Shown piece by piece: positions 1-64,000 of a stretch of 64,000 bases of DNA. The stretch spans positions 3,323,501 to 3,387,500 of the forward strand of contig NZ_CP088245.1 of assembly GCF_021117275.1 (NCBI RefSeq). The letters are read 5' to 3'. Made by a program: the position numbers and the translations under genes. The stretch is from Metabacillus sp. B2-18 (GTDB lineage: Bacteria; Bacillota; Bacilli; Bacillales; Bacillaceae). The notes below the pieces were generated by a model. It ran no database searches. It saw only the letters and a program-made list of their open reading frames with translations, and was not told where the DNA came from. Position 1 is the stretch's first letter. Each line of letters begins with the position of its first letter.

Positions 1-296
1 AGGTCAACCGCTTTCTTCGTTACATCTTCTTGTCCAAATGCTGTAAGCATAATTACATTTGGTTGCGGACGATCCATTTGTCTTAGTTTTTCTAAAACAC
101 CAAGACCATCTAAGTGTGGCATAATAATATCCAATACTAAAACATCCGGCTCCTTATCTTTTAACATATTTAAACATTCTTGACCATTATATGCAACACC
201 AAGAACCTCAATATCATCTTGGCTTGATAAATATTCTTCTAATAAACCAACAAGTTCCCGATTATCGTCAACTATACAAACTTTAATTTTACCCAC
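1..296 (-). CDS. spo0A: Sporulation master regulator Spo0A (N-terminal part, cut by window edge)
   Basis: The first 98 codons encode a CheY-like receiver domain. They begin with a GTG start after a strong AGGAGG site and read [16 protein letters not shown], which contains the acidic pocket (DD). The phospho-acceptor Asp lies in [12 protein letters not shown] and the conserved Thr/Ala in MLTAFGQED. The DNA-binding half lies beyond the window start. Spo0A accepts phosphate from the sporulation phosphorelay and activates or represses early sporulation and biofilm genes. Identity is supported by the residues and by the neighbouring spoIVB, which is the conserved Bacillus order. Confidence 0.96.
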
Positions 297-364
297 AAAT
301 ACTTCCTCCTCAGTGTTGATTTGCCATTATATCTTATATCTATACATATGATTACATAAATCAA

Positions 365-505
365 TTCGACAATCCAGTAAAAATACCTTTATTTTTTTGA
401 AAAAACTTTAAAAAATGGAGGATAACAAAGTTTTTCTTCAATTTACTCTATTTTTCGACTTAATACACCATTTGACAAATGAAATCCATGTTCACTTTGT
501 CGAAA
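365..505. promoter_or_regulatory. Spo0A-box sites upstream of spo0A
   Basis: Two exact matches to the Spo0A box TTGTCGAA are visible: 365-372 on the minus strand and 498-505 on the plus strand. A near match (AAGTCGAA) lies around 452-459 on the minus strand. They sit in the 300-base gap that must hold the spo0A promoter. Autoregulation of spo0A through such boxes is established in B. subtilis. Site occupancy here is inferred. Confidence 0.6.
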
Positions 506-562
506 AATCTTTTCACCTTTATTTTACATAATTCCACGGACATTGAAAAGGGAAAAGATAAA

Positions 563-600
563 AAACTGCCAAGAAAAGAGAATTTTCTTGACAGTTTCTT
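563..600 (-). terminator. Intrinsic terminator of spoIVB
   Basis: On the minus strand AACTGTCAAGAAAA pairs with TTTTCTTGGCAGTT across a short loop and is followed by a T-rich tail, directly after the spoIVB stop. Confidence 0.8.
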
Positions 601-601
601 A

Positions 602-1897
602 TTAGCTTGCTTTATCTTTTTCTTGATTTCCATAAATATCAATACCTGCTTCATTTAGCATCCATTCAATATGAACACCATATCCAGAGGTTGGATCATT
701 AACAAATACGTGAGTAACGGCACCTATGACTTTTTCATTTTGGATAATCGGACTTCCGCTCATACCTTGAACAATACCACCTGTTTTATCCAATAATTCT
801 TCATCTGTGATTTTAATGACCATTCCTTTAGTTGCTGGGAACTTTTGAGGAACAGAGCTAACGACTTCTACATCAAATTCCTCAACCTTGTCATTATCAA
901 CAACTGTTAGGATTTTTGCTGGACCTTCTTTGACTTCGTTAGATAAAGCAATTGGCATCGCCTTATCCATTATACCATTTGTAATATCTTGATTTAGTTC
1001 ACCAAAGATACCAAAAGGACTATTACGTGTAATATTACCGATAATTTTGCGATCTCCTGAAAACCTAGCTAGTTTTTCACCTGGGTTTCCGTTACTACCC
1101 TTTTCAATTGAAGTAACAGTTGATCGAACGATTTGACCATTTTCAACAACAATTGGCTTTTTCGTATCCATATCAGAAATCACGTGACCCAATGCTCCAT
1201 ATTTCTTAGATTTTGGATCGTAAAATGTCATGGTTCCAATACCTGCTGCTGAGTCGCGAATATACAATCCTATTCGATATGAACGATCATTTTCGTCTTT
1301 TAGTGGATACAGTTTTGTTTTAACTTCTTGATCTTCTCTCGATAACACTAAATCAAGTGGCTTACCAGTATTACCGGCATCTTGAATAAATGGAGTAACA
1401 TCGCTCATTTGCTCAATTTTCTTCCCATTTATCTTTGTAATAATGTCGCCTACTTCCACTCCAGCAATTTCACCTGGAGACTTCTTACCTTCTGCAGTAT
1501 TAATTTGATGGTGTCCAACCACCAATACGCCAAGAGTATTCAGTTTTACACCAATTGACTGACCTCCAGGAATGACCTTGAAATCAGGTAACACTTTTAC
1601 ACCTGTTTTTTTCACCGGAAAGCCAGCAAGATCAAAAACAACTTCACCTTCTCCTGCTTTTTTCCCATGAACATCAAGTGTTTTACCATCCGTATTTTTC
1701 TGAACAGTAAACGCTGTCTCTGCATCTTGAGAAGCATTTACAGGTATCGAACGATTCACGCTCACATTTTGTGACTCAAATACCGTCATATTTTTAGGTA
1801 TTTTAACGTATTCTTGAACTTCTTTCATAAAACCTAAACTCATTAATAAAACAAGGAGAAGTACACCAATTATTTTTCTGATTTTATCTGTCTGCAA
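602..1897 (-). CDS. spoIVB: SpoIVB intramembrane-signalling serine peptidase
   Basis: A 431-residue S55-family peptidase secreted from the forespore into the intermembrane space. There it triggers SpoIVFB processing of pro-sigma-K (family knowledge). It has one N-terminal membrane segment (about residues 8-26), a PDZ domain (about 110-200, with the [13 protein letters not shown] core) and a C-terminal peptidase domain. The catalytic His lies in GALGHVISD and the Ser in GMSGSPI. The start is TTG, preceded by AGGAG about ten bases upstream. It sits between spo0A and recN as in B. subtilis. The 214-base gap upstream holds a short hairpin (GGCTACA/TGTAGCC near 1942-1966) that could overlap the forespore promoter. 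Confidence 0.96.
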
Positions 1898-2074
1898 AAA
1901 CCTTCACTCTCCTCGCTCCTAACCCACACCATATCTTCTAATATGGCTACAGTTTTAATGTAGCCTTTTAAGGCCTTATTTATAACTGTAATAGATAGAA
2001 ATTTAAAGGATTTGTTGTAAGAATTAACATCATTTTGAAAGCGAAAAAAGGCTTATCTTACCATAAATAAAAAT

Positions 2075-2109
2075 CAAAAAAGCTGCCAACTTATATAGTG
2101 GCAGCTTTC
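2075..2109 (-). terminator. Intrinsic terminator of recN
   Basis: AAGCTGCCA pairs with TGGCAGCTT (minus strand) with a loop of about ten bases and a run of T, immediately after the recN stop codon. Confidence 0.85.
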
Positions 2110-2111
2110 AC

Positions 2112-3812
2112 TTAACGTTTTGCCGAAGAAGCAAGTAACAGAAGTTCTTTTGCATGTTCCTTTGAAAGCTCTGTTACTTCCACCCCGGCAATCATTCGAC
2201 CGATTTCTTTCACTTTCTCGTCTTCTACCAATGGCTTAACACTTGTTTTGGTTCGACCCGATTTTGTTTCTTTTGCAATATATAAGTGTGTATCAGCCAT
2301 CGCAGCGACCTGTGGAAGATGTGTAATACATAGAACTTGAGAACCGTTAGAAACTCGGTAAATTTTTTCAGCAATAGCTTGAGCAACACGCCCACTAACA
2401 CCTGTATCAACTTCATCAAATATAATTGAAGTAATTCCTTGGTGCTGTGAAAAAATACTCTTCATCGCAAGCATAATCCGTGAAAGTTCCCCACCTGATG
2501 CTGTTTTATTTAATGGTTTTAATGGCTCACCAGGGTTAGTCGAAATATAAAATTCAATTTCTTCTGCACCTGTAGAAGTATATCTTATCTCGTTAACATT
2601 GCTTCTTTTTTCTTTCATATTAACATCAAAGCTTGTTTTCTCCATATATAGCTCTTTAAGCTCTTGATGAATTTCATTAACTAACAACTTAGCATGCTTC
2701 TGCCTAATCATTGAAAGGTTTTTCGCCTCAATGGATAAATCTTCTGTAACTGATAGAAGCTCTTTTTGTAATTTAGTTAAATGGCTATCTTTATTTTGAA
2801 TCGTATCAATTTCCTCTTCAATCTTAGCTGAATATGTCAAAATCTCTTCAACGGATTGACCATATTTTCTCTTTAAAGTGTTAATTTCATTCAATCTACC
2901 CTCAACGTAATTCAGTCGTCCAGGATCAAATTCAAGAGACTCCAATTCATTTCTTAGCTGATACGAGATGTCTTCCAACATATAAAAAGCGTTTGAAACG
3001 GTCTCTGAAAGTTCCTTTAATGTAGAATTAATTTGGCCCACATTCTCAAGCTGACTCATGGCAAGCCCTATCCAATCTAACCCCTTTTGTTCTCCATGAA
3101 GAGAATTATAGCCATTTTTTAGAGCGTCATATATCTTTTCATAGTTGGATATTTGATTTTTCTCTTCTTGTAATAGCTCGTCCTCTTTTGGCTGTAAATC
3201 CGCCTTTTCAATTTCGTCTAATTGAAATTGTAGTAAGTCAAGCCGATGCGCCATTTCCTGTTCATTTTCAGAAAGCTGGGTGATTTTCTTTTTAAGTCCA
3301 TCATAATGTCGATAAACATCTAAATAAGCTTCTAGTGCATCTTTTACTTCTTGCCCACCATATTGATCTAGTAACGAAAGGTGATTTTCTTCGTTCATAA
3401 GCTCTTGATTATCATGCTGCCCGTGGATATCAACCAAAAGCTGACCAACTTCTCTTAAAACAGCAATAGTTACTAACTTTCCATTAATACGGCAAATACT
3501 TTTCCCCGTTGAAGACATGTCTCTTCTAAGAATAATCATTCCATCACTAACATCAATTCCGAACTCTTCACATCTTTGATAAACAGGATGGTTTGTACCA
3601 TCTAATAAAAATAATGCCTCTAATTCTGCTCGTTTTTCTCCATACCGAACAAATTCAGAAGATCCTCTTGCTCCGGCTAATAAATGGATTGCATCAATGA
3701 TTATTGACTTTCCAGCGCCGGTTTCACCAGTTAATACGGTTAGTCCTCTCTCAAAAGAAATGGTTAAAGATTCGATAATTGCAAAGTTTTTTATTGATAA
3801 TTCCGCTAACAA
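2112..3812 (-). CDS. recN: DNA repair protein RecN
   Basis: SMC-like ATPase of 566 residues acting early in double-strand-break repair. The N-terminal half-site carries Walker A (GETGAGKSI, about residue 29-37). A long coiled-coil middle (about 160-370) follows. The C-terminal half-site has the ABC signature (ASGGELSRIM) and Walker B (IIFDEVDTGVSG). The length is the normal one for the family. The start is TTG with an AGAGGTG site upstream. It lies between spoIVB and argR as in B. subtilis. Confidence 0.97.
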   Translation of the reverse strand: MLAELSIKNFAIIESLTISFERGLTVLTGETGAGKSIIIDAIHLLAGARGSSEFVRYGEKRAELEALFLLDGTNHPVYQRCEEFGIDVSDGMIILRRDMSSTGKSICRINGKLVTIAVLREVGQLLVDIHGQHDNQELMNEENHLSLLDQYGGQEVKDALEAYLDVYRHYDGLKKKITQLSENEQEMAHRLDLLQFQLDEIEKADLQPKEDELLQEEKNQISNYEKIYDALKNGYNSLHGEQKGLDWIGLAMSQLENVGQINSTLKELSETVSNAFYMLEDISYQLRNELESLEFDPGRLNYVEGRLNEINTLKRKYGQSVEEILTYSAKIEEEIDTIQNKDSHLTKLQKELLSVTEDLSIEAKNLSMIRQKHAKLLVNEIHQELKELYMEKTSFDVNMKEKRSNVNEIRYTSTGAEEIEFYISTNPGEPLKPLNKTASGGELSRIMLAMKSIFSQHQGITSIIFDEVDTGVSGRVAQAIAEKIYRVSNGSQVLCITHLPQVAAMADTHLYIAKETKSGRTKTSVKPLVEDEKVKEIGRMIAGVEVTELSKEHAKELLLLASSAKR

Positions 3813-3868
3813 ACAGAATCACACCTCTTATAATAATAATAATTTCTGTTACTTTATTTCCTAAGGAA

Positions 3869-4318
3869 TTAAAGCATATCTAAGAAACGTTGTGTGATTG
3901 TATCCGTGTCATTTGGTGTTCGACAAATGATTAGAATTGTATCATCACCACAAATCGTTCCTAAAACTTCATCCCAATCAAGGTTATCAATTAAAGCCCC
4001 GATAGCATTTGCATTTCCTGGTAAAGTTTTCATCACAAGCATATGCCCTGCAGAATCCACCTTAACAAACGCATCCATTAAGGCACGCTTTAGTTTTTGT
4101 AATGGATTGAACCTTTGGTCTGCAGGTAAGCTGTATTTATATCGTCCATCAAGCATTGGTACTTTAACTAAATGCAGCTCTTTTATGTCCCGAGAGACGG
4201 TTGCCTGGGTTACATTAAAGCCCATACCTTTTAATAAATCAACTAATTCATCTTGTGTTTCAATATCATTATTTGTAATTATTTCACGTATTTTTATATG
4301 TCTTTGTCCTTTATTCAT
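3869..4318 (-). CDS. argR: Arginine repressor ArgR/AhrC
   Basis: A 149-residue arginine-dependent regulator that represses arginine biosynthesis and activates catabolism. It has an N-terminal winged helix (about 1-70, including [14 protein letters not shown]) and a C-terminal hexamerisation/arginine-binding domain with [15 protein letters not shown] chose the ATG at 4318 ([13 protein letters not shown]) because GGGGTG precedes it at good spacing and the resulting length equals B. subtilis AhrC. A longer in-frame reading upstream lacks similarity. The 174 bases between this gene and tlyA hold no gene. Confidence 0.96.
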
Positions 4319-4521
4319 ATCAAGCACCCCTTTTGCATTGATGCAATTCTTCTTTTTTTGTATGTTTATACTCCTCATCTTATATTAAATCCTTGTAAAT
4401 GTACAGATTTAATAAAAATGCTTTAGAAAAACTGCATAAATTAATACAAAATTGGATTATGTATTTCTTTGTTGATTATTGGCAATTGCATGAATATACA
4501 GACACTTCCTATAAAAACCAA

Positions 4522-4563
4522 ATTGAAAAAAACAGGAAAATAGCTAGGGCTATTAATCCTGTT
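4522..4563 (-). terminator. Intrinsic terminator after tlyA
   Basis: Minus-strand stem AACAGGA..AATAGC/GCTATT..TCCTGTT is followed by seven T. It overlaps the last codons of tlyA. Confidence 0.75.
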
Positions 4564-5398
4564 TATCACTTTGCCTTTTTTCTTTTAGTGTGGCATGTGC
4601 TTCTTCTACTACTTGTTTTGCTGATTTTTGAAAAGTATTTGTTCCTTTTTCCTGATTACCTTCCCATCTTATATGAAGAAGGAACTCAATATTTCCATCT
4701 CCTCCCGTTATCGGGGAAAATGAAAGGTTGAGAATGTCATACCCTTCCTTTAGGACGAATTCCATCATTTCTTTTAGAACATGCTCATGAACCTCTGGAT
4801 CACGAACAATACCTTTTTTTCCTACAAATTCTTTTCCAGCCTCAAACTGAGGTTTTACAAGAGCAATAATATCACTTTCTGCACGTAAAATTGTTTTAAG
4901 AACAGGAAAAATAAGTCTTAAAGAAATAAATGAAACATCAATGGATGCAAACTCTGGCATTCCTTTTTCAAAATCAGCTGGAGTTACGTAGCGGAAATTT
5001 GTTCGCTCCATAACAACAACACGTTCATCTTGTCGAAGTTTCCAAGCTAATTGATTATACCCCACATCAAGTGCATAAGATAACTTTGCACCGTTTTGGA
5101 GGGCACAATCTGTAAATCCACCTGTCGATGAGCCGATATCAATCATAATTTTGTCACTAACATTAATATCAAATTCCTTTATTGCTTTTTCCAGTTTTAA
5201 GCCACCACGACTTACATAAGGAAGGGTTTGACCTTTTATTGTTAATACAACATCTCTTGATACTTTTTCACCGGGTTTTTCCAATCGTTCTTCATTACCA
5301 TATATAAGACCTGCCATTATTGCACGCTTTGCTTTTTCTCTTGTATCAAACAAACCATTTTCTACAAGAAGGATATCTACTCTTTCTTTTTTACTCAT
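4553..5398 (-). CDS. tlyA: TlyA-family rRNA methyltransferase (hemolysin A family, YqxC)
   Basis: 281-residue protein with an N-terminal S4 RNA-binding domain (about 1-65; [12 protein letters not shown], then [11 protein letters not shown]) and an FtsJ-like methyltransferase domain. The SAM-binding start is [20 protein letters not shown] and is followed by ALDVGYNQL. The family 2'-O-methylates rRNA. Its ATGA start overlaps the dxs stop by four bases, so the two are co-translated. The order dxs-tlyA-argR-recN is conserved in Bacillus. Confidence 0.92.
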
Positions 5399-7305
5399 GA
5401 GCGAAGTACCTTTTTTTCTTTTTTAGGAATCATAGTATCTAATTTGTTAACTACATGTTCAGTCGTCATCCCGATTTCCTCAAGAAGCTTAGATACACTT
5501 CCATGTTCAATAAATCGATCTGGAATACCGACTCTTGAAATAGCAGTTTGCGTATATTGATGTTCCTGAGCAAATTCAAGTACAGAACTTCCAAAACCAC
5601 CTTGAAGAACAGCTTCTTCAATTGTCAAAATAGGGATTCCTTCAGCAAAAATTTCATGTAGCATTTCTTCATCTAAAGGTTTTATGAAACGTGCATTTAC
5701 AACTCGAATTGATTTTCCTTGTTTCTCTAAGATTGCGGCAGCTTCCATTGCCATTTCAATTGTCGTGCCAAAAGTTAAGATAACAGCATCCGTACCTTGC
5801 TTTAACACTTCCCAAGTACCTATCGGAATTACTTTAAGCTCTTCGTCCATTGCTACACCTATACCATTTCCTCGAGCATAGCGAAGCGCAATCGGACCAT
5901 CATTATATTTAAGTGCCGTATTAACTAAATGCTGTCCCTCATTTTCATCTTTAGCCATCATAACGACAATGTTTGGAACATGTCGTAAAAAAGCAATGTC
6001 AAATACACCTTGATGTGTTTCACCATCAGCACCAACTAAACCAGCTCGGTCAATTCCGATGAAAACATTTAAGTTTTGACGACAAATATCATGAACGACC
6101 TGGTCATAAGCTCTTTGTAAGAAAGTCGAGTATATCGCTAAAAACGGCTTCATATCTTGTGTCGCCAGACCTGCTGCTACTGTAGCGGCATGCTGTTCAG
6201 CAATTCCAACATCAAACATACGATCAGGAAATTCCTGAGCAAAAGCTTCTAATTTAGAACCAACAGGCATTGCTGGTGTAATAGCTACAATTCGTTCATC
6301 TTCACGTGCAAGTTTTTGAACTGTATCGCTTACTAATTTACTCCAAGCAGGACCTATTACTTTTGGTTTTACAAAGTCACCCGTTTCAATCTTATATGGA
6401 CCTGTTCCGTGCCAGGTGCCAACTTTATCAGATTCTGCAGGTTGATACCCCTTACCCTTCTTGGTAATGACATGAAGTAAGACAGGCCCTGAAGTCTTTT
6501 TAGCATATTGAAGATTTTCAAACAAATCATCATAGTTATGTCCATCAACAGGACCTAAATAAGTAAAGCCTAGTTCTTCAAAAAAGACGCCTGAAACTAG
6601 CATATACTTTAAGCTGTCTTTCACTCGTTCAGCTGTAGCCGCAAGCTTCCCACCTACTGCAGGAATCTTCTTCAATAGATATTCCAGCTCATCTTTAACC
6701 CAATGGTATTTGCCAGCTGTACGGAGTCTTCCAAGGACATTATGAAGTGCCCCAACATTTGGAGCAATCGACATTTCGTTATCATTTAAAACAACAATCA
6801 TATCTTTTTGCTCATGTCCAATATGGTTTAATGCTTCTAGGGCCATCCCACCTGTTAAGGCACCGTCTCCAATAATTGGAATAATATGTTCTTTAGATTT
6901 TTTAATGTCTCTTGCAATCACCATCCCCATTGCAGCGGAAAGTGATGTAGAACTATGACCGGTTTCCCATACATCATGTTCACTTTCATCACGTTTTGGA
7001 AATCCAGAAAGTCCTTTATATTGGCGTAACGTATCAAAATCACCAGCACGACCAGTTAAGATTTTATGAACATAAGATTGATGACCAACATCCCAAATAA
7101 ATTTATCCTGAGGACTATCAAACACTTTATGAAGGGCAATTGTTAATTCAACAACACCCAAATTAGGTCCAATATGCCCACCTGTTTCAGATAATTTTTC
7201 TATAAGAAATTGACGAATTTCTGCACTAAGTTTTTCGAGTTCATTGTTAGATAATGTTTTTAAAAAGCTAGGGTCTTTAATGGATAGAAGATCCAAATGG
7301 ATCAC
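5395..7305 (-). CDS. dxs: 1-deoxy-D-xylulose-5-phosphate synthase
   Basis: A 636-residue thiamine-diphosphate enzyme that condenses pyruvate and glyceraldehyde-3-phosphate. This is the first step of the MEP isoprenoid pathway. Visible are the TPP motif [17 protein letters not shown], the YLGPVDGHN stretch, and the transketolase-type catalytic Glu region [17 protein letters not shown]. The length is normal. It lies downstream of ispA, so precursor and prenyl-chain synthesis genes are adjacent. The 290 bases upstream (7306-7595) contain the ispA terminator and no gene. Confidence 0.97.
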
Positions 7306-7560
7306 TCACTTTCAATTCAGTTTGATTCTCTAGTCGATTTCATTACTTCTATTATATTCTTGTCTATCTATTTTAACGTATATATCTAATATTTGAAAAC
7401 GTTTTTAAGAATTCAATCATTCTCTGTCTTTGAAAATCGTAACGTTTTGCAAGCAAAAAAAACTTACCATAAAAATGCTATAATTACAATGATTTATGTA
7501 TATAATTGACTTTTATTAAGCTTGAAAACGTTTAATCATTATGCAAAATAAAGATATCTA

Positions 7561-7594
7561 AAAAAAAACCGTTACCAAACGGAAACGGTTTTTA
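7561..7594 (-). terminator. Intrinsic terminator of ispA
   Basis: Minus strand AAACCGTTTCCGTTTGGTAACGG, then eight T. The CCGTT/AACGG stem directly follows the ispA stop. Confidence 0.85.
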
Positions 7595-7595
7595 A

Positions 7596-8480
7596 TCAAT
7601 GATCTCTTTTGGCAATTAAGTCACACATTTGTTCTAATAATTCAGATGGAACAGACAGGCTTTTTATTAGTTGTTTTGCTTTTGTAATGTGATCCTCAAG
7701 CTTTGTTTTTGCTCCTTGCATCGTTAAGAGTGAAGGATATGTTGTTTTTTCATTAACCGTATCAGAGCCTACGGGCTTTCCTAGTTTATCTTGGTTTCCT
7801 TCTAGATCTAAAATATCATCTCGGATTTGGAACGCAATTCCAACATGATAGGAAAACTCTCGTAGCTTGTTAATATCTTCTTCTGGAGCTTCAGCTAATA
7901 TAGCTCCAGCAATAATACTAAAAGCGAGTAGTTTTGCTGTTTTGTTTTCATGAATAGACTGAAGCTCTTCTATGCTTAACTTTTTTGCTTCGCCTTCCAT
8001 GTCAGCAACTTGTCCACCAACCATTCCTTCTGCACCAGATGCTTTAACAAGTTCAGTTATTAGTCTAAGCTTCTGTTCAGCTGAACAAGTTGGATCGTTT
8101 GCAATTAGGGCAAAGCTTTGAGTTAATAATCCATCACCAGCTAGCACAGCTATTGCTTCACCAAATACTTTATGATTTGTTGGTTTTCCTCGTCTTAAAT
8201 CGTCATCATCCATACAAGGTAAATCATCATGTATTAATGAATAAGTATGAATCATTTCGATTGCACAGGCAGTCGCCAAGCCTAGTTCTTCAGGTTTATT
8301 ATATGTATGAAGCACAGCTAAAACTAAAATCGGTCGTAAGCGCTTCCCACCTGCTTCTAGCGAATAAATCATTGACTCTTGTAAAGTTTTTGGAGTTTGA
8401 AGTTCTTTTATATAAGAAGGGAGTACCTCTTCAATCTTTTGTTTTCTTGTTATTAAAAAATCGTTTAACATATTTGTCAC
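7596..8480 (-). CDS. ispA: Farnesyl diphosphate synthase
   Basis: 294-residue short-chain trans-prenyl transferase making farnesyl diphosphate from IPP and DMAPP/GPP. The first Asp-rich motif is [15 protein letters not shown] and the second is [12 protein letters not shown]. The basic GGKRLRPIL region binds substrate diphosphate. It overlaps xseB by four bases (ATGA) in an xseA-xseB-ispA transcription unit, as in other bacilli. The C-terminus (LIAKRDH) is complete and followed by a terminator. Confidence 0.96.
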
Positions 8481-8731
8481 GATTTTTCTTCCTCCTGAAG
8501 CTCAAATGGCTTTAGCTCTCCATCTTCACGTAAAATAAAGTCCATTTGTTTTTCAACATGCTGAAGCTTATCATGACATAACTTTGAAAGTTCCATTCCT
8601 TTTTGAAAATATTCAATTGCTTTTTCTAAAGGAACATCACCCTCTTCAAGCTTACCAACAATTTCTTCTAACTGTTGCATTGCAGTTTCAAATGAAACTT
8701 CTTCATTTTTAGTTTGCTTTTCATCACTCAT
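8477..8731 (-). CDS. xseB: Exodeoxyribonuclease VII small subunit
   Basis: 84-residue acidic helical protein with the family core [20 protein letters not shown] and [14 protein letters not shown]. XseB subunits form a sheath around XseA. It overlaps xseA upstream by eight bases and ispA downstream by four, indicating translational coupling. Confidence 0.95.
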
Positions 8732-10076
8732 GTATTGTTCGCTCCTCTATCCCCTGAACTTGACAATCAATCTGACCATCTTTTAATTGTACTTTCAGTT
8801 TTTGCCCTGTTTTTATATCATCTACGCTTTTTATGAGCTTGTCATCTTGATAAACAAGACTATATCCACGATCCATAATCTTTAAAGGACTTAATGCATT
8901 TAGTTTAGCAAGTGTTCCTTGAAATTGCGACTGTTTATGTGTTATCAATGTACTCATTTCCCTGTTTAGCTTTTTAAGTAAAGCTTCATGCTCTAGATTT
9001 GATCTTTTAATTTGATCTTTTGGATGCACTTGAGTCAAACGGTTTTGCAAATACATATAGTTATCCCTTTTGCGTTTTATTGTTCGTTGACCTTCTTTAG
9101 ATAATCGGTCCATAATTGTGTCTAGTTGCTGTTCTTTTTGTAGATAAAGCTGCTTTGGATAACGAAATGCATAAGAATTTCGGTAATGATTCAGCTTTTC
9201 TTTCTGAGAATTTACCTTCTCTTGTAAAGCTCGTTTGACCCTATTTTTCCGGTCTAACACACGATCAATCAAATCACTGGCGTGCGGAACAGCTTGCTCT
9301 GCTGCACCTGTCGGGGTTGGGGCTCGTAAATCTGCAACAAAGTCAGCAATTGTAAAGTCTGTTTCATGACCCACAGCAGAGATAATTGGCACATTTGAAG
9401 CAAAAATCTCTCTTGCCACAATTTCTTCATTAAAGGCCCAAAGCTCCTCTATAGAACCACCACCTCGTCCAACGATTAAAACGTCCAATGTTCCTAGTTT
9501 ATTGGCAGTTTTAATGGCTTTTGCAACCGAAGCACCGGCTTGTACACCTTGAACAAGGGCTGGAATGAGGATTACTTTAGCTAGAGGGTAACGCCTGTTT
9601 ATTGTTGTTAATATATCACGTATGGCCGCTCCAGTTGGTGAAGTTATGACTCCAACTTGATTCGGGTATTTTGGTATGGCTTTTTTATGTATTTCATCAA
9701 AAAGTCCTTCTTTTTGAAGCTTCTTCTTTAACTCCTCGTATGCTAGGTATAAGCTACCGATTCCGTCTGGCTGCATTTCCTTTACATAAACTTGATAGCC
9801 ACCACTTTGTTCATAAACAGAAATTTCCCCACGCATTAATACCTTCATACCATTCTCTGGTCGAAACTTTAATGATTTATTTGCCCCAGCAAACATAACT
9901 GCTTGAATTCGTGCTTTTTCATCTTTTAGAGTAAAATACATATGACCACGGCTATGTAAATTAAAGTTTGAGATTTCCCCCTTAATCCAAATGTCTGACA
10001 AGTGTGGGTCAACATCAAATTTACGTTTGATATATTTTGTTAAAGCTGTAACAGTTACATATTTTGGTTCATTCAT
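8724..10076 (-). CDS. xseA: Exodeoxyribonuclease VII large subunit
   Basis: 450-residue nuclease subunit that degrades single-stranded DNA to oligonucleotides. An N-terminal OB-fold ([34 protein letters not shown]) is followed by the catalytic core ([49 protein letters not shown]) and a long coiled coil (about 270-400). I start at the ATG at 10076, which has GGAGG seven bases upstream. The longer in-frame reading to 10136 adds only unrelated residues. Confidence 0.95.
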
Positions 10077-10117
10077 TTGCCTGCCTCCTTCCCTTAACAA
10101 AAAAAATTGAAGGAAGG

Positions 10118-10148
10118 ACAGAATATGAAGTTCCATTCTGCCCTTTTT
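10118..10148. terminator. Hairpin between folD and xseA
   Basis: GGACAGAAT pairs with ATTCTGCCC (one wobble) around a 13-base loop. On the plus strand a T run follows directly. On the minus strand the T run is offset by about ten bases. It may act as a weak terminator or attenuator between folD and the xse genes. Confidence 0.45.
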
Positions 10149-10171
10149 TTGAATTTCTTATTATAAGTTAC

Positions 10172-11029
10172 TTATTTCGTTTCTAGAAATTGCTTGGCAG
10201 ATTGAACAGTGTTATGCGCAAGCATAGTAATTGTCATTGGACCTACTCCACCTGGAACAGGAGTTAAATAACTTGCAACTTCTTTAGCTTCGTCAAAAAC
10301 AACGTCCCCTACTAATTTTCCGGTTTCAAGACGATTAACACCAACATCAATGACAACCGCACCTGGTTTAATTTGATCGCCTTTAATAAAATTAGCTCGT
10401 CCAACAGCAGCCACCAAAATATCTGCTTCCTTTGTATAGGAAGTTAAATCTTTTGTTTTTGAATGACAATAAGTTACTGTTGCATGTTCATTTAATAATA
10501 GTTGTCCAACAGGTTTTCCAACAATATTGCTTCTTCCAACAACAACCACGTTTTTGCCAGCCATTTCTACGCCGACCGATTTTATCATTTCTACAATACC
10601 AGCAGGTGTACATGGTAAAAATGTTTCTTGCCCTGTCATCATGCGACCGATATTAATTGGGTGGAAGCCATCAACATCTTTTTGAGGTGAAATTTTCTCT
10701 ACAACAGCTGTTTCATTAATATGTACCGGAAGCGGAAGCTGAACTAAAATACCATGATATTCATCATTATTATTATAGCTTTCGATCACATCAAGCAGCT
10801 CATTTTCCGAAAGACTTTCAGGGAAATGTTCTAATTTAAACCCTACACCGATTTCCTCAGCAGCTTTTTGCTTTCCTCTAATATAAGAGAGTGATGCTGG
10901 ATTGTCCCCTACTAAAATAACAACAAGTTTCGGTAGCAAGCCTTTTGCTTTAATTTGTTCTACCTCAACAGCCAACTCACTTCTTTTTGTTTTAGATAAC
11001 TCTTTACCATCAATTATCGTTGCAGCCAT
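10172..11029 (-). CDS. folD: FolD: methylene-THF dehydrogenase / methenyl-THF cyclohydrolase
   Basis: 285-residue bifunctional enzyme of one-carbon metabolism. It interconverts 5,10-methylene-, methenyl- and 10-formyl-THF with NADP. The catalytic Tyr/Lys pair lies in SYIRGKQKAAEEIG. Other signatures are GILVQLPLP, DVDGFHPINIGRM, the dinucleotide-binding region VVVVGRSNIVGKPVGQLLL, and PVPGGVGPMTITMLAHNT. The length and context (nusB upstream, xseA downstream) match Bacillus. Confidence 0.97.
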   Translation of the reverse strand: MAATIIDGKELSKTKRSELAVEVEQIKAKGLLPKLVVILVGDNPASLSYIRGKQKAAEEIGVGFKLEHFPESLSENELLDVIESYNNNDEYHGILVQLPLPVHINETAVVEKISPQKDVDGFHPINIGRMMTGQETFLPCTPAGIVEMIKSVGVEMAGKNVVVVGRSNIVGKPVGQLLLNEHATVTYCHSKTKDLTSYTKEADILVAAVGRANFIKGDQIKPGAVVIDVGVNRLETGKLVGDVVFDEAKEVASYLTPVPGGVGPMTITMLAHNTVQSAKQFLETK

Positions 11030-11056
11030 TCCTTATTCCTCCTCAATTATCCCTAA

Positions 11057-11449
11057 TTAAATCTCTAAATTTTGTTTAATTTTAGAAAGAACACCATTAA
11101 CAAACTTGCTAGAATGATCATCCCCAAATGCTTTTGCAAGTTCCACTGCTTCATCAATTGTCACATTAGCAGGTACATCTTGTTCATATTTTAGCTCATA
11201 GGCAGCCATACGAAGAATGGTTTTATCAATGTTTGCCAAGCGATCAATTGTCCAATTTACAAGATGAGGACTTATTAGCTCATCAAGCTCTTTTTCATGC
11301 TCAATTGTTCCGAAAACAAGTTGATTCATAAATTCATTAGAACGTTCTTCATCTAAAGCATGTTCAATTGCTTCATTGGGATCTGTATTACTTACATTCA
11401 CTTGAAAAAGCGCTTGAAGGGCCTTTTCTCTTGCTGTTCTTCGTTTCAT
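11057..11449 (-). CDS. nusB: Transcription antitermination factor NusB
   Basis: 130-residue all-helical factor that binds boxA RNA with NusE/S10 during rRNA antitermination. Family patches are visible: RRTAREKALQALFQ at the N-terminus, RLANIDKTILRMAAYEL in the middle, and VTIDEAVELAKAFGDDHSSK, then FVNGVLSKI at the end. It lies 27 bases upstream of folD on the same strand. Confidence 0.96.
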   Translation of the reverse strand: MKRRTAREKALQALFQVNVSNTDPNEAIEHALDEERSNEFMNQLVFGTIEHEKELDELISPHLVNWTIDRLANIDKTILRMAAYELKYEQDVPANVTIDEAVELAKAFGDDHSSKFVNGVLSKIKQNLEI

Positions 11450-11703
11450 CCTTTACTTGCTCCTTTAATGTTAAAAAATGTCGAATGTCATAATGTGATC
11501 ATAACATATCTCACAAACATATTCATTCAGAAATCACCTGTTTTTTAGGAATTCCCGAATGAAAAGGCTTTTTTCTCAAAAAACATTCGTTGTTTCTTCG
11601 ATATTATCTTTTCTATCTATACGTTTATGTAAAGCATTCAAAATTGTTCTACTATCAATATAACCAGTCCTAGAGAATCTATAATCATATGATACCGAAT
11701 TCA

Positions 11704-11742
11704 TGCTAGAAAAACTTGGCTTTAACCCTGGTTTTTCTAGCA
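11704..11742. repeat. 12-bp inverted repeat in the nusB-yqhY gap
   Basis: TGCTAGAAAAAC and GTTTTTCTAGCA form perfect 12-base arms around a 15-base centre. Neither strand has a following T run, so it is not a typical terminator. It could be an operator or RNA structure in the 392-base gap 11450-11841. The rest of that gap shows only the yqhY terminator. Confidence 0.6.
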
Positions 11743-11773
11743 CACTTACCAATAATCCTTACATCCTATCATA

Positions 11774-11807
11774 CAAAAAAAGAAACCAAAGGAAGGTCCT
11801 TTGGCTC
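11774..11807 (-). terminator. Intrinsic terminator of the accBC-yqhY unit
   Basis: Minus-strand CCAAAGGA/TCCTTTGG stem with a three-base loop, then TTTC and seven T. Confidence 0.85.
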
Positions 11808-11841
11808 ACAGACATGTATATCTTTATTTAGAATTAGAGCA

Positions 11842-12252
11842 TTACATTTCTTGGTCTACTTCTACTTCATTTGCTTTTGTCTCAAATTGAACACCAACAA
11901 CATGAATGTTTACTTCATTCACTTCTAATGCGGTCATATTTAACAACGCTTGGCGGATATTGTCTTGAATTTTTTGGGCAACAGTTGGAATGGAAACTCC
12001 GAAGATCATGACGCAGTATACTTCGATAATAATTCCTTCCTCAGTTAAATCAACTTTTACACCTTTTCCGTGATTTTTCTTTCCCAGTCTCTCCACAACA
12101 CCTGCAGCAAAATTACCACGCATTGATGCTACTCCTTCAATTTCCGAAGCCGCAATACCTGCAATGACTTCAATTACCTCAGGAGCAATCTCGACCTTAC
12201 CTAAACCGTTGTTTTCAGGATTCATCTCTAAAACATTATTAGTATCTTTCAA
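11842..12252 (-). CDS. yqhY: Asp23/Gls24 family envelope-stress protein YqhY
   Basis: 136-residue Asp23-domain protein (KVEIAPEVIEVIAGIAASEI, then GVASMRG). In B. subtilis YqhY is encoded with accBC and modulates acetyl-CoA carboxylase (family knowledge). Here it follows accC by 22 bases on the same strand. It has no signal peptide or membrane segment, so it is cytoplasmic. Confidence 0.92.
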   Translation of the reverse strand: MKDTNNVLEMNPENNGLGKVEIAPEVIEVIAGIAASEIEGVASMRGNFAAGVVERLGKKNHGKGVKVDLTEEGIIIEVYCVMIFGVSIPTVAQKIQDNIRQALLNMTALEVNEVNIHVVGVQFETKANEVEVDQEM

Positions 12253-12274
12253 GAATCAGCACCTCCGAGTAATT

Positions 12275-13627
12275 TTATGACTCCATAACCTTATGCAATT
12301 CTAGGAATTTCGTATTAAAATCTCCACTTATAAACTTTTCATGCTCAAGCAATCTTAAATGGAATGGAATGGTTGTTGAGATTCCCTCAATGACGAATTC
12401 GCTTAATGCACGCTTCATTCGAGAAATCGCTTCTTCTCTAGTTGCACCGTAAGTAATAAGCTTCGCAATCATTGAATCATAATACGGTGGAATAGAGTAA
12501 CCAGGATACACCGCTGAGTCCACTCTAACACCCAACCCACCTGGCGGCAAGTACATCTGAATCTTACCAGGTGACGGCATGAAGTTCTTTTCAGGATTTT
12601 CTGCGTTAATACGACATTCTATTGACCACCCATTAAAAGTAACTTCTTCTTGTGTTACAGACAATTTTTCACCAGAAGCAACTTTAATTTGTTCTTTGAT
12701 TAAGTCAATTCCAGTTACCATTTCTGTTACTGGGTGTTCCACTTGAATACGCGTATTCATTTCCATAAAGTAATACTTCTTATTCACATGGTCAAAAATA
12801 AACTCAACTGTTCCTGCTCCAGTATACGCAACAGCTTCTGCAGCTTTTACCGCTGCATCACCCATTTGTGCTCGAATTTCTTCAGTTAACGCAGGAGATG
12901 GTGTTTCTTCAATTAGCTTTTGAAGTCTTCTTTGGATAGAGCAATCACGCTCACCTAAGTGAATTGTGTTACCATGGCTATCTGCTAACACCTGGATTTC
13001 AACATGGCGGAAATCTTCAATGTATTTTTCAATATATACACCAGGATTCCCAAATGCTGTAGCAGCTTCTTGCTGAGTAATTTCGATGCCTTTTACTAAA
13101 GCTTGCTCATCTTGTGCAACACGAATCCCTTTTCCGCCACCACCAGCTGTAGCTTTAATTATAACAGGATATCCCATCTCATTTGCTAGTTTTTTGGCAT
13201 CATCAATACTTTCAATAATTCCTCTTGAACCTGGTACAATCGGTACTCCAGCTTCACGCATTGTTTCGCGCGCAACATCTTTTGTTCCCATTTTTGAAAT
13301 TGCTTCTGCGCTTGGTCCGATAAAAATGATGTTTACTTCTTTACAAAGCTCTGCAAAATCAGCATTTTCAGCTAAAAATCCATATCCAGGATGAATTGCG
13401 TCACTTTCAGTTAGTTTTGCTACACTAATAATATTCGTAAAGTTTAGGTAGCTGTCCTTTGAAGCGGTTGGTCCGATACAATATGCTTCATCTGCAAGCT
13501 GCACATGTAAAGCTTCACGGTCTGCTTCGGAAAATACAGCTACAGTTTCGATCTCAAGTTCTTTGCATGCACGAATAATTCGAACAGCTATTTCTCCTCG
13601 ATTGGCAATTAGTATTTTCTTAATCAT
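12275..13627 (-). CDS. accC: Acetyl-CoA carboxylase, biotin carboxylase subunit
   Basis: 450-residue ATP-grasp enzyme that carboxylates the biotin of AccB with bicarbonate and ATP, the first step of fatty-acid synthesis. It has the N-terminal domain start [20 protein letters not shown], the glycine-rich ATP loop ([14 protein letters not shown]), the catalytic region [16 protein letters not shown], and a C-terminal domain. It lies 12 bases after accB. Confidence 0.97.
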
Positions 13628-13639
13628 ATTTTATGCTCC

Positions 13640-14137
13640 TTATTCAGGCTTAACTAAGAATAAAGGTTGACCATATTCAACTAGTTGTCCATTTTCAACC
13701 AGTATTTCAACGATCTCACCCTTTACTTCAGCTTCGATTTCATTAAAGAGTTTCATCGCTTCTACAATACATACTACAGAATCATTCGTCACCTTTGAAC
13801 CAACTGATACATAATTTCCTGCTTCTGGTGAAGAAGCTGCATAGAATGTTCCTACCATTGGAGAAGTGATCTTATGTAAGTTTGATGTGTCTGCTTTAGG
13901 CTCTTCTGTTTTTGGTGCAGGAGCCTCTTGCACAGGCTGTTGAGTCGGGACAGGTTGTGATTGTGTTGACGCTGCTTCCACAGTTGGAGCTGCTACCACA
14001 TTTCTTACAACTGTTTCAACTTCGTGTGATTGCTTTTTCATTTTTATTTTGGAACCATCTTGTTCGAATGTAAATTCATTAATAGAAGATTGATCAATTA
14101 ATTTAATCATTTCTCTTATTTCTTGTATTTTTAGCAT
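13640..14137 (-). CDS. accB: Biotin carboxyl carrier protein of acetyl-CoA carboxylase
   Basis: 165 residues. An N-terminal domain ([19 protein letters not shown]) precedes a Pro/Ala/Gln-rich mobile linker (about 60-90) and a C-terminal biotinyl domain. The target lysine is in [10 protein letters not shown]. The ATG at 14137 is chosen because GGGGTG lies just upstream. An upstream in-frame ATG would overlap the palindromic leader. Confidence 0.96.
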
Positions 14138-14161
14138 GCTTAGGCACCCCTTTAATTCATT

Positions 14162-14205
14162 GATCATGTAAATACATGATCTGCTAATTTATAATCTAGT
14201 ACTAA
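14162..14205 (-). promoter_or_regulatory. Palindrome and FapR-like site upstream of accB
   Basis: A perfect palindrome GATCATGTA-AA-TACATGATC occupies 14162-14181. Just upstream (14189-14205) the minus strand reads TTAGTACTAGATTATAA, which resembles the FapR operator TTAGTACCnnnnnCTAA with a few mismatches. FapR senses malonyl-CoA, the product of the enzyme encoded downstream, so control is plausible but unproven. Confidence 0.35.
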
Positions 14206-14351
14206 AACTTAGTCCCATAATACCATCTTACAGTACATGTGAGAAGAAATTCAACAATAATTCTACCCATTTCTTTTCGTTTCTACCGGGAATAAGTAGA
14301 TTTATTTTACTATTGTGCTATATTTTAGCGTTTCCAAAAACGGTACGAGAC

Positions 14352-14390
14352 AAAAAAAGGTCAACCCTATTCTTTAGTGCTAACCTTTCT
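14352..14390 (-). terminator. Intrinsic terminator of the spoIIIA operon
   Basis: Minus-strand AAAGGTTAGC pairs with GTTGACCTTT (with G-U pairs), followed by seven T, shortly after the spoIIIAH stop. Confidence 0.75.
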
Positions 14391-14404
14391 TGTTACTTTT
14401 TAGA

Positions 14405-15070
14405 TTATTTATCTCTTACTGGCTGAAATGTCACGATAACATCTTCCATGTTTTCCATTTCATCTTTTACAAGTAGCATGATTTCATTTGCAGCTGTCTT
14501 GCTATGTTCTTCTGCTTTAATCGTAATTTTTACATCATTTCCTTCAGCACGTACTAAAGCATCTTCAAAACCTTTTGATTTGATTAAAGTTTCTAAAAGC
14601 ATTTCTTTACGAGCTGCATCATTTAAAGCTTCCATTTCGTCATAAGCATCACTTTTTTCTTCCGCTGAGGCGTTATTGCTAGCTACAATAGCCTGCAATT
14701 GCTCTTTCATCTCATTACGTTGATCATCTAATTGCATACGTAAATCTGTAAATAACTCATCGCTAGAAACACTAGAGATTACTGTTCCATCTTCTAACTC
14801 TTCTGTTTGAATGTCAGCTTCTTCTCCTGCCTCTGCACCTTCGCCTTCAGTTGCTTTACCCTCAGTTTTCTCACCTTCAGTTCCTTCTTCTTCTGCAGGT
14901 TGCTCTTCGGTAGCTTCTTCAGCTGTTGCATTTTCACTAACTTCTTGGTCTTCTCCTGTCATCACGATATTACTTGTTCCACCTTCAGGAGATGTTACAT
15001 AATAAACTGATAATACCACCACTAAACTTAACATTGTTAATAACCAAACTGTTTGTTTTTTCAACATCAT
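14405..15070 (-). CDS. spoIIIAH: SpoIIIAH, mother-cell channel component binding SpoIIQ
   Basis: 221 residues. It has one N-terminal membrane helix (about 6-26), an extremely acidic low-complexity linker (about 40-90, built of repeats like TEGEKTEGKATEGEGAEAGE), and a C-terminal YscJ/FliF-like domain (about 100-221). The domain assembles rings with SpoIIQ across the engulfment space. It is the last gene of the operon and abuts spoIIIAG. The acidic Glu/Gly/Thr linker appears longer and more repetitive than I recall for B. subtilis. Confidence 0.94.
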   Translation of the reverse strand: MMLKKQTVWLLTMLSLVVVLSVYYVTSPEGGTSNIVMTGEDQEVSENATAEEATEEQPAEEEGTEGEKTEGKATEGEGAEAGEEADIQTEELEDGTVISSVSSDELFTDLRMQLDDQRNEMKEQLQAIVASNNASAEEKSDAYDEMEALNDAARKEMLLETLIKSKGFEDALVRAEGNDVKITIKAEEHSKTAANEIMLLVKDEMENMEDVIVTFQPVRDK

Positions 15071-15730
15071 CTATTCATCCTCCTTCATTTTTTTCGATGC
15101 TACAGCTACACGATGGCTAGGTACTCCCAGCACCCGTGTCACTGACTCTACTATTGTTTTTTTTATGTGAATGTTGTCAGCACCCTCAGCTACAATTAGA
15201 ACCCCGCGGATTTCCGGCTTTTGTGTTTGAACAATAATTGGAGTCTCTTTTTCACCATCCTGGATGATAACAACTTGTTCATCAATTGATTGATCTTCCA
15301 CTTCTCGTTTCCCACCTTCACGATCAGTTTCTGTTGTTTTTTGGCTTTGGGAAACGCTGTTTTTTTCAATTATTTTCTTTGCTGTTGAATCGACATTTAC
15401 AACAACATGTACATTTCCTACACCTGAGACAGTTTCAAGCACTTCTTTTAATTGATTTTCGTATTCAGCCTCATAATCAGAGATGGAGCCAGTCGTATCA
15501 CCCTTTGCCTGCTTAAACACTTCTGTACTTTCAGATCCTTCGGTACTAGATGTGACCGGTAGTGCATTTTGTACAGAATCCTCACTACTTGTAAAGAGAT
15601 TACTAAACAGCATGAATGCTACGCCTAGCACAAATACGAGAATAAAATAATGATATTTAGATGGTTTTTTAGAATCTGACTGACCAAGCATTGACTTTAG
15701 CTTATCAATGAAGCTTTCTTTATTACTCAT
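15071..15730 (-). CDS. spoIIIAG: SpoIIIAG, stage III sporulation ring protein
   Basis: 219 residues. The membrane anchor (about 26-45, YHYFILVFVLGVAFMLFSNL) precedes a ring-building-motif domain with GNVHVVVNVDSTAKK and a second half IRGVLIVAEGADNIHI. The family forms a large ring in the mother-cell/forespore channel. It overlaps spoIIIAF by eight bases and abuts spoIIIAH. Confidence 0.94.
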   Translation of the reverse strand: MSNKESFIDKLKSMLGQSDSKKPSKYHYFILVFVLGVAFMLFSNLFTSSEDSVQNALPVTSSTEGSESTEVFKQAKGDTTGSISDYEAEYENQLKEVLETVSGVGNVHVVVNVDSTAKKIIEKNSVSQSQKTTETDREGGKREVEDQSIDEQVVIIQDGEKETPIIVQTQKPEIRGVLIVAEGADNIHIKKTIVESVTRVLGVPSHRVAVASKKMKEDE

Positions 15731-16373
15731 TTAATGACTCCTCCCCCCTTTCCAAGTCTATTGAGATTTTTTCTTCTTCAACTTCCCAAATTTCAGCTAA
15801 TGATGCTGTCATTTTCGCTACTTGAACTTCATCCACTTGCTCTTCTTTTACTAATTCATTTGTCGTATCAATGGAGACAGGTTGAACAACTTCAACCGAC
15901 CCATCCTCTGCAGCTTCTTTTACTACATTTGGTTTTAAGATGACCTGAATATGTTGCAAGTCTTTTTGAGAATTGATTTCTTCTACTTGTTCGTTTTCGG
16001 AAAGGTGGATCGTATCAATCATGACATCATAACTTTGCACCAGCTCCTCTTCTGCCATCGTTTTCATTTGGACAGCCATTTGTTTTAAAATATATGCACG
16101 TTGTGAGGCTTGTATTTCTTTTTTCTGAAATTCTATTAAATTTTTTCCGGTTTCACCTTCTGAAGAAGCTTGTAATCGGAAATCATTCAAAACGTCATTC
16201 ATATCTGCAGAAAATATTTTAAAGATTGGATTAATAATGACAATGATTAACAATAAACTGATAACCATCTTCGCATATTTCTGCATAGATGAATTTGGTA
16301 GAAGCAGGTCGATAACAACAGCCAGCAAAATAAATACGATAATATTGGTAATCCATTCTGTTAAAAATGACAT
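15723..16373 (-). CDS. spoIIIAF: SpoIIIAF, stage III sporulation protein
   Basis: 216 residues. Two N-terminal membrane helices (about 7-25 and 33-52) are followed by a soluble domain carrying the family's ring-building fold (IQVILKPNV region). It is the sixth cistron of spoIIIA, 15 bases after spoIIIAE. Assignment rests on position and on the topology N-SFLTEWITNIIVFILLAVVI. Confidence 0.92.
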   Translation of the reverse strand: MSFLTEWITNIIVFILLAVVIDLLLPNSSMQKYAKMVISLLLIIVIINPIFKIFSADMNDVLNDFRLQASSEGETGKNLIEFQKKEIQASQRAYILKQMAVQMKTMAEEELVQSYDVMIDTIHLSENEQVEEINSQKDLQHIQVILKPNVVKEAAEDGSVEVVQPVSIDTTNELVKEEQVDEVQVAKMTASLAEIWEVEEEKISIDLERGEESLNE

Positions 16374-16387
16374 CGTAGATTCCTCCT

Positions 16388-17593
16388 TTACCGCATCATC
16401 ATTGTCAGATTTCCTGCAGCAATGATGACAGTTAAACTCAAGAAAAACATGAGAGAAACGATTGCTAGTGCTGCAAAGATATAAATAACGCTTTTACTAA
16501 TAATATCTAAACAGGTGATAACCGGACCTCCGCCAAGCGGCTGAAGGATAGATGCAGCAAATTTATAAATAAATGCTAGAGATAATACTTTAATCGCCGG
16601 AAATGCGGCAATAAATAAAAGAATCGCTACCCCGATTACACCTACTGTATTCTTTAATAAAACTGAAGCACTAATCACTGTATCAGTTGCATCAGTAAAC
16701 ATCCGACCTAGTACTGGTATAAAATTTCCAGTAATAAACTTTGCTGTACGAATGGTGATTCCATCTGACACAGCTGCAGATGCACCCTGGACGGATATCA
16801 CCCCAAGAAAGATTGTTAGAAATGAAGCTAGTAAGCCGATGCTTATATTTCTTAAAAGTCCCGCTAGCTGAGTTACTTTATATTGATCTGTTAACGTACT
16901 AACAATACTTAATAAAGCCGATAAAAATAGAAGTGGTAAAACTACATTTTGGATTAATAATCCACTAGTGTTCATTAAAAAAATAATCACTGGGTGGAAA
17001 AATGCCGCTGAAATGATTCCCCCTGATGAAGCCATTAAGGCTAATAACAACGGTATAAGAGCTAAAATAAAATTTGTCATTGACTCGATTGCATTAGTTG
17101 TATATTCAATCGCAACATGGAAACTGTTCAATGCAATAATTATTAACACCATGTATACCAATGCGTATGCAACTTTACTAACAGTACTCTGGTTAAAAGC
17201 ATTTTGCAGCAACTGAAGCAGCATACTAAAGATGGTTAATAATATTAATGTACCAAGCAGCTTTCCATTTGCGATTAATTCATGAAACAAAAACTTGAGA
17301 AATGCCTTCATCCATTCTTGAAAGGAAAGCTCTTTTTCACCACTTAAAAATTGAAGCAAGCTTCCTTTCTGACTTTCTGGTAAAAATCCCCCGTATTCCG
17401 TCATTACCGCATCCCAATATGTTTTAATATCGGTGACATCAAGTTTCTCAACTTGTTCATTTACAAATGTTTCTGCATTCAATTCCATTTCCGGATCTTC
17501 CGTTTCCTGAGGTGCTGTCGTGGAGGCTTGTACACTTATTGGGATCGCAAGAAAAATAGAAACAAAGAGTAAGATATAAAGAAATGCTCTCAT
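16388..17593 (-). CDS. spoIIIAE: SpoIIIAE, polytopic membrane channel component
   Basis: 401 residues. It has a probable signal sequence (about 1-23, LYILLFVSIFLAIPISVQAS), a periplasm-side acidic segment, then about eight membrane helices from residue 110 to the end. SpoIIIAE is thought to be the permease-like part of the feeding-tube complex. It is separated from spoIIIAD by 132 bases, longer than the other gaps of this operon. That gap contains only a short GGGCGCTGTAGCCC hairpin. Confidence 0.94.
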   Translation of the reverse strand: MRAFLYILLFVSIFLAIPISVQASTTAPQETEDPEMELNAETFVNEQVEKLDVTDIKTYWDAVMTEYGGFLPESQKGSLLQFLSGEKELSFQEWMKAFLKFLFHELIANGKLLGTLILLTIFSMLLQLLQNAFNQSTVSKVAYALVYMVLIIIALNSFHVAIEYTTNAIESMTNFILALIPLLLALMASSGGIISAAFFHPVIIFLMNTSGLLIQNVVLPLLFLSALLSIVSTLTDQYKVTQLAGLLRNISIGLLASFLTIFLGVISVQGASAAVSDGITIRTAKFITGNFIPVLGRMFTDATDTVISASVLLKNTVGVIGVAILLFIAAFPAIKVLSLAFIYKFAASILQPLGGGPVITCLDIISKSVIYIFAALAIVSLMFFLSLTVIIAAGNLTMMMR

Positions 17594-17725
17594 TCACACA
17601 CCTCCACTAAAACATGTCAAATAGAGTAATAATTGTAGTGATTCCTAGTTAATTCGTGGATGTTTTCTTATGTTGAGAGGTCAGAGATAGTTTTTAGGGC
17701 GCTGTAGCCCTGTATGAGATAAAAA

Positions 17726-18118
17726 TTAAGTTCCAGGTATCATCCCAAGGACTGTTTCAATAATGACAGTTAAAATAGGAATCGCCATTGTTAATATCAG
17801 AATTTTCCCACCCAATTCAATCTTAGATGCGATAGCACCTTGTCCAGCATCTTTCGTGATCTGTGCACCAAATTCTGCGATATAAGCAATTCCAATGATT
17901 TTCAAAATAGTCTCTACATAAATGAGATTTACATTTGCATTAAATGCAATTCTCTCTACCATCCTAACGATTTCATACACCTGATCTATTAAAAACAGAA
18001 AAATAACACAGCCGACAAACACAACAAGCATAAAGGCGAAGGTCGGCTTTTGTTCTTTTACAATAAGGGCGAGAAAGGTTGCAATTAGCCCTAGTCCGAC
18101 GATTTGTATGATTTCGAT
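17726..18118 (-). CDS. spoIIIAD: SpoIIIAD, small membrane protein with a non-standard start codon
   Basis: About 130 residues. The conserved N-terminus IEIIQIVGLGLIATFLALIV and a first membrane helix are encoded upstream of the only ATG (18031). The frame from the spoIIIAC stop to that ATG has no ATG, GTG or TTG. The only plausible initiators are ATC at 18118 (eight bases after a GGGGG site) or a nearby codon. This start gives almost the B. subtilis length (133, from memory). Starting at 18031 would remove one helix. Product identity is firm; the start is inferred. Confidence 0.85.
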   Translation of the reverse strand: MEIIQIVGLGLIATFLALIVKEQKPTFAFMLVVFVGCVIFLFLIDQVYEIVRMVERIAFNANVNLIYVETILKIIGIAYIAEFGAQITKDAGQGAIASKIELGGKILILTMAIPILTVIIETVLGMIPGT

Positions 18119-18131
18119 AGTTGTCGCCCCC

Positions 18132-18338
18132 TTACCCTTGGAAAAGAAAGACAGATTTTATCTTCTTGAATAGATCATCTACTATGGAAGCGACCATGAA
18201 TAAGATATAAATAAAGCCAATGAGTGTAACCCATTGTGCGTATTCTTTTTTTCCCATTTGATCTAAAATTGTGTGAAGAAATGCAACGACGATTCCTATC
18301 CCGGCAATTTGAAAGATCGTGTTAATATCTACACCCAC
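18132..18338 (-). CDS. spoIIIAC: SpoIIIAC, small membrane protein
   Basis: 68 residues with two membrane helices (about 5-24 and 36-56), beginning MGVDINTIFQIAGIGIVVAF, as in the SpoIIIAC/AD family. It is the third cistron of spoIIIA, 23 bases after spoIIIAB. Its TAA is embedded in the ribosome site of spoIIIAD. Confidence 0.94.
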   Translation of the reverse strand: MGVDINTIFQIAGIGIVVAFLHTILDQMGKKEYAQWVTLIGFIYILFMVASIVDDLFKKIKSVFLFQG

Positions 18339-18361
18339 CTAAAGACGACTCCCTTCCACTT

Positions 18362-18877
18362 CTACATCAATAAAATAACTAAAAGTAATCCTGATAATAC
18401 ACCCAAACTTTTCACCATTTTTTCATAGCGATTTTGACGGTCAATGGCATCTGCTTCTTCTCTTTCTAAATGAGAAAGGGCTAATTTTATATGCTTCTGC
18501 TGTGAAACACGATCATGCTGTCCTAAGGTTTCCCCAAATTGCTTAAGGACTTCGTACTCTCCTTGCTTAAATGCTGTAAAACGCCAAATTTCTTGAAGAC
18601 TCTCCTCCCAAGCCCCTTTGACACTTGTATGACCCTTAACCAACTTTTTAGCAAACTGTTCAAAAAACCATGATAACGGCTTAGGCAGCTGCTTTGAGAT
18701 ATTTTGGGACGCAACAATAAGAGAGGTATGACCATACATAATTTCTGCTTCCAGTGATTGTAAAGCAACCTTAAGCTGCCTTAGTTGCCTCGTTCTTTGA
18801 CTCAAGTGCTTTGCCGCTTCTAAACCCACCCAGGTTGTTGCAATGACAATGAGGATCGCACCTACCCATTTAATCAT
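18362..18877 (-). CDS. spoIIIAB: SpoIIIAB, stage III sporulation protein
   Basis: 171 residues with N- and C-terminal membrane helices (about 3-20 and 155-171) flanking a helical cytoplasmic domain. The domain carries LRQLKVALQSLEAEIMYG and LGQHDRVSQQKHIKLAL. The fold resembles GspF-type inner-membrane secretion proteins (family knowledge). The start overlaps spoIIIAA by four bases. Confidence 0.94.
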   Translation of the reverse strand: MIKWVGAILIVIATTWVGLEAAKHLSQRTRQLRQLKVALQSLEAEIMYGHTSLIVASQNISKQLPKPLSWFFEQFAKKLVKGHTSVKGAWEESLQEIWRFTAFKQGEYEVLKQFGETLGQHDRVSQQKHIKLALSHLEREEADAIDRQNRYEKMVKSLGVLSGLLLVILLM

Positions 18878-19794
18878 TTATGCAACACTTCCTTTTTTAG
18901 TAAGTGTTGACCATGATTGTTTACTATTTGTTGAACCGTTCCTGGGCCATCCCTTCTAGTCAGCTCTACATAACGATCAAAGACGTTGGCTTCGAATAAC
19001 GCTTTTAAGCTTGGGCGATTCAACAACTCACTTGCACGATATCCATGTACCGTTACAAATAATTGAACTCCAGCATGAACAGCCTCCATTACAGCTTCTG
19101 CATCCTCTAACGTACCAATTTCATCAACAACCAACACGTCAGGACTCATTGACCTGATCATCATCATCATTCCTTCAGCCTTTGGACAAGCATCAAGAAC
19201 ATCCACACGTTCACCTAATTGATGCTGCGGAACACCCTTTACACACCCGGCAATTTCCGATCTTTCATCAACAATTCCTACTTTTTTTGATTCAATTTGT
19301 TGATACCCATTACTAATTAAGCGAGCGAAATCTCTTAATAGAGTCGTTTTTCCTGTTTGAGGAGGGCCAATAATTAATGTATTCAACCATTTTTGTTGAT
19401 AAAGATAGGGAATATATTTCTCAGCGATACCTATCTTTTCTTTTGCAATTCGGATATTAAACGATGTTACATCACGAATGGCTTTAACTCGTCCATTTTC
19501 TGTAATGACTCGTCCAGATAAACCGACTCGATGTCCTCCTCGGACGGTTATATAACCCTTTTTTAGTTCATCCTCTAATGTGTAAATGGAGTAATGACTT
19601 AGCTCATTTAATAGATTGATTGAATCCTCATAGGTTGTGTTATAAGAAAGAAAGACAGGCTTTCCAGCAATAATCACTTCAACTCTTTTCATAACACGTA
19701 TTCGGATTTCTTCTATTCGAGACAGACTTGCAGGGTGAAGCTTCACAAGTTCTTTGCTAATCGATTCCGGAAGCATTTCTATCATTTCCTTCAT
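18874..19794 (-). CDS. spoIIIAA: SpoIIIAA, secretion-type ATPase of the sporulation channel
   Basis: 306-residue AAA/VirB11-like ATPase thought to power the SpoIIIA-SpoIIQ channel. Walker A is IIGPPQTGKTTLLRD and Walker B is VLVVDEIG. A KH-like region, VRGGHRVGLSGRVI, precedes them. The ATG at 19794 is preferred because AGGAGG is six bases upstream. A longer in-frame reading would run through the sigma-E-like promoter. Confidence 0.95.
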   Translation of the reverse strand: MKEMIEMLPESISKELVKLHPASLSRIEEIRIRVMKRVEVIIAGKPVFLSYNTTYEDSINLLNELSHYSIYTLEDELKKGYITVRGGHRVGLSGRVITENGRVKAIRDVTSFNIRIAKEKIGIAEKYIPYLYQQKWLNTLIIGPPQTGKTTLLRDFARLISNGYQQIESKKVGIVDERSEIAGCVKGVPQHQLGERVDVLDACPKAEGMMMMIRSMSPDVLVVDEIGTLEDAEAVMEAVHAGVQLFVTVHGYRASELLNRPSLKALFEANVFDRYVELTRRDGPGTVQQIVNNHGQHLLKKEVLHK

Positions 19795-19827
19795 TTCGCT
19801 TCCTCCTATTAACCTATTCGTTACTCT

Positions 19828-19858
19828 AATGTATGCAGGCTTGACCATAATCATTACT
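19828..19858 (-). promoter_or_regulatory. Sigma-E-like promoter of spoIIIA
   Basis: The minus strand has CATACATT at 19835-19828, matching the sigma-E -10 consensus CATACANT. A weak -35-like TAATGAT lies about 15 bases upstream. The position about 34 bases before the spoIIIAA ATG fits mother-cell expression of this operon. Confidence 0.5.
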
Positions 19859-19892
19859 TATTTACATAATGTTTTGTAGGAAGTAGACGCGT

Positions 19893-20174
19893 TCACTTAT
19901 AAATTCCAAATAAGATAAAAAACACCCCAAGACCGATAAATAATAATTTGGCATAAGATAATTGATCAGCAATGTGAAAGATTCCAATCGTCATTGTTAC
20001 AATAAAAATGACTGGACCTACAATTGCTAACAAAGAATTGATCGTAACAGCCTTCTTTACATCATTAAAGACAAGCATTAATATCGCAGCTGTAAGTTCA
20101 ATTGAAGCAGATAAAAACCTCAGTCCAGCCATTGTCATAACAGTAGAATCAATATGAGAGAATATTCGTTTCAT
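19893..20174 (-). CDS. yqhV: YqhV-family small membrane protein
   Basis: 93 residues with three predicted membrane helices (about 14-35, 42-62, 70-90) and the family start HIDSTVMTMAGLRFLSASIE. The function is unknown. It sits between efp and spoIIIAA exactly as in B. subtilis, where a sporulation link is suspected from context only. Confidence 0.85.
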   Translation of the reverse strand: MKRIFSHIDSTVMTMAGLRFLSASIELTAAILMLVFNDVKKAVTINSLLAIVGPVIFIVTMTIGIFHIADQLSYAKLLFIGLGVFFILFGIYK

Positions 20175-20235
20175 GTTGTCCTCCTAAAACACAGTTTGTA
20201 CAACATATGCTGCAAAGCGAAAAATTAGACAGAAA

Positions 20236-20268
20236 AAAAGAGATGCATACTCTGCATCTCTTTTCCTT
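20236..20268 (-). terminator. Intrinsic terminator of efp
   Basis: Minus-strand AGAGATGCA/TGCATCTCT perfect nine-base stem with a short loop and a T run, just after the efp stop. Confidence 0.9.
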
Positions 20269-20279
20269 ACTATATTAAA

Positions 20280-20837
20280 TTATGCACGTGAAACATAAGA
20301 AGCTTCAGTTGTGTTAATGATTAAGCGATCACCTTGGTTGATAAAGAATGGAACTTGAACTGTTAAACCAGTTTCTAGAGTAGCTGGTTTAGTTCCACCA
20401 GAAGCAGTGTCTCCTTTAATACCAGGTTCTGTTTCTGTTACTTCTAGTTCAACTGAATTTGGTAATTCCACCCCTAGAGTTTCTGTACCAAACATCACAA
20501 TTTGAACTTCCATATTTTCTTTAAGAAACTTTAATTCATACTCAATTTGAGATGAGTTTAATTCAATTTGATCATATGTTTCTGTATCCATAAACGCATG
20601 TTGGTCACCATTTGCATATAAATATTGCATTCTGCGTGTTTCAATTTGCGCTTTTGCTACTTTTTCACCCGCACGGAATGTTTTTTCTTGAACAGCACCT
20701 GTACGTAAGTTACGTAATTTTGAGCGAACAAACGCTGCTCCTTTTCCAGGTTTTACGTGTTGGAAATCCATTACACGCCAAATGCCGTTGTCTACCTCGA
20801 TTGTTAAACCTGTGCGAAAATCATTTACTGAAATCAT
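20280..20837 (-). CDS. efp: Translation elongation factor P
   Basis: 185 residues with the three beta-barrel domains of EF-P, which relieves ribosome stalling at polyproline. The modifiable tip lysine is Lys32 in [16 protein letters not shown]. The C-terminal domain has [19 protein letters not shown] and ends [12 protein letters not shown]. The length matches the family. Confidence 0.97.
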
Positions 20838-20900
20838 TTAAAAAATCCTCCTAGTGATATATAAATAAGGAATGGTAAACGAATATTTACATCATTCTCT

Positions 20901-20952
20901 ATAAGAAAAGCGCTGGAGCTAGACACCAAAACTTATCACAAAATTTTATACT
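20901..20952 (+). repeat. Short (internally deleted) copy of an intergenic repeat
   Basis: ATAAGAAAAGCGC is followed directly by TGGAGCTAGACACCAAAACT and ACAAAATTTTATACT. The same outer segments flank a 100-base hairpin at 45231-45381. This copy lies between efp and papA. Confidence 0.75.
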
Positions 20953-20953
20953 A

Positions 20954-22015
20954 TTATAAAATAATAAGATCTTTCGGTGAATGAGTTAAAGACTCATTTC
21001 CTTTTTCCGTGATTACTGTATCATCCTCAATTCTTACTCCACCAAGGCCAGCTACATAGATACCCGGTTCAACCGTGACAACCATCCCTTGCTCAAGAAT
21101 TGTATCCGATTTAAAGGATAGGGCTGGACCTTCATGAACCTCCATACCAAGACCATGTCCGGTAGAATGCCCAAAGTACTCCCCATATCCTTGCTCTTTT
21201 ATGTAATCACGTGTTAAGGCATCTGCTTGTTTACCAGTTAAACCTGGCTTAATGCCGCTCATGCCTCGTAATTGAGCCTCTAGAACAATCGAATAGATTT
21301 TCTTAAGCTCATCACTTGGTTCACCTACTGCAAACGTTCTAGTAATATCTGAACAGTATCCTTTGTAGTATGCACCAAAGTCAAGTGTTACAAAATCACC
21401 TTTTTCAATTTCCTTTTCACTCGCTACACCATGAGGTAAAGCCGAGCGATAACCTGAGGCTACAATGATGTCAAAAGATGATGAAACTGCTCCGTTTTTT
21501 CTCATAAAAAATTCAAGCTCATTTGCCACGTCAATTTCTTTTAACCCTGGTTTTATGTAAGTTAAAATGTGCTTATAAGCCGCGTCCGCTATTTCAGCAG
21601 CTTCCTTTAATATCTTAATCTCTGCTGGTGACTTAATCAAGCGTAACTTTTCCACAGCACCTGAAACTGGAATAAATTCACTGCTCTTTAATGCTTCTTT
21701 GTACGAAGAAAATAATTGATAAGTTAAAGAATCTTGTTCAAAACCAAGTCGTTTTATACCAAGCTTTTCAACTTGATTTGCTACCTCCTCAATAATTGGA
21801 CCAGTATGCTGAACAATTTCAAAGCCTTCAACTTCCTTTGCTGCTTGTTCTGTATAACGGAAGTCTGTTATAAAAACTGCTTTGTCTCCTGAAATGACTA
21901 CCACACCAGCCGTACCGGTAAAACCAGTCATATATCTTCTATTATAACTGCTCGTTATTAAAAGACCGTCAATTGATAATTCTTTAAAACGTTGACGAAT
22001 TTTTTCAAGTTTCAT
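20954..22015 (-). CDS. papA: M24-family aminopeptidase P (Xaa-Pro peptidase, YqhT)
   Basis: 353-residue metallopeptidase of the creatinase/aminopeptidase P fold that removes N-terminal residues before proline. The metal ligands are recognisable in order: TLDFGAYYKGYCSDITRTF, GHSTGHGLGMEVHEGP, VTVEPGIYVAG and GVRIEDD. The N-terminal creatinase domain covers about 1-125. It lies between efp and aroQ as in B. subtilis; its stop is only a few bases from aroQ's neighbour boundary. Confidence 0.94.
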   Translation of the reverse strand: MKLEKIRQRFKELSIDGLLITSSYNRRYMTGFTGTAGVVVISGDKAVFITDFRYTEQAAKEVEGFEIVQHTGPIIEEVANQVEKLGIKRLGFEQDSLTYQLFSSYKEALKSSEFIPVSGAVEKLRLIKSPAEIKILKEAAEIADAAYKHILTYIKPGLKEIDVANELEFFMRKNGAVSSSFDIIVASGYRSALPHGVASEKEIEKGDFVTLDFGAYYKGYCSDITRTFAVGEPSDELKKIYSIVLEAQLRGMSGIKPGLTGKQADALTRDYIKEQGYGEYFGHSTGHGLGMEVHEGPALSFKSDTILEQGMVVTVEPGIYVAGLGGVRIEDDTVITEKGNESLTHSPKDLIIL

Positions 22016-22018
22016 ATT

Positions 22019-22453
22019 TTAGCCTCCAATTCGTTCTTTTAATGCTAATATCGCCAGCTCATATCCTTTAAAGCCGAGTCCAATAATTTGCCCAACTGTA
22101 ACCGGTGCTGTTACAGATGTATGTCTGAATTCCTCTCTTGCATGAATATTTGAGATATGTACTTCAATGACTGGTATAGAGATGCTCGCAATCGCATCAC
22201 GTATTGCATAACTATAATGTGTAAAAGCACCAGGGTTTATAACAATACCATGATATTGCTCACTCGCTTCATGAATCGCATCAATTAAATCACCTTCATG
22301 ATTTGATTGAAAGCATGTAACCACACAATTTACTTTTTCACCAATTGTTAAAAGGTCTTTCTCCAGATCGGTTAATGTTTTTGAACCGTATATTTCAGGT
22401 TCTCTTAATCCAAGCCTGTTTAGATTTGGACCATTAATAACTAAAACCTTCAT
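22019..22453 (-). CDS. aroQ: 3-dehydroquinate dehydratase, type II
   Basis: 144-residue shikimate-pathway enzyme. It has the N-terminal VINGPNLNRLGLREPEIYG (catalytic Arg and Tyr), NPGAFTHYSYAIRDAI, the catalytic His in VIEVHISN, and the EFRHTSV substrate loop. I use the ATG at 22453 (MKVLVINGPNLN) with GGGGAG upstream, rather than a start six codons earlier. It ends three bases before papA begins. Confidence 0.96.
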   Translation of the reverse strand: MKVLVINGPNLNRLGLREPEIYGSKTLTDLEKDLLTIGEKVNCVVTCFQSNHEGDLIDAIHEASEQYHGIVINPGAFTHYSYAIRDAIASISIPVIEVHISNIHAREEFRHTSVTAPVTVGQIIGLGFKGYELAILALKERIGG

Positions 22454-22562
22454 GACTCCCCTACACCTCACAGTTAATCCTTAAGTTAAACTAGTCTGTT
22501 AATATCGCAAAGAAGCACACTTCACAATGCAATTAACAAATAAGCTTATACATAATAGTATA

Positions 22563-22598
22563 AAAAAAGAATGTTCATCACATGAACATTCTATCATA
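22563..22598 (-). terminator. Intrinsic terminator of yqhR
   Basis: Minus-strand AGAATGTTCAT/ATGAACATTCT stem, three-base loop, then seven T. Confidence 0.88.
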
Positions 22599-22626
22599 TC
22601 TAAACATATCTCTACTAATGTTTCCT

Positions 22627-23160
22627 TCAGCTTTCCGGATTCGCTTGGAATTCATTATAATCAAATGAAATCGAGTAACCAACAAATGCACCATATAAAA
22701 TATAAAGACATAATGTAGTAACAACAGTTCCACGTGGTAGTTCAAAAACCGTATCCAAATTAGGAAAGATTGGATTTAACACAAAGAAAACCAATGCCCA
22801 CAAGGCTCCACCAAATGCAACACCAATCCACATGGATTTAAATCGTTTCAGTAAAGCAAAATAAGCTAATGCCACACCGATAGATACAAGACCAAGGATA
22901 ACGATACTTATTAGTTGCCCTAAAGTGCCATCCTTCCAATCTCCTAATGCGAATGGCTGAAGAATTAAGTTTGGACTAACCTCCGTAAAATTTAAAAAAT
23001 AAGAAAAATATGCTAGCAAGCTCCAAAATACTCCTCCAACAAAACCTGTAGATATTGTTTTTCCGATCGTTGACATTGGTTCTTCTTTCTTGTTCTGTTC
23101 TAATTTAGGATTATCTTCCAGCTTTTGTTCATCATCATTTTGTTTCTTTTTATCCGCCAT
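22627..23160 (-). CDS. yqhR: YqhR-family membrane protein
   Basis: 177 residues. A charged, Lys/Glu/Gln-rich N-terminus (1-28) precedes four membrane helices (about 35-55, 75-97, 104-122, 140-162). The function is unknown. The divergent yqhQ and the surrounding yqh genes identify it. The 467-base gap 23161-23627 holds a weak ACAGTTTTTT/AAAAAACTGT hairpin (23219-23253) and the yqhQ leader, but no supportable gene. Confidence 0.85.
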   Translation of the reverse strand: MADKKKQNDDEQKLEDNPKLEQNKKEEPMSTIGKTISTGFVGGVFWSLLAYFSYFLNFTEVSPNLILQPFALGDWKDGTLGQLISIVILGLVSIGVALAYFALLKRFKSMWIGVAFGGALWALVFFVLNPIFPNLDTVFELPRGTVVTTLCLYILYGAFVGYSISFDYNEFQANPES

Positions 23161-23627
23161 TTTCCAACACCTCCATTATTACTATGTCCAATTTTTTGAT
23201 TGTCCATGTTTTTAGAAATACAGTTTTTTGATGAAGAAATTAAAAAACTGTATTAGAGTTATTGGTGCACGAAAAAATCTTTTACAACAAAGATGAGCTA
23301 GGTAAGTTTATGTGCACCAAGTCGAGATAATTTTCAAATAAAATGGAAATTCCATGTCTAGCAGGAAAAAGCATGGGTATAATGTAAATAAAGGAATGTT
23401 TTCCAAGCAATTGGTTACACTAACGAAGATGACATGGGGGCTAAGTTTTTATTTTGACAAAATATCCAACCATGAACAGAATAAGAAAGTCGCAATCATA
23501 TTGTTCATTTCTAAACATCGCTCTAGAGGTTTCCTTTTAAATTCTGTATTATAGAGATAATAGCTAAACATTGTATTAGGCGTTGTTTACTTTAATTAAG
23601 AATTAGGAATAGATAGGTTGGTGTCAT

Positions 23628-24572
23628 ATGTCAAATCAAAACAAGCCTGCATATGGTGGGCAAGCTGTTGTCGAGGGTGTTATGTTTGGTGGTAAGCATC
23701 ATTATGTAACAGCAATTCGTCGAAACGATAACTCAATTGATTATTTTCATTTACCTAGAAAAAATCAATCTGTTTTATCAAAACTTAAAAAAATCCCCTT
23801 TTTAAGAGGTATTATTGCCATTATCGAAGCAAGTGCAAATGGTTCAAAGCATCTAAATTTTGCTACTGAACGTTTTGAAGTAGATCCTGAAAATGATGAA
23901 AAAATGTTAGCTGAGAAAAAGAATGACTCAAAGCTTACGATGTGGCTGGGAATTGCAGCTGTTGGGGTACTTTCATTTTTCTTCGGAAAAGTCATTTTTA
24001 CTCTTCTACCCGTTTTTTTAGCAGAATTTTTCCGCCCCCTTATACCATCAGATTTCGGGCAAATTCTCTTAGAAGGCGCTTTCAAACTTATGTTACTACT
24101 AGCATATATATATGCTATATCTTTTACACCTTTAATTAGGAGGGTGTTTCAATACCACGGGGCAGAGCATAAAGTAATTAATACTTATGAAAACAACTTG
24201 GAATTAACAGTAGAAAATGTCCAAGGTCAATCCAGGTTGCATTACAGATGTGGTAGTAGCTTTATTTTATTTACTGTGATTGTTGGTGTGTTTGTTTACA
24301 CTCTTGTTCCGACTGACCCTCTATGGCTGCGAATCGTGAACAGACTAGCCTTGATTCCTGTTGTATTAGGTATTTCCTTCGAGGTGTTACAGCTAACGAA
24401 TAAGGTTCGTGAAATACCAGTGTTACGCTATTTAGGATACCCAGGACTCTGGTTACAGCTGTTAACAACGAAGGAACCTACAAACGATCAAGTTGAAGTT
24501 GCGATTGCAAGCTTTAACGAATTAATTCGGATGGAAAAAGAGACAGAAACATCTACAGAACAAATTGTTTAA
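23628..24572 (+). CDS. yqhQ: DUF1385 membrane protein YqhQ
   Basis: 314 residues starting YGGQAVVEGVMFGGKHHYVTA, the DUF1385 signature. Four to five membrane helices lie at about 100-130, 150-175 and 205-250. FQYHGAEHKVINTYE and RLHYRCGSSFILF carry conserved His/Cys residues. The function is not established. The gene is the first of a small plus-strand unit with yqhP. Confidence 0.9.
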   Translation: MSNQNKPAYGGQAVVEGVMFGGKHHYVTAIRRNDNSIDYFHLPRKNQSVLSKLKKIPFLRGIIAIIEASANGSKHLNFATERFEVDPENDEKMLAEKKNDSKLTMWLGIAAVGVLSFFFGKVIFTLLPVFLAEFFRPLIPSDFGQILLEGAFKLMLLLAYIYAISFTPLIRRVFQYHGAEHKVINTYENNLELTVENVQGQSRLHYRCGSSFILFTVIVGVFVYTLVPTDPLWLRIVNRLALIPVVLGISFEVLQLTNKVREIPVLRYLGYPGLWLQLLTTKEPTNDQVEVAIASFNELIRMEKETETSTEQIV

Positions 24573-24615
24573 TCGTAATCTACTTTGATTGGTATCTTTT
24601 CTTGGAGGTGGTCAA

Positions 24616-24996
24616 ATGAATCGTCGTGTGAATTGGATTGTCATGATTGTTATCTCTTTAGGGGTTATTGGTTTTATTACAACCTTAGTATCTGATCCTG
24701 TATGGCTTTTGAAACAAATCGCCATCTATGCTGCTATTGCTGGTTTAATCTATCTTGTTTATCGATTATTTTCAAGAAGAAGAATGGGCAGAGAACATTC
24801 CTCTTATATGAAAGCTGCAAAGCAATCTAAAAGACGTTTTGACGACCGTAGCACTAAGTCTTCTAATGTCAAAAACATTTCACAAGCTAAAAAAGCAAGA
24901 AAATCCTCTGCAATCAAAAAGAAAAAACAAACTCCTTCACATTTAACTGTCATTGAAGGAAAAAAAGGCAAAAAGAAAAACAGAGCGTTTTTCTAA
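24616..24996 (+). CDS. yqhP: YqhP-like small membrane protein
   Basis: 126 residues. Two N-terminal membrane helices (about 5-24 and 31-50) are followed by a very basic tail rich in Lys/Arg/Ser (SKRRFDDRSTKSSNVKNISQ and IKKKKQ). The ATG at 24616 is chosen for the GGAGGTGG site just upstream. The function is unknown. It ends overlapping the convergent yqhO by four bases. Confidence 0.8.
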   Translation: MNRRVNWIVMIVISLGVIGFITTLVSDPVWLLKQIAIYAAIAGLIYLVYRLFSRRRMGREHSSYMKAAKQSKRRFDDRSTKSSNVKNISQAKKARKSSAIKKKKQTPSHLTVIEGKKGKKKNRAFF

Positions 24997-25880
24997 AAAG
25001 ACCACTTCTTTAGAAATTCGTCGGTTCTGTTTCTACCTAGCTCTATAAGGGCTAGTTTTTTTTGTTCATTTAATTCAAATTCTGTTGTTACAATGTCTTC
25101 AACAGGGATAAACACAATATCTTTTTCATGTCGTCTTGAAATATGCCGCCCATCATGTGCTTCCTTCATTGTTTCAAACAATGCTCCAAATAAATCAATA
25201 GCATTATTAATCTTCTTTTTTGGTCGCTCTTTTTCACTATAACTAAGCTTTATGCCAAGAATAGGCCTTGTTTTATACGGCTTATCTTGGTGATAATATA
25301 GCCAAATTGGAAAATTACTAAGAACTCCTCCATCTACAAAAATAGTAGCTCCCTTAGAAGTATTCAACTTAACAGGCTCGAAAAAATAAGGTAAGCTACA
25401 GCTCATGCGCACGGCCTTTGCCACTGAAAAGGATTGTGGATTAATACCGTATTGATGGAGATCATCAGGTATGACCATCAACCTTCCATTAGTTAAATCA
25501 GAAGCGATAACTCTTAAACTCCCTGGTGCTATATCAGCAAACGTAGAAATACCTCTGTCCCTTAATTTCTGACATAGCCATTCCTCTAATTTATTGCCTC
25601 GATATAACCCTAGATTCCAATATAATGAGAGCCATTTTGTAAATGGTAAAGGCAGAAGAAATTTTCGTTCATCTAAAAACATTTTCAAATCTACTTCATC
25701 CATTATCTTTAATATTTCATCACTTGTATATCCTGCAATAATAAAAGCAGAAATAATAGAACCTGCACTCGTACCAGCAAGTCTTTTAAACTGATAACCC
25801 CTTTTTTCAATTACCTGATAGGCACCAATGAGAGCAAACCCTTTAATACCACCACCTGAGAAAACTCCATCAATTTTCAA
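24993..25880 (-). CDS. yqhO: Patatin-like phospholipase family protein YqhO
   Basis: 295-residue alpha/beta hydrolase of the patatin type. It has an oxyanion glycine loop (DGVFSGGGIKGFALIG), the nucleophile elbow LAGTSAGSI and the catalytic Asp in FVDGGVLSNFPI. The TTG at 25880, preceded by GGGGAGAGG, gives the usual N-terminus. An in-frame ATG at 25943 is possible. The lipid substrate is unknown. Confidence 0.85.
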   Translation of the reverse strand: MKIDGVFSGGGIKGFALIGAYQVIEKRGYQFKRLAGTSAGSIISAFIIAGYTSDEILKIMDEVDLKMFLDERKFLLPLPFTKWLSLYWNLGLYRGNKLEEWLCQKLRDRGISTFADIAPGSLRVIASDLTNGRLMVIPDDLHQYGINPQSFSVAKAVRMSCSLPYFFEPVKLNTSKGATIFVDGGVLSNFPIWLYYHQDKPYKTRPILGIKLSYSEKERPKKKINNAIDLFGALFETMKEAHDGRHISRRHEKDIVFIPVEDIVTTEFELNEQKKLALIELGRNRTDEFLKKWSF

Positions 25881-26021
25881 TCGGCCTCTCCCCTTCCCTC
25901 TTATAGTGTAAGAGCGGGCAAATGAAAATAGACCATCAATCATGATTTAGGGGTCATCATTAACTCAATGTACAGAAATCTAGAGACAACCCTTTTAAAA
26001 TAACTAGCTTCAAAATATGAA

Positions 26022-26058
26022 CACAAAGAAAAAACCCTTTTCAACAAAAGGGATTTTT
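26022..26058 (-). terminator. Intrinsic terminator of the app operon
   Basis: Minus-strand ATCCCTTTT/AAAAGGGTT stem with GTTG loop and a T run, directly after the appC stop. Confidence 0.85.
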
Positions 26059-26065
26059 CTAAATA

Positions 26066-26965
26066 TTATTGTTTCATTTTTGGATCAAGAACATCTCTTA
26101 AACCATCACCCATTAAATTAAATCCTAAAACGGTTAACATGATCGCCAATCCAGGAAAGAAAAGCGTCCAAGGCGCTTGTACAAGGTACTGCTTAGAATC
26201 TGACAACATTTTTCCCCACTCCGGATTTGGTGCTTGTGCTCCTAATCCAAGGAAACCTAGAGCCGCTGCTTCAATGATAGCAGTTGCTATAGCTAGTGTT
26301 GCTTGTACAATGATCGGTGTCATACTATTCGGCAATATATGTCTAAATAGAATTCTATTATCCTTCATACCTACTGCTCTTGCTGCCATAATATACTCTT
26401 CTTGTTTAACACTCAAAACCTTTGATCGAACAAGACGACCAAAGTTAGGAATATTTATAATAGCAATTGCAATTAAAGCATTTTGTAAAGATGGTCCAAG
26501 GATAGCCACTACAGCTATTGCTAATAAAATACTAGGGAAAGCAAGCATAATATCAAAAATTCTCGAAATAATTGAATCTACCCAGCGTCCATAATAGCCT
26601 GCAATAATTCCTAAAAGTGTACCAAAAATTGCAGAACCTAACACAGAAAAGAAACCAACCCATAGTGAAATTCGAGCACCATAGAGAATTCTCGAGAGAA
26701 TATCACGCCCAAAATCATCTGTTCCAAACCAATGCTCACTTGATGGTGCTAACAGTCGTTTTGACAATTCCTGTTCCTTAAAGCCATAAGGAGCAATAAC
26801 AGGCGCAAGTATGGCCAGAATGATAAAAAAGATAACAATTCCAAGGCCAACTAGTGCCAATTTGTTTTTACAGAAGGATCTCCACGCCTCTTTCCAAGGT
26901 GGTGTTACTTCTTCCTCTACAGCTGTATTTAAAGGATTTGGAGTGTTTTTTGCTAACTCTGCCAC
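26066..26965 (-). CDS. appC: Oligopeptide ABC transporter permease (AppC/OppC type)
   Basis: 299 residues with six membrane helices. The N-terminal cytoplasmic stretch ends in WRSFCKNKLALVGLGIVIFF. The coupling (EAA) loop is MAARAVGMKDNRILFRHILPN. It partners AppB in the membrane channel. It is the last gene of an appD-F-A-B-C order, the same as the B. subtilis app operon. Homology to app rather than opp/dpp is inferred from that order. Confidence 0.88.
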   Translation of the reverse strand: MAELAKNTPNPLNTAVEEEVTPPWKEAWRSFCKNKLALVGLGIVIFFIILAILAPVIAPYGFKEQELSKRLLAPSSEHWFGTDDFGRDILSRILYGARISLWVGFFSVLGSAIFGTLLGIIAGYYGRWVDSIISRIFDIMLAFPSILLAIAVVAILGPSLQNALIAIAIINIPNFGRLVRSKVLSVKQEEYIMAARAVGMKDNRILFRHILPNSMTPIIVQATLAIATAIIEAAALGFLGLGAQAPNPEWGKMLSDSKQYLVQAPWTLFFPGLAIMLTVLGFNLMGDGLRDVLDPKMKQ

Positions 26966-26985
26966 GATTTATCCCCCCATTCTTA

Positions 26986-28002
26986 TTATTGATGATATTT
27001 TATACGTGGATCAACGACAGCATATAATAAGTCGACGATTAAATTGATTAAGATAAAAATAGCTGCAATAACTAAGATCCCTGATTGTATTACTGGATAG
27101 TCACGATAACCGATTGCATCGTATAAATAACGACCAATTCCAGGCCAACCGAAAATCGTTTCTGTTAAAATCGCTCCACCTAATAACAAACCTGTTTGCA
27201 AACCGATTACAGTTAAAACTGGAATAATAGCATTTTTTAAAGCATGTTTATAAACAACCCAGAACATTCTTAGACCCTTTGCTCTAGCTGTACGAATATA
27301 ATCCGATTTCATTACTTCCAACATCGTAGAACGAGTCATTCTTGCAATGATCGCCATCGGTATTGTAGCTAATGCCAAACTCGGAAGGATAATGTGCTGT
27401 AGTACCTGAACAAATTGATCTGTCCTGCCTTGTAATAAGGTATCGATCATATAAATATTCGTTATGGCGGTTATCGGGTTCCTAACATCTTCTCTTCCTG
27501 TTGAAGGCAACCAACCCAACTCTATCGAAAACGCCCATTGCTCCATTAAACCAAGCCAGAAAATTGGCATTGATACACCAACTAACGCCAAGATCATAGC
27601 TAAATAATCAAACCATGAATTTGAGAACCATGCACTAATAATACCTGCATTTACCCCTATAAATATAGCGATTATCATTGCCACAATTGTTAGTTCAATC
27701 GTTGCAGCTAAGTACGGCCAAATTTCCTCATTAATTGGACCTCTTGTTCTAAGTGAGGTTCCAAGATCTCCTGTCAAAAGTGCTTTTATATAATCCACAT
27801 ATTGGATATACCATGGTTTATCTAATCCTAGTTCTGTCGTTAATGTAGCAATGGCCTCTTTCGTAGCCTTTTGTCCAAGAATAACCTGCGCTGGATCACC
27901 TGGTATAGCACGTATGATTGCAAACACAACTAATGTCATTCCAAACAATACGGGTATAAGTGAAAAAACACGACGGACTGTATAAGAAAACATATTGCTC
28001 AC
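26986..28002 (-). CDS. appB: Oligopeptide ABC transporter permease (AppB/OppB type)
   Basis: 338 residues with six membrane helices. The N-terminus YTVRRVFSLIPVLFGMTLVV is typical of OppB/DppB permeases, and the coupling loop is TARAKGLRMFWVVYKHALKN. It is 20 bases upstream of appC and follows appA, from which a hairpin separates it. Confidence 0.88.
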   Translation of the reverse strand: MSNMFSYTVRRVFSLIPVLFGMTLVVFAIIRAIPGDPAQVILGQKATKEAIATLTTELGLDKPWYIQYVDYIKALLTGDLGTSLRTRGPINEEIWPYLAATIELTIVAMIIAIFIGVNAGIISAWFSNSWFDYLAMILALVGVSMPIFWLGLMEQWAFSIELGWLPSTGREDVRNPITAITNIYMIDTLLQGRTDQFVQVLQHIILPSLALATIPMAIIARMTRSTMLEVMKSDYIRTARAKGLRMFWVVYKHALKNAIIPVLTVIGLQTGLLLGGAILTETIFGWPGIGRYLYDAIGYRDYPVIQSGILVIAAIFILINLIVDLLYAVVDPRIKYHQ

Positions 28003-28039
28003 CTCTTTTTGTAGAAACTATCAATATTTTGCTTAACAA

Positions 28040-28064
28040 AAGGGGAGACAAAGCTCCCCTTTCT
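28040..28064 (-). terminator. Hairpin between appA and appB
   Basis: Minus-strand AAAGGGGAG/CTCCCCTTT with a six-base loop, then TTG. It is a probable partial terminator or mRNA stabiliser that keeps the binding-protein message more abundant than the permease message, a common arrangement in such operons. Confidence 0.7.
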
Positions 28065-28072
28065 TTACATGA

Positions 28073-29686
28073 TTATTTAAATTCAACTTTCGTTAATGCC
28101 TCAGAACCAGTTGGATGTGGTAAATAATTTACTAAATCACTAGTTCCCGCTAATAACGGTGTTGAGTGAACCAATGGAACCCATGGTGCATCATCATGAA
28201 TGATTTCTTGAGCTTGTTTGTATAAATCATTTCTTGTATTTTGATCAGTTTCAGTTTGAGCTTTAATTAATACATCATGAAGCTCATCATTGCTGTAATA
28301 AGAATAGTTGTTACTTCCAATACTATCTTTGTCTAAAAGCGTGTATAAGAAGTTATCTGGATCTCCATTATCACCAGTCCAACCTAACATGTACGCGTCG
28401 AACTCACCTTTAGCAGCTTTATCTAAGTAAGTTGCCCAGTCTACTGATTGAATTTCAGCTGTAACGCCAATCTCAGCAAATGATGCTTGGATAACCTCTG
28501 CTACCTTCATTCCTTCAGGCATGTAAGGACGTGCTACTGGCATAGCCCAAAGATCCATTTCAAATCCATCAGCATAGCCTGCTTCAGCTAATAGTTCTTT
28601 TGCTTTTTCTAAATCATAAGGATATGCTTCAATCTCATCATTATATCCTTCAACAGAAGGTGGCATTGGGTTTTTTGCAACTTCTGCTTTCCCACCATAA
28701 AATGCTTCGATAATGGCTTCTTTGTCAATTGCATGATTTAATGCTTGACGTACAAGTTTATTATCAAATGGAGGACGATTTACTGTAAATCCTAAGTATC
28801 CAGTGTTCATTGATGGACGTTCAATTAATTGAAGCTGATCATTACCTGTAATTGTTGCTTCATCTGAATTATTTAATCCATCCATAAGGTCGATCTCACC
28901 ATTTGTTAAAGCATTTAATCTTGCAGAGTTTTCAGGAATAACACGGAAAATAACTTGCTTTAACTTAGGAAAACCTTCTAACCAGTAATCATCATTCTTT
29001 TCAAGTACAATACGATCATTTTGTTTCCACTCTACAAATTTAAATGGACCCGTACCAACTGGATTTTCTCTAAATTTGTCACCAGACTCCTCGATAGCCT
29101 TCGGACTAGCAATTCCGAATGGAGACATTGCTAAGTTCTTTAAGAATGGAGCTTGTGGGCGGTTTAGAACAAATTCAACTGTGTAATCATCAACAGCTGT
29201 AACAGATTCAATAACATGCCCTTCTTCACCATTAAATCCACCAAACATTGTGTAGTAAGGGAAATCATCTGCATTTCCATTCATCCAACGTTCAAAGTTA
29301 AAAACAACTGCTTCTGCATTAAAATCTGTACCGTCATGGAATTTAACACCTTGACGTAGCTTTAATGTGTATGTAAGAGCATCTTCTGAAACTTCCCATG
29401 ACTCTGCAAGTCCTGGGTGAAGTGTTGTATCTTGCTCTCCATATTCAACTAAGGTTTCAAAAATGTTTTCAGTTACTTTAAATGTTTCACCTTCAGTTGT
29501 TGTAATTGGATCAAGAGATGTCGAATCTCCCCCACGTCCAAAAACTAAAGTATCCTTTTTCTCTCCTTCGCTAGAAGACTGTCCTTCGCCACCAGCTTTT
29601 TCGTTTGAGTTACCACTACATCCAACTAGAAGCATACTAATCGCTAATAGTGAAATAAGTAGCAGCTTGAGTGATTTGTTTTTCAT
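28073..29686 (-). CDS. appA: Oligopeptide-binding lipoprotein (AppA type)
   Basis: 537 residues from the ATG at 29686. A lipoprotein signal (LLAISMLLVGCSGN, lipidated Cys) precedes an SBP family 5 domain. The domain has LAESWEVSEDALTYTLKLRQ, GVKFHDGTDFNAE and FDNKLVRQALNHAIDKEA. It captures extracellular peptides for AppBC. The upstream ATG at 29704 lacks a better ribosome site. The substrate range cannot be read from sequence. Confidence 0.9.
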   Translation of the reverse strand: MKNKSLKLLLISLLAISMLLVGCSGNSNEKAGGEGQSSSEGEKKDTLVFGRGGDSTSLDPITTTEGETFKVTENIFETLVEYGEQDTTLHPGLAESWEVSEDALTYTLKLRQGVKFHDGTDFNAEAVVFNFERWMNGNADDFPYYTMFGGFNGEEGHVIESVTAVDDYTVEFVLNRPQAPFLKNLAMSPFGIASPKAIEESGDKFRENPVGTGPFKFVEWKQNDRIVLEKNDDYWLEGFPKLKQVIFRVIPENSARLNALTNGEIDLMDGLNNSDEATITGNDQLQLIERPSMNTGYLGFTVNRPPFDNKLVRQALNHAIDKEAIIEAFYGGKAEVAKNPMPPSVEGYNDEIEAYPYDLEKAKELLAEAGYADGFEMDLWAMPVARPYMPEGMKVAEVIQASFAEIGVTAEIQSVDWATYLDKAAKGEFDAYMLGWTGDNGDPDNFLYTLLDKDSIGSNNYSYYSNDELHDVLIKAQTETDQNTRNDLYKQAQEIIHDDAPWVPLVHSTPLLAGTSDLVNYLPHPTGSEALTKVEFK

Positions 29687-29732
29687 TCGCTTTCTTACCC
29701 CCATTTTTTTTATTTATCATAAATGCTGCATG

Positions 29733-30701
29733 TTAGTCATTGTATAAATGACATGCAACAAAATGACCATTTATATTTTTATATTCTGGTCGAGTTGTTT
29801 TACAAATGTCCATACATTCTGAGCATCTTGTATGAAAGGCGCATCCTGCAGGAGGATTCGATGGACTTGGTATTTCACCAGTAATCGTAATTTTCTCACG
29901 ATTATTTTCTGGATCTGCGATAGGTACAGCAGATAATAGTGCCTTTGTATAAGGATGCATCGGGTTCGTATAAAGTTCCTCACTATCAGATAACTCTATT
30001 AATCTACCTAAATACATAACACCCACTCGGTCACTAATATGACGAACAACACCAAGGTCATGAGCAATAAAGATATAGGTAAGTTGAAACTCATTTTGTA
30101 TATCTTTCATTAAGTTTAGTACCTGGGCTTGTATGGATACGTCCAATGCTGACACCGGCTCATCGGCGATAATTAATTTAGGCTTTGTCATAAGCGCTTT
30201 CGCAATACCAATCCTTTGACGTTGTCCACCACTAAATTGATGTGGATACCTTCTTGCATGGTAGCTGCTCAAGCCAACGATTTCTAACATCTCTTGAACT
30301 CGTTTCTTTCTCTCTTCTTTTGAACCAATTCCATGTACAATAAGGGGCTCTTCTAAAATTTTTTCAATAGAATGTCTCGGATTTAAAGAAGCATAAGGAT
30401 CCTGGAAAACCATTTGTATGTCTCTTCGTGTTTTTCTTAATTCTGTTTTAGACAGGTTCCTAAGATCTTTATCTTCAAAAATGATGCTTCCGTCACTAGC
30501 TTCTATTAATCTCATAAGCAATCGGCCTGTTGTAGATTTCCCACAACCACTTTCACCTACGATTCCTAATGTTTCGCCCTTTTTAACGAAGAAAGATAAA
30601 TCATCAACCGCTTTCACTTCACCTTGCTTTTTGCCAAGTAATCCACCATTTATAGGGAAATACTTTTTTAACCCGTTAACTTGAAGAAGTAACTCTGTCA
30701 T
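29733..30701 (-). CDS. appF: Oligopeptide ABC transporter ATPase (AppF type)
   Basis: 322-residue ATPase: Walker A GESGCGKSTTGR, signature SGGQRQRIGIAKAL, Walker B LIIADEPVSALD. The C-terminal extension with clustered cysteines (CAFHTRCSECMDIC) is characteristic of oligopeptide/dipeptide importer ATPases. The start overlaps the appD end by 26 bases. Confidence 0.92.
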   Translation of the reverse strand: MTELLLQVNGLKKYFPINGGLLGKKQGEVKAVDDLSFFVKKGETLGIVGESGCGKSTTGRLLMRLIEASDGSIIFEDKDLRNLSKTELRKTRRDIQMVFQDPYASLNPRHSIEKILEEPLIVHGIGSKEERKKRVQEMLEIVGLSSYHARRYPHQFSGGQRQRIGIAKALMTKPKLIIADEPVSALDVSIQAQVLNLMKDIQNEFQLTYIFIAHDLGVVRHISDRVGVMYLGRLIELSDSEELYTNPMHPYTKALLSAVPIADPENNREKITITGEIPSPSNPPAGCAFHTRCSECMDICKTTRPEYKNINGHFVACHLYND

Positions 30702-31695
30702 TTTTCTCTACTTCCTCCTTTCCACTATGCAAAAAGCATCGAACATTATGATCTTCTTTTTCCATTTTATATAGTTGAGGTGTTTCTTCTTGGCATTGAC
30801 CAAACATTTCCTCACATCTTGCTGCAAAACGACATCCGTTTATAATACTTCCAGGTCGTGGAACATTACCAGGTATACTGTATAACCGATCTTTTTTCCC
30901 TCGAATATCAGGGACCGATTTAATTAATCCCTTTGTGTATGGATGTTTAGGATTTTTCAAGATTGTTTTTACGTCACCTTGTTCGACAATTTGACCGGAA
31001 TACATAACAATTACCCTATCACATACTTCTGCCACTACTCCTAAGTCATGAGTAATAAAAATGATTGATGTATTCATTCTTTCATTTAAATCTTTCATAA
31101 GAGATAGAATTTGGGCTTGTATCGTAACATCTAGAGCAGTTGTAGGTTCGTCCGCGATTAAGACTTGCGGATTACAGGCCATCGCCATCGCAATCATTAC
31201 CCTTTGCCTCATCCCCCCGGAGAGTTGATGTGGATAATCATTAACGATTTCATCTGCTCTTGGTATTCCAACTAACTTAAGCAATTCAACTGCACGCAGT
31301 CTTGCCTCTTTTTTCGCTAGATTTGTATGTAACTTTAAAGCTTCAATTAATTGATTGCCTATTGTAAACAATGGGTTTAATGAAGTCATAGGCTCCTGGA
31401 AGATCATCGATATCTGATTCCCTCGGATGCCTCGCATTTCTTTTTCACTAAATTTTGTTAAGTCTTTACCTTCAAATAATATTTCACCATGCTCAATCAC
31501 ACCAAGAGGGCTAGGTATTAATCCCATTGTTGACAATGATGTAACACTCTTTCCACTTCCCGACTCTCCAACAATCCCTAAGATTTCGCCTTTATTTAAC
31601 TCGAAACTTATTCCATCAACTGCTGGGACCAGCTTTTTTTCAGAACGAAAGGATACCTTTAAATCTCTTATTTGAAGTATAGGTTCTTTACTCAT
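30676..31695 (-). CDS. appD: Oligopeptide ABC transporter ATPase (AppD type)
   Basis: 339-residue ATPase: Walker A GESGSGKSVTS, signature LSGGMRQRVMIAMAMA, Walker B VLIADEPTTALD, and a C-terminal cysteine-bearing Opp/Dpp extension (GCRFAARCEEMFGQC). I start at the ATG at 31695 with AGGTGATC upstream. It is the first gene of the operon. The 430 bases upstream (31696-32126) hold the promoter region, an inverted repeat at 31804-31823, and the mntR terminator. Confidence 0.92.
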   Translation of the reverse strand: MSKEPILQIRDLKVSFRSEKKLVPAVDGISFELNKGEILGIVGESGSGKSVTSLSTMGLIPSPLGVIEHGEILFEGKDLTKFSEKEMRGIRGNQISMIFQEPMTSLNPLFTIGNQLIEALKLHTNLAKKEARLRAVELLKLVGIPRADEIVNDYPHQLSGGMRQRVMIAMAMACNPQVLIADEPTTALDVTIQAQILSLMKDLNERMNTSIIFITHDLGVVAEVCDRVIVMYSGQIVEQGDVKTILKNPKHPYTKGLIKSVPDIRGKKDRLYSIPGNVPRPGSIINGCRFAARCEEMFGQCQEETPQLYKMEKEDHNVRCFLHSGKEEVEKNDRVTSSS

Positions 31696-31803
31696 TTGAT
31701 CACCTACCAATTATCTTGTTAAAATTTTAAATTATTAAAATATAATGAAAGTAGTGAATATTATCACATAAAAAATATTCTAATATTGTCGCTTTTTGTC
31801 GTA

Positions 31804-31823
31804 TCGAAAGAACTTTCTTTCGA
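31804..31823. repeat. Inverted repeat upstream of appD
   Basis: TCGAAAG-AACTTT-CTTTCGA, a perfect seven-base-arm inverted repeat about 110 bases before appD. It is surrounded by further TCGA-containing words. A regulator site is possible; none is recognised. Confidence 0.45.
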
Positions 31824-32085
31824 CATATTTCGATATCACCACTTTAAACCTTTACTGCTAGCTTGCGTTAAAGAGTTAAACACATTAAGGGATATTGCAG
31901 AAAAAGGATCACACCCTCGCGCCACCTTTTTTTTAAAAAAGCTTCTAATTCTTTCTCAGGATAATAATTAAAATAATATCCCACTACATTAATAATGATT
32001 TTACCTTTCTTATCATTACAATGTTTCTTTACACAGACAAGGAGTTGGTTACTTTTTATACCAAGTATCTTTTTGGACAAACAAA

Positions 32086-32122
32086 AAAGCGGTGAATGTA
32101 GATTAACTATCATTCACCGCTT
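32086..32122 (-). terminator. Intrinsic terminator of mntR
   Basis: Minus-strand GCGGTGAATG/CATTCACCGC stem followed by six T. It is flanked by A-rich sequence, so it could also work from the other side. Confidence 0.88.
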
Positions 32123-32126
32123 TTTC

Positions 32127-32546
32127 TTACTCTTCATTATTTTTTTGGATATTCCGTAGTGATTGAATTCTCTCTTCTTTTTCTTCAAAATATTGAACAA
32201 GATCTCCAATTCGATCGATTGCATTCCAACTTAGATGATGCTCAATACCTTCAACATCATTATATATCTTATCTTGATCAACGCCGATAATAGTTAAAAA
32301 CTGCTCTAGCAGCTCATGGCGATAAACTAGTCGTTTTCCTGTTTTCTTCCCTTTATTCGTTAACACGAGTCCGCGATATTTCTCATAAATTAAATACTCA
32401 TCTTTATCTAATTTCTGAACCATTTTTGTGACGGAGGAGGGATGAACAGCCAATGCTTCTGCAATATCAGAAACACGTGCATATCCTTTATCTTCAATAA
32501 GTAAATATATTTGTTCGATATAATCTTCCATACTAGGTGTTGGCAT
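32127..32546 (-). CDS. mntR: Manganese-responsive transcriptional regulator MntR
   Basis: 139-residue DtxR-family repressor of Mn uptake. An N-terminal winged helix ([40 protein letters not shown]) is followed by a dimerisation domain with the Mn ligands (Asp8, Glu11, and His77/Glu99/His103-like residues in [10 protein letters not shown] and [10 protein letters not shown]). The ATG at 32546 with GGAGGGGAC upstream gives the usual N-terminus. Confidence 0.95.
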
Positions 32547-32769
32547 GTAGTCCCCTCCAGAATTGCCGATCTTTTTTAACGAAATCATTACAATTTTACA
32601 TGAGTTTAAAGGTAATGACAAGGAATATTAGGAAAGCACTCCCAATTTCATGAGTGATCCTAGTATAGAACAAATTCTCCATGAGAAAATAACTTGATTG
32701 CTCATTTCTATGGCATTTTCAGGTAGTGGATTTAAATGAAATGACATTAAAATCTGTTGCCAGGTTCTT

Positions 32770-32864
32770 TTATCTTCGATTATGAGGAGTTTATCTTCGA
32801 TTTTGTCCATTTTATCTACGATTCCTGAGATTTATCTACGATTATTGGGATAGTATCTTCGATT
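32770..32864. repeat. Five-copy 21-bp direct repeat
   Basis: The word TTATCTTCGATT, or TTATCTACGATT, recurs starting at 32770, 32791, 32812, 32832 and 32853, giving spacings of 21, 21, 20 and 21. It lies in the 410-base gap between nrdJ and mntR (32547-32956), which has no supportable gene. A 60-codon reading on the minus strand only reflects the repeat. Confidence 0.85.
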
Positions 32865-32913
32865 AGATAAAATTCACCATTTTTCGACATGATGAATTTC
32901 ACTCATCCTCATA

Positions 32914-32947
32914 TAAAAAGGACCTGACATGGTCAGATCCTTTTTAA
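32914..32947 (-). terminator. Intrinsic terminator of nrdJ
   Basis: Minus-strand AAAAAGGATCTGAC/GTCAGGTCCTTTTT stem with a tight loop and T run, just after the nrdJ stop. Confidence 0.9.
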
Positions 32948-32956
32948 AAGTTCATA

Positions 32957-35900
32957 TTATAACCCGCACTTCAATTGTGCTCCACAGCTCGTACATGTGT
33001 TACAGCCGCCTAAATCTTCAACCGTACCTTCACGACAAACCGGGCAAGTGTTTCCTACTTCATTACCAATTGTAACGTCTGTTGAACGAAGGTCATTTAT
33101 AGTATCTACAAGTACTACTTTCCCTTTTTCTTTCGGAACAACTTCTTCGTCACTATCATCAAACGTATTTTCTTCTGCTTTTAATGTTAAAACTTGTGTG
33201 TCACGGCTACCATCTACATAAACAGTACCGCCTTTTGCTCCACCTTTATATAAACGCTCATACACTTTTTCAACTTGCTCAACTGTGTAACCTTTAGGAG
33301 CATTTACAGTTTTACTGATTGAACTATCAATCCAACGTTGGATAACACATTGTACGTCAGCATGTGCTTCCGGTGCTAATTCCATTGCTGATACGAACCA
33401 TGATGGTAGGTTATTCGCATCTGCTTCTGGATGTTGATCTAAATATTCTTGAACGATATCCGCTTTTACTTCAATGAACTTCCCTAAACGCCCGCTACGG
33501 AAGTAAGAGAATGAGAAGTAAGGCTCAAGGCCTGTTGCGACGCCAACCATTGTTCCTGTGGATCCCGTAGGAGCAACAGTTAATAGATGTGAATTACGAA
33601 TTCCGTATTCTTTTACACCTTCACGAATATCTTCAGGCATTTTGCTCATAAAGCCTGTTTGTGTGAATGCTTCTCTTAAACGATTTGTTTCTACTTCTTG
33701 TTCACCAGCTAAGAATGGGAAGCTTCCCTTTTCTTTAGCAAGTTCAATAGATGCACGGTATGCAGTAGTAGCAATCGTTTCAAATACTTTATCTACTAAC
33801 TGATTACCTTCTTCAGAACCGTACTCTGTTTCACAATAGATTAGTAAGTCATGAAGACCCATTACACCAAGACCGACACGACGCTCACCTAGAGCTTGAT
33901 GTTTGTTTTCTGGTAAGAAGTATGGAGTTGCATCGATTACGTTATCTTGCATTCTAACGCCAACTTCAACTGTTTTTCTAAGCTTTTCGAAGTCAACTGT
34001 TTTTGTTTCTTTATTTGCCATTTCCGCTAGGTTTACAGCTGCTAAGTTACAAACGGAATATGGTGCGAGTGGTTGTTCCAGTTTTTGTTATCCTATCGGC
34101 TTTTTATCCGATAGTTCTTACGGTTTTATTCCCGCAAGTTCAGCATATCTTTTCATTACACACTTTTTTCATAAACCTAATCAATTCTTTTCTTCCACGG
34201 TCTTCCCCAAAAACAGCTTTTGAGATGACTCTGATGTCCTTCACTCCAAACTTACTTTGGATATCGTGTATTAATTGAGAAATAGTAGTTTTAATTTTAT
34301 TAAGGGGTGTTCCTAAAACTATATCCTTATTGTCGATTGACCATCTTATAACATAATCCCTTATACCTTTGTGGATAGATTCTCGTTTTTCCATGTATTG
34401 AACTGTTGCATTTCGGATAGCGGAGTTTCCTGAGCATGTTCTACTACAATATTTCTTAGGTGAAGTAGATAACACCTCATATTCTTTATTACATTCAATA
34501 CATTTTCTTTGTACTCTCGCAACTCGAATATATCCTTTTTTCATTCCACTTTTCTTTAATCCTTCTAGCATTTTCTTCTTTGCGAGACTTTCAGAGGCCC
34601 ACAACTTTCTAGTGTGTTCCCCTATTTTCTTCTTGGCATTTTCACTATGTTTTAAGTTATAGTGAGCGTTAAGCTTACCATGTGCAGTTTTATTAATGGT
34701 CGTTTTTTCAGATTTTATCCATTCGTCTATTGTGGATGTTAAAGAAAAAGGTAAAGGTTTATATAATTCTAACAGATGTTTATAGGTAATAAGCTCAAAA
34801 TCGACGTTATATATTGCCTTAATACAATCTAATGCCTTTCTGGCCTCAATTAATACATTTTCATTTCTGGACTTAATTTCGACTATCTTCTCAAGTTTTC
34901 CATTTTGATCGTAGAAAAAGAAATCAGGTTTATAAGTTTTATATCCTATATCATAGGAATGGTCTTCATAACTCCATGGTATTTTGTGAAAATCGAGATA
35001 TTTTGCATAGGCGTATTCATAAGAACTCCTAAGATAATAGTTCTTATAAAATCCAGCATACCCTCTATTCATGCAAATCACCCCAATACCATTTTTATAA
35101 TGATATAAATATAAAACTAAGTGTGTCATGCTGCGGCCTCGTGGACGGATTATATTCTCATTCTGAGGTTCACCGTCTATGCGTTGCCCCTGACTAAATC
35201 TTTACATTCAGCCTTCGGTTCGGATTAGCATCTCAGCCTTCCCGCTTTATTCCGCAGTTTTTAACGTGAGGCAAACTAAGCCACTTTACCACACGGATTT
35301 GTCGCAACAACTTGTTGACCATATGCTTTAGCATTTGTCATGTCGTTTGCATTATCTATAAAGAAAATACCTGGCTCTGCTGAATAAGTTGCACAAATAT
35401 TAATTAAGTTCCAAAGCTCTTTTGCTTTAATTTTGCGGTACGTACGAACTTTGTAGCCAAGACCTGCCCATTCACGTACATCCCCAACTTTGTGCCAGTT
35501 TTCATTGTATTCGTTCATTTCTTGCTGAGTGTAGCTCTCTACATCTGGGAATCGAAGCTCATATTCGGCATCATTTTCTACAGCGTCCATAAAGTCTTTC
35601 GTTAGTGTAATAGAAATATTTGCTCCTGTTAAAAACTCTGAATTATGAACACTGTAAGTGCCGCCAGTACGTAGTTTTAACTCTGCGTCTTTAATAATCT
35701 TTTCACTAAATCCACCTGTGCCCGGAATTTGCTTGTAGTTCACAATTCCTTGATACATATCAATTTCTTGTTGTGTTAGTGGTGTGAATTTTAATTTATC
35801 TTGAGCGTATTTTTTAATCGCTTCATCGTTTGTGTTTTCAATTAGGTAACGTAAAATTCTTGGGTTTTGCATTTTTGAGATAATGAATTCTATGATGTCT

Positions 35901-37977
35901 GGATGCCAGTCTGCCAGCATGATCATTTGCGCCTTATAAAAATGTTACGTTGATTCGTTAGATCAACTCTCTAAGTCACCTTAGAGTTCAGACCATATCT
36001 TACACTCTATCTGAGTGCCCTCGCACTTCGGGATCACTTAATCCCTACTCTACTCACTTTCGCCATGTATGACGTGTTTTCGATGGTCGTTGAACCTTCT
36101 CCATAATAGGAGCTTGGCTGCTGATTGTCTTTATCCACTTACTGTTTTTAAGCATTCACGCTTACCGTTTCCAGTTACGTTGTAGCCAGTAAGTCATGTA
36201 TGATGCATTTTACATTATCAAAATTATTTAATATGTCATCTTCCCAAAAACGGACTATTTGAAATCCGTTTTTTAAGGCAATCTCATTTTTTTCAATATC
36301 TATTTTTATCCTCTGTATTTGCCACTGCATAGGTTCAGGATAAAATTTTGGATTTGCATGCCAGTAGTCACCATCACATTCTATAATTAATTTATGCTCT
36401 ATTAAAAGAAAATCAAATTGTCTGCCTTTCAAAACAAAAGAGTATTTGTATTTTATATTGAGTCTCTTTAAATACTCCTCCATTAACCTTTCAATTGTTG
36501 TTTTTTTAAAGACTTGATTTTCCATTTGTTTCAATATAGATGCACGAATCTTATCTATGGTCTCTTTACTATAAATCCCAGTTTTACCACTATTCCAAGA
36601 AGGAGTTTTATTTAACTTTCTAGTTTTTGCTGTTTTATTAATTATAGTCCTAAAATGTTCCTGCTTTTGTTCATTGCTCATTGAATGATGCCAATTAGCA
36701 AGCTTTTGTGATTTTAACTTTCGTGCACATATTTGACTACAGGTTTTGGTACCTCTATGTTTAGCCTCAAACTTCTTACCTCATGTTTGGCAAACTAATG
36801 GTTTTCCTATAGCACCACATGAAATACTACAAAACTTGTTAGGCTTCCCTCTTCTTAATGTTACAAGCCTTCGACATAACTCATATGCACATTTCAAGTC
36901 ATTGTCTTGGTAATAGTGTTTTAAAAGGTATTCATTTAATGTAAGACCATGTTTCTTTAGATGTGACGTGAACTTCCTTGTTTGTTATGAGATAGTTGAA
37001 AATGACATATTTTACATTTTTGAAATTCAGATGCATCATATGGTTTTATCATTTTTAAATCACCTCTAGTTAATTACCTTTCAATTATGAAGATCTCTAG
37101 AAGTAATTAATAACTTAAACCATAAAGAGTTTCCAGCAATTCACGAGGTTTTTTATAGACGAGGCACGCGTTATTGTACTCTACCTCGTCTTGATCCACC
37201 TTGCTCAACAAGATGAGTCAACTTAGCAATATCATCTAACCATGAAACAGAACCAGATGATTTACCGTTAACACCTTTTGCAAGTGTATTACGTGGGCGA
37301 AGTGTTGAACCATTTGTTCCTACTCCACCACCGCGGCTCATGATTTCCATTACTTGCTTACGATGCTCTGAGATTCCTTCACGTGAATCTTTCACAAATG
37401 GCATTACGTAACAGTTAAAGTATGTTACTTCTGTTTCCGCGCCAGCTCCATAAAGAACACGGCCGGCTGGAATAAAGTTTAGGTTCACAAGCTCTTGATA
37501 GAACTTTTCAAACCATTCTTGACGTTTTTCCTCCGTTGTTTCAACTGATGCTAATCCCGTTGCATTTCTTTTTGCAATTTGTTCGTAAAAGATTTCAAGT
37601 GGTTTTTCAATGACGTCTAACGAGCGTTTCACGATTCCTGTTTCCACTTCCTCAGGCTTGTCTAATGAGTGTTTATACTCCTCTTCGACTAGAACACTTG
37701 CCATTTTTGCTTCCCAATCAATCGACTTGATATACCCAAGTCCTCTCGCTGGAAATTTAGGGTCTTCTTTAATTGTTAAGACAACGAAGTCCCCTTCAGA
37801 TAACGTGATTTTTTCCGTATCTTTAAATGTGTAACGATCTAGCATAACTAGTCTTGAAACACCCTTATGAGTTAACTTCATATCTTTTGTAATAGGATGA
37901 ACTTGTGGGAATGCACTGATATCTTTATTAAGCTTCTCCACATCTAAGCTCATCTTCTGCTCAGTAACAACTGTCAT
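32957..37977 (-). CDS. nrdJ: Vitamin B12-dependent (class II) ribonucleotide reductase, three exons interrupted by two group I introns
   Basis: Exons are 37977-37183, 35932-35288 and 34078-32957. Joined in phase 0 they give about 853 residues. The enzyme reduces ribonucleoside diphosphates using adenosylcobalamin. Exon 1 holds the first redox Cys (YFNCYVMPF) and ends GGSRRG. Exon 2 begins AQMIMLADW and ends in the active-site TNPCG. Exon 3 begins EQPLAPYSVCN, so the thiyl-radical Cys and catalytic Glu are re-joined only after splicing. Exon 3 carries VAPTGSTGTM and ends with the zinc-type tail CNTCTSCGAQLKCGL. Without splicing, translation stops after GGSRRGRVQ. Expression is probably under NrdR (two boxes upstream). 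Confidence 0.93.
34079..35287 (-). mobile_element. Group I intron 2 of nrdJ (1209 nt) with homing endonuclease gene
   Basis: It is inserted between the Gly and Glu codons of NPCG-EQPL. The 5' exon ends in T and the intron ends in G. The 5' exon CGTGTGGT pairs with the intron guide GCCTCACG at 35272-35265, with a single mismatch and the required U-G at the splice site. The core is complete near the 5' side: R-like 35188-35173 and S-like 35156-35143, pairing GACGG/CCGTC (P7), with P8 CTCA-GAA-TGAG between. A P9-like hairpin CTATCGG/CCGATAG (34093-34114) lies near the 3' end. The endonuclease gene sits between core and P9. Confidence 0.9.
34140..35072 (-). CDS. PD-(D/E)XK-type homing endonuclease in nrdJ intron 2
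   Basis: 310 residues from an ATG with GGGGTG upstream. The N-terminal nuclease domain has YKPDFFFYDQ, then KIVEIKSRN, giving the P-D...E-x-K pattern. A NUMOD3-like DNA-binding segment follows (HSENAKKKIGEHTRKLW), then a C2C2 zinc motif (CIECNKEY, then YCSRTCSG). The frame is open and intact. It probably cleaves intron-less nrdJ alleles to spread the intron. Nuclease family is inferred from motifs only. Confidence 0.75.
   Translation of the reverse strand: MNRGYAGFYKNYYLRSSYEYAYAKYLDFHKIPWSYEDHSYDIGYKTYKPDFFFYDQNGKLEKIVEIKSRNENVLIEARKALDCIKAIYNVDFELITYKHLLELYKPLPFSLTSTIDEWIKSEKTTINKTAHGKLNAHYNLKHSENAKKKIGEHTRKLWASESLAKKKMLEGLKKSGMKKGYIRVARVQRKCIECNKEYEVLSTSPKKYCSRTCSGNSAIRNATVQYMEKRESIHKGIRDYVIRWSIDNKDIVLGTPLNKIKTTISQLIHDIQSKFGVKDIRVISKAVFGEDRGRKELIRFMKKVCNEKIC
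35933..37182 (-). mobile_element. Group I intron 1 of nrdJ (1250 nt) with decayed homing endonuclease gene
   Basis: It is inserted after the codon for the last Gly of GGSRRG. P1 is perfect: exon AGACGAGGT pairs with intron GCCTCGTCT (37165-37157), with U-G at the splice site. Guide bases GCGT can pair with the 3' exon GCGC (P10). The core lies at the 3' side: R element GTTCAACGACCATCG (36095-36081) and S element AAGATATGGTC (36001-35991) form P7 as GACCAT/ATGGTC. The intron ends in G before GCG CAA ATG of exon 2. The endonuclease gene is upstream of the core. Confidence 0.93.
36175..37052 (-). pseudogene. Broken Vsr-like (EDxHD) homing endonuclease gene in nrdJ intron 1
   Basis: The reading starts at the ATG at 37052 (AGAGGTG upstream) as MIKPYDASEFQKCKICHF. 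It meets a stop at 36959-36957 caused by a frameshift. The next frame continues KKHGLTLNEYLLKHYY..KFCSISCGAIGKPLVCQT, then TGA (36783-36781) where a zinc-binding Cys is expected, followed by GKKFEAKHRGTKTCSQICARK. The intact 168-codon C-terminal part has the Vsr/very-short-patch-like core IIECDGDYWHANP and IVRFWEDDI. So two lesions disable an otherwise recognisable gene. Confidence 0.82.
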
Positions 37978-38040
37978 TGTACCAACTCCTCTATCTTTCT
38001 AGTAAATCTCCTGATTAAATTTATCATATTCAAATGCATT

Positions 38041-38089
38041 ATTCAATATATAGTGTCTACTTTCTCACAAACAATACTACATATAGTTT
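38041..38089 (-). promoter_or_regulatory. Paired NrdR boxes and promoter of nrdJ
   Basis: On the minus strand ACACTATATATTGAAT (38056-38041) matches the NrdR box ACACwATATATwGwGT at 15 of 16 positions. AAACTATATGTAGTAT (38089-38074) matches at 13. The boxes are 33 bases apart start to start, about three helical turns, as usual for NrdR pairs. TTGTTT (38074-38069) and TATATT (38050-38045) with 18 bases between could be the -35/-10, overlapped by the boxes. Sequence 38090-38310 shows no gene. Confidence 0.75.
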
Positions 38090-38365
38090 TTAGGTCAACT
38101 ATTTTTCATTTTGTCAAATTGATAACTTATTAAAAAAGAAAGCAAATGAAAGGTTTATAATGATTTATGAGTAAAAAAGGGGATTTTTGAAGAATTTTGT
38201 CACTTGCAAGGTGTTTTGTGTCGGAAAATGTTGCCATATCAGGCTTTTATTAATTTTTGTTTTAAAAAATTACTTTTCGTCAAAGTTCTACAAGTCTGAC
38301 TTTTTCTAAAATAATCAAAACCACCAGTGTGAATGAACTGAACCCAAAAAGTTAGACATAGAAGC

Positions 38366-39235
38366 TTAGGCTGCTACTTGGGCATGAATTCGGTACTGTA
38401 CCGGACTCATGCCTTTTAATTTTGCCTTAATCCGTTTGTGGTTATAGTAATATATATAATTCTCTAATTCTAGTTTGAAATGCTCCATACTCTCAAATTC
38501 TTTTAAGTACAGTAATTCAGACTTTAATAAGCCAAAGAAATTCTCCATGACTGCGTTATCTAGGCAATTCCCTTTTCGGGACATACTCTGTATGATTCCT
38601 TTTTCTTTTAAGGCGTGTTGATAATGCTTCATGCGATAATGCCAGCCTTGGTCGGAATGCAAAATAGGAGTGTCTCCCTCATTTAGTCGGCTAAAAGCTT
38701 TATCCAACATCTCTGATACCAGGCGATAAACAGGACGTTTTTCTATGTTATAAGCGATGATTTCCCCGTTGTATAAATCTAAAATGGGGGATAAATATAA
38801 CTTCTCTCCATGAAGGTGGAATTCTGTCACATCTGTTACCAACTTCTCATTTGGCTTTGATGCTTTAAAATCACGTTCTAAAATATTAGGAGCTACTTTC
38901 CCAATATTTCCGCGGTAAGATTGATATTTTTTCATACGCACGAGACATTTTAATCCCATTTTATTCATCAATCGTCTCACTGTCTTATGATTTATTTTTA
39001 ATCCCCGATTACGTAATTCCAATGTAATGCGGCGGTATCCATATCGTCCTTGATGTTCATCAAAAATCCCCTGAATCAACTCTTTAGTTTCCTTATACTT
39101 ATCTGGACGATCCATTTGTTTTACCCAATAGTAATACGTACTACGCGCAATTCCAGCGACCTTTACTAGATCAATTACTTTAAATTCATGCCTTAATTCA
39201 TATATTATTTGCGCTTTGTTTTCTTCTGTAATTTT
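38366..39235 (-). CDS. IS3-family transposase OrfB (DDE integrase domain)
   Basis: The integrase-type catalytic domain has all three acidic residues: KLVTDVTEFHL (D), ILHSDQGWHY (D), and the Glu in NAVMENFFGLLKSE. Its frame begins upstream of the first ATG (39115) with ITEENKAQIIYELRHEF. This implies production as an OrfAB fusion by -1 frameshifting at the GGAAAAATT run (39240-39231). It appears complete. Confidence 0.9.
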   Translation of the reverse strand, partial: KITEENKAQIIYELRHEFKVIDLVKVAGIARSTYYYWVKQMDRPDKYKETKELIQGIFDEHQGRYGYRRITLELRNRGLKINHKTVRRLMNKMGLKCLVRMKKYQSYRGNIGKVAPNILERDFKASKPNEKLVTDVTEFHLHGEKLYLSPILDLYNGEIIAYNIEKRPVYRLVSEMLDKAFSRLNEGDTPILHSDQGWHYRMKHYQHALKEKGIIQSMSRKGNCLDNAVMENFFGLLKSELLYLKEFESMEHFKLELENYIYYYNHKRIKAKLKGMSPVQYRIHAQVAA

Positions 39236-39711
39236 TCCTTTTCTTGAATTAAGGCTTGTAACTTTTTTAAATATGCATTTTCCATACGTAAACGCTCATT
39301 TTCAGCTCGTAACGCTTCAGACTCTTCGACTGACTTAGGTTTCTTTGTTTCTTTTTTCATGGATGGACGCCCCTTTTGTGTTGGTTTTAGGGCATCTATT
39401 CCAAGTGATTCGAAACTTTTTAGCCAATTTTGAATGGTACTATGTGTTGCGATGTTAAAAATTGCAGCCGTTTCCCTTATAGACGTCCCTGTCTCTTTTA
39501 TATAATTTAGTACGTCTAGTTTAAACTCTGTTGTGTAGGATGTATAGGGTTTTTTAAAGGCACTTTCACCATGATATTCATATTGTTTAATCCAATTTAA
39601 TAAGACAGTATGATCTACTCCTATGGATTTCGCAATTGTTTTTACCCCCTCGAATCCTTGTTGATAACGTATAATTGCTTCTATTTTTTCCTCTATATTA
39701 AATTTAGACAT
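39205..39711 (-). CDS. IS3-family transposase OrfA (helix-turn-helix)
   Basis: 168 residues with two HTH units (YQQGFEGVKTIAKSIGVDHT and SIRETAAIFNIATHSTIQNW) and a leucine-zipper-like tail rich in Glu/Lys (SEALRAENERLRMENAYLKK). It binds the IS ends. The stop lies about 30 bases past the probable frameshift site. Confidence 0.9.
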   Translation of the reverse strand: MSKFNIEEKIEAIIRYQQGFEGVKTIAKSIGVDHTVLLNWIKQYEYHGESAFKKPYTSYTTEFKLDVLNYIKETGTSIRETAAIFNIATHSTIQNWLKSFESLGIDALKPTQKGRPSMKKETKKPKSVEESEALRAENERLRMENAYLKKLQALIQEKEKLQKKTKRK

Positions 39712-39882
39712 ATAAAAACTGCACCTCCAATTGTTAGATGTGTGTCTAACAATTGGGGTGCAGTTCATGAACTGGTGGTTTGCTCTGCGGCTGAAAGCCT
39801 CTCTTACCGGCCTTGGCCTTAAAGGCCCACTGAAAGGTTTCCCTTTTGCACCACATTCACTCACCAATTCTAAAGAATTTCT

Positions 39883-40353
39883 CTATTTCTTTTTATTTTT
39901 TTCTCCTGTGAACGGATCAAACTCTTCGAACAATGTTAACTGGTCAGCTCGGTAGTCTTCTACCAGCTGATTTCTAATGTATTCTTGTATTTGCTTTTTA
40001 TTTCGGCCTACTGTATCAACATAGAAGCCACGGCACCAAAATTTCCGATTTCCATATCGATACTTTAAATTCGCATGCCTATCGAAAATCATGAGACTGC
40101 TCTTTCCTTTCAAGTAACCCATGAATTGAGACACGCTTAATTTTGGTGGGATACTTACTAACATATGAATGTGGTCGGGACAAGCATTGGCTTCATGAAT
40201 GACAACACCCTTTCGTTCACACAAATCCCGGATGATCTGTCCAATACTCTTTTTGTATTTTCCATAAATAATTTGTCTTCTGTACTTTGGTGCAAACACA
40301 ATGTGGTACTTACAATTCCATGTTGTGTGTGCTAAACTATTCATGTCCTTCAA
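39883..40353 (-). CDS. tnpA: IS200/IS605-family Y1 transposase TnpA
   Basis: 156 residues. Small HUH single-strand transposase with the histidine pair in ACPDHIHMLVSIP and the nucleophilic Tyr in KKQIQEYIRNQ. The N-terminus TTWNCKYHIVFAPKYRR is typical. The usual length is reached, so it may be active, but its element's end hairpin is interrupted by an IS3 element. Confidence 0.93.
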   Translation of the reverse strand: MKDMNSLAHTTWNCKYHIVFAPKYRRQIIYGKYKKSIGQIIRDLCERKGVVIHEANACPDHIHMLVSIPPKLSVSQFMGYLKGKSSLMIFDRHANLKYRYGNRKFWCRGFYVDTVGRNKKQIQEYIRNQLVEDYRADQLTLFEEFDPFTGEKNKKK

Positions 40354-40494
40354 AGGGCATACCTCCTTCTATGGCGAGATAAAGTGGTCGGGAAACCAAT
40401 TTTATCCTACCATGTGAAGTGAGGTTTTTTTAATACCACGCTTGAAGCTCTTTAGAACCCCCGGCATAGCCAGGGGTTTTCGAAACCACAATAA

Positions 40495-40525
40495 AGGACG
40501 CAATCTTATAAGATTACGCCACATC
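40495..40525 (-). terminator. Terminator after lipM
   Basis: Minus-strand GGCGTAATCTTATAAGATTGCGTCC stem followed by TTTATT, just downstream of the lipM stop. Confidence 0.6.
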
Positions 40526-40530
40526 ATCAT

Positions 40531-41367
40531 TTACCTTTTAAAATTCCACTCATCACTTTCATACTTATTCTTAGCTATTTCATTTACATAAGCTTCTTCT
40601 TCACTTGTTAATGTATAAGGCTCAAGCTCTATATCAAGGCCCTTTTCAAAGCCTTCTTTAAATGCCTTTTTCGCCTCATCAATTGTAACTGGTTCATTTC
40701 GAAGCTCATTTGTCGCCACTGCTTTATTTTTAAAAGCACGTTGCATTCTCTCTTTCACACGATCGTTAGGATACTTAAATAAGTCAAATAACATATCTTC
40801 ATCAAGATCTAGTAGTATCGATCCATGCTGAAGAATTACACCCTTTTGACGTGTTTGTGCACTTCCTGCAACTTTACGCCCTTCTACAACAAGCTCATAC
40901 CATGATGGTGCATCAAAGCAAACAGCCGATCGTGGTGATTTCAAGCCAGCCTTTTCTTCATCTGTACGTGGTATAGCAAAGTATGCATCAAGACCAAGGT
41001 TTTTAAAGCCTTCTAGTATTCCTTCAGATATTACCCTGTAAGCCTCTGTTACAGTTTTAGGCATTTCAGGATGCTCCTCTGAAACAATGACACTATATGT
41101 AAGTTCTTGGTCGTGTAGCACTCCTCGTCCACCAGTTGGTCTCCTTACAAATCCTAAGCCATATTTTTTTACAGCTTCTAAATCAATTTCTTTTTCTACC
41201 TTTTGAAAATATCCAATTGAAAGAGTTGCCGGATTCCAACCATAAAATCGTATTGTTGGAGGAATCTTTCCTTCACTATGCCATTCTAAAAGTGCTTCAT
41301 CCAAAGCCATATTATATGCTGGTGAACAATTACCAGAATCAATGTATCTCCAAACTTCTTTTATCAT
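40531..41367 (-). CDS. lipM: Octanoyltransferase LipM (YqhM)
   Basis: 278-residue member of the lipoate-protein ligase fold. It transfers octanoyl from ACP to GcvH in Bacillus lipoate synthesis (family knowledge). Signatures are [33 protein letters not shown], and the catalytic Cys region [28 protein letters not shown]. The ATG at 41367 is preferred for its AGAGGG site. It lies among glycine-cleavage genes whose GcvH carries the lipoyl group. Lipoate ligase (LplA) is the alternative, but the Cys favours LipM. Confidence 0.9.
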
Positions 41368-41551
41368 GTTGTAACCCTCTTTGTTCATTAATTTTACTTT
41401 TTTAGTCTAGCAGAACTTTTTAAAGAAGAAAATAATAATGCATGTAACCTGATGACATTTCAGACAAGCTCTTATATAATAATAGAAGTCTTATAAGAGT
41501 TCTTATGAGCTTACAAACAAAGATCACACTAAATTAAAGGGGTCGAGAACA

Positions 41552-41932
41552 TTGACATCAACTATTTTATTAATCATTTTAGCAGCCGCTCTAATTGCGT
41601 ACACTGCTTTTAACTTTTTCTACCAACGTAAAATAATGAAGCAATTACCTGAAGAAGATTTTCGTGCAGGCTATCGTAAAGCACAATTAATCGACGTACG
41701 TGAGCCGAATGAATTTGAAGGTGGACATATTCTTGGAGCTAGAAATATCCCGCTTTCACAGTTACGTCAACGCTTAAAAGAAATACGTCCTGATAAGCCA
41801 GTCTACTTATACTGCCAAAACACAGTACGTAGTGGTCGTGCAGCACAAATGCTGAAACGTAAAGGTTATAGCGACTTAAACTGCCTAAAGGGTGGTTATA
41901 AAAACTGGACAGGTAAAGTTAAAAAGAAATAA
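41552..41932 (+). CDS. yqhL: Rhodanese-like protein YqhL
   Basis: 126 residues from a TTG start. One N-terminal membrane helix (about 3-22) precedes a rhodanese domain with LIDVREPNEFEGGHI and an active-site Cys loop YLYCQNTVRSG. The loop differs from the classic CxxGxR but keeps the Cys. The domain is probably a membrane-anchored sulfur-carrier/transferase. It is divergent from lipM as in B. subtilis. Confidence 0.88.
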   Translation: MTSTILLIILAAALIAYTAFNFFYQRKIMKQLPEEDFRAGYRKAQLIDVREPNEFEGGHILGARNIPLSQLRQRLKEIRPDKPVYLYCQNTVRSGRAAQMLKRKGYSDLNCLKGGYKNWTGKVKKK

Positions 41933-41947
41933 GAGATGAATCCTACA

Positions 41948-42017
41948 AGAAGCGACTCGCAACGCGCATACCTAAACCACTGTTTGGGATGTGAGTGACA
42001 GTCTGCTTCTTTTTTTA
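41948..42017 (+). terminator. Long two-stem terminator after yqhL
   Basis: AGAAGC..GACT pairs with AGTC..GCTTCT, with a second inner stem CATACCTAAAC/GTTTGGGATG, followed by seven T. The length is unusual for a terminator. Confidence 0.65.
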
Positions 42018-42039
42018 TTTCCTATGGAGGAGTGATGAT

Positions 42040-43874
42040 TTGAAGTTTATCGATAGTTTATACTTTCTGTTTCGGCAACCAAAGATTGTTCTTATCCCAA
42101 TTCTTTTAGATGTATTATTAACACTCCTTGTAACAACAGGAGCATTGTGGGGATTTACTATTTTTGATTCCTTTGAGTTCACGATAGGAAACCCTATCCA
42201 ACCCTTTCAACCTACTGGAACATACCCAATCTGGATCCCTCAGATTAGTGATTTAAAAGTGCCAGCAGGATTCATTCATGCCACACTCGATTATAACGTA
42301 GCCTTATCCCTTATCATCACAGCTGCTTTTTTTGTCATCAAAAGCTTTTTTATGGGTGGTTATTTAGGCGGTTTAAAGTCAGCACTTACCGAAGAAGAAA
42401 CAATGATTTTTCGTGAAGGTCGATATTATTTCAAGCATTTTTTCTACTACATATCCTTTTCGCAATCATCATGCTTGTATTAACATTATTAGGTTCATTA
42501 ATCGGTCCATTTGTTATTGTTTTATTTCTTCTTACTATTCCGTATATCCTCACTCCTTACGTCGTTGTTTTAGAGGATTGTGGAATCACAGAGGCACTTG
42601 GTGAATCTAAAAATTTAGTACAGCAACATTTTTGGTTTTTACTGAGGTTTGCTCTTTTACTCATGTTTATTATGTTTTTGCTCACTTTGTCATTACAAAC
42701 GCTACCGAAATCTACAATCTACATCACAGTTCTCATTGTTTACCCTTTTATAGGCTCAGCAGCCATACTTACCGTTATGGGACGTTTATATGAAAAAGAC
42801 GAGGAAGAAGAAACAAAGGAATTCAACGATAAAATTCATCTACCATTCCTACTTGCCTGCTATTTCGTTCTATTCTCCTTACCATTACTTGGTGCAAATT
42901 TAGCCAAAGGTGAGTACCTTATGTTTCTAGACTTCTCAGAAAAACAAACATTTGAAGGACTTTCCTTCAGGTCTGCAAATGGATATATTCTAGACGACAC
43001 GTTTCCAACATATGAATGGCTTAACGATGAAAAAATAAAAATAGAATTATCGCTTCCTTCATTGAAAGATGAACCTGATAAAATATCAGGAACGGGTACA
43101 GTCGGTATTGTAGCTCCAACTAATAGCGGAAAGCATGAAATGAAAAACGTAGACTTTATTTACAAACTACATAAATCAACCATTAATGACGTCACTTATT
43201 ACCGAAATTCTCAGCAAGAGTCTATCTCGCTTTTGAATTGGGAAAGCGACATTCCACAGCCTGCTGTTACAATAATGGTTAATAACGAAGGAAATGATGT
43301 GTTCTTTTATTTAGCGGAACCTGTTCATCCTCAAGATGGAGTCTTTGGCTTTCAGCAAACAGAAACATATTTTGACGTTAATGAAACAGGACAGATATTT
43401 TTACCGATAAGAAATGATACGAACATGTATAGCTATCCTTATTATTGGTTTTCAACTGAATTGACGAAAGAAAAGGTCAGCTCATTCCTTGAAAGTAAAA
43501 ATAACTATAGTGGGTTCCATCTAAACGATCCAGGCTTTCAAGTAGCCTCACTTATACGAGAGGGCTCATATCAGACAATTATTAGGCTTGCACCAAACTT
43601 AACTGAGCAAAATATTCAGCATAACTTAGATGAATGGAGTACACGTTGGGAAGGTTTCTTTGAAGACCAATATGGCAACTTATCGCTAGCAGAGTATTTA
43701 ACATACGCAAGTAAGTCGGCTACATACGAAGGACTTGAATCTCATCTCACAACTGAGAATGGTGAAGAATACTACGAAAGAATTCTCTCATTTCCTACTA
43801 CTGAGTTAAAGGTTCGCTATAGTGTGAATGAAGAGGGTCAATTTGAAGAACTTTATATAATAGAAGAACAATAA
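42040..43874 (+). pseudogene. Polytopic membrane protein with a frameshift at a T6 run
   Basis: The TTG start at 42040 has GGAGGAG upstream (KFIDSLYFLFRQPKIVLIP). The reading runs to a stop at 42481-42483. The continuing frame (…LLHILFAIIMLVLTLLGSLI…) extends to 43874. The two meet at a run of six T at 42438-42443, so a one-base change splits the gene. The joined product would have about six N-terminal helices and a large C-terminal extracytoplasmic domain of about 330 residues. The function is unrecognised. A sequencing error, phase variation or a real mutation are all possible. Confidence 0.75.
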
Positions 43875-43980
43875 TTTTTTTCATATAATTCCTTGCAGAA
43901 TAATCGACTTTTTCTGCTAAAATCGATAAGATAAGTAAAGATGAAAAATTTTAGTTTCAATTTGTTGGAGGAATAACATT

Positions 43981-45222
43981 TTGCTTATAGCTATAGCGTT
44001 TTTTCTATTTATGTCTTTTTTCTTATCAGGAAGTGAAACTGCATTAACAGCTGTTAATAAAATGAAATTAAAGAGCCGAGCAGAAAATAATGATAAGAAA
44101 TCGCAAAAATTACTCGAACTTGTTTCGAAGCCTGATGAGTTAATTACCGGGATACTAATCGGTAATAACATTGCTAACATTATGCTTCCAACTCTTGTGA
44201 CCATTATTGCACTTGAATATGGAATTAGTGTTGGGATTGCGACTACAGTGTTAACCGTTGTTTTAATCATCTTTGCAGAGGTATTACCAAAATCAATTGC
44301 CGCTACATTTGCAGATAAAATTGCTTATACAGTTTTCCCAGTCATAAGAATTATCCTGTTTTTGTTTAAGCCATTGATTTTCCTTCTATCAAGATTTACG
44401 AGAACCGTCATTAACAAACTTTCAAACGATGAAGAAAAAACTGCATCAATCTCAAGAGAAGAACTTATTACGATGGTAAATATCGCTACATCAGAAGGAA
44501 TTCTACAAACGGATGAAGAACAGCGAATTAAAGGAGCAATTGACTTTTATGACCTGGATGTTCGAGATGCTCTTAAAGTCCCTCGAACAGAAATACAAGG
44601 AATCTCATCAGGTTCAACCTTTGAAGAAGCACGTGAAATCGTCTTAGAAGGAAGTCATACTCGCTATCCTGTTTATAAAGAAAGCATGGACAATATTGTA
44701 GGTGTGCTTCATTCAAAGTCACTTCTATCTTGGTCATTAGAACCACATAAAAATTTAGAAGATTTTATTGATGATGATCCTCTTTTTGTATTCGAATTTC
44801 ACTCAATCGAAAAGGTCTTTAAATTAATGTTAAAAAAACGAAGACATTTAGCGATTGTTCTTGATGAATACGGCGGAACAAAAGGTATTTTAAGTCATGA
44901 GGATATTATTGAAGCGATGATCGGACAAGAAATAAAAGATGAAACCGATCAGGATGAAGAAATACTAATTGAAGAATTAACCGATTATCATATTATTTGT
45001 AATGGTAAACTTGCATTGCGACGTTTAAATGAAGTGTTTAAAACGAAAATTCCTGAGCAAGAAGATATCCTTACAGGGTTTCTACTAAAAGAAATGGGAC
45101 GTTTTCCAGATGAAGGAGAAACTTATGAATACCATCACCTTCATTTTGAAGTAATGAACGTTGAGGATAATAAACTAAAGAGAATTAAAATCACTAAAAA
45201 AGTCGTACCAGATGAATCTTAA
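43981..45222 (+). CDS. CNNM/HlyC-CorC family CBS-domain transporter
   Basis: 413 residues. The DUF21 membrane domain (three helices, starting FFLFMSFFLSGSETALTAVN) is followed by a CBS pair (about 200-320; DALKVPRTEIQGISSG, HTRYPVYKESMDNIVGVLH, LAIVLDEYGGTKGILSHED) and a C-terminal CorC/HlyC domain (NGKLALRRLNEVF). The family is linked to magnesium/divalent cation efflux. The start is TTG with GGAGGAA upstream. Confidence 0.9.
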   Translation: MLIAIAFFLFMSFFLSGSETALTAVNKMKLKSRAENNDKKSQKLLELVSKPDELITGILIGNNIANIMLPTLVTIIALEYGISVGIATTVLTVVLIIFAEVLPKSIAATFADKIAYTVFPVIRIILFLFKPLIFLLSRFTRTVINKLSNDEEKTASISREELITMVNIATSEGILQTDEEQRIKGAIDFYDLDVRDALKVPRTEIQGISSGSTFEEAREIVLEGSHTRYPVYKESMDNIVGVLHSKSLLSWSLEPHKNLEDFIDDDPLFVFEFHSIEKVFKLMLKKRRHLAIVLDEYGGTKGILSHEDIIEAMIGQEIKDETDQDEEILIEELTDYHIICNGKLALRRLNEVFKTKIPEQEDILTGFLLKEMGRFPDEGETYEYHHLHFEVMNVEDNKLKRIKITKKVVPDES

Positions 45223-45230
45223 TGATACAT

Positions 45231-45381
45231 ATAAGAAAAGCGCAAGCGCCTTGGTCAGCCTCGGGCAATAAGACGATTTGGAATAGAAGGCGTTCTTTGC
45301 CTTATATTCCAAATTGGCTTATGACCTCGAGGGGCTAGGCGCTGGAGCTAGACACTAAAACTACGTACAAAATTTTATACT
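45231..45381 (+). repeat. Full copy of an intergenic hairpin repeat
   Basis: Outer segments ATAAGAAAAGCGC and CGCTGGAGCTAGACAC..AAAATTTTATACT match 20901-20952. Between them lies a long imperfect inverted repeat, with ATTTGGAATA/TATTCCAAAT as its core arms. It resembles bcr-type repeats seen in Bacillus. Confidence 0.8.
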
Positions 45382-45398
45382 TTCTTACCTATTAAATA

Positions 45399-45422
45399 GG
45401 CCGCATAATTTTGCGGCCTTTT
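45399..45422. terminator. Bidirectional terminator between the CBS gene and the MerR-like gene
   Basis: AGGCCGCA-TAATTT-TGCGGCCTTTT: an eight-base GC-rich stem with T on one side and A/T-rich sequence on the other, between convergent genes. Confidence 0.85.
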
Positions 45423-45427
45423 CATCA

Positions 45428-46117
45428 TTATCTTGCAAAACTTAATATTTGTTTCAAGAAACCTAATCCTGATTTCTGCTCCTGTTTCATTCGTTCTGAT
45501 CTGTATTGATGCTCCTTCACAAACGTTAAAAATCGTTCCTCACGCTCATCTGTTTTCTTTTGAGCAAGCTCCCGTTCAACTTCAATTTCTTCTTTATATG
45601 ATGCCCTTTCCGCTTCAGCAGTGACCGCTAAGCTTGTAATCATATCCTGAACATCAGAGAACTCAAATCTTGCCACTTCTGTTTGTAATTTTGCTGTTTC
45701 AGTAATTTTCTCGCTAACAGATGAAACCACATTTTTTTCTAGCTTTTCAAGACGTTCGTCAAGCTTTAACATGTTTTGAACTTCCTGTGATTCAATAAAT
45801 GACGTAATTTTTGATAGTGTTTCATGTAATTCGGTAACATCATTTCCTTCTTGTACTGAAGATGTACTCGTTGTTCTTTGACTTTGGAAAAGCTGTTTAA
45901 TGGTTTGTGTATCCATATTACTTTCCTTAAACGCTTTTACCTTTTGGAAAAACTCAATATTTTCTGCTGTAAACAGCCTAGCGTTTTTATCATCTCTCTT
46001 GATTGTAATAAATTCTGAATACTCTTCTTCCCATTGCTTTAAAATAAACACCTTTTCTCCTACAAGCGAAGACGCCTTCGATATAGTTATATACTTTGCT
46101 GCCAACCTAAACACCAA
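45428..46117 (-). CDS. MerR-like HTH protein with coiled-coil tail (RacA-like architecture)
   Basis: 229 residues. The N-terminal MerR-type winged helix (about 8-65: YITISKASSLVGEKVFILKQ, RLFTAENIEFFQKV) is followed by a long Glu/Lys-rich coiled coil and a short C-terminal tail (GLGFLKQILSFAR). The layout resembles RacA and DUF3967 proteins, but I do not recognise the exact gene. DNA binding is likely. A chromosome-anchoring role is only a guess. Confidence 0.6.
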   Translation of the reverse strand: MVFRLAAKYITISKASSLVGEKVFILKQWEEEYSEFITIKRDDKNARLFTAENIEFFQKVKAFKESNMDTQTIKQLFQSQRTTSTSSVQEGNDVTELHETLSKITSFIESQEVQNMLKLDERLEKLEKNVVSSVSEKITETAKLQTEVARFEFSDVQDMITSLAVTAEAERASYKEEIEVERELAQKKTDEREERFLTFVKEHQYRSERMKQEQKSGLGFLKQILSFAR

Positions 46118-46490
46118 CCTTTGTCTATTTTTTCTTATCTAACTAGTTCTACTAAATCCCTAGTAAATTCCTCCCTCTCGACAAAGGTTCTAAAAACTAG
46201 TCATAATGTTGGGGGTTTTGGTTGTTTTCAACATGAAATGATGAATCTTTATGAACATGAACATGAAAAAATAATAAATACTAGAAGATGAGTGATTATA
46301 ACCTAAATAAAAGGTCGAAAACTGGAAATTATGTTTGTCTTTTTTCAAGTTTTTTGGTAAATTTACTAAGTTATTTATCCTTTATATACAAAATCATATG
46401 AATTTTTTTGAAATAACACATTCTGCTTTCTGTTTACCCTCTCTAGACACCATGAAAAATGTAGTCACAAAAAGAAATGGAGAAAAATTT

Positions 46491-47312
46491 ATGTTTAACA
46501 AAATTGATTCTTTAGACACGGTCATTAAGTTAGTGCCAATTTTAAAAGCAGCAGTGCCAGCTGATCTATCTATTGCTATTTGTAATTTGCATGAATTTGT
46601 TGCTTATTTTCCAGGCGAGAATATCAACCTTCAAATAAAAATTGGACAAAAAATTAATCCTGACGAACCTCTTTCTGTCGCCATTCGTCAAAATAAAAAA
46701 CTACAAGCTGAGGTACCTGCTGAATTTTATGGATTTGAATTTACAGGAACAGCTCTACCTCTACATGATCAAAATAATCAAGTAATCGGCGGAATCGCCA
46801 TTCAATTACGTAGAGAGAGCGAACTAAGAGCAATTATTAAGCAAATAGCTGGCTCTTTATCACAAGCTAAAGAAAGTGTAAACATGGTAGTGGACGGATC
46901 AAACTCGTTAGCATCTCTATCTCAACAACTCCTTTTACAATCACAGCAAGCATCAAGTGATGTAAAAGAAACAGATGTTGTTTTATCTATGATTAAAAAG
47001 GTAGCTGATCAGACAAATTTACTCGGTTTGAATGCAGCAATTGAAGCAGCACGAGCTGGGGAAAAAGGCAAAGGTTTTGAAGTTGTCGCTAACGAAATTA
47101 GAAAATTCTCAAAGGAGACAGTCTCTTCCACTCAAAAAGTAAATCAAATAACTTCTCAAATTCAGGGTGTTACAACTAAGATGGGGGAGTCCATACAAAC
47201 AATCGCCTCAATTGGAAACGACCAAGCAACATCGATGCAGGAAGTTTCTTCATTAATAGAAGAGATTGAGCAACTTTCGAAAAGATTATCAGAATTTGCA
47301 AACAAGATCTAA
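46491..47312 (+). CDS. Soluble methyl-accepting chemotaxis-type protein (YfmS-like)
   Basis: 273 residues from the ATG with a GGAGAA site. No membrane segment is seen. An N-terminal sensory region (about 1-115, with [12 protein letters not shown] and [14 protein letters not shown]) precedes a short signalling domain. The domain's hairpin tip is [20 protein letters not shown]. Length and layout match cytoplasmic YfmS-type receptors. The region 46142-46490 upstream shows no other gene. Confidence 0.8.
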
Positions 47313-47327
47313 TGTCATGAAAACGAT

Positions 47328-47366
47328 AAAAAACTGACTTACCATCTTTGGCAAGCCAGTTTTTTA
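47328..47366. terminator. Bidirectional terminator between chemoreceptor and gcvPB
   Basis: AAAAACTGACTTACC/GGCAAGCCAGTTTTTT: a complementary stem with T and A runs at both ends between convergent genes. Confidence 0.8.
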
Positions 47367-48827
47367 TTATGCACGTTGATATTTTAAAATCGGTTTTCTC
47401 GCAGCTGTTGTTTCATCTAAGCGTTTAACAACTGTTGTATGTGGTGCTTCCTGAACAATTTCAGGTGTTTCTTCTGCTTCTTTCGCAATTTGAATCATCG
47501 CATCAATAAAGGAATCAAGTGTTTCTTTTGATTCTGTTTCAGTTGGTTCAATCATGATACACTCCTCCACGTTTAATGGGAAGTAAATTGTTGGTGGATG
47601 GTAACCGAAATCCAATAATCTCTTCGCAATATCAAGTGTACGAACACCAAGCTTTTTCTGACGCTTTCCAGAAAGAACAAACTCGTGTTTACAATGCTGA
47701 TTAAATGGAAGATCATAATATGGTGCTAAGCGACGCATCATATAGTTTGCATTTAACACCGCATATTCTGTTACAGCTTTTAAGCCATCAGGGCCCATTG
47801 TACGAATGTAGGTATACGCACGAACATTAATGCCAAAGTTTCCGTAGAATGGTTTTACTCGTCCGATTGACTCTGGACGATTGTAATCAAAATGATAGCC
47901 TTCTTCTGTTTTCACTAGCACTGGTTTTGGAAGATAAGGAATTAAATCTTCCTTTACCCCAACAGGACCAGATCCAGGACCGCCACCACCGTGTGGACCT
48001 GTGAATGTTTTATGAAGGTTCAAGTGAACAACATCAAAGCCCATATCTCCTGGACGAGCTTTACTTAATACCGCATTTAAGTTCGCTCCGTCATAATAAA
48101 GCTTTCCACCTGCATCATGGACAATTTGCGCCATTTCTAAAATATGTGCTTCGAAAAGTCCTAGTGTATTCGGATTTGTTAGCATTAATGCTGCCGTTTG
48201 ATCATCAACAACACGTCGTAAATCCTCTAAATCAACAAGACCATTTTCATCTGATTTAACTGTGATCGTTTCAAAGCCTGCAACTGTTGCGGATGCTGGG
48301 TTTGTGCCGTGAGCTGAGTCAGGAACGATAACCTTTGTACGCTTTGTATCATTGTTCGCTTCATGATACGCACGAATCATCATTAACCCTGTCCACTCAC
48401 CGTGAGCTCCTGCTGCAGGTTGAAGTGTTACTTCATCCATTCCTGTGATTTCTTTTAAATGCTCTTGAAGGTCAAATAATAATTCCATTGCCCCCTGAAC
48501 CGTTGATTCGTCTTGTAATGGATGGATATGAGCCAGCCCAGCAATACGCGCCACATTTTCATTAATTTTTGGATTGTACTTCATTGTACAAGATCCTAGT
48601 GGATAAAATCCTGAATCAACACCATGATTTCGTTTTGACAATGCTGTGTAATGTCTCATAATATCAAGCTCAGACACTTCAGGTAGTTCAGCTTGTTCTG
48701 TGCGAATATAAACAGAAGGAATGAGTTCGTCTAACGATAATTCATCAACCTCAAGCTCTGGTAAGCTGTATCCAATACGACCTTCTTTGCTTAGTTCAAA
48801 AATTAATGCTTGATCTTGATTACTCAT
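47367..48827 (-). CDS. gcvPB: Glycine dehydrogenase (decarboxylating) subunit 2
   Basis: 486 residues. This is the PLP half of the two-subunit P-protein that decarboxylates glycine. The PLP lysine is in [21 protein letters not shown], with the glycine-rich loop after it. Other signatures are [13 protein letters not shown] and [13 protein letters not shown]. It starts one base from the end of gcvPA and ends at a terminator. Confidence 0.97.
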
Positions 48828-50167
48828 TAAGCATCCCCCAATTCCTTCACAAGTGTGTCAATTTCTTCTTTAGTACGCAGCTCTGTTACTGCAATAAGCA
48901 TATGATTTTCAAGCCCAGAATCAACTCTACCTAAATCAAAACCACCAATAATGTCTTTTTCTAAAAGCTGTTTGTTAACTTCTGATACAGGTTTTGATAA
49001 TTTCACAACAAATTCATTAAAAATTGGTTGATCGAAAGGAACCTCAATACCAGCTTTGATACATGCTCTTTTCGCATAGTTCGCTTTTTGGATATTTTGA
49101 ATAGCCATTTCTTTCACACCTTGCTTACCAAGAGCTGTCATCGCTACAGAAGCAGCAAGTGCATTTAACGCTTGGTTTGAGCAAATATTAGAAGTTGCTT
49201 TGTCACGACGAATATGTTGTTCACGTGCTTGAAGTGTTAACACAAATCCACGTTTTCCATTTTCATCCGTTGTTTGCCCAACAAGACGACCTGGAACTTT
49301 TCTTAATAACTTATTTGTTACCGCAAAATAACCACAGTGTGGGCCACCAAATGCAGTTGGTATACCGAAAGGCTGTGCATCACCCGCAACAATATCCGCA
49401 CCAAATGCTCCAGGAGGTGTTAATGCTCCTAATGCAAGTGGGTTAGAAGAAACGATAAACATACTTTTTCCAGTATGTGCAATTGGCTCAATGTCTTTTA
49501 ATGGCTCAATATGACCAAAAAAGTTTGGATACTGCACAATCACAGCTGCTACATCATCATTCATTTCCTGTTGTAATGCCTCTAAATCTGTTACACCGTT
49601 TGTCACAGGTACTTCCACAACTTCAATGTACTGTCCAGCAGCATACGTTTTAATGACATCACGTGATTCAGGGTTAACTGCCTTAGAAACTAACACCTTC
49701 TTTTTCTTTGTCTGACCTGCTGCAAGCATTGCTGCTTCTGCTAATGAAGTTCCTCCATCATACATAGAAGAGTTAGCAACATCCATACCAGTTAACTCAC
49801 AAATCATCGTTTGAAATTCGAAAATAGCTTGAAGCTCCCCTTGTGAAATTTCCGGTTGATATGGTGTATAGGCAGTATAAAATTCTGAACGAGAAATTAC
49901 ATGATCAACGATTATTGGCATGTAATGATCATAAACACCCGCACCTAAAAATGATGCATGACTGCGTAGATCCTTATTTTTTGCTGCAAGCTTCGTAAGT
50001 TCTTTTAGAAGCTCTGTTTCAGATTTTGCTTTTTTAATGTTATATTCTCCTTGAAAACGAACACTCTCAGGAATATCTTGAAAAAGCTCTTCAACAGAAG
50101 TAACACCAATTGCTCCAAGCATTTCCTGCTTATCTTGTTCCGTCATTGGTAAATAACGATGATTCAT
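48827..50167 (-). CDS. gcvPA: Glycine dehydrogenase (decarboxylating) subunit 1
   Basis: 446 residues, pairing with GcvPB. It starts [20 protein letters not shown] and carries [20 protein letters not shown] and [13 protein letters not shown]. It lies between gcvT (41-base gap) and gcvPB in the standard gcvT-PA-PB order. Confidence 0.97.
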
Positions 50168-50208
50168 TACGTGTGAACCCCTCTCATTTTAAGGTCATAT
50201 TTTATAAA

Positions 50209-51312
50209 TTAGTTTTTAGGACGTTTATAAAAAGGTGTCGCAACGACAACGGCTTTTAATCGCTTTTTACGAACCTGAACTTCTACTTCTGTTCCTAGTT
50301 CAGTAAATTCTGTTTTTAATAGAGCCAATCCTATGTTTTTACCTAATGTTGGTGATTGAGTACCTGTTGTCACCACACCAACTTCTTCGCCATTCACAAA
50401 CACCTCATATCCATGACGTGGAATTCCTTTTTCAATTAGTTCAATTCCAACAAGCTTGCGGGCAGCTCCGTTTTCTTTTTGATCCTTTAATACTGCTTTT
50501 CCGTTAAAATCAGCTTCTTTATTAGGTTTCACCGCAAACCCTATGCCTGCTTCAATTGGTGTAATATCTTTTGTAAGCTCCTGGCCATATAAAGGAAGAG
50601 TTGCTTCAAAGCGAAGGGTATCACGTGCACCAAGGCCACAAGGTAACACACCGTCTTCTTTTCCAGTTTCTAAAATTTTCCCCCAAAGCGTAACAGCATC
50701 ATTTGCCGCACAGTAAAGCTCGAAACCATCTTCACCCGTGTAGCCTGTTCTTGAAACTAAAGCTTTTACACCAGCAATATTTATTTCATCTCTAAATTTG
50801 AAAAACTTAATTTCTGATAAATCTATGTCTGTAAGAGTTTGAAGGACTTTTTCAGCAAAAGGTCCTTGAAGAGCTAAAAGAGCTAAGTCGTTGGAAACAT
50901 TTTTAATCGAAACATCACCGAAGGTATTTGCTGTAAGCCAATCCACATCTTTTTCAATGTTTGAAGCGTTGATAACAAGTAGGTAGTTATGATCTGCTTT
51001 TTTATAAATAAGAAGATCGTCAACTGTACCGCCATCTTCATAGCACATCGCTGTATATTGTGCACCGCCATTTTTGAGCAAAGACACATCGTTTGTAGCG
51101 ATTTTTTGTAAAAAAGCTAAGCTATCTTCACCACGAACTTCAACCTCACCCATGTGAGACACATCGAAAAGTCCTGCTTTTGTACGAACAGCTTCATGTT
51201 CTTCTTTAATAGAAGAAAATTGAACTGGCAAGTCCCAGCCCCCAAAATCAATCGTTTTAGCACCGTAATTTTTATACACATCATATAAAGGTGTACGATA
51301 TAGCTCTGTCAT
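50209..51312 (-). CDS. gcvT: Aminomethyltransferase (glycine cleavage T-protein)
   Basis: 367-residue THF-dependent enzyme that takes the aminomethyl group from lipoyl-GcvH, releasing ammonia and giving methylene-THF. Signatures are [48 protein letters not shown] and [15 protein letters not shown]. The ATG at 51312 has GGGAG upstream. The leader carries a glycine riboswitch. Confidence 0.97.
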
Positions 51313-51344
51313 ATGGATTGCTCCCTTCAAATCCTTTAAAATTT

Positions 51345-51600
51345 GGCATCAAAAAAAGGACATAGTACTCCCATTTATTAAAATAGAAGTCTCTGTCCTT
51401 TTAACCTGAAAGTTTACCTTATGTAAAAGTAGTACAAATTCGTACCTACATAGGGCTTTCCCCTTTGGTAGTTTGTCTTTATGACAAACACTCTCCAGAG
51501 TTGCGTCAAATAAGAGTTCTTTTGCCTGAGAGATTCACAGTTGTTTGCTCCTTCGGCGCTATACTAAGTTATAGTCTCTCCCCTTATTCTCATCCGCTCA
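51345..51600 (-). ncRNA. Tandem glycine riboswitch controlling gcvT-PA-PB
   Basis: On the minus strand the first aptamer has GCGCCGAAGGAGCAA, then GAATCTCTCAGGCAAAAGAA and CTCTGGAGAG. The second has CCAAAGGGGAAAGCC, then ACTTTCAGGTTAAAAGGACA. A GGACAGAGAC..CTATGTCC hairpin with seven T (about 51352-51402) is the terminator of the expression platform. Glycine binding is known to favour read-through in Bacillus gcvT leaders. Confidence 0.93.
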
Positions 51601-51907
51601 TATTTTGTTGTAAAGTTGGTTATACTAATAAAACCTTTATTCATGACATTTGACATTTTAACATTTCAGTAAAGAATGAAAGCGTTAAGCTAACTGAAAG
51701 ATATGAAAATGATGAACTTTCTTACTAACATCCTACCATGACCGAAGAGTTTCGACAATCACTTTTTAGCTTAACATTAAAAATTTTTTACGTCATAATG
51801 TTCGTGTTTTCATTATATCAATGTCATAATCTTTCATATATCCCTTCATCTTAATGAAATAGTGAACATTACAATATAGCACACAACATGAAAGGACTGT
51901 CTTTACG

Positions 51908-53593
51908 ATGAATATAAAGACGAACTTCGATACAACCTGGCAGGAAGGCTTTTTTGAAAAACTAGATAGCGATGGACCATGGTCGAACTGGGAGCTGTAT
52001 AAGCTTGCCTATGAGGTTCAAAAAAATACAGCAGTACCAACCTTTGAGGGATTGCAAGCACCTAACCATCTACCACACTTCACTCCTCTCCCCCACCAGC
52101 TAGAGGTGGCTCAAAGAGTTGTTGAAAAAATGAACGGAAAAGCGATTTTAGCTGATGAGGTTGGTTTAGGTAAAACAATTGAAGCCGGCTTAATTTTAAA
52201 AGAATATATGATTCGTGGATTAGTTAAAAAGGTGTTAATACTAGTCCCTGCCTCCCTCGTTTCACAATGGGCTCGGGAATTAAATGAAAAGTTCTTTATT
52301 CCAGCAGTCGAGCAAAAGAAAAGCTATGTATGGGAAGCATGTGATGTTGTTGTTTCATCAATTGATACAGCCAAACGAAGTCCACATCGAGATATTGTGT
52401 ATGAACAAAATTACGACTTAGTCATCATTGATGAGGCCCACAAGCTTAAAAATAATAAAACGAAAAACTATGAATTTGTTCAGAATTTGAAGAAAAAGTA
52501 TTGCTTACTTTTAACAGCTACTCCCGTTCAAAACAGAGTTGAAGAGATTTTCAATCTTGTTTCCCTGTTGAAACCAGGTCACCTTGGCAACGAAGCATAT
52601 TTTACAGAGGTGTTCTCCGCTAAAGAACGTTCTCTGGAAGATCATGAACATTTACGTGAACTCATTAACAAAGTAATGATCCGTAATCGTCGCGGAGACA
52701 CCGGAATTGACTGGCCGAAACGAAATGTAGAAACTGTTCCAATTGAGTTTTCCGAAACAGAGCAAAACCTATATGACACGATAACAGCTATAAAATCGTC
52801 TTCACAATATGCAGCAAATGCTTTTTCAATCATGACACTCCAACGAGAAGCATGCAGCAGTCGTGAAGCCGTTTATATGACATTGAAAAAAATGCTGGAT
52901 TTACCTGAGGAAGAGGAAGCAGCTCTACCAAATGACGTTATTAAAGATATCATGATGGCAATAGACGGTGTAACTCAAAACTCAAAAGCTCTCAAGGTAG
53001 TAGAGCTAATCAAAGAAATTGATGATAAAGTCATTATTTTTACTGAATACCGTGCTACACAGTTTTATTTACAATGGTTTTTACAACAAAACGGTATCAG
53101 CTCTGTTCCTTTCCGCGGTGGGTTTAAACGCGGGAAAAAAGACTGGATGAAGGAACTGTTCAAAAACCGCGTTCAAGTGTTAATTGCAACCGAAGCTGGT
53201 GGTGAAGGGATTAACCTACAATTCTGTCATAATATTATTAACTATGATTTACCATGGAATCCAATGAGGCTGGAACAACGGATTGGACGTATCCATCGTT
53301 TAGGACAAGAACATGACGTAAACATCTACAATATGGCAACAAGAAACACAGTTGAAGAACATATACTGACCCTTTTATATGACAAAATTAATTTGTTTGA
53401 AAAAGTTATCGGTGATCTTGATGAAATCCTAACTCGACTAGAAATTAAAAACTTTGATGAGCATATTCAAGACATTATGGTCAATTCGAAGAGTGACCGG
53501 GAAATGAAGATTAAAATGGAAAATTTAACATCGATTCTTGACTATGCACATTACTCACAAGAACAAAGAAAAGCAGCTAGTGGCGACAAATAA
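51908..53593 (+). CDS. yqhH: SNF2-family DEAD/DEAH helicase YqhH
   Basis: 561 residues. Walker A region ADEVGLGKTIEAGLIL, DEAH box VIIDEAHKLKN, motif III LTATPVQN, and the C-terminal helicase half with TEAGGEGINLQFC and RIGRIHRLGQ. This is the RapA/Snf2 type of ATP-dependent double-stranded DNA translocase, with no obvious accessory domain. Its role in bacilli is unknown. It is followed by yqhG at 26 bases. The 250 bases upstream (51650-51907) show no gene. Confidence 0.92.
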   Translation: MNIKTNFDTTWQEGFFEKLDSDGPWSNWELYKLAYEVQKNTAVPTFEGLQAPNHLPHFTPLPHQLEVAQRVVEKMNGKAILADEVGLGKTIEAGLILKEYMIRGLVKKVLILVPASLVSQWARELNEKFFIPAVEQKKSYVWEACDVVVSSIDTAKRSPHRDIVYEQNYDLVIIDEAHKLKNNKTKNYEFVQNLKKKYCLLLTATPVQNRVEEIFNLVSLLKPGHLGNEAYFTEVFSAKERSLEDHEHLRELINKVMIRNRRGDTGIDWPKRNVETVPIEFSETEQNLYDTITAIKSSSQYAANAFSIMTLQREACSSREAVYMTLKKMLDLPEEEEAALPNDVIKDIMMAIDGVTQNSKALKVVELIKEIDDKVIIFTEYRATQFYLQWFLQQNGISSVPFRGGFKRGKKDWMKELFKNRVQVLIATEAGGEGINLQFCHNIINYDLPWNPMRLEQRIGRIHRLGQEHDVNIYNMATRNTVEEHILTLLYDKINLFEKVIGDLDEILTRLEIKNFDEHIQDIMVNSKSDREMKIKMENLTSILDYAHYSQEQRKAASGDK

Positions 53594-53619
53594 TTTTTCC
53601 CTGAAAGGTGGCGAAAAGC

Positions 53620-54417
53620 ATGCAACAAGAGCAAATTCACAGCTATTTAGAAAGCTTCTTCACAGCCAATTCCTGTGACATCATTGAAAAAGGTCAAGGC
53701 TACATAACGGTTCAGCTAACCATTGAAATGGACAAGGAATTAATGAACCGCCCTTTCTACTGGCATTACCTTGAAAAAACAAACGGTATTCCAAACCCGA
53801 TGAAGCTCACTCTCATCACAGATCAAAATCAAGCACCAAGCGATCTTAAGGGCGAGGTCATGCACTTCGGTGCCCCCCGCCTTCACCAAATTTTTCGTTC
53901 GACAACAAATTTAGGAAGCTATATCCGACTTTTTGAGCAGGTCAAAGAACCGGGTGGAAACATCCCATTACACCCTTGGATTGGTGTTAACATTATGGTT
54001 TCCTATCAATGTGATATGAAAAAGGATCAGCTTTACTCTATTGGGTTGCATTTGGTTAGTGGGACTTTAGTAGAAAACTTTCAAGATAAGCTAGAGAAAT
54101 TAGAGCTAACACCGAAGATTCCGGATCTCTGTTTTACGATGACACCTTTGATTAAGCCACAAAGTGGAATTAAACGGATTGAACAGTTTATTATGCAATC
54201 TATTCATGAACAAGATCATTCCTGGGCGGATAAAGCGAGGGAAAGATGGAATGAAGATTTAAAGCTTTTGGATCATTTTTATGAAGATATGGATGAGAAG
54301 CCTGATTGTTATGAGGTGGAGAAGGAAGCATTGAGGGAGCTTTATGAGCCGCAGATAAATATTTCGGTTCAGAATGGTGGGATTTTTTATTTGACGCCGC
54401 AGGGGATATTTAAATAG
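53620..54417 (+). CDS. yqhG: YqhG-family protein
   Basis: 265 residues with no membrane segment. It includes the conserved DxxxQxxxxxFRSTTNLGSY-like stretch (MHFGAPRLHQIFRSTTNL). It is always next to yqhH in bacilli, so a functional pair is likely, though no role is known. The ATG at 53620 is preferred (AAAGGTGG upstream). Confidence 0.88.
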   Translation: MQQEQIHSYLESFFTANSCDIIEKGQGYITVQLTIEMDKELMNRPFYWHYLEKTNGIPNPMKLTLITDQNQAPSDLKGEVMHFGAPRLHQIFRSTTNLGSYIRLFEQVKEPGGNIPLHPWIGVNIMVSYQCDMKKDQLYSIGLHLVSGTLVENFQDKLEKLELTPKIPDLCFTMTPLIKPQSGIKRIEQFIMQSIHEQDHSWADKARERWNEDLKLLDHFYEDMDEKPDCYEVEKEALRELYEPQINISVQNGGIFYLTPQGIFK

Positions 54418-54422
54418 AGTAA

Positions 54423-54457
54423 GGAGAATGGCAATCTTAGTGCGATTGTCATTCTTT
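54423..54457 (+). terminator. Intrinsic terminator of yqhH-yqhG
   Basis: AGAATGGCAATC/GATTGTCATTCT stem with G-U pair, then TTTTGTG. Confidence 0.8.
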
Positions 54458-54501
54458 TGTGTCTAGTTACTTCTACTATATCCTCCAAAATTAAAATATA
54501 G

Positions 54502-54560
54502 TTCGACAAAATGAATATTTGCTTGGAGCTATGTTCATTAAAGTTTTGTTAACAAAACTT
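54502..54560. promoter_or_regulatory. Spo0A box and a 20-bp perfect palindrome upstream of sinI
   Basis: 54502-54509 is an exact Spo0A box on the minus strand (TTGTCGAA). 54541-54560 is AAGTTTTGTTAACAAAACTT, fully self-complementary. Both lie in the 340-base non-coding leader of sinI (54458-54785). A TATAAT box sits at 54705-54710, but no convincing -35 is visible. Confidence 0.5.
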
Positions 54561-54785
54561 CAGAAAAACTCACTTTTCTAATTCCCCTACGTAATTTACA
54601 GGCATATATACCCATCTTATATTACATAAATGTTAAAAACTCAAAATACACAAGAAAATTTTTGTCATCGACATCATTCTGCACACTTCCTAAAAATTCC
54701 CTTTTATAATATGAATAGTTAATAAGACAGACATAAACTAAGGACTTTCGCACAAAAAGATTATTTCTTTAGTAATAATATAATC

Positions 54786-54868
54786 AGTTCAAGGGCAAAC
54801 CTATTGAAAAATAGGGACGCAAAGTCACAGGTCTAAAGTTTAAAACTATGATGGCTGGACTGCCTGGA
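54786..54868 (+). ncRNA. c-di-GMP-I (GEMM) riboswitch upstream of sinI
   Basis: The aptamer core is canonical: AGGGCAAACC, a GAAA-capped P1b hairpin (CCTATT-GAAA-AATAGG), GACGCAAAG, TCACAGGTCTAAAG, and CTATGATGGCTGGACTGCC. It ends about 20 bases before the sinI ribosome site AGGAGG (54884-54889). Between them lies a small AATAC/GTATT hairpin. No intrinsic terminator is seen, so control may be at translation. Aptamer identity is from sequence; the switching direction cannot be read. Confidence 0.9.
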
Positions 54869-54898
54869 ATACAAGAGTATTTTAGGAGGATGAGATAG

Positions 54899-55045
54899 TT
54901 GAATAACGAAACGATACATAACCTGATTAAAGACAGGCAGCTTGACCATGAATGGGTCAAATTAATTTTAGAGGCACTTGAGATTGGTATAAGTGTAGAA
55001 GAAATAAAAGATTTCTTTATTAAAAAAGGAAATCCAACTACTTAA
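54899..55045 (+). CDS. sinI: SinI, antagonist of SinR
   Basis: 48-residue peptide from a TTG start with AGGAGG upstream. LDHEWVKLILEALEIGISVEEIKDFF matches the SinR-binding helical hairpin of B. subtilis SinI. It lacks the DNA-binding domain, so it is a pure anti-repressor. It is the gene directly behind the c-di-GMP riboswitch. Confidence 0.93.
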   Translation: MNNETIHNLIKDRQLDHEWVKLILEALEIGISVEEIKDFFIKKGNPTT

Positions 55046-55104
55046 CTCTTTCTCACAGAATTTTTTTAGAAAACCGTTCTCCATATCAAACAAAATCCTT
55101 CTTT

Positions 55105-55120
55105 ATATGTTATAATAGCA
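55105..55120 (+). promoter_or_regulatory. Probable sinR promoter
   Basis: TATGTTATAAT (extended -10, TATAAT at 55111-55116) lies 34 bases before the GTG start of sinR. This fits the separate constitutive sinR promoter known from B. subtilis. Confidence 0.5.
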
Positions 55121-55144
55121 TTATTAAAGGAAGGTGACTTTGAC

Positions 55145-55480
55145 GTGATTGGCCCACGAATAAAAAAATATAGAACCCAAAAAAACCTATCACTATCAGA
55201 ACTAGCAGAACGAGCAGGAGTTGCAAAATCATATTTAAGTTCGATTGAGCGCAATCTCCAGTCAAATCCTTCTGTTCAGTTCTTGGAGAAAGTGTCATCT
55301 GTACTCGGTGTACCGGTAAATACACTTTTAAATGAACAAAACGAAACAGATCCCGAAGAACTTGACTTAGAATGGACTAAACTTGTTCAAGATGCTATGA
55401 AATCCGGTGTGTCTAAAGAACAGTTTAAAGAGTTTTTGGAGTTTAACAAGTGGAGACTTCAGAATGATCTTGATAAATGA
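55145..55480 (+). CDS. sinR: SinR, master repressor of biofilm genes
   Basis: 111 residues from GTG. The N-terminal XRE helix-turn-helix (RIKKYRTQKNLSLSELAERA and VAKSYLSSIERNLQSNPS) is followed by a C-terminal SinI-type dimerisation hairpin (LDLEWTKLVQDAMKSGVSKE). That hairpin pairs with SinI. In B. subtilis SinR represses eps and tapA-sipW-tasA. Here no tapA-sipW-tasA follows within the window. Confidence 0.95.
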   Translation: MIGPRIKKYRTQKNLSLSELAERAGVAKSYLSSIERNLQSNPSVQFLEKVSSVLGVPVNTLLNEQNETDPEELDLEWTKLVQDAMKSGVSKEQFKEFLEFNKWRLQNDLDK

Positions 55481-55568
55481 GGCATAATTAATAGCTTACT
55501 TTTAGCTTTAAATTATGTCTTTTCTACTTAGTAAAAGTAAAATATTCCATTTAAAATATACCTATCTA

Positions 55569-55871
55569 TTAACTAAAATAATCTAAAATCCATGCACCAT
55601 GTAATAACATAACAAATGAATACAGAAGAGCAGCAAACGTAGTTAATAAAAACACTCCCTTATTATTAACTATATCTAACGATAGGTATACAATTAAACT
55701 CAGTAAAATTGATAAAGTAAACTTAAAAACGATAAAATACATAGGTTTCATAATGAACAAAGATTTCATAACTGGATTTGCTTCATCAATAATGTTCATG
55801 GTTAACCCTATATAAGTAAGAATTCCATCCACTATGTTTAATAATGCAAGATACAAGAAAACATACTTCAA
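55569..55871 (-). CDS. DUF5658-like small membrane protein
   Basis: 100 residues with three to four membrane helices. Near its N-terminus it has LLNIVDGILTYIGLTMNIIDEANPVM, a pattern of DUF5658-type proteins. The function is unknown. It lies between sinR and the polysaccharide cluster, on the same strand as the latter. The gap 55872-56063 holds no gene. Confidence 0.7.
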   Translation of the reverse strand: MKYVFLYLALLNIVDGILTYIGLTMNIIDEANPVMKSLFIMKPMYFIVFKFTLSILLSLIVYLSLDIVNNKGVFLLTTFAALLYSFVMLLHGAWILDYFS

Positions 55872-56063
55872 TATAGTACCTCCTAGATCTAAGGAATCTT
55901 TATATTCTCCAAACTAAATAGGGAATTTGTGCATGTAAGTATCTCCACTATCGGTCCCCCTTATACTAAAGTCGAAATAATTTAACCGAGCACTTTTTTG
56001 TTCATTACATATTCAACTTTATATTATATTTAATTCCTCTGGCTTATTGACCGACCTAATTAA

Positions 56064-56843
56064 TTACATTCTATTTGTGAAAAAGCTAATTATTTTATTG
56101 TTTTTTACCTTTTCTGGCATTTCCTTATAAACCATTCTATTATTACAAACTAAATTTGCATTTTCTTGAAGAATAAATTTTGTCTCCACACCTATTTGTT
56201 TCTCAATTGCATCATAAGCATCCCGCAAATGAAATGAACGCATTGTAGTATTATGTGCATCTGAGGCAATAAAGTGTGTGAGATTATGATCTATAAGTTC
56301 AAAACTTAGTTTTTTCACTCTTTTTCCAAACATTCCGGTAATACTAGCAGCAGTTATTTGTGACAAAGCCCCATCCTTTATCAGTTTATATAAAAGATCT
56401 GGCTTTTCAAGTATTTCATGGTTTCTTTCGGGATGAACTATAACTGGTATAATTCCATTTACTTGAAGATCATAAAGTAATCTATATGTATACCTTGGAA
56501 CATGATAATGGGGAAGCTCAATAAGCATATATGAAGAGTTATCACCAATTGTTAGAAGCTCACCCTTCTCTAAATCTTCCACTATCTCTCCATATATACG
56601 AATTTCCTGTCCAGGGAGAATTTCGATATTTATTTTTTCCTTCTGTAGTTCACCCTGAAGTTGGTCAATTTTATTCAAAATCTTTTCCCTATCATTCTCA
56701 TATCTCCCATTTTTATGATGTGGTGTTGCAATGATTTTCGTAATTCCTTCATTCACTGCTACCTTAGCCATTTTAATACTTTCTTCTATATTATTGGCAC
56801 CATCATCTGCATCTGCTAAAATATGACAATGAATATCTATCAA
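56064..56843 (-). CDS. YwqE/CpsB-type Mn-dependent tyrosine phosphatase
   Basis: 259-residue PHP-fold phosphatase that dephosphorylates BY-kinase-controlled polysaccharide proteins. Metal-binding motifs are MIDIHCHILADADDG, KIIATPHHKNGRYEN, PVIVHPERNHE and FIASDAHNT. The partner kinase is not in the window and may lie further upstream in this cluster. The start is ATG, 120 bases after the SinR-like gene. Confidence 0.92.
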   Translation of the reverse strand: MIDIHCHILADADDGANNIEESIKMAKVAVNEGITKIIATPHHKNGRYENDREKILNKIDQLQGELQKEKINIEILPGQEIRIYGEIVEDLEKGELLTIGDNSSYMLIELPHYHVPRYTYRLLYDLQVNGIIPVIVHPERNHEILEKPDLLYKLIKDGALSQITAASITGMFGKRVKKLSFELIDHNLTHFIASDAHNTTMRSFHLRDAYDAIEKQIGVETKFILQENANLVCNNRMVYKEMPEKVKNNKIISFFTNRM

Positions 56844-56962
56844 CTAAATCACCTCAATTCATTAAAAAATATAAATACAAAAAACTACTAAGTATCCCAT
56901 TTTACAACGGTGTCTAAGTAAGTCAAAAATAGTATAACTATAATTAGTTTATTTTTATCAAA

Positions 56963-57301
56963 CTACCGGCTGCTTTCAATAAGATTCTTTATTTCTTCTA
57001 GTATTTGAAAATTTTTTTTGTTTTGTTCGAGCATTTTATTCATAATATCTATAGTTACATTTTGCGTTAATTCAATATCTGTTTTAGTGGAAATATCGGA
57101 TGAATTATTGGATTCTAAAAATCTCTGAAGATCTACCTCAAGTGCAATTGCAATTTTTAATAGAATCCCGATAGAGGGGTTTTCTTGAATGTTTCTCTCG
57201 ATATTGCTTAAGTAAGATTTCGATATATCTGTCTTTTTTGATAATTGAGAAAGGGTCATATTTCTACTTTCCCTTAACTTTTTAATAGATGTACCTAGCA
57301 T
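56963..57301 (-). CDS. Second SinR-like XRE regulator inside the polysaccharide cluster
   Basis: 112 residues. The HTH half (IKKLRESRNMTLSQLSKKT, DISKSYLSNIERNIQENPS) is nearly parallel to SinR at 55145. The C-terminal part (residues 70-112) lacks the SinI-type hairpin and is instead a coiled coil. It could heterodimerise with or compete with SinR, like SlrR, but is not SlrR by sequence length. Function inferred. Confidence 0.8.
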   Translation of the reverse strand: MLGTSIKKLRESRNMTLSQLSKKTDISKSYLSNIERNIQENPSIGILLKIAIALEVDLQRFLESNNSSDISTKTDIELTQNVTIDIMNKMLEQNKKNFQILEEIKNLIESSR

Positions 57302-57332
57302 TGAGTTACCTCCTTTTTGTTATCCTATTTTG

Positions 57333-58787
57333 TTAAAGCAGTTTAGGTTCTAATATACGCGATACTGTATATCCAATAATAATTGTTAGTATTCCTGTAT
57401 AATTTATCCCTAAAGTTGCCTCTTGAAATAGAGAAATGATGAATGTAGCAAATAGTATTCCAGATAAAACAATTAATAGGTAATTAATTTCATTATTATA
57501 AGCATTTTTCAAAAGGAAGTTTATACACCCGATGAAAAATATTAAGTATAGCACTAACCCTGGATATCCAAGCTGATATATTAAAGAGCCAAAGAAACTT
57601 TCTGTTCCTAAATGAGAAAGATCCCATGCTGAAATTCCTGATAACATTGCATAGTAAATCCCACCAGCACCAACCCCATTACCAAGGGGATACTCATAAG
57701 AAGATATTAAAGGTAAAATAAAACCATTAAAATGGACAATAGCACTTGACCTAAAATCAATATTATAAGCAACGATAAAACAGACAGTTAAAACAATTAA
57801 TAAAGGTAAAATAAAAATTTTAGGCTTTAATTTGATTGAGTAAAGAAAAAACACCCAAACAAGAACTATGCTGTATATACCTAAAGCCCCTTTACCTAAT
57901 GTAAGAAAAAGTCCGAGCAATAAAAAAGCCCTGATAAAAATAAGTGAATTATTCCTTTTTAACATTAAAGAACAGCACAGTGCTACTAAAATAAAATAAC
58001 TGAAGTTTATAACATCATAGAATATTGAAAACATCCTAGGTACAACAAAATTACCTAGTGGTGTACTCCAATTAGGTAATCCCCCCTGTACACCCTTTGC
58101 TTGTAGAACAATGTCGATATTCATCCATTCATTCCAAATATATGAATCCAAGTCAAATAAATTGAAAATAAAGCCTATGAAAACAGTAAAAACACCTAGT
58201 GCAATGATAAATTTAATTAACTTATATAAATCTTGTAAATTATTCTTTAATCCATAATAGATCAACCTGCCAATAAAGTAGCTAATAAATAGAATTGTAA
58301 ATTGCCTTAAATAAAAAAGTTTACTTTCTAATGTTGGACTACTTGAAAGAACAAAACTTAAGGCGATAACTAGAAACAAAGGATAAATAACCTTTTCAAA
58401 ACTTAAAAGTTTAATATTATTCTTATATTTTAAAAAAAGTAAGACAAGAACAATACTTGCAAATAGTTCTTTATAAACTAAAAGAAGCTTTATGTTGCTA
58501 CCGTTATCTTGATAATCTGTAAAGTTATTACCCAATCCTATTAATATATTCTGAAAGACAATACAAAATACTAAATGATAAAGAAGATACACAGGCTTGT
58601 TTAAATAAAATATGGTAAACAAGGAAAAAAGCAAGCTAGATAATATTAGAATAGTATAGGTTAATTTCACCTCATGCAAATTTGCAATTAAGCAAAAGAG
58701 AACAGTATGTAACAAAAGAAAAAGCAAATAGATTGAAGTTTCATATTGATTACTTTCTCCTTTCATATCAATCGTCAATTGGGACAC
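57333..58787 (-). CDS. Polysaccharide polymerase / O-antigen-ligase-like membrane protein
   Basis: 484 residues with about twelve membrane helices and a large extracytoplasmic loop (about 205-250 and 350-400), as in Wzy/EpsG-type polymerases. The GTG start has GGAGGTAAGC just upstream. No single family motif is decisive. Operon position next to glycosyltransferases supports chain polymerisation. Confidence 0.75.
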   Translation of the reverse strand: MSQLTIDMKGESNQYETSIYLLFLLLHTVLFCLIANLHEVKLTYTILILSSLLFSLFTIFYLNKPVYLLYHLVFCIVFQNILIGLGNNFTDYQDNGSNIKLLLVYKELFASIVLVLLFLKYKNNIKLLSFEKVIYPLFLVIALSFVLSSSPTLESKLFYLRQFTILFISYFIGRLIYYGLKNNLQDLYKLIKFIIALGVFTVFIGFIFNLFDLDSYIWNEWMNIDIVLQAKGVQGGLPNWSTPLGNFVVPRMFSIFYDVINFSYFILVALCCSLMLKRNNSLIFIRAFLLLGLFLTLGKGALGIYSIVLVWVFFLYSIKLKPKIFILPLLIVLTVCFIVAYNIDFRSSAIVHFNGFILPLISSYEYPLGNGVGAGGIYYAMLSGISAWDLSHLGTESFFGSLIYQLGYPGLVLYLIFFIGCINFLLKNAYNNEINYLLIVLSGILFATFIISLFQEATLGINYTGILTIIIGYTVSRILEPKLL

Positions 58788-59019
58788 TCGCTTACCTCCT
58801 CTTTATTTAGGATAGCCATTTTCAATTGAAAAGCTGCAAATTTCTATTAAAATTTTTATCATTTAACATAATTTCAAAAATCCCCTGATTTCTTACACAG
58901 TCAAACTGAATGATTAGCTAGAAAGGTAGTTGTTTTTGTCAATATTAATTTGAGCCAGAGTGATCACTTCAAAAGTGAGCCACTTTATCATTTCTAGCCC
59001 CCATTACTGGGAGGGATTG

Positions 59020-59066
59020 GGTGTTTGGAGGTCTTGCCCCGAGGAGGGGCAAGACCTCCAAACACC
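59020..59066. repeat. Perfect 21-bp hairpin near the IS21 left end
   Basis: 59020-59040 (GGTGTTTGGAGGTCTTGCCCC) is exactly complementary to 59046-59066 with a GAGGA loop. There is no T run on either side. Confidence 0.9.
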
Positions 59067-59082
59067 TCGCGTTCACTCCTGG

Positions 59083-59841
59083 TTATGCTTTAGTTTCTCC
59101 ATTTTGTTTCATACTTTGTCTAAATCGATAGGATTCTCCGTTCAGTAAGTGGATGTGTGATCGATGGGTGAGTCGATCGAGAAGGGCAGCTGTCATTTTT
59201 TCATCTCCGAAAAGACTAGTCCACTCCGTAAATTCAAGATTGGTAGTAATAATAACGCTTGCACGTTCATACCTACTTGAGAAAAATTGAAATAGGAGCT
59301 CTGATCCAATTTTTGAAAAAGGTACATACCCTAGCTCATCTACGATGATCACATCAAATTTGAGCCACTTCTTTTCTAAAGCACCGAGTTTATGCTCGTC
59401 ATTCGCCATCAGTAATTCTTCTACTAATTTAGACGCTGTAATGAACTTGGTTTTATAACCATTCTTTATCATCTCAATACCGAGTCCTGTAGCTAGATGG
59501 GTCTTTCCAGTACCACTATTTCCGAGAAAGAGAATGTTTTCCTTTTTCTCAACGAATTCACCTTTAGCTAGTGTTAAAAAACGATTTCGATTTAGACTAG
59601 GCATTAAACTGAAATCATAGGTATCCAAGGTTTTCTGGACTGGAAAGTTTGCTTGTTTTAGTCGCCTCTGTTTTTGATTTTCATCTCTCATTTCTATCTC
59701 TACTTCAAGTAAGGCTAACAAATACTCTTCATAGCTAAGGTTACGTTCTTCAGCTTCTCTTGCGAGAGAGCGATACTGTTTGTGAATGGTAGGCATTCTA
59801 AGCTGCTTGGTTAAATGATCCACTAGTAATTCTGTTGTCAT
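59083..59841 (-). CDS. istB: IS21-family ATP-binding protein IstB
   Basis: 252-residue AAA+ helper of transposition: Walker A LFLGNSGTGKTHLATGLG, Walker B FDVIIVDELGYVP, sensor-like SVIITTNLEFTEW. It starts one base after the istA stop. It appears intact. Confidence 0.95.
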   Translation of the reverse strand: MTTELLVDHLTKQLRMPTIHKQYRSLAREAEERNLSYEEYLLALLEVEIEMRDENQKQRRLKQANFPVQKTLDTYDFSLMPSLNRNRFLTLAKGEFVEKKENILFLGNSGTGKTHLATGLGIEMIKNGYKTKFITASKLVEELLMANDEHKLGALEKKWLKFDVIIVDELGYVPFSKIGSELLFQFFSSRYERASVIITTNLEFTEWTSLFGDEKMTAALLDRLTHRSHIHLLNGESYRFRQSMKQNGETKA

Positions 59842-59842
59842 C

Positions 59843-61366
59843 TTACTGACCTCCTGTTAATTGTCCATATTGAGCTACATTCGATTTTTTAACTTTATAA
59901 TCTACTAGATTAGTAGGCGTTTTCTCTTTCGAAAGGTCATGGATTTTGACGTTTGCGTTTGTCAGTTTTTGAATTATTTCATGAACCACTTCATACCTAA
60001 ATATCTGCGTTTGTTCCGCCTGTTGTAAAGCTTGCGTGAGTTTCTCCATTCCTATCTCCCGATGGAGAAGGAGTAGACGAATAAACTTTCGATCTCCTGC
60101 AGCACCTTCTTGTTCACGCATCTTTTGATGGAAACGCCTGAACACTTCTGGTACTTTAGAAGATTGAAAGGCACGGGCATCTCTGACAGCACGTGGTTTC
60201 TTTAATAGAGCTTCTAGATAATGATCTAAAACGGTAACCATTTGATTTCTCTCATAGGAACGAGAATGTTCCGCGATCACTTGATTTTGAGCCACAACGA
60301 TCACACGATCCACAAAAATTTTTGCCCACACAGCTTGACCGACATAGCTACATGGAACAGAGTATTGGTTGGTATCAACGGTTATTAAAGATGTTTTATT
60401 TACTTGGCATGAAACAAGCCTACACGCCTCAAAACGGTTCTCTGGCAATGGGTGAAGCTGTTGTTTCTCCTTTTCCCACATAGCTAAAACTGTTTCTTTT
60501 GAGTAAGGTACCATTCGTCTATCAGCCTCTTGTAGGCACCATTCTGAAAGGTATTCATTTAATTCCTCTAACGATTGGACTTCTGGTTTAGGTACAAGGG
60601 CATTTCTTCTTATATAACCTACTGTCCCTTCAATGCGTCCTTTTTCGTTTCCAGATCGTACATTACAAAATTCTGCTTTGAATAAATAATGAGCCTGGAG
60701 AGCGATAAAAGATTCTTGTTCGAGGCGATCACGCCCCTGAAGAATTTTAAGTACAGCTGTTTTTAAATTATCGAAGAGTCCTTCAGTTGGAACGCCTCCA
60801 AAAAACTCAAACGCATGAACAAAACCATCTAAGAAAGCTTCTTGTTTTTCATTTAGATAAGCTCTTACAAATCGTAGGCGGCTTGCCGAAAGCTGAATGC
60901 AAAAGAGGTAAACACGTTGCGTTCGACCCTGTAGAATAATGTCCGCCTCTCCCCAGTCGAATTGGAATTGGTGGCCGAGTTGAAAATCAAGTGGAATGAA
61001 GACTTCCTGTAGTTTCTTTTTACGTTTGGCAACGATTTTTCGAATATTGGATGCGGAACCTTTGAAATCATACTCGTCTTCTAGTCGATTGAAGATTCTC
61101 GCAGCTGTATGTTTTTGTTTTCCCCAGCTCTTTAGATCTTCCTCAAGCCATTGATCGATAATCGGCAATACTCGCTTTGTTTCATCAGAATACTGCTTTG
61201 TACCATAGACCTTTTGGCGTTGAATGGTTGTAGGAGCTACATTTTGTTTTAAGTATTTACTAACGGTGTTTCTTGAAATACCAAGTTTTTCTGCAATTTG
61301 TCTTTGTGATAATCCTTCAACCTCTTTTAAAAATTTGATACGATGAAATTGAGCCATATTGATCAT
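59843..61366 (-). CDS. istA: IS21-family transposase IstA
   Basis: 507-residue DDE transposase. An N-terminal HTH (EVEGLSQRQIAEKLGISRNT) is followed by a catalytic core with FQFDWGEADI, LFDNLKTAV and NEKGRIEGTVGYIRRN (D, D, E all present), and a C-terminal domain. Length and motifs are complete, so the element could be active. Confidence 0.95.
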   Translation of the reverse strand: MINMAQFHRIKFLKEVEGLSQRQIAEKLGISRNTVSKYLKQNVAPTTIQRQKVYGTKQYSDETKRVLPIIDQWLEEDLKSWGKQKHTAARIFNRLEDEYDFKGSASNIRKIVAKRKKKLQEVFIPLDFQLGHQFQFDWGEADIILQGRTQRVYLFCIQLSASRLRFVRAYLNEKQEAFLDGFVHAFEFFGGVPTEGLFDNLKTAVLKILQGRDRLEQESFIALQAHYLFKAEFCNVRSGNEKGRIEGTVGYIRRNALVPKPEVQSLEELNEYLSEWCLQEADRRMVPYSKETVLAMWEKEKQQLHPLPENRFEACRLVSCQVNKTSLITVDTNQYSVPCSYVGQAVWAKIFVDRVIVVAQNQVIAEHSRSYERNQMVTVLDHYLEALLKKPRAVRDARAFQSSKVPEVFRRFHQKMREQEGAAGDRKFIRLLLLHREIGMEKLTQALQQAEQTQIFRYEVVHEIIQKLTNANVKIHDLSKEKTPTNLVDYKVKKSNVAQYGQLTGGQ

Positions 61367-61461
61367 CCTTTTGTTCCTCTTCTCTGATTGATAGTTTGGT
61401 CACTTACAATCATAAAAGAGGTTAATTAAATTGGAAATCGTGTGGCTCATTTTTTATGTGA

Positions 61462-62478
61462 TCAAACTATTGAAAAGTGGCTCAAATCTAATTTATCAAA
61501 TACACTATTATTTATCTCAAACTTCTTAATATTTTGTTGATCGTTCAATAAACAGATTATACTGTTTGCTATGGCTTCTATATCACCCGCTTTCACTAGT
61601 AAACCGTTTTCTCCCTTAACTACTGACGAGATCGAACCTACATCCGTAGAGACTACTGGCAATCCATAGCTCATAGCTTCCAGGATTGACATAGGCATCC
61701 CCTCATTGTAAGAAGGTAAAACAAAAATTATACTCTTGCGATAGATTTCATTGATTTTTACTTGATCTGAAATCCACCCCGGTATTTCAAACATATCTTC
61801 TAGATTTAATTCTTCTATTTTCTTCTTAACTCTCTCAACTTCCCCGTCACCAGCAATTAAAAATTTATATTTTGGGTCCACTTTACCTTTAATTCTTAAA
61901 GAAGCTTCTATCAAATCATAAGTTCCTTTTCTTTGAGAAAGGATTCCCATTGTGGTAATATATATTTTTTCATTTGAATATTCAGTACTTTTAGGGAATA
62001 CTGCATTTTCAAAAGAAACAACCTTTGTTTGACTAATGGATTGATAGTATTCTTTCCAGAGTTCACCGAGAGCAAGAATTATTGTAGCTTTATTCAAAGT
62101 ATCCCTAATCTCTTTTTTCTTAAAATCAGAATTGTTATTATAAAAGTCTTTAAATTGAGAGCCATGCATGTGAAGTATTATAGGTATATTTTTATATTTT
62201 AAAAGCTGTATTATATATTTTTTACGAATGAAGCTTCCCTTATAGGACATATGAATATGGGCCACATTATATTGCTGATTTATAAAGCTCAACTTTATAA
62301 ATAGCTTAATAAATTGAAGAACAAAATAACATATATTTAAAAAATGATTACTTCCATAATAAGTAGGGAAATATTCGAGATCAACCTTTTGAGATAATCC
62401 AGCTTCAAAATAGTTTCTTACAACACGGGTTATTCCCCCATTTACTCGTAAATGAGAACCAATCATAATTACTTTCAT
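61462..62478 (-). pseudogene. GT4 glycosyltransferase truncated at its C-terminus by IS21
   Basis: The reading from ATG 62478 (AGGGGA upstream) gives a GT-B family 4 transferase of about 330 native residues. The donor-binding EX7E-type motif is LPSYNEGMPMSILEAMSYGL, and VNGGITRVVRNYF starts the acceptor domain. The last natural codons run into the IS21 right end (…FDKLD), and the frame ends in IS sequence (LSHFSIV). Perhaps 15-30 residues are lost. Function may survive, but downstream genes are separated by the IS. Confidence 0.85.
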
Positions 62479-62527
62479 ATATATACTTCCCCTTTTCAAT
62501 TTTAATAAATAATACTGCTCTTAATTA

Positions 62528-63013
62528 TCAAGTAATTCTTTGCAAGAACTTTTCTATTATGCTAATTATATTTTTTGTATTTGATTCGTATTTCCTAAAT
62601 TTCAAATTTTCAACTTGTTTTATCGCACTTTCGATATCGGTTATATCAGAAACTGCATAGATTATTTTTGAATTAGAGAACTGTTCTAATATTTCAGACT
62701 GATGATTATCTACATGCTCCCCAAATTCTTTTTTTCTAGGAACACCTATTACAACTTTCCCCTTTTTGACAGCAGTTATAATGGAGCCCGTCCCCCCATG
62801 TGTAATAATGATAGAACTCTTATCAATCATTTGCATAAATTCATCTTTATTAAGAAATGGTTTAAATGAATAGTAGTTTGGCTCGTATGTTGAATAGCCG
62901 ATTTGGGCAAAAATTTCATCAGATTTAAGGACCTTTTTCTGAATTAAATGGTCTATCTCTTCTAATAGTCTATTAAATTGAAATTTCTGTGAACCAACAG
63001 TAACAAATATCAA
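62528..63013 (-). CDS. PssE/Alg13-like glycosyltransferase subunit
   Basis: 161 residues from a TTG start with GGAGGGGG upstream. FVTVGSQKFQFNRLLEEI, then IITHGGTGSIITAV and VIGVPRKKEFGEHVDNHQ are the C-terminal donor-binding half of split GT28-type transferases (Alg13, CpsG/PssE). It overlaps pssD-like by three bases, and the two would form one enzyme that adds a hexose to a lipid-linked sugar. Confidence 0.85.
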   Translation of the reverse strand: MIFVTVGSQKFQFNRLLEEIDHLIQKKVLKSDEIFAQIGYSTYEPNYYSFKPFLNKDEFMQMIDKSSIIITHGGTGSIITAVKKGKVVIGVPRKKEFGEHVDNHQSEILEQFSNSKIIYAVSDITDIESAIKQVENLKFRKYESNTKNIISIIEKFLQRIT

Positions 63014-63468
63014 TAGATGCCCCCTCCATAAATTGCATTTGGATAAAATTCCTTCAAGTCTTCCCATTGAATGATAACTAAATCCGCAATCTTTGACATA
63101 ATTTTTCCTGTTATCGTGGGAGTGCTAATTTTAGAGAAAGATTCTATAAAAATCACTTTAGTTTTAAAGAGTTTTGATATTAAGCAGATAGGGATAGTAG
63201 CTAAAGCACCCGTAGAGATTATAACCTCAGGCTTCTCTTTCCATAATATAATTAAAGATTTGATAATTAATATCAATAACTTAGCAACAAATAAAATCTC
63301 ATGCCTATTAATTTGAGTTACATTATAAACCTTTATATTATTTGAATTAAATGTATATTTTGTTTTTTCAGTTAAGATAAAACTTTTATAACTATTCATT
63401 ATTGGATAAAGCATCATTAGTTGCTCTAGATGTCCACCTGAAGATGCAGCAAAACATATTTTCACCAT
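63010..63468 (-). CDS. PssD/Alg14-like glycosyltransferase subunit
   Basis: 152 residues. The Alg14-type start KICFAASSGGHLEQLMML and a membrane-associated segment (about 70-90; FVAKLLILIIKSLIILW) recruit the PssE-like partner. VIISTGALATIPICLISKL is also typical. It is co-translated with the partner through a TATTGA overlap. Confidence 0.85.
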   Translation of the reverse strand: MVKICFAASSGGHLEQLMMLYPIMNSYKSFILTEKTKYTFNSNNIKVYNVTQINRHEILFVAKLLILIIKSLIILWKEKPEVIISTGALATIPICLISKLFKTKVIFIESFSKISTPTITGKIMSKIADLVIIQWEDLKEFYPNAIYGGGIY

Positions 63469-63489
63469 TCATCCCTCTTTCAACTGACA

Positions 63490-63532
63490 AGTAAAAAAGT
63501 CTCCCTAAAAAACTTAAGAGACGTTTCTAAAT
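63490..63532 (-). terminator. Terminator-like hairpin after the GH10 gene
   Basis: Minus-strand GTCTC..GAGAC stem followed by six T, between the GH10 gene and the pssD-like gene. It may be partial, since the following genes lack an evident promoter. Confidence 0.55.
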
Positions 63533-63546
63533 AATGCCAACTCACA

Positions 63547-64000
63547 TTATTTTTTCAATTTTCCATATATTGATTTATAACTTAGCTTTTGCTCATAATC
63601 TCTATCAAAAAGCAACGGGGCATCTGGTTGCCCTGAATATTCTGGAATCCATGAATATTTATCAGTCACTCCCCAAGTTACCATTGCAGTACAATTAGAA
63701 TACAGGAGACAGACATCTAAGATTTTTGAATACATCTCTGCTTGCTGCTGCAGCCTTTTTTTATAGGGTTTATCGCTATTTTGAATTGCTATATCCAATT
63801 CTGTAATATGAACTTCTAATCCTATGAGTTTATATCTATTAATATTCTCCTTAATCTTTTCCTCGTCTTTTGGGGACATGATGTCGGAGTGCATTTGAAA
63901 TCCAACTCCGTCAATCGGCACTCCTCTTTTCATAAAATCTTCCAACATTCTAAAAATTGCATTCGACTTTTGATTTATCCCTTCATTACTATAATCATTA
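63547..64000 (-). CDS. GH10-type endo-glycosidase (xylanase-like), C-terminal part
   Basis: The window ends inside the gene. The visible 151 codons include NDYSNEGINQKSNAIFRML near the cut, GVPIDGVGFQMHSDI, the GH10 nucleophile in VHITELDIAI, and CTAMVTWGVTDKYSWIP. GH10 enzymes hydrolyse beta-1,4-xylans. In a polysaccharide cluster it may trim or release the exported polymer, as known for some EPS-linked glycosidases. The signal peptide lies outside the window. Confidence 0.85.
   Translation of the reverse strand, partial: NDYSNEGINQKSNAIFRMLEDFMKRGVPIDGVGFQMHSDIMSPKDEEKIKENINRYKLIGLEVHITELDIAIQNSDKPYKKRLQQQAEMYSKILDVCLLYSNCTAMVTWGVTDKYSWIPEYSGQPDAPLLFDRDYEQKLSYKSIYGKLKK

Follow-up and report, generated by a model that had tools for sequence, protein, structure and literature searches.

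The sinI gene of Metabacillus sp. B2-18 is preceded by a genuine, conserved c-di-GMP-I riboswitch, which on the evidence of its sequence would bind c-di-GMP. We consider it probable that this riboswitch, with a Spo0A-type promoter upstream of it, turns on translation of the sinI mRNA when c-di-GMP is bound (a translational ON switch), a reading for which the support is comparative and thermodynamic. The choice of a cell between motility and matrix production is the textbook role of the SinI-SinR switch, and in other bacteria the textbook biofilm signal is c-di-GMP; to our knowledge, the two hardly meet in the B. subtilis picture. The window referred to below is the whole stretch of DNA that was analyzed (64,000 nucleotides), and its relevant features are collected in Table 1.

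Aptamer and probable promoter in front of sinI

The Rfam covariance model RF01051 (c-di-GMP-I) matched the plus strand at 54784-54867 with 78.9 bits (gathering score, 35; E value, 7.4e-14), and the model was covered end to end (1-87/87). The gap between the aptamer 3' end and the Shine-Dalgarno (SD) sequence of sinI is 17 nt. Equivalents of G20, A47, and C92, which we take to be the ligand-contact residues in Vc2 numbering, are intact in the window (G 54794, A 54821, and C 54863). Over 123 leaders, the G20 position is G in 120, the C92 position is C in 120, and the A47 position fits the pattern in 106, with the remaining 17 outside it. The host genome contains 11 c-di-GMP-I aptamers in 5.47 Mb, from which the probability that one lies in the ∼150 nt ahead of a given gene is calculated as ∼1.5e-4. 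Because this value is so low and numerous other genomes show the pairing too, chance placement is excluded. Judged by eye, the further aptamer-led genes of the host genome include some that presumably encode EAL, GGDEF, HD-GYP, and chemoreceptor-like proteins; GGDEF matches in the genome number 24, two of them adjacent halves. RF01051 gave no match in any of 14 control genomes, which include B. subtilis if the set is that of the GGDEF comparison.

The sinI product is a short protein adjoining sinR; it matches the Pfam family SinI (PF08671) with 43.3 bits (cutoff, 31.4) and resembles the SinI chain 1b0n_B (E value, 3.6e-4). SinR matches 1b0n_A with 150 bits (E value, 1.9e-43), and the nearest named SinR locus is that of Metabacillus niabensis (95% identity). 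A sequence-only reading of this DNA had proposed a canonical GEMM aptamer about 20 bases before the ribosome site of a 48-residue SinI peptide and had called for a search with the Rfam GEMM-I model. Its coordinates and its reading of the sequence were correct, and both the full-length Rfam match above cutoff and the Pfam match beside the SinR gene bear the proposal out.

Table 1. Features of the sinI leader and its surroundings (window positions)
Feature	Position	Strand	Basis or remark
Spo0A-box-like TCGACA (reverse of TGTCGA)	54668-54673	+	31 nt before the -10
Probable -10 hexamer TATAAT	54705-54710	+	Fixed spacing to TCGACA across relatives
c-di-GMP-I (GEMM-I) aptamer	54784-54867	+	RF01051, 78.9 bits
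P1 5' strand CAG	54785-54787	+	Partner, CUG 54864-54866
Anti-SD strand CCUGGAAUAC	54863-54872	+	MFE fold; first C, presumed ligand contact
Hairpin 3' strand GUAUUUUAGG	54877-54886	+	MFE fold; covers AGG of the SD
SD of sinI, AGGAGG	54884-54889	+	Sequence
sinI, 48-aa anti-repressor (TTG start 54899, stop ends 55045)	54899-55045	+	PF08671
sinR, biofilm repressor	55145-55480	+	HTH_3 and SinI domain

Upstream of the aptamer lies a conserved promoter-like arrangement. Of 117 distinct upstream regions, 77 contain TGTCGA, which we take to be the Spo0A box (mean of 9.4 and maximum of 17 in 100 first-order Markov resamplings), and 55 contain TGTCGAA (mean, 3.8; maximum, 9). The reverse of TGTCGA, TCGACA, stands 25 to 45 nt before TANWAT in 49 of the 117 regions (mean of 0.73 and maximum of 4 in 100 mononucleotide shuffles of all 123), with a clear peak in spacing at 31 nt (40 occurrences); the exact pair is absent from roughly half of the regions, if not more. 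The window box lies 31 nt before TATAAT, and transcription of sinI would start near 54717, ∼67 nt upstream of the aptamer. Spo0A would act at this promoter; in B. subtilis, Spo0A∼P turns on sinI (PMC11925247).

Several other elements were noted in and around the leader. A second Spo0A-box-like sequence, TTCGACAAAA, occurs at 54502-54511, ∼200 nt above the -10, and an AAGGACTTTYG-like element at 54740-54750, between the -10 and the aptamer, recurs in several Metabacillus leaders, with a similar one in a Peribacillus leader. A second SinR-like helix-turn-helix protein, lacking the SinI domain, is encoded at 56963-57301 (-) near CpsB/CapC (56064-56843), and a 484-amino-acid protein without a Pfam match is encoded beside these genes. 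Two open reading frames (ORFs) at 59083-61366 (-) resemble what we take to be an IS21-type transposase pair. A glycine riboswitch (71.4 bits) is located at 51504-51593 (-), ahead of an ORF named gcvT-like by eye. Elsewhere in the host genome, a second SinI paralogue (L212, C1:525322-525423, minus strand) is without an aptamer match.

Predicted control of sinI translation

In the MFE fold of 54784-54915, CCUGGAAUAC pairs with GUAUUUUAGG in a 10-bp hairpin (54863-54886; 10/10 pairs) that closes the SD. The UUG start (54899-54904) is paired with 54787-54792 in the same fold, and the whole window leader is more stable than any of its 200 shuffled versions. Bases 54863-54866 are common, in silico, to the SD hairpin and to the ligand core and P1. 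Because 54863 is presumably the equivalent of the ligand-contacting C92 of Vc2, and 54864-54866 can form P1 with CAG 54785-54787, the hairpin and the bound aptamer are predicted to be mutually exclusive; therefore, an ON switch is predicted. In silico, then, the helix that hides the SD is incompatible with the ligand-bound fold, as is characteristic of translational ON control.

Without ligand, CCUGGAAUAC would pair with GUAUUUUAGG and the sinI SD would be hidden. With c-di-GMP bound, the 3' end of the aptamer would be held by the ligand and helix P1, the hairpin would be blocked, and SinI would be translated, titrating SinR and releasing the matrix genes. Spo0A∼P would thereby set whether a sinI message exists, and c-di-GMP would set whether that message is read. 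The sequence-only reading had suggested that c-di-GMP could set the SinI:SinR ratio and with it the motile-to-biofilm switch; the predicted anatomy supports this, in the direction of more SinI translation with c-di-GMP. Its further suggestion, that two biofilm signals could couple at the SinI peptide, agrees with the presence of the aptamer and of a conserved Spo0A-box-like promoter upstream.

The energetics of the switch were estimated with RNAfold. In the window, the hairpin state has -29.9 kcal/mol and the P1 state -21.0 kcal/mol, so that the OFF state is favored by 8.9 kcal/mol. This is more than the ligand alone is expected to repay at equilibrium; therefore, co-transcriptional folding or tertiary contacts would have to help. 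For the window P1 duplex, the native energy (-2.2 kcal/mol; row L092) falls short of the mean obtained with swapped partners (-3.3 kcal/mol). Transcription termination was rejected as a platform because no terminator-like site was found between the aptamer and the sinI start; the single such site that was found lies inside sinI, against 0.6 expected by chance.

Comparable platforms were predicted in many other leaders. Across 75 distinct leaders, in which SD positions were picked by script (as in the 110-leader analyses below), a few of them probably wrongly, the CCU at the aptamer end pairs with the SD region in 55 with a mean probability above 0.5. When binding was simulated by barring these bases, SD openness rose by more than 0.1 in 44 of the 75 (from 0.37 to 0.76 in the window); opening was below 0.1 in 31, several of which closed instead. 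Of 89 distinct platforms, 50 show at least 8 of 10 gapless pairs counted from the C92 position, with the partner allowed to lie up to 47 nt further on (mean of 11.9 and maximum of 20 in 50 mononucleotide shuffles). P1 is short, and some relatives have TAG/CTA in place of CAG/CUG; its duplex energy in 110 leaders was -3.3 kcal/mol for native versus -2.3 kcal/mol for swapped partners. A gapless P1 that begins at G19 was largely unpaired across the 75 leaders and was replaced by the CAG/CUG helix further out.

Two sequestering designs emerged from the 110 distinct leaders, a comparison that left out L191 and L215 (below the Rfam cutoff) and L174 (no clear SD). At a margin of 1 kcal/mol, 81 leaders prefer the 3' design and 21 the 5' design, with 8 undecided, some assignments being weak on both sides. 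The 3' design outperformed its swapped control (mean, -6.9 versus -5.9), with a P value that ignores relatedness. The 5' design pairs the SD with a strand like UCCUCC that adjoins or overlaps P1 beside CAG, and P1 is formed by UCCAG/CUGGA or similar; in 11 leaders this design has an energy of -9.3 to -13.8 kcal/mol (swapped means, -2.8 to -5.6). Taken across the full set of 110, it was no better than swapped (P = 0.14), because most leaders use another design and only a subset uses this one. Read by eye, the 5' design is also predicted to exclude P1, with the same ON logic.

These results bear on whether the aptamer, while binding c-di-GMP, might instead be an OFF switch or act through mRNA stability or transcription termination. 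We regard this as unlikely, although such an aptamer would accommodate both the much greater in silico stability of the hairpin state and those relatives in which simulated binding gave no opening, or closing. Against it, the hairpin shares 54863-54866 with the ligand core, P1 is apparently excluded by each of the two sequestering designs, and no terminator-like site separates the aptamer from the start.

Conservation of the aptamer-sinI pairing

Sharing of the aptamer by related sinI leaders, which the sequence-only reading had proposed as a check, was found in 50 of 80 SinR loci and, among the matches listed, in 44 of 67 class genomes, where it lies just upstream of a readable stand-alone SinI gene. 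The 80 loci were searched with a model built from the host genome's own 11 aptamers. Each of the 51 resulting matches is followed by a SinI-like ORF; these ORFs score 66 to 158 (L023, compared with its own copy, reaches 212), while the best scores at loci without an upstream sinI are 16 to 34, scored against one reference. Positive loci include members of Metabacillus, Sutcliffiella, Peribacillus, Heyndrickxia, Mesobacillus, Cytobacillus, Lederbergia, Fictibacillus, Alkalihalobacillus, Pseudalkalibacillus, Oceanobacillus, and Thalassobacillus. Rfam confirmed the aptamer in 17/17 divergent or oddly scored named loci; this check covered 17 of the 50 positive loci, and the other 33 rest on our own model. 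In 41 of the 80 loci, sinI is just upstream of sinR, and the aptamer is missing in 8 of these: three Fictibacillus, two Paenibacillus, Halalkalibacter akibai, Ectobacillus antri, and Heyndrickxia sporothermodurans.

The orientation of these matches identifies the target. Although 34 of the 51 aptamers share the strand of sinR, as they might if sinR or the whole sinI-sinR operon were the main target and the SinI:SinR ratio stayed unchanged, the other 17, together with their sinI genes, lie opposite sinR; therefore, the target is sinI, not sinR. The predicted hairpin, moreover, covers the SD of sinI only, and a TATAAT between the two genes (55111-55116) is a possible separate sinR promoter, which makes control of sinR or of the operon a very improbable reading.

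Within the host genus, the aptamer is present at 19 of 20 yqhG-sinI loci, that of the window included, and family-wide at 29 of 30 (the exception, L121, belongs to genus g1). Genus g4 has it at 5/5 further loci and genus g2 at 0/15. That the window aptamer is itself a nonfunctional relic, as proposed below for the B. subtilis group, is scarcely credible: decay is likely in a sister genus, but here the aptamer scores 78.9 bits with intact G20, A47, and C92 equivalents, the hairpin has 10/10 pairs, and 19/20 loci of the genus keep the aptamer.

A match to the SinI alignment was found in 75 of 398 class genomes. The 67 counted leave out six without a row among the matches listed and two (G288 and G331) without a stand-alone SinI. 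Among the matches listed, aptamer-sinI pairs extend over 27 of 35 genera, 20 of 23 families, and 47 of 89 SinI-type ORFs, in a sample that is uneven and whose genera are not independent of one another. Rfam confirmed 18 of 20 class loci tested, L191 and L215 being below cutoff; without these two weak matches, the counts are 42/67 genomes, 26/35 genera, and 19/23 families, again among the matches listed. On the same basis, sinI is without an aptamer in 23 of the 67 genomes: g2 (6/6), f36/g49 (8/8), g99 (2/2), and seven single genomes.

Some sinI aptamers are unusual. The one at L061:3682-3766 has A at the G20 position, a change that we take to be typical of cGAMP-sensing GEMM variants. Those at L040:4627-4790, L043:4636-4794, and L068:3401-3583 are oversized (159 to 183 nt) and probably carry long inserts. 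Multiple aptamer-sinI copies occur in L023 (two), G097 (two), and G111 (three).

The B. subtilis group and known systems

The SinI of L255 is identical to the 1b0n_B chain (57/57 residues), which is taken to be B. subtilis SinI; thus, B. subtilis or its closest relatives fall within genus g2. As in the window, sinI there is an orthologous gene after yqhG, and TCGACA precedes TANWAT by 30 to 31 nt in 9 of 14 loci viewed. The same SD hairpin is kept in 43 of 44 g2 leaders with 9 or 10 of 10 pairs (L135 gave no sinI), a count that leans on a pattern chosen after viewing 14 leaders and fixing most of the 5' strand. By folding, the first three SD bases are mostly hidden in 24 of 43 g2 leaders; in the L255 leader, the first two are hidden and the next two are not.

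Unlike the window, the g2 leaders gave no c-di-GMP-I match by Rfam at E values up to 1 in 15 loci, the other 29 being read by pattern only. A fragment resembling the 3' strand of aptamer P3, with C92 read as G, is present in 17 g2 loci with a subtilis-type SinI, which share descent and are not independent. This fragment (18 nt before the hairpin) is a better P3 match than all but ≤0.00054 of window positions, and its scores, -0.6 to 12.4, are all below that of the lowest true training aptamer (17.0), as expected of a relic. It is weak or gone in the other 26 g2 leaders (0.001 to 0.17). In a subgroup comprising L136-L140 and kin, CAGTCAAAAGCAA-like and GACGCAAGC motifs that resemble a badly diverged aptamer precede an intact hairpin; their SinI tail is RSHSIKPF in those printed whole.

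From these sequence comparisons, the sinI leader of the B. subtilis group is a probable fossil riboswitch. We lean, with some reserve, toward the view that in much of Bacilli sinI was ancestrally under the control of a c-di-GMP riboswitch, that B. subtilis keeps the hairpin without the sensor, and that the Spo0A-only picture is derived.

The pairing itself has been listed once before. Irla et al. (2015; PMC4342826) give "(c-di-GMP)-sinI" in their Table 4 for Bacillus methanolicus MGA3, the same ligand class before the same gene, from a comparison of RNA-seq 5' UTRs with Rfam. In the excerpts of that paper used here, the entry amounts to one table row and one clause, with no analysis of platform, direction, conservation, or promoter. 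The sequence-only reading knew of no described riboswitch at sinI in B. subtilis, which fits a leader with the hairpin and without an aptamer match; the novelty that this implied does not extend to the pairing, given the MGA3 entry in PMC4342826. Apart from Irla et al., the pairing was not found in the part of the open literature searched, with most subscription journals and all of bioRxiv outside it, and term counts and passages from modeling papers that treat sinI translation yielded no mention of c-di-GMP. In B. thuringiensis, an array is reported to show spo0A and sinI up at high c-di-GMP (PMC7793685).

The sinI aptamers are members of GEMM-I (RF01051/RF03167), above cutoff in the window and in 18/20 and 17/17 relatives' loci. 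They differ from GEMM-I in general in their target, a 48-amino-acid anti-repressor, and in their platform, a predicted hairpin that joins the 3' end of the aptamer itself to the SD. The riboswitch class is known and the pairing listed once; in the literature searched, we found neither its wide distribution nor the two platform designs nor the probable fossil in B. subtilis.

If the translational ON reading holds, c-di-GMP would, in many genera, act directly via RNA on the dosage of a SinI whose message comes from a Spo0A-type promoter, and the sinI leader offers a direct test of how the c-di-GMP and Spo0A signals combine. The same analysis suggests why the sinI leader of B. subtilis may be shaped as it is: if this hypothesis is true, low SinI translation in B. 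subtilis would trace to a lost signal.
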